Positions 1 to 10,599 of a stretch of DNA of 10,599 bases are shown here, piece by piece. The notes under the pieces were generated by a model. That model was not told where the DNA came from. It saw nothing but the letters and a program-made list of their open reading frames with translations, and did not search any database. The translations under genes and the position numbers were made by a program. Position 1 is the first letter of the stretch. Each line of letters starts with the position of its first letter. The DNA is taken from NCBI GenBank assembly GCA_946481205.1, contig CAMLNB010000120.1:1-10599 (forward strand), in the 5' to 3' direction. This DNA comes from an uncultured Kangiella sp. (GTDB lineage Bacteria > Pseudomonadota > Gammaproteobacteria > Enterobacterales > DSM-103792).

Positions 1-458
1 CGCCGCACTTCCTGCGTGGCTTTGCTGTTGCCGACCAGGCTGCGGAACAATTCGACCGGCCGATCGCCGACCCGGATCGCATGCTGGTTGTTGCGGCAAA
101 CTTGGCATTGATGCAGCAAATCAAGCAGCTGGGCATAGCGGAGCGGCATGTCCATGGTGCCGACCACATGCGGTTGCAACACCGGCTCCAGCTGGGCCAT
201 GGCGATCCCGCCGCTCAGCAGCAATACCGGCGCCTGCCGATCATGTTGATGCAGCGCTTGCAAGACCGTCTTGTTGTCGCCACCGCTGAGCGAACCGAGC
301 ACCACACCGAGATAGCGTCGATTTTCCGTCAGCAATTCGCGGTAGTTTTGGCTGTCGGCCAGCGAGCAGGCTTCACCGAGAAACTCCAGGATGATGCCCA
401 ATCGCTGTCGGCGTTCTGCATCATCGTCCAGCACCAACAACTGCATTTCCCGCCACAC
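1..458 (-). CDS. fleQ: Flagellar master regulator FleQ, N-terminal part (cut by the window edge)
   Basis: The first 152 residues of a FleQ-type sigma-54 activator are present; the AAA+ and helix-turn-helix domains lie beyond the left edge. The start is taken as GTG at 458-456 because the product then begins MWREMQLLVLDDD, matching the MWRE-LLLIDD start of Pseudomonas FleQ; an internal ATG at 446 would lose this. A weak GGAG lies 10 nt upstream of the GTG. Residues 1-125 form the receiver-like FleQ domain. The acidic cluster (DDD, 11-13) is kept, but the usual phospho-acceptor position reads VVLGS (about 52-56) with no Asp, as in Pseudomonas FleQ, so phosphorylation control is unlikely. The linker carries ELFRSLVG at 136-143; LFRS (137-140) is the motif at the c-di-GMP site of FleQ. 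FleQ activates sigma-54 flagellar promoters such as those found here before fliD and the glycosyltransferase. The gene is divergent from the flagellins, whereas Pseudomonas places it downstream of fliS. Confidence 0.92.
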   Translation of the reverse strand, partial: MWREMQLLVLDDDAERRQRLGIILEFLGEACSLADSQNYRELLTENRRYLGVVLGSLSGGDNKTVLQALHQHDRQAPVLLLSGGIAMAQLEPVLQPHVVGTMDMPLRYAQLLDLLHQCQVCRNNQHAIRVGDRPVELFRSLVGNSKATQEVR

Positions 459-506
459 GATGTGAAATCTCCAGAAAAACAGCGACAGTTCAATAGCTTG
501 GGATAA

Positions 507-535
507 GGGATAGAAGACGCATCGAGTATTGTCAA
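507..535 (-). promoter_or_regulatory. Possible sigma-70 promoter of fleQ
   Basis: On the minus strand a perfect TTGACA (535-530) is followed after 17 bases by TATCCC (512-507), which matches only the first half of TATAAT. Transcription would start near 500 and give a leader of about 40 nt to the GTG at 458. Pseudomonas fleQ is likewise sigma-70 driven. The poor -10 box keeps this tentative. Confidence 0.35.
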
Positions 536-544
536 ATTCTTGGC
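531..544 (-). promoter_or_regulatory. Candidate FleQ box overlapping the fleQ -35
   Basis: Read on the minus strand this is GCCAAGAATTTGAC. Compared with the FleQ box described in Pseudomonas (GTCaNTAAAtTGAC) it has three mismatches and keeps the TTGAC half. It covers the putative -35 of fleQ, so occupancy would fit autorepression. This is inference from a short degenerate motif. Confidence 0.3.
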
Positions 545-712
545 AGAATTTTTTTGCTGGCGGCGGCAAGTCTGCGGAACGGAGGATCGAGTTGGTACGG
601 AAGTATTCCACCTTGCAGCACAAGCAAGGCTCATGTGAGTAAAGCGATTGTCGCCTGCGGCTGATGCCAACAAGCGGATTCTGATTGATGACATGGCTGG
701 CGAAAAAACCGC

Positions 713-749
713 CAAAAAAGAAAGGGGCTTAAGTCACCCTAAGCCCCTT
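713..749 (-). terminator. Intrinsic terminator reading toward fleQ
   Basis: A perfect 10-bp stem (722-731 with 740-749, arm AAGGGGCTTA) closes an 8-nt loop. On the minus strand it is followed by TCTTTTTTGG (721-712), the layout of a rho-independent terminator. On the plus strand the stem is followed by ACCGTACG, so it would not work that way. No recognisable gene lies to its right on the minus strand. It may shield fleQ from antisense transcription or end an unannotated minus-strand RNA. Confidence 0.6.
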
Positions 750-752
750 ACC

Positions 753-845
753 GTACGACTGAAGCCGTGATCCCTGAAGTGTTCTCAGCACCGCAAGGTA
801 CGTCTTCGTGAAGCCTGATCACCATCGGATGTTCTCAGCACCCGG
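753..845 (+). repeat. Tandem direct repeat carrying two TTCTCAG stem-loops
   Basis: Two imperfect copies start at 753 and 798. Each runs GTACG, then TGAAGCC (760-766 and 809-815), TGATC, and ends TGTTCTCAGCACC (780-792) or ATGTTCTCAGCACC (829-842). In copy 1, GTG (779-781) pairs with CAC (789-791) around loop TTCTCAG (782-788), with CCT/AGG pairing further out. In copy 2, CGGATG (826-831) pairs with CACCCG (839-844), one A-C mismatch, around loop TTCTCAG (832-838). The loops match those of both flagellin leaders, but these copies lie about 500 bp upstream of the first flagellin promoter. Confidence 0.6.
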
Positions 846-1118
846 CAGCTACGGCCTCGCTTTTCTCCGGAGATGTCACCGATCCGCAAATGGAGACCTA
901 TCAGGGACTTGGCATTCGTGTCACGGGACGCCCAATGTTCAGCAATCAGCGTGCCAACTGCGCTACAAGCGCTAGCCAATACACCGCGACCTGCGTTTTC
1001 TCTCGGGAAATTAGGCCTTTTTCCGGTTACTGCAGGATCCATTCCCTGTGCAAGTGGTCGCCAGTGCGCGCAAATTGGCGTATCGACGCGGCACAGCCGA
1101 ACGCCATGCCCCGTCGCC

Positions 1119-1140
1119 TGGCGGCAAGCTTTTGCCGCCA
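1119..1140. repeat. Perfect 9-bp hairpin
   Basis: TGGCGGCAA (1119-1127) pairs with TTGCCGCCA (1132-1140) around loop GCTT. There is no T-tract on either side, so I do not call it a terminator. Its role is unknown. Confidence 0.45.
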
Positions 1141-1337
1141 CCGGCAAGCCATCGCAGCGCAACTTGCCGCAGCGCCAAGCCTTATTAAATGGACGCCCGA
1201 CCTGCATCGTCGGCCGGCACAGTCCGTAGCGGCGCGAATCCGTTGCTGCCTGACAGGCGCGGCCATCGCCCGCGCAGTTCTCCACGACGGTCGCTCACCG
1301 TCAGCCACGTTTGATTTTTCCTGCCGAAAAATTTTTC

Positions 1338-1364
1338 TCAAGTTTGGCAAAACGCGGTCGATAC
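1338..1364 (+). promoter_or_regulatory. Sigma-28 (FliA) promoter of flagellin 1
   Basis: TCAAGTTT (1338-1345), an 11-base spacer and GTCGATAC (1357-1364) closely match the FliA consensus TAAAGTTT-N11-GCCGATAA. Directly upstream is an A5T5 run (1327-1336) that could act as an UP element. The start site would be near 1371, giving an unusually long leader of about 260 nt before the flagellin ATG at 1631. Confidence 0.85.
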
Positions 1365-1372
1365 CTTGGCTG

Positions 1373-1400
1373 AGCGAGTTGTGTCTCAGCATGACGCGCT
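1373..1400 (+). promoter_or_regulatory. Leader stem-loop 1 of flagellin 1 (loop TCTCAG)
   Basis: AGCGAGTTGTG (1373-1383) pairs with CATGACGCGCT (1390-1400), ten pairs with one A-G mismatch, around loop TCTCAG (1384-1389). It lies at the predicted 5' end of the mRNA. The adjacent CTGAG (1370-1374) is complementary to the CTCAG of these loops and offers an alternative fold. Confidence 0.55.
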
Positions 1401-1403
1401 TCA

Positions 1404-1434
1404 CGTGGCAGGAATGTTCTCAGTGTTCCCCACG
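1404..1434 (+). promoter_or_regulatory. Leader stem-loop 2 of flagellin 1 (loop TTCTCAG)
   Basis: The inner stem GGAATG (1411-1416) pairs with TGTTCC (1424-1429), including two G-U pairs, around loop TTCTCAG (1417-1423). The outer stem CGTGG (1404-1408) pairs with CCACG (1430-1434), leaving CA (1409-1410) as a bulge. This is 11 pairs in total. Confidence 0.65.
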
Positions 1435-1437
1435 GCA

Positions 1438-1465
1438 GGCAGGGGTGTTCTCAGCTCCACCAGCC
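1438..1465 (+). promoter_or_regulatory. Leader stem-loop 3 of flagellin 1 (loop TTCTCAG)
   Basis: Loop TTCTCAG (1448-1454) is closed by G1447-C1455. The stem continues with mismatches and a bulged A1459 through GGGG (1442-1445) against CC-CC (1457-1461), then GGC (1438-1440) against GCC (1463-1465). It is the least regular of the exact-loop copies. A weak AGGA/TCCT stem and T6 (1491-1496) follow, which might attenuate transcription. Confidence 0.5.
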
Positions 1466-1500
1466 GACTAACACGAAAGGATGTTCCTGCTTTTTTGCGT

Positions 1501-1533
1501 CCGCAATTTGCTGCTCTCAATCAGCAGGTGCGG
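1501..1533 (+). promoter_or_regulatory. Leader stem-loop 4 of flagellin 1 (variant loop CTCTCAAT)
   Basis: CCGCA (1501-1505) pairs with TGCGG (1529-1533) and TGCTG (1509-1513) pairs with CAGCA (1522-1526), separated by an ATT/GG internal loop. The 8-nt loop CTCTCAAT contains the TCTCA core. A further hairpin without the motif lies at 1582-1608 (GCGTC/GACGC). Confidence 0.5.
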
Positions 1534-1630
1534 TCGCGAAGTCCCAGCACGAACTCCTTTCCGACACCGGCAACTTTGTAAGCGTCTTGAAGCCAGCAGG
1601 CCTGACGCGTCGAAGAGTGAGGAGTAAGAA

Positions 1631-3163
1631 ATGGGAAGCGTGATCGCCACCAACATTGCGTCCATCAACGCCCAGCGTAATTTGTATGGGACGTCGAACG
1701 GACTCAACGTAACCTTCCAGCGATTGTCGTCCGGCTTTCGTATCAACACCGCCAAAGACGATGCCGCGGGACTGCAAATCTCCAACAAACTGGGCTCGCA
1801 AATCGGCGGCCTGACCGTTGCCGCGCGCAACGCCAACGACGGCATTTCACTGTCGCAAGTGGCGGAAGGTGCGGTCGGTGAGGCCACCACGTTGTTGCAA
1901 CGGATGCGGGATCTGGCCGTGCAATCGGCCAACGGCAGCAACGGCCCGTCTGAACGCGCCGCACTGCAACAGGAGGTTGCGCAGCTGAAATCAGAACTGA
2001 ACCGGATCGCCGAAACCACCCGCTTTGGCAGCGCTGTGCTGCTGAACGGTTCATTCGGTTCGCGCTCGTTCCAGGTCGGCGCCAACGCCTTCGAAACGAT
2101 CAGCGTGACAATGGGCAACGTCCGCGCCGACGCCACTGGTTCGTACCGTGTTGACACCAGTGCCGGCGTGAACTTGCTTGATGCGTCGGCGACATTGACA
2201 GATAACGCTGCCAACGCGGTCAACGCTGTTGCCGGGGACACCATTACGCTGTCGGGCTTCCTGGGCACGCAGGACATCACCTACCCTGCTGGTGCCACCG
2301 CGCGCGACATTTCCAACGCGGTGAACTTTGTCTCCAGTGAAACCGGCATCAATTCCAGTGCCCGCTCAGTCGCGCAACTTTCGACACTGGCGCTACCGGG
2401 CACGCTGTCATTCCAGCTGTACGGCTCCAACACCGACACGACCAATCCGATCATCATTTCGGCAACCGTGACGGATGTGGACGATCTGACGTCCATCGCC
2501 GATGCCGTCAACCGTGTCAACGCCGAAACCGGCATCTCTGCCGAGATCGTGGTGGACCCGGCAACTGGCGACAAAAACGTGCATCTGATCAGCGAAACCG
2601 GCACCGATATCAAAGTCGTTGATTTCAACAACAGCGCTGGCGCCAACGGCACCATTGCGCTGACACCGCAAGATTTCAACGGCGAAGCACTGGCCGGTTC
2701 GACTGCAGCGACATTGGTCCCGGGCTCGGCAACCGACTCCGCCGTTGTCGCTGGCATGGTGCGCTTTGACTCCAGCCGTTCGTACACGGTGACGTCGCTG
2801 GCTGCCGATATTTTCGCCGCCATCGGCACCCAAAGCGCGGGCTTGGAGAACGTCGCCAACTTGAGTGTGGCAACCGCCATCGGCGCTCAGGAATCCATCA
2901 TCATCATCGATAAAGCGATCGAAGCGATCGACTCGGTGCGCGGTGATTTGGGTGCCGTGCAAAACCGGTTCATCAGCACGATCTCGAACTTGAACAGCGT
3001 CAACGAGAACGTTGCTGCGTCGCGTTCGCGCATCCGGGACACCGACTTCGCCCAAGAAACGGCGAACCTGTCGAAGTTCCAGGTGTTGCAACAAGCCGGC
3101 CTGTCAGTACTGGCGCAAGCCAATGCCCAGGGCCAGTCCGTCCTTCAATTACTGCAAGGATGA
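1631..3163 (+). CDS. fliC: Flagellin 1 (filament subunit)
   Basis: This is a 510-residue flagellin, exported through the flagellar channel and polymerised into the filament. Residues 1-165 are the conserved D0/D1 half ([17 protein letters not shown] start, [16 protein letters not shown] at 32-47, RMRDLAVQS at 91-99, the region bound by TLR5). Residues about 411-510 are the C-terminal D1/D0 half, with [11 protein letters not shown] and an end of SVLQLLQG. The middle is variable and contains two flagellin-IN-like segments (about 222-247 and 285-335). I see no cysteine, as usual for flagellins. The start ATG has GGAG at 1621-1624. The N-terminal domain is very close to flagellin 2 downstream, so the two are tandem paralogues with diverged centres. 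Expression should be late, from the sigma-28 promoter at 1338-1364, through a hairpin-rich leader. Confidence 0.97.
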
Positions 3164-3168
3164 AAACC

Positions 3169-3345
3169 ATGACCGCCAAAACGGTCGCCGGCAATCCTGG
3201 CGCTTACCGGCGACAAACCAGCATGACCCCGACTGCAGCAGGTTCCAGGACCGCTCAGTCAGCACCGCCCGCATCAGCAGTACAGGTAGCAATACCTGCA
3301 GTACCCCAAGCCCTTACCGACGACGACTCCGCAGGACAGGGCTGA
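3169..3345 (+). CDS. Possible small hypothetical protein after flagellin 1
   Basis: A 58-codon frame starts at ATG 3169, with AAGGA (3155-3159) inside the last flagellin codons. An alternative ATG at 3160 overlaps the flagellin stop as ATGA, which would allow translational coupling (61 residues). The product is rich in Ala, Thr, Pro and Ser with an acidic end (ALTDDDSAGQG). It has no membrane segment or motif I recognise and looks disordered. Its stop codon (3343-3345) lies inside the TTCTCAG hairpin at 3340-3369. It may be non-coding; only its placement and ribosome-binding site argue for it. Confidence 0.35.
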   Translation: MTAKTVAGNPGAYRRQTSMTPTAAGSRTAQSAPPASAVQVAIPAVPQALTDDDSAGQG

Positions 3346-3369
3346 GGGTTTTCTCAGGACCGCTCAGCC
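3340..3369 (+). promoter_or_regulatory. TTCTCAG stem-loop downstream of flagellin 1
   Basis: GGCTGAG (3340-3346) pairs perfectly with CTCAGCC (3363-3369). Inside it, GGTT (3347-3350) pairs with GACC (3358-3361), leaving G3362 bulged, around loop TTCTCAG (3351-3357). This makes 11 pairs in the same design as the leader hairpins, here in the 3' region of the flagellin 1 message. Confidence 0.6.
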
Positions 3370-3370
3370 A

Positions 3371-3398
3371 CCTGAACCCCGCTCCGGCGGGGTTCAGG
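3371..3398 (+). terminator. 12-bp hairpin with UNCG-type tetraloop, probable 3' end of flagellin 1 mRNA
   Basis: CCTGAACCCCGC (3371-3382) pairs perfectly with GCGGGGTTCAGG (3387-3398) around TCCG, closed by C-G, an extra-stable UNCG tetraloop. No T-tract follows; the next bases are a CCGGCGCCGG palindrome (3399-3408). It could be a terminator of non-canonical type or, as for abundant flagellin messages, a barrier to 3' exonucleases. Confidence 0.5.
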
Positions 3399-3488
3399 CC
3401 GGCGCCGGAGCCCACAGCCAAGGGCTTGGTCAGCGGTTAGAGATGAAGGTACCAGTTGCGTCCCCAAGGCCAGCTTGATCGGCTCTGT

Positions 3489-3502
3489 GACAAAAAACTG
3501 AC
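3489..3502 (+). promoter_or_regulatory. Candidate FleQ box upstream of flagellin 2
   Basis: GACAAAAAACTGAC has three mismatches to the Pseudomonas FleQ box GTCaNTAAAtTGAC. It is followed by AGAATTTTTTTT (3503-3514). The same arrangement, ending in CAGAATTTTTTT, occurs at 531-555 next to fleQ, so the pair looks like one repeated regulatory element. It lies 113 bp upstream of the sigma-28 -35 box. Confidence 0.3.
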
Positions 3503-3614
3503 AGAATTTTTTTTCGGCGTTCGCAGTTTCGGTAAGTAACTGATTCACCGACCCCCTTCGGGTTCTGCCATTCACGCAAGGCAGACGCCCGCGTTCGTCA
3601 TTGCAAAATCCCTT

Positions 3615-3641
3615 TAAAGTTTCCCGAAACGGTCCCGATAA
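3615..3641 (+). promoter_or_regulatory. Sigma-28 (FliA) promoter of flagellin 2
   Basis: TAAAGTTT (3615-3622), an 11-base spacer and CCCGATAA (3634-3641) match the FliA consensus at all but one position. The start site would be near 3648, giving a leader of about 175 nt before the ATG at 3824. It is a better match than the flagellin 1 promoter, which suggests flagellin 2 may be the major filament protein. Confidence 0.92.
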
Positions 3642-3689
3642 CCTGTCCGGACCGGCCCTGCGTTCTCAGCGCGGGCCGGACTAGACAGG
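3642..3689 (+). promoter_or_regulatory. Leader stem-loop 1 of flagellin 2 (loop TTCTCAG)
   Basis: GCG (3660-3662) pairs with CGC (3670-3672) and CCGGCCC (3652-3658) pairs with GGGCCGG (3673-3679), leaving T3659 bulged, around loop TTCTCAG (3663-3669). At DNA level the pairing extends to CCTGTC (3642-3647) with GACAGG (3684-3689). The predicted transcript start falls near 3648, so in RNA only the inner stem would form, right at the 5' end. Confidence 0.7.
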
Positions 3690-3690
3690 T

Positions 3691-3711
3691 TGCGAAGTGC
3701 TCAGTAATGCA
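3691..3711 (+). promoter_or_regulatory. Leader stem-loop 2 of flagellin 2 (weak variant, loop TGCTCAG)
   Basis: TGCG (3691-3694) pairs with TGCA (3708-3711), with tandem A-A mismatches and a closing G-U, around loop TGCTCAG (3698-3704). GCTC (3699-3702) could instead pair with GAGC (3717-3720). It is listed because it fits the spacing of the array. Confidence 0.3.
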
Positions 3712-3736
3712 GTTCAGAGCTACGTGACCGGCGTCG

Positions 3737-3766
3737 GCGGGCAGCTTTCTCAGAGCACCTGCCAGC
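3737..3766 (+). promoter_or_regulatory. Leader stem-loop 3 of flagellin 2 (loop TTCTCAG)
   Basis: GCT (3744-3746) pairs with AGC (3754-3756) around loop TTCTCAG (3747-3753). After a three-base bulge (3757-3759), GGCA (3740-3743) pairs with TGCC (3760-3763), and GC (3737-3738) with GC (3765-3766). Confidence 0.6.
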
Positions 3767-3785
3767 GTCTCGTAACTTTGTAGGC

Positions 3786-3804
3786 CCCGCTTTCTCAGAG
3801 TGGG
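3786..3804 (+). promoter_or_regulatory. Leader stem-loop 4 of flagellin 2 (loop TTCTCAG)
   Basis: CCCGCT (3786-3791) pairs with AGTGGG (3799-3804), one G-U pair, around loop TTCTCAG (3792-3798). It ends six bases before the AAGGAG ribosome-binding site (3811-3816), so a factor bound here could block or help translation initiation. Confidence 0.65.
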
Positions 3805-3823
3805 ACATCGAAGGAGACCTATC

Positions 3824-5305
3824 ATGGGCAACGTCATTCAGACGAATGCGTCCTCGCTTAACGCTCAGCGTAATCTGCTGGGTACCAGTAATGCTCTTGG
3901 CACCGTGTTCCAGCGCCTGTCGTCCGGTTTCCGGATCAACAGCGCCAAGGACGATGCTGCCGGTCTGCAGATCAGCAACCGCCTGAGCTCGCAAATCGGT
4001 GGTCTGTCGGTCGCCGTGCGTAACACCAACGACGGTATCTCGCTGGCACAAACCGCGGAAGGTGCACTGCAGGAAAGCACCAACATTCTGCTGCGGATGC
4101 GTGACCTCGCGGTGCAATCGGCCAACGGCTCGAACGGCGGTAGCGAACGCGCCGCGCTGCAACAAGAAGTCAACCAGCTCAAACAAGAGCTGACCCGTAT
4201 CGCCGAAACCACTACCTTCGGCTCGCGCAAGATTCTGGACGGTACTTTCGGTTCGGAAGCCTTCCAAGTCGGCGCCAACGCCTTCGAAACCATCAATGTG
4301 ACCTTGGGTAACTACAAGGCCAACAACATGGGTTCGTACAGCTACGATCTGTGGAACGCCGCTGGCGCCGCTGCAGTGACTTCGCTGGGTGGTGTATTGG
4401 CTGCAACATCCGTCACCGCCAACGGTGTGACCGGTAACCTGACCATTGCCGGTCTGTCGACCGAAGTGATCGCGGTGTCCGGTTCGGCTTCGTCGGTGGC
4501 AACAGCCATCAATGCCCAAAGCGGTTCGACCGGTGTCTCGGCTGATGCCCGTACCGTGATCGGTTTGAGCTTCGACAACGACACCTACAACTTCTCCTTG
4601 GCTGCTCAAGGCGGCACCGCTGTCACGATTCAAGCAACCGTGTCCGGTGGCGATCTGACCTCGATGGCCGATGCCATCAACGCCGAGGCCGGCAGGACCG
4701 GTCTGACCGCAAAAGTCAGCGGTTCGGAAATCATCCTGACCAGCGAAGCCGGTGATGACATCACCATCGACAATCTGAACAGCATCACCAACACCAGCCA
4801 GATCACCGTGCAGGGTTATGACTACACCGGCGAAAACGCGCTGGCTGCGTCGACCGACATCCTGACCGAAGCGGCTGATGATGCGATGCGTGCGATCGGC
4901 ACCGTGGTCTTGAACAGCGCCAAGTCGTTCACCAGCACCGCCAGCGCCGCCACCATTGACGGCACCACGACGGTCAACAGCGGTACCTTGGATGACGTCA
5001 CTGATGTCGATATCTCGACCTCGATTGGCGCTCAGCAAGCACTGAAAATCCTCGATGACGCCGTGTCGTTTGTCGACAGCTCACGCGCCGCACTCGGTGC
5101 CGTGCAGAACCGTCTGCAAAGCACGATTGCCAACTTGGGCAGCGCTATCGAGAACCTGTCGGCATCGCGTTCACGTATCCGTGATACTGACTTTGCCGCG
5201 GAAACAGCCAACCTGACCAAAAACCAGGTGTTGCAGCAAGCGGGCCTGGCGATTCTGGCTCAGGCCAACGCTTCGCCGCAAAGCGTGCTGTCGCTGTTGC
5301 AGTAA
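3824..5305 (+). CDS. fliC: Flagellin 2 (filament subunit)
   Basis: This is a 493-residue flagellin. The open frame extends to an ATG at 3800, but the start is 3824: it gives the canonical [17 protein letters not shown] end and has AAGGAG seven bases upstream (3811-3816). Residues 1-165 are D0/D1 with RMRDLAVQS at 91-99; residues 395-493 are the C-terminal D1/D0 part ending SVLSLLQ. The centre has two flagellin-IN-like segments (about 223-245 and 277-310) and shares little beyond this pattern with flagellin 1. No cysteine is seen. The whole frame lies between its own sigma-28 promoter and a GNRA hairpin before flaG, so it can be expressed apart from flagellin 1. Confidence 0.97.
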
Positions 5306-5357
5306 CAGGCAGTGGTTAAGGAAGATTTGCGATGATTCGCTCCTTCCATCGGGCCCA

Positions 5358-5383
5358 CGGCGGCGGTCGCAAGACCGTCGCCG
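5358..5383 (+). promoter_or_regulatory. 11-bp GNRA-loop hairpin between flagellin 2 and flaG
   Basis: CGGCGGCGGTC (5358-5368) pairs with GACCGTCGCCG (5373-5383), one G-U pair, around GCAA. No T-tract follows. It ends ten bases before AGGAG (5394-5398) of flaG. It may partly terminate or stabilise the flagellin mRNA, so that flaG is made at a much lower level than flagellin. Confidence 0.5.
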
Positions 5384-5404
5384 CTGGCGTACCAGGAGAC
5401 GACC

Positions 5405-5860
5405 ATGTCAACTGATCTCAGCAGTTTGACTGGCGGTCCTCGTTTGCCCGTCAACAACACCGCTGCACCTGCTGCCGGCAATAATGTCGTGAGCTTGCGG
5501 CCTGCCACGCGGCAAAGCATTGCCGCACCCGCAAGCGAGCCCGTAGACAAAGCCACGCAAGTGGCAGCACCGGAAGAAAGCCAGACCAGTCGTATTGAGC
5601 AGCAAAAACAGCAGGATGCCGAAGCCCTGCGCGCCAAGGTTGAAGAGCTCAACCAGAACGCCCAGAGCATCCGCCGCAGCCTGCGTTTCGATGTCGATGA
5701 CGACACGGGGATTACGGTGATTACGGTTCGCGATCGGGAAACGGATGAAGTTATCCGGCAGATCCCGTCGGAAGAATTGCTGGAGCTGGCCCGCTATTTT
5801 GCCGAAGCCAGTGAGAGTCAGGGCGAAAGCAAAGGCTTGTTGTTGCGCGCCGAGGTATGA
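5405..5860 (+). CDS. flaG: FlaG family flagellar protein
   Basis: This 151-residue protein has a disordered Ala/Pro/Thr-rich first part (1-60), a Gln/Glu-rich helical stretch (63-88) and the FlaG domain at about 89-135. The domain shows the family pattern SLRFDVDDDTG, then TVRDRETDEVIRQIPSEELLELA. FlaG sits beside flagellin genes in many polar systems and affects filament length in Pseudomonas and Campylobacter; its biochemical action is not settled. The start ATG has AGGAG at 5394-5398. No promoter is seen in the 99-bp gap before it, so it is probably read through from the flagellin 2 promoter past the GNRA hairpin. Confidence 0.9.
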   Translation: MSTDLSSLTGGPRLPVNNTAAPAAGNNVVSLRPATRQSIAAPASEPVDKATQVAAPEESQTSRIEQQKQQDAEALRAKVEELNQNAQSIRRSLRFDVDDDTGITVITVRDRETDEVIRQIPSEELLELARYFAEASESQGESKGLLLRAEV

Positions 5861-5875
5861 CCGTCAGCTAACGGT
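5860..5875. repeat. 16-bp near-perfect inverted repeat before the fliD promoter
   Basis: ACCGT (5860-5864) and ACGGT (5871-5875) flank CAGCTA, giving a palindrome with one mismatched pair. It begins at the last base of the flaG stop and lies about 25 bp upstream of the sigma-54 -24 element. It could be an activator site or a short hairpin ending flaG. It resembles a FleQ box only in GTCA. Confidence 0.35.
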
Positions 5876-5898
5876 TTCAATGCCAGTTGCATTGGCAG

Positions 5899-5915
5899 CT
5901 GGCACGGGGGTTGCT
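5899..5915 (+). promoter_or_regulatory. Sigma-54 promoter of fliD-fliS-fliT
   Basis: CTGGCACG, four bases, then TTGCT matches the sigma-54 consensus YTGGCACG-N4-TTGCW exactly; GG (5901-5902) and GC (5913-5914) are 12 bp apart. The start site would be near 5926, about 30 nt before the fliD ATG. In Pseudomonas fliD-fliS is likewise activated by FleQ with RpoN, so this is the expected control. Confidence 0.93.
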
Positions 5916-5955
5916 CACCCTCAGTAAAGTCGCGCTGGCCAACGAGGTAATACAT

Positions 5956-7308
5956 ATGGGATTGATATCTGCAGCGGGCTCCGGCTCCGGTCTCGATGTC
6001 GAGTCCATCATCTCCGCCCTGGTCAATGCTGAACGGGCACCGGTCGAACAACGGCTGAATCGCCAGGAAGCGCTGACCCAGACCACGCTGACCGGCATCG
6101 GTCTGCTTTCATCGGCTTTGGGCTCGCTGAAAACCGCGCTCGAGAAACTCGACTCCGCCTCCGATTTCAAACTGCGTTCGACCAGTCTGTCGCAGACCGG
6201 CTTTGTTTCGGTCAGCCCTGGAGCGGCCGCCAGCAGCACCGACTTTTCAGTCGAAGTAGTCAAGCTTGCCACCGGCAGCAAACTGGAGTCTGGTGTTATC
6301 GCCGGCGGGTCCAGTGCGGTATTCGGTGCCGGCACATTAAGCTTTGCTGCAGATGGCAAAAGCTTCTCTGTCGCCGTCGAAGCCACAGACACGCTGACCC
6401 AGATCCGCAACAAGATCAATAATGCCGCCGGAAACATCGGCGTCACCGCCACCATCATCTCGACGGATGCCGGAACCAAGCTGGTTTACAACTCGAAGAT
6501 CACTGGCACCGGCAATGGCCTGACCGTCACCAACAACAATACTGCGCTTGACGCGATTTCTACCAACATGGTCTCGACCCAGGCTGCTGAAGATGGCCAG
6601 ATCAAGATCAATGGCAGCTTGGTAACTAATAGCAGCAATGTCTACACCTCAGCCGTTGCTGACGTCACCATCACCGCACTGAAGGTCAACCCGGTCGGTG
6701 AAACCACCGAAGTCACCATCTCGGAAGACCGCTCGGCCGTCAAGAAAGCGGTTGAAGATTTTGTCAAAGCCTATAACACGGCCTTTGAAGAAATTCGCAA
6801 GCTGACCAACAACGCCGACGGCGCCGAAGGTCCGCTGGCTGCCGACAGTTCAGCACGCAGCATCACCTCACGCCTGCGCAACTTGCTGACCAGCTCGGTC
6901 GGTAGTGTTGATGACACTTACGGCAGCTTGGCAGCCATTGGCATCACGACGTCGCGTACTGGCACATTGAGTCTTGATGCTACAAAACTCGATACCGCGC
7001 TGACGGAAGGCTTGGATGATGTTGTCTCACTGTTTACGGCAGAAGATGGCATCGCCGCCCGTGCCAAATCTTATATCGATTCACAAGTAGGTTCCGCGGG
7101 CGCATTGGCGAGCCGTACGACGACGTTGAACAAGGAGCTGGAGCGCATCTCCGGCCAGCGTGAATCGCTGGCGCTGCGTCTGGAAAAAGTCGAAACCCGA
7201 CTACGCGCGCAATATGGCGCCCTGGATGCCTTGGTCGCTCAGTTCAATGGCACCTCGCAATTTATCAGTCAAAACCTTGCTGCCTTGAATACCGGCAACA
7301 GGAAATAA
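5956..7308 (+). CDS. fliD: Flagellar filament capping protein FliD (HAP2)
   Basis: This 450-residue protein forms the cap at the filament tip and folds incoming flagellin. The open frame extends upstream to 5887, but ATG 5956 gives the typical start MGLISAAGSGSGLDVESII, has GAGG at 5944-5947, and lies downstream of the sigma-54 start site; upstream starts would not be on that message. The FliD N-terminal domain covers about 9-107, a flagellin-IN-type segment follows at about 145-190, and the FliD C-terminal domain with a long coiled coil (about 384-435, LNKELERISGQRESLALRLEKV in part) closes the protein. Length is normal for polar-type FliD. It heads a likely operon with fliS 32 bp downstream. 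Confidence 0.95.
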   Translation: MGLISAAGSGSGLDVESIISALVNAERAPVEQRLNRQEALTQTTLTGIGLLSSALGSLKTALEKLDSASDFKLRSTSLSQTGFVSVSPGAAASSTDFSVEVVKLATGSKLESGVIAGGSSAVFGAGTLSFAADGKSFSVAVEATDTLTQIRNKINNAAGNIGVTATIISTDAGTKLVYNSKITGTGNGLTVTNNNTALDAISTNMVSTQAAEDGQIKINGSLVTNSSNVYTSAVADVTITALKVNPVGETTEVTISEDRSAVKKAVEDFVKAYNTAFEEIRKLTNNADGAEGPLAADSSARSITSRLRNLLTSSVGSVDDTYGSLAAIGITTSRTGTLSLDATKLDTALTEGLDDVVSLFTAEDGIAARAKSYIDSQVGSAGALASRTTTLNKELERISGQRESLALRLEKVETRLRAQYGALDALVAQFNGTSQFISQNLAALNTGNRK

Positions 7309-7340
7309 ACTCTCTTCCCGCTGTACTGGAGAATCGTTAC

Positions 7341-7772
7341 ATGTCCATGCAATACGCCAAGCAGTACGCCAAAATCAGTGCCGCCTCGGAAACCGAATCG
7401 GCCGATCCGCACCGCTTGATCCAGATGCTGATCGATGGCGCGTTGGCCAAGCTGATTGTTGCCAAGGCCATGATGGAACGCCGCGACGCTGCCAAAAAAG
7501 GCGAAAATGTCAGCTGGGCCATTTCCATTATCGGTGGCCTGCAAGCCAGTCTGGATATGCAAAAAGGTGGCGAAATCGCCCAGACGCTCAACGCCCTATA
7601 CGAGTACATGACCGTGCGCCTGGCTCAGGCTAATGCCAGCAATGATGTGTCCGGCCTTGACGAAGTGATTCATTTGATGAAAACCATCAAGGAAGGCTGG
7701 GATGGCATTCGGCCGCAAGCAACTGAAATGTTCAACGGTTCAGCCAACACGACCGATCGCGCGTCCGCATGA
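7341..7772 (+). CDS. fliS: Flagellin export chaperone FliS
   Basis: This 143-residue cytoplasmic helical protein binds the C-terminal end of flagellin, prevents early polymerisation and guides it to the export gate. Family features are the start YAKQYAKIS, the SADPHRLIQMLIDGAL helix, MERRDAAKKGENVSWAISII and KGGEIAQTLNALYEYMTVRL (about 75-94). GGAG lies upstream of the ATG at 7341. The final ATGA is shared with the next gene, so translation of the two is probably coupled. Two flagellins are available as clients. Confidence 0.95.
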   Translation: MSMQYAKQYAKISAASETESADPHRLIQMLIDGALAKLIVAKAMMERRDAAKKGENVSWAISIIGGLQASLDMQKGGEIAQTLNALYEYMTVRLAQANASNDVSGLDEVIHLMKTIKEGWDGIRPQATEMFNGSANTTDRASA

Positions 7773-8083
7773 GCCCTGCCCTGATCCACATTCTGGATCT
7801 GAGCAAGCAGCTGCAAGCGCTTGCTCAGGAACAGGACTGGACACACATGCTGCAGGTGGCGCGGACACGCCAGCAGCAATTGGAAAGCTATTTTCGGTTA
7901 GACCCGTTACCTGATGCCGCGGATATCGTGCAAACCGCGCTGCAGGACGTACAGCAGACCGATCATGCGTTATCGCTGTTGGCGAGTCAGCACCGACAGC
8001 ATCTGTTGCAGGATGCAGTGGACCTTCGCCAGCGCTGGCAAAGTTCAAATGCTTATCAAGGCGTGCAGAATCTGGATGTGTAG
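7769..8083 (+). CDS. fliT: FliT-like flagellar chaperone
   Basis: This is a 104-residue, Gln/Leu-rich, apparently all-helical protein whose ATG overlaps the fliS stop by ATGA. Sequence signals are weak, as is usual for FliT; the call rests on size, helical heptad-like pattern (LDLSKQLQALAQEQDWTHML near the start) and position directly after fliS, where fliT is found in many genomes. FliT-type proteins bind the C-terminal region of FliD and deliver it for export. In Pseudomonas this slot is held by fleP, a different small protein, which remains an alternative. It is the last gene of the sigma-54-driven unit; no clear terminator follows. Confidence 0.65.
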   Translation: MSPALIHILDLSKQLQALAQEQDWTHMLQVARTRQQQLESYFRLDPLPDAADIVQTALQDVQQTDHALSLLASQHRQHLLQDAVDLRQRWQSSNAYQGVQNLDV

Positions 8084-8417
8084 GCGTTTCTGATACGTCA
8101 TTTCATGCATGCCGGCATCGCCAATGCAGCCTCGCAAGGCCTGCTGTGCCAGCTCGATTAAACGACTCACCTTCATACGACCCCAAGGGCGCCAACTTCT
8201 GGCCCTTCCAGCCTTTATCGCTGACAAGATCCGCGGCAGTGCGGCAAACTCGCACGCGGCAACTCGTTGCCGGCTCTTGCCTCCCGCTATTCACCCGCGA
8301 ACGCTGACACGCTACAACTGTCATGCGCCGCACACCCCATCAAGCAAGCACCACTTGACCCAACCGACAGAACTGACCAAGCTGATGATGTGATCGGTGC
8401 CATCATCAGGAGCGCTC
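8084..8417. other. Gap without a recognisable gene between fliT and the GNAT gene
   Basis: I find no convincing gene, sigma-54 or sigma-28 promoter, or terminator with a T-tract in this 334-bp stretch. Small structures are a 10-bp palindrome ATGCCGGCAT (8109-8118) and a hairpin GGCAA-CTCG-TTGCC near 8260. Two short minus-strand frames cover part of it but give no recognisable protein. It has no TTCTCAG element. Confidence 0.5.
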
Positions 8418-8915
8418 GTGGCCGTGACCTTATCTGCCGCTGGTGAACTGTCCATTCGGCTCGCAACGACCGCCGATCTGCCGTTCATAGTTGCGGGCGC
8501 ACAGCAACTGGCCGAGCAAGAGCTGCAGCAAGGCGTCAGCTTGCCGCTGCAGGCCGATTTCAACGTGCGAATCGAACGCTATTTTGCCGAACTCATTGCA
8601 GCACCAACGGCACTGGTGCTGATCGCCGAACGCAATGGCCGCTTGCTCGGCTATATCGCCGGCAGCCTGCAGGCCATGCCCAACGATTTCACCACCGCAA
8701 CGCTGTACGGCCACATTCAAGTGTTATGGATCGAGCAGGAGGCGCGCCGGCTGCATTTGGGCAAAACCCTGGTCGATTTGTTCGAAGCCACCCTGCGCGA
8801 TCAAGGCGTTCACCACATCGACACTCAGCACGCCCATAGCAATCTGCCGGCGGTGCTGTTCTGGCAAAACTGCGGCTATGCGCCGGTCAGTACCACGCTG
8901 CGGAAGAAACTCTAA
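8418..8915 (+). CDS. GNAT family N-acetyltransferase
   Basis: This 165-residue protein is read from GTG 8418, chosen because AGGAG (8408-8412) lies five bases before it; a GTG at 8397 would add seven residues but has no ribosome-binding site. It shows the GNAT fold order: SIRLATTADLPFI (12-24), the beta hairpin ALVLIAERNGRLLGYIAGS (65-83), the acetyl-CoA loop RRLHLGK (110-116, R-x-x-L-G-K) followed by a helix, and the closing LPAVLFWQNCGYAP (143-156). Such enzymes move acetyl from acetyl-CoA to an amine on a sugar, small molecule or protein. The substrate cannot be read from sequence. Its place between fliT and a sigma-54-driven glycosyltransferase suggests flagellin or flagellin-sugar acetylation. 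No promoter of its own is clear. Confidence 0.85.
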   Translation: MAVTLSAAGELSIRLATTADLPFIVAGAQQLAEQELQQGVSLPLQADFNVRIERYFAELIAAPTALVLIAERNGRLLGYIAGSLQAMPNDFTTATLYGHIQVLWIEQEARRLHLGKTLVDLFEATLRDQGVHHIDTQHAHSNLPAVLFWQNCGYAPVSTTLRKKL

Positions 8916-8951
8916 ATCGCATCGCAATGCCATGGCCGCGCGGAAGTGCCG

Positions 8952-8966
8952 TGGCACCCTTCTTGC
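8952..8966 (+). promoter_or_regulatory. Sigma-54 promoter of the TPR glycosyltransferase gene
   Basis: TGGCACC, four bases, then TTGC matches the sigma-54 consensus TGGCACG-N4-TTGC at all but one position, with GG (8953-8954) and GC (8965-8966) 12 bp apart. The start site would be near 8978, leaving a leader of about 94 nt with a 9-bp hairpin. It places the glycosyltransferase in the same sigma-54 class as fliD. Confidence 0.8.
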
Positions 8967-9010
8967 CTACGCTCTTGGTAACGCCAATCGTGTGCGTCCT
9001 GTTGCCGTAC

Positions 9011-9033
9011 CTGCCGTGTCTAGCACACGGCAG
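9011..9033 (+). promoter_or_regulatory. 9-bp hairpin in the leader of the glycosyltransferase gene
   Basis: CTGCCGTGT (9011-9019) pairs perfectly with ACACGGCAG (9025-9033) around CTAGC. It lies about 40 bases before the start codon and has no T-tract. It might affect translation; nothing in it resembles the TTCTCAG elements. Confidence 0.45.
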
Positions 9034-9071
9034 CCAGGCCGTGACCCGCCCGTTGCAATGAGACAAGACCC

Positions 9072-10599
9072 ATGCAACTCGCCTCGCTGAGCTATGAAGA
9101 TGCGCTGCAACACGCCCAGCACTTGCTGTTCACAGCCCAACATCTGAAAGCCGTGCAATTGTCGCGGCATCTGCTGCAACAGCGCCCGGGCGATCCGGTG
9201 CCCTATTACATTCTTGGTCTCGCATTGACTCAGCAGAACGAATACGCCGTGGCACGAGAAGCGCTGTCGCTGGCCTTGCGTCTGGCGCCACAACAAGCGG
9301 AACTGTGGCTGGCGCTCGGCAAAACCCATGACGGCGAACAAGACTATGCCCGCGCCCAGCAGGCCTACCAAAACGGCTTGCAGCATGCACCGCAGCATTT
9401 GCCATTGCTGTACGCTGCGGCGCGCAATCTGGAAGCCCAGCAACATGAGCACAATGCGCTGCCGCTGTACCGGCAGATGACAGAGCTGGCACCGGCTGAC
9501 ACGCTGGCTCGCGAAGGACTGTGGCGTTGTCTGCGCAATCTTCAACTGCGTGACGAACTGCTGCAACCGGAAAAAGCGGCACAAGCCGAAACCCCGATTC
9601 TGCGCATCATCCGGGCCAAGACATTGATCGAACTGGGCACTGATGCCTCGCTCAGTGAAGCCGAGAACCTGCTGCAGCACACACTGGTGAGCGAACCCGA
9701 TCGGGCCGACGCATTGGCGGCGCTGAGTTTGCTCTACCGCGTGCGCGGCGCGTTTGATCGCTGCTTGCCGATTGCCCGGCGTTTGGTCGAGATTCAGCCC
9801 GATCGCACTGAAGGCTATCTCGGTTGCATCGAGTCCTTGATTGCCGCGGATCGCGACGAGGAAGCCTGGGCCATCGGCAAACAAGCCGCTGCCCGCTCCG
9901 GCTCGCACGCAATGTCCCTGCATGCAGCGGCGTTCATCGCCCAGATCCCGCTATCCACCGACCATATCCAACGGCAACGCCAACGCGCTCGTGATGGCAT
10001 TCAGAAGTTGCTGGCCACCGGGGTAAAAAGCAACAACCCGCTCCGTGAAGCGCCACTGACTTATTTCTACTTTGCTTATCACGGCAACAACAACAAGCAA
10101 CTGCTGAGCTACATCGCTGACAGTCTGCGCAAGCTGGCGCCACCATTGAGCTATGAAGCGAAGCATGTTCGGCAGCCACGAACAGACGGACCACTACGCA
10201 TCGCTTTTGTCTCAACGTTCATGCGCGATCATCCGGTTGGTCGTTGCTATCAACCTCTGTTGGCGGCGCTTGCCGAGCAAGCCGATATGGCGGTGCGTGT
10301 TTACACCCGACTCAAAGAGGGCGACCCCATCCAGCAAACCATGCGCGACCAGCAGATTGCGGTCGAAGCACTGCCAATGGCACTGGCCGAAGCGCGCGCC
10401 ACCATTGAAAGCTTCCAACCGGATGTGCTGCTGTACGGCGACATCGGCATGGACAACTTCACCTACTATTTGGCGTTCTCTCGACTGGCTGCGTTGCAAT
10501 GCCTGTTGCCCGGTCATCCGGAAACCAGCGGCATCGACACCATAGACTACCTGATCACCCAGAAGGATTTGGAAGGCCCGAAGCCGGAATCGCGCTACC
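9072..10599 (+). CDS. TPR-containing OGT/SPINDLY-type (GT41) glycosyltransferase, 3' end cut by the window
   Basis: The first 509 residues are present and the frame is open to the edge. Residues about 43-155 form TPR helices (VPYYILGLALTQQNEY, AELWLALGKTHDGEQDYARA), with more helical repeats at about 185-290. The GT41 catalytic region starts near 374 with PLRIAFVSTFMRDHPVGR; His387 aligns with the conserved His of human OGT (HP motif). A second block, LLPGHPETSGIDTIDYLIT (479-497), corresponds to the WLGYPGTSG---DY block of the family, with GHPE in place of GYPG. Such enzymes move GlcNAc or related sugars from a UDP donor to Ser/Thr of a protein. The start ATG has only a weak GAG nine bases upstream; GTG 9042 is an alternative. 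The sigma-54 promoter and the flagellar neighbours make flagellin the likely acceptor, which is inference. Confidence 0.88.
   Translation, partial: MQLASLSYEDALQHAQHLLFTAQHLKAVQLSRHLLQQRPGDPVPYYILGLALTQQNEYAVAREALSLALRLAPQQAELWLALGKTHDGEQDYARAQQAYQNGLQHAPQHLPLLYAAARNLEAQQHEHNALPLYRQMTELAPADTLAREGLWRCLRNLQLRDELLQPEKAAQAETPILRIIRAKTLIELGTDASLSEAENLLQHTLVSEPDRADALAALSLLYRVRGAFDRCLPIARRLVEIQPDRTEGYLGCIESLIAADRDEEAWAIGKQAAARSGSHAMSLHAAAFIAQIPLSTDHIQRQRQRARDGIQKLLATGVKSNNPLREAPLTYFYFAYHGNNNKQLLSYIADSLRKLAPPLSYEAKHVRQPRTDGPLRIAFVSTFMRDHPVGRCYQPLLAALAEQADMAVRVYTRLKEGDPIQQTMRDQQIAVEALPMALAEARATIESFQPDVLLYGDIGMDNFTYYLAFSRLAALQCLLPGHPETSGIDTIDYLITQKDLEGPKPESRY

Follow-up and report, generated by a model that had tools for sequence, protein, structure and literature searches.

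The window, by which we mean the whole stretch of 10,599 nt analysed here (an uncultured Kangiella sp., contig CAMLNB010000120.1), carries two flagellin genes on its plus strand. Flagellin 1 lies at 1631..3163, and its protein is 94% identical to a protein of Permianibacter sp. IMCC34836 and 56% identical to one of P. aggregans. Flagellin 2 was placed at 3824..5305. The mechanical list of open reading frames starts this gene at 3800, and the ATG at 3824 was preferred by likeness to relatives. A pattern scan found a sigma-28-like site ahead of each gene (1338..1363 and 3615..3640, both plus). The N-terminal part of fleQ (2..446, minus; PF06490, 2e-25) lies at the left end of the window. Between flagellin 1 and fleQ, and on the same strand as fleQ, which lies downstream of it, we found the gene of a predicted sRNA of about 217 nt (714..930, minus).

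The heptamer TTCTCAG occurs eight times in the whole window, always on the plus strand (exact matches at 782, 832, 1417, 1448, 3351, 3663, 3747 and 3792). Dinucleotide shuffles gave a mean of 1.06 copies on both strands together and a maximum of 5, and none of 200 shuffles reached 8. Six of the eight copies are in the two flagellin leaders or 3′ of flagellin 1. Ahead of flagellin 1, at a distance of 800-850 nt, are the copies at 782 and 832; they are the CUGAGAA loops of the predicted sRNA, seen from the other strand, and not leader elements. The first-pass annotation of this DNA had treated all eight as plus-strand members of one family. Its count of eight is confirmed, but these two copies have to be reassigned to the sRNA gene.

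The same annotation described four consecutive hairpins in the leader of flagellin 1. The loops at 1417-1423 (hairpin 2, 1408..1432, plus) and 1448-1454 (hairpin 3, 1439..1463, plus) both read TTCTCAG as it gave them, and the letters at 1384-1389 (TCTCAG) are likewise as stated. Hairpins 2 and 3 are indicated by the heptamer count, the alignment of leaders and covariation. Hairpin 1 (1372..1400, plus), drawn from the fold and from comparison with IMCC34836 (G429), has the loop GTCTCAG at 1383-1389 with one mismatch to the heptamer, and this loop is identical in G429, the 94% relative. Hairpin 4 (1496..1540, plus) with the loop CTCTCAAT does not belong to the array: by reading, G429 can form a hairpin at this place with another stem and a loop lacking the motif, and we rejected it as a kissing site since its loop is not kept there. 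A transcript start downstream of 1533 would have left the array outside the message; the sigma-28-like site, as a pattern match, instead predicts a start near 1370, so that the array would be transcribed. When the 273-nt leader was folded, its minimum-energy structure had a z of -3.58. Hairpins 1 and 4 form in this fold and hairpins 2 and 3 do not, and forcing hairpin 2 into it costs 11.4 kcal/mol. Therefore, hairpins 2 and 3 rest on comparison and not on the folding of a single sequence.

Three further hairpins on the plus strand, found by the heptamer count, alignment and covariation, make up the leader array of flagellin 2: 3654..3678 (heptamer 3663-3669), 3738..3762 (3747-3753) and 3783..3807 (3792-3798). 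The remaining copy (3351-3357) is in a hairpin after flagellin 1 (3335..3375, plus), indicated by the heptamer count, the G429 locus and the fold. This hairpin is kept in G429 and stands shortly before a strong inverted repeat; through it the sRNA may also gain access to the 3′ end of the flagellin 1 message.

The sRNA was predicted from a promoter-like site, a terminator, its fold and matches in 22 relative genomes. A pattern scan found the sigma-54-type site TGGCACGCTGATTGC ahead of it (942..956, minus); the start was inferred 12 nt after the -12 element, and the end was set at the T-tract. Near the 5′ end, the segment 892..903 (minus) is the exact complement of 3813..3824 (plus), which covers the ribosome-binding site (RBS) of flagellin 2 and the first letter of its start codon. 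Two hairpins follow, supported by fold and covariation: hairpin 1 (824..846, minus) with the loop CUGAGAA at 832-838, and hairpin 2 (776..794, minus) with the same loop at 782-788. The intrinsic terminator (714..749, minus; stem 749-722, then the T-tract) came from a scan of 4 kb that gave 4 sites of this kind where chance alone would give 5.1; in relatives the terminator is at the same place. When 870..710 was folded on the minus strand, two hairpins formed, each with an exact CUGAGAA as its 7-nt loop (z = -2.5; 4 of 200 shuffles were as good). In the fold of the full-length window sRNA, the unpaired value was 0.21 for the anti-RBS segment and 0.30 for loop 2; among the 21 folded sRNAs, a set without the N-bearing ones of G764 and G765, the anti-RBS segment was otherwise 0.39-0.66 unpaired, and 43 of 47 loops were at least 0.85 unpaired. 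The first-pass annotation had suggested, as one possible reader of the leader loops, a small RNA with the sequence CUGAGAA. Such an RNA is now predicted in the same window (930..714, minus), and the suggestion thus gains ground; the second contact, antisense to the RBS of flagellin 2, had escaped it. A second sigma-54 site, TGGCACGGGGGTTGC, was seen in the pattern scan at 5900-5914 (plus), ahead of fliD.

Among the relatives are IMCC34836, P. aggregans (G385), Pleionea sediminis (G682) and Aliikangiella coralliicola (G672). By reading, the anatomy of the sRNA is the same in nine relative loci. In a ten-sequence alignment of the core, GCUGAGAAC is invariant twice and the stems change. The loops served to pick these ten sRNAs, and the same sequences supplied the structure; with this in mind, 92.9% of the stem cells are paired against 70.4% after shuffling, 11 of 14 pairs have changed on both sides, and the covariation score is 0.681 against 0.230, with none of 500 shuffles reaching the value for pairing or for covariation. 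The gaps in the alignment and the variable lengths speak against a protein. The motif CGTACGG, with the palindromic CGUACG inside, was observed between hairpin 2 and the terminator (751-757, minus). It is invariant in the ten aligned sRNAs, lies outside the modelled stems and is altered in five distant sRNAs (G585, G652, G625, G691 and G543); it is possibly a dimer or chaperone site.

A covariance model matched all three genomes of the G429 family and 19 of 40 in the G672 family. In the latter, the sRNA and flagellin (E 1e-15) were found in the same 19 genomes, and the 21 genomes with neither are 1.4-2.9 Mb in size. Wider samples were searched with stricter filters, by which weak matches are lost. 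One of 369 genomes in the class sample (Gammaproteobacteria) was matched, weakly (27.5 bits), and 23 of 394 in the order sample, of which 19 were strong and all in the G429 and G672 families and four were weak (22-26 bits). A wide spread of the sRNA in Gammaproteobacteria was therefore rejected. Both core loops were exactly CTGAGAA in 22 of 22 model-found loci, a result read at the model's place and hence independent of the exact-match count. That count gave 51 copies over 23 sRNAs, two in 18 and three in five of them; a variant extra loop would escape it.

The 22 sRNAs of the relatives and that of the window are all preceded by a sigma-54-like site, with the strict TTGC end in 20 of the 23. 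The extraction script required this site, and none of the 23 failed the requirement; its background was one per 6756 nt on both strands of the fetched loci, which partly overlap. The lengths were 217-263 nt with the ends set by the script, and the terminator hairpin and T-run were found by reading. A promoter-like site of its own and an intrinsic terminator are what would be expected of a trans-acting base-pairing sRNA. The gene is intergenic, and in A. coralliicola it is on another contig than the scored flagellins; together with the promoter-like site, this speaks against processing from a flagellar mRNA of the FlmE or FliX type. Besides the window, 12 of the 22 genomes, A. coralliicola among them, have a fleQ-like start downstream on the sRNA strand, with identity from 86% down to 23%. 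In G643 the neighbour is, instead of fleQ, what we take to be a pgi-like gene. Ahead of that gene and beside the G643 sRNA, a sub-threshold Rfam match to V_AS5 was seen (L108, 2064-2187, plus; 46.9 of 96 bits).

We also examined the flagellin leaders across genomes. The full set had 52 leaders with 128 sites; dropping one repeat left 51 with 125, and without identical, N-bearing and edge-cut 25-mers 116 sites remained. The 51 distinct 320-nt upstream regions from 23 genomes held TTCTCAG 125 times and its complement not once, where uniform chance would give about one. Only one of the 52 leaders had no copy, and the maximum was five. The sites are flanked by pairing: on average 4.70 of 6 flanking pairs formed at the 128 sites against 2.29 elsewhere in the same leaders, and at least five of six formed at 77 of the 128 against 3.7% elsewhere; 16 of the 128 had three or fewer. 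Counting all heptamers flanked by at least five of six pairs, TTCTCAG had 76, the runner-up 11, and its 21 one-letter variants together 7. In some leader folds part of the heptamer pairs with itself (U-A, U-G), leaving a CUC loop.

The 116 distinct hairpin 25-mers align without gaps and conservation is confined to the heptamer. Their stem cells were paired in 77.9% of cases, compared with 42.7% after shuffling and 40-48% with slid partners, and the covariation score was 0.860 against 0.234. Two of the five leader measures (pairs with double change and pair types) were saturated and did not differ from shuffles. The first-pass claim that fixed loops on varying stems reflect selection on RNA structure is thus borne out by covariation in the stems of the leaders and of the sRNA.

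Tandem copies of TTCTCAG spaced 20-50 nt apart occur three times in the whole G429 genome: at the sRNA gene, the flagellin 1 leader and the flagellin 2 leader. The reversed control pattern at the same spacing had no match there. In the 21 sRNA genomes searched, all but G764, there were 92 tandem matches. By hand count 73 of them belong to flagellin or sRNA loci and the other 19 do not; the control pattern gave 38 in all. In G429, G385 and G409 every tandem pair was at flagellins or the sRNA. A search for tandem GCTGAGAAC in five genomes gave none. A FliD-based search for relatives returned 14 loci, none of them close; these and 30 class-wide flagellin loci showed scattered TTCTCAG with at most three uninterrupted flanking pairs and no array.

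Some leaders have a second conserved box, CTTTGTA, which is at 1574-1580 and 3776-3782 in the window and in 33 of 52 leaders from all 23 genomes, 47-118 nt before the flagellin start. It is absent from 16 of 18 scored first flagellins of the G672 family and from the first flagellin of P. aggregans. Its exact complement was found in none of the 23 sRNAs, an analysis that left out the two N-bearing ones (G764 and G765). The loci L076, L077 and L085 have 3-4 flagellin genes each, with 1-3 docking loops within 320 nt and differing RBS matches.

The second contact would be made by the 5′ region of the sRNA. It contains CCCAUGAUAGGUCUCC or one of its variants, complementary to the RBS and start of a flagellin gene. 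Every one of the 23 genomes has some flagellin start with an exact anti-RBS run of 9-25 nt. The largest of 200 shuffles at these sites gave 8-13 nt, and the runs of G672 (13), G691 (9) and G543 (9) were not above their shuffle maximum. The variants match their own lineage, GGAGACCUAUCAUGGG in Permianibacter and AGGAGAUUUAUCAUGGGUAAUG in others. In G643, which has a rearranged RBS, its own sRNA gave a run of 25 nt and the other 22 sRNAs at most 10 nt. In three whole genomes of the Permianibacter family the 12-mer GGAGACCTATCA has nine matches and no more. Six mark flagellin starts, the other three the sRNA gene; the control gave 0.

Permutation of partners, a test that does not remove relatedness, never reached the sum of the own pairs. 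The exact runs of own partners summed to 386, compared with a permuted mean of 296 and maximum of 361 (23 genomes, 20000 permutations), and the duplex energies to -738.5, compared with a mean of -653.3 and a best value of -720.4 (21 genomes, without the N-bearing sRNAs of G764 and G765; 20000 permutations). Genome by genome, the own sRNA had strictly the longest run in 2 of 23, was tied in three and was above the mean of the others in 18, and another genome's sRNA gave a longer run in 18. Ranked by energy, it came first in 2 of 21, and in four it fell short of the average of the other sRNAs; these four are the Pleionea-like group (G682, G585, G652 and G625). Since the own sRNA is often not the best fit, the joint change lies between lineages, above all in G643, and not between close genomes. 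In terms of complementarity to the target, which also would be expected of such an sRNA, the loops are conserved and the RBS contact is compensated between lineages and not within them. As far as sequence comparison reaches, the anatomy of the RNA, both complementarities with their conservation and the joint RBS change between lineages are established.

The match is not equally good for all flagellins. First flagellins had anti-RBS runs of only 5-8 nt, which is chance level (22 genomes with more than one scored flagellin), and the 6-nt exact match at the start of flagellin 1 in the window is also at that level. Some later ones were weak too (5 nt for the third of G753, 10 nt on a separate contig of G634). 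The window pair is itself among the weaker, with 12 nt exact and one base missing opposite the start codon.

We consider it probable, at roughly 80%, that the UUCUCAG leader hairpins are docking loops for a dedicated trans-acting antisense sRNA that represses flagellin 2, which is probably the major flagellin. The sigma-54 promoter would yield an RNA of about 217 nt, whose two CUGAGAA loops (three in five relatives) would kiss UUCUCAG loops through 7 base pairs, and whose 5′ segment would pair with the Shine-Dalgarno and start region of flagellin 2. The sRNA has the order 5′-anti-RBS-loops-3′, antiparallel to the order loops-RBS of the mRNA, which would allow both contacts at the same time. 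Ribosome entry on the flagellin 2 mRNA would then be blocked, and the flagellin mRNA would perhaps be cut by RNase III. We infer the expression of the predicted sRNA, the use of its promoter, the repression and also its purpose, which might be to hold flagellin synthesis back early or to cap it later, while the sigma-54 basal body and hook genes are on. In Campylobacter, rod and hook genes are under sigma-54 and the major flagellin under sigma-28 (PMC11187230). The same split is assumed for the polar flagellates of the window's lineage.

The flagellin 1 mRNA has docking loops and no RBS match, which would make it a weaker target or a decoy. It is conceivable, if doubtful, that the flagellin 1 leader acts as a sponge that soaks up the sRNA, so that flagellin 2 would be released only during flagellin 1 production and the order of the two be set. 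That first flagellins keep UUCUCAG hairpins in their leaders, yet match the anti-RBS segment only at chance level, would fit such a role. However, a sponge explains flagellin 1 only, while flagellin 2 leaders have loops too, and direct action on the stability of the flagellin 1 mRNA is equally possible.

An opposite sign of regulation is improbable. Kissing might remodel the leader or protect the mRNA and so raise flagellin synthesis, and the leader is indeed long and strongly folded. Against this, loops and anti-RBS segment are joined in one RNA in matching order, and its duplex would lie over the Shine-Dalgarno and start codon of flagellin 2, which is the usual geometry of a repressor. Even harder to sustain is a reading in which a protein binds the UUCUCAG loops and their mirror in the sRNA is a coincidence. 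A protein site could equally well show a constant loop on variable stems, and the loop pair never varies, so that the loops provide conservation and no co-change. However, in the 22 model-found loci and the window the two core loops of the sRNA complement the leader loop exactly, and this RNA is in addition antisense to the RBS in the very class of mRNA that carries those leader loops. A plus-strand transcript as the source of the pair at 782 and 832, with the elements as dispersed functionless repeats, can practically be dismissed: hairpins can be read on both strands, but the orientation of the terminator and of the sigma-54 site is that of the minus strand, and of the matching strand in relatives, the leaders are biased 125 to 0, and tandem pairs in three genomes are confined to flagellins or the sRNA.

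The first-pass annotation knew of no described element like the array, and no Rfam family matched at gathering score in our search. The five Rfam matches in the window were all below that score and were rejected: BjrC68 at 715-776 (minus), over the 3′ end of the sRNA (24.9 bits against a gathering score of 39), and istR, RsmY, mir-486 and group-II. No gathering match was obtained on six flagellin loci, of which L076, L077, L078, L080 and L082 contain the sRNA and L084 does not, and an E-value scan of six sRNA loci returned one match, the V_AS5 above, outside the sRNA. The literature matches listed, seen in part, contained no description of the element, and an earlier one is possible. Control of the CsrA/FliW type by GGA loops was rejected, in line with the first-pass annotation, as the conserved loop is UUCUCAG and has no GGA.

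CopA/CopT, RNAI/RNAII and OxyS-fhlA are kissing-loop antisense RNAs, and OxyS-fhlA has two contact sites, one of them at the RBS. To our knowledge, none of them has repeated arrays of one fixed heptamer, unlike the leaders here. The array and sRNA would work like Staphylococcus aureus RNAIII on coa, with no kinship implied. There, an imperfect duplex of RNAIII with coa masks the Shine-Dalgarno, with a loop-loop contact further on (PMC2837412), and RNase III cuts both coa and rot mRNAs with RNAIII (PMC2837412, PMC3861533). RNAIII has several targets, whereas the present sRNA has one target class with up to five identical docking loops per leader; it also has a sigma-54 site and belongs to another phylum, and we saw no sequence kinship.

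Flagellar sRNAs that change flagellar output are likewise known from Campylobacter jejuni, namely FlmE (CJnc230) and FlmR (CJnc170), and FlmE is RpoN-dependent, which resembles the sigma-54 site here (PMC11187230). However, FlmE is processed from the flgE mRNA and represses flgM and Cj1387c, flagellin being affected through FlgM, and for neither RNA is a kissing array seen in the accessible part of that paper (PMC11187230). Escherichia coli FliX, MotR and UhpU pair with flagellin mRNA and change the flagellin level, but they differ in being UTR-derived and sigma-28-dependent, in pairing inside the fliC coding region and in having other targets (PMC10578931).

An extension of the docking-loop reading is tempting, though speculative. 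The system may be a multivalent RNA zipper, in which two or three kissing loops of the sRNA and up to five receptor loops per leader use a fixed 7-nt code to rank the flagellins, with the flagellin 1 mRNA as a buffer. The rank would be set by the number of docking loops and by the presence or absence of the RBS duplex. The sRNA might even be an inverted copy of a flagellin leader, as its element order is that of the reverse complement; the stems would then have diverged freely under a constraint that kept only the loops and the RBS in place.

If the docking-loop reading is true, polar flagellates of the Permianibacter and Aliikangiella-Pleionea lineages would control flagellin after transcription, by a switch of its own that is coupled to sigma-54, in contrast to the classic, transcriptional account of flagellin control. 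It would also be a natural case of kissing-loop recognition legible from genomes alone, with 125 receptor heptamers, complementary effector loops and covarying stems. As the RBS duplex differs between lineages in step with its target, the rules of multivalent RNA-RNA recognition would become testable.
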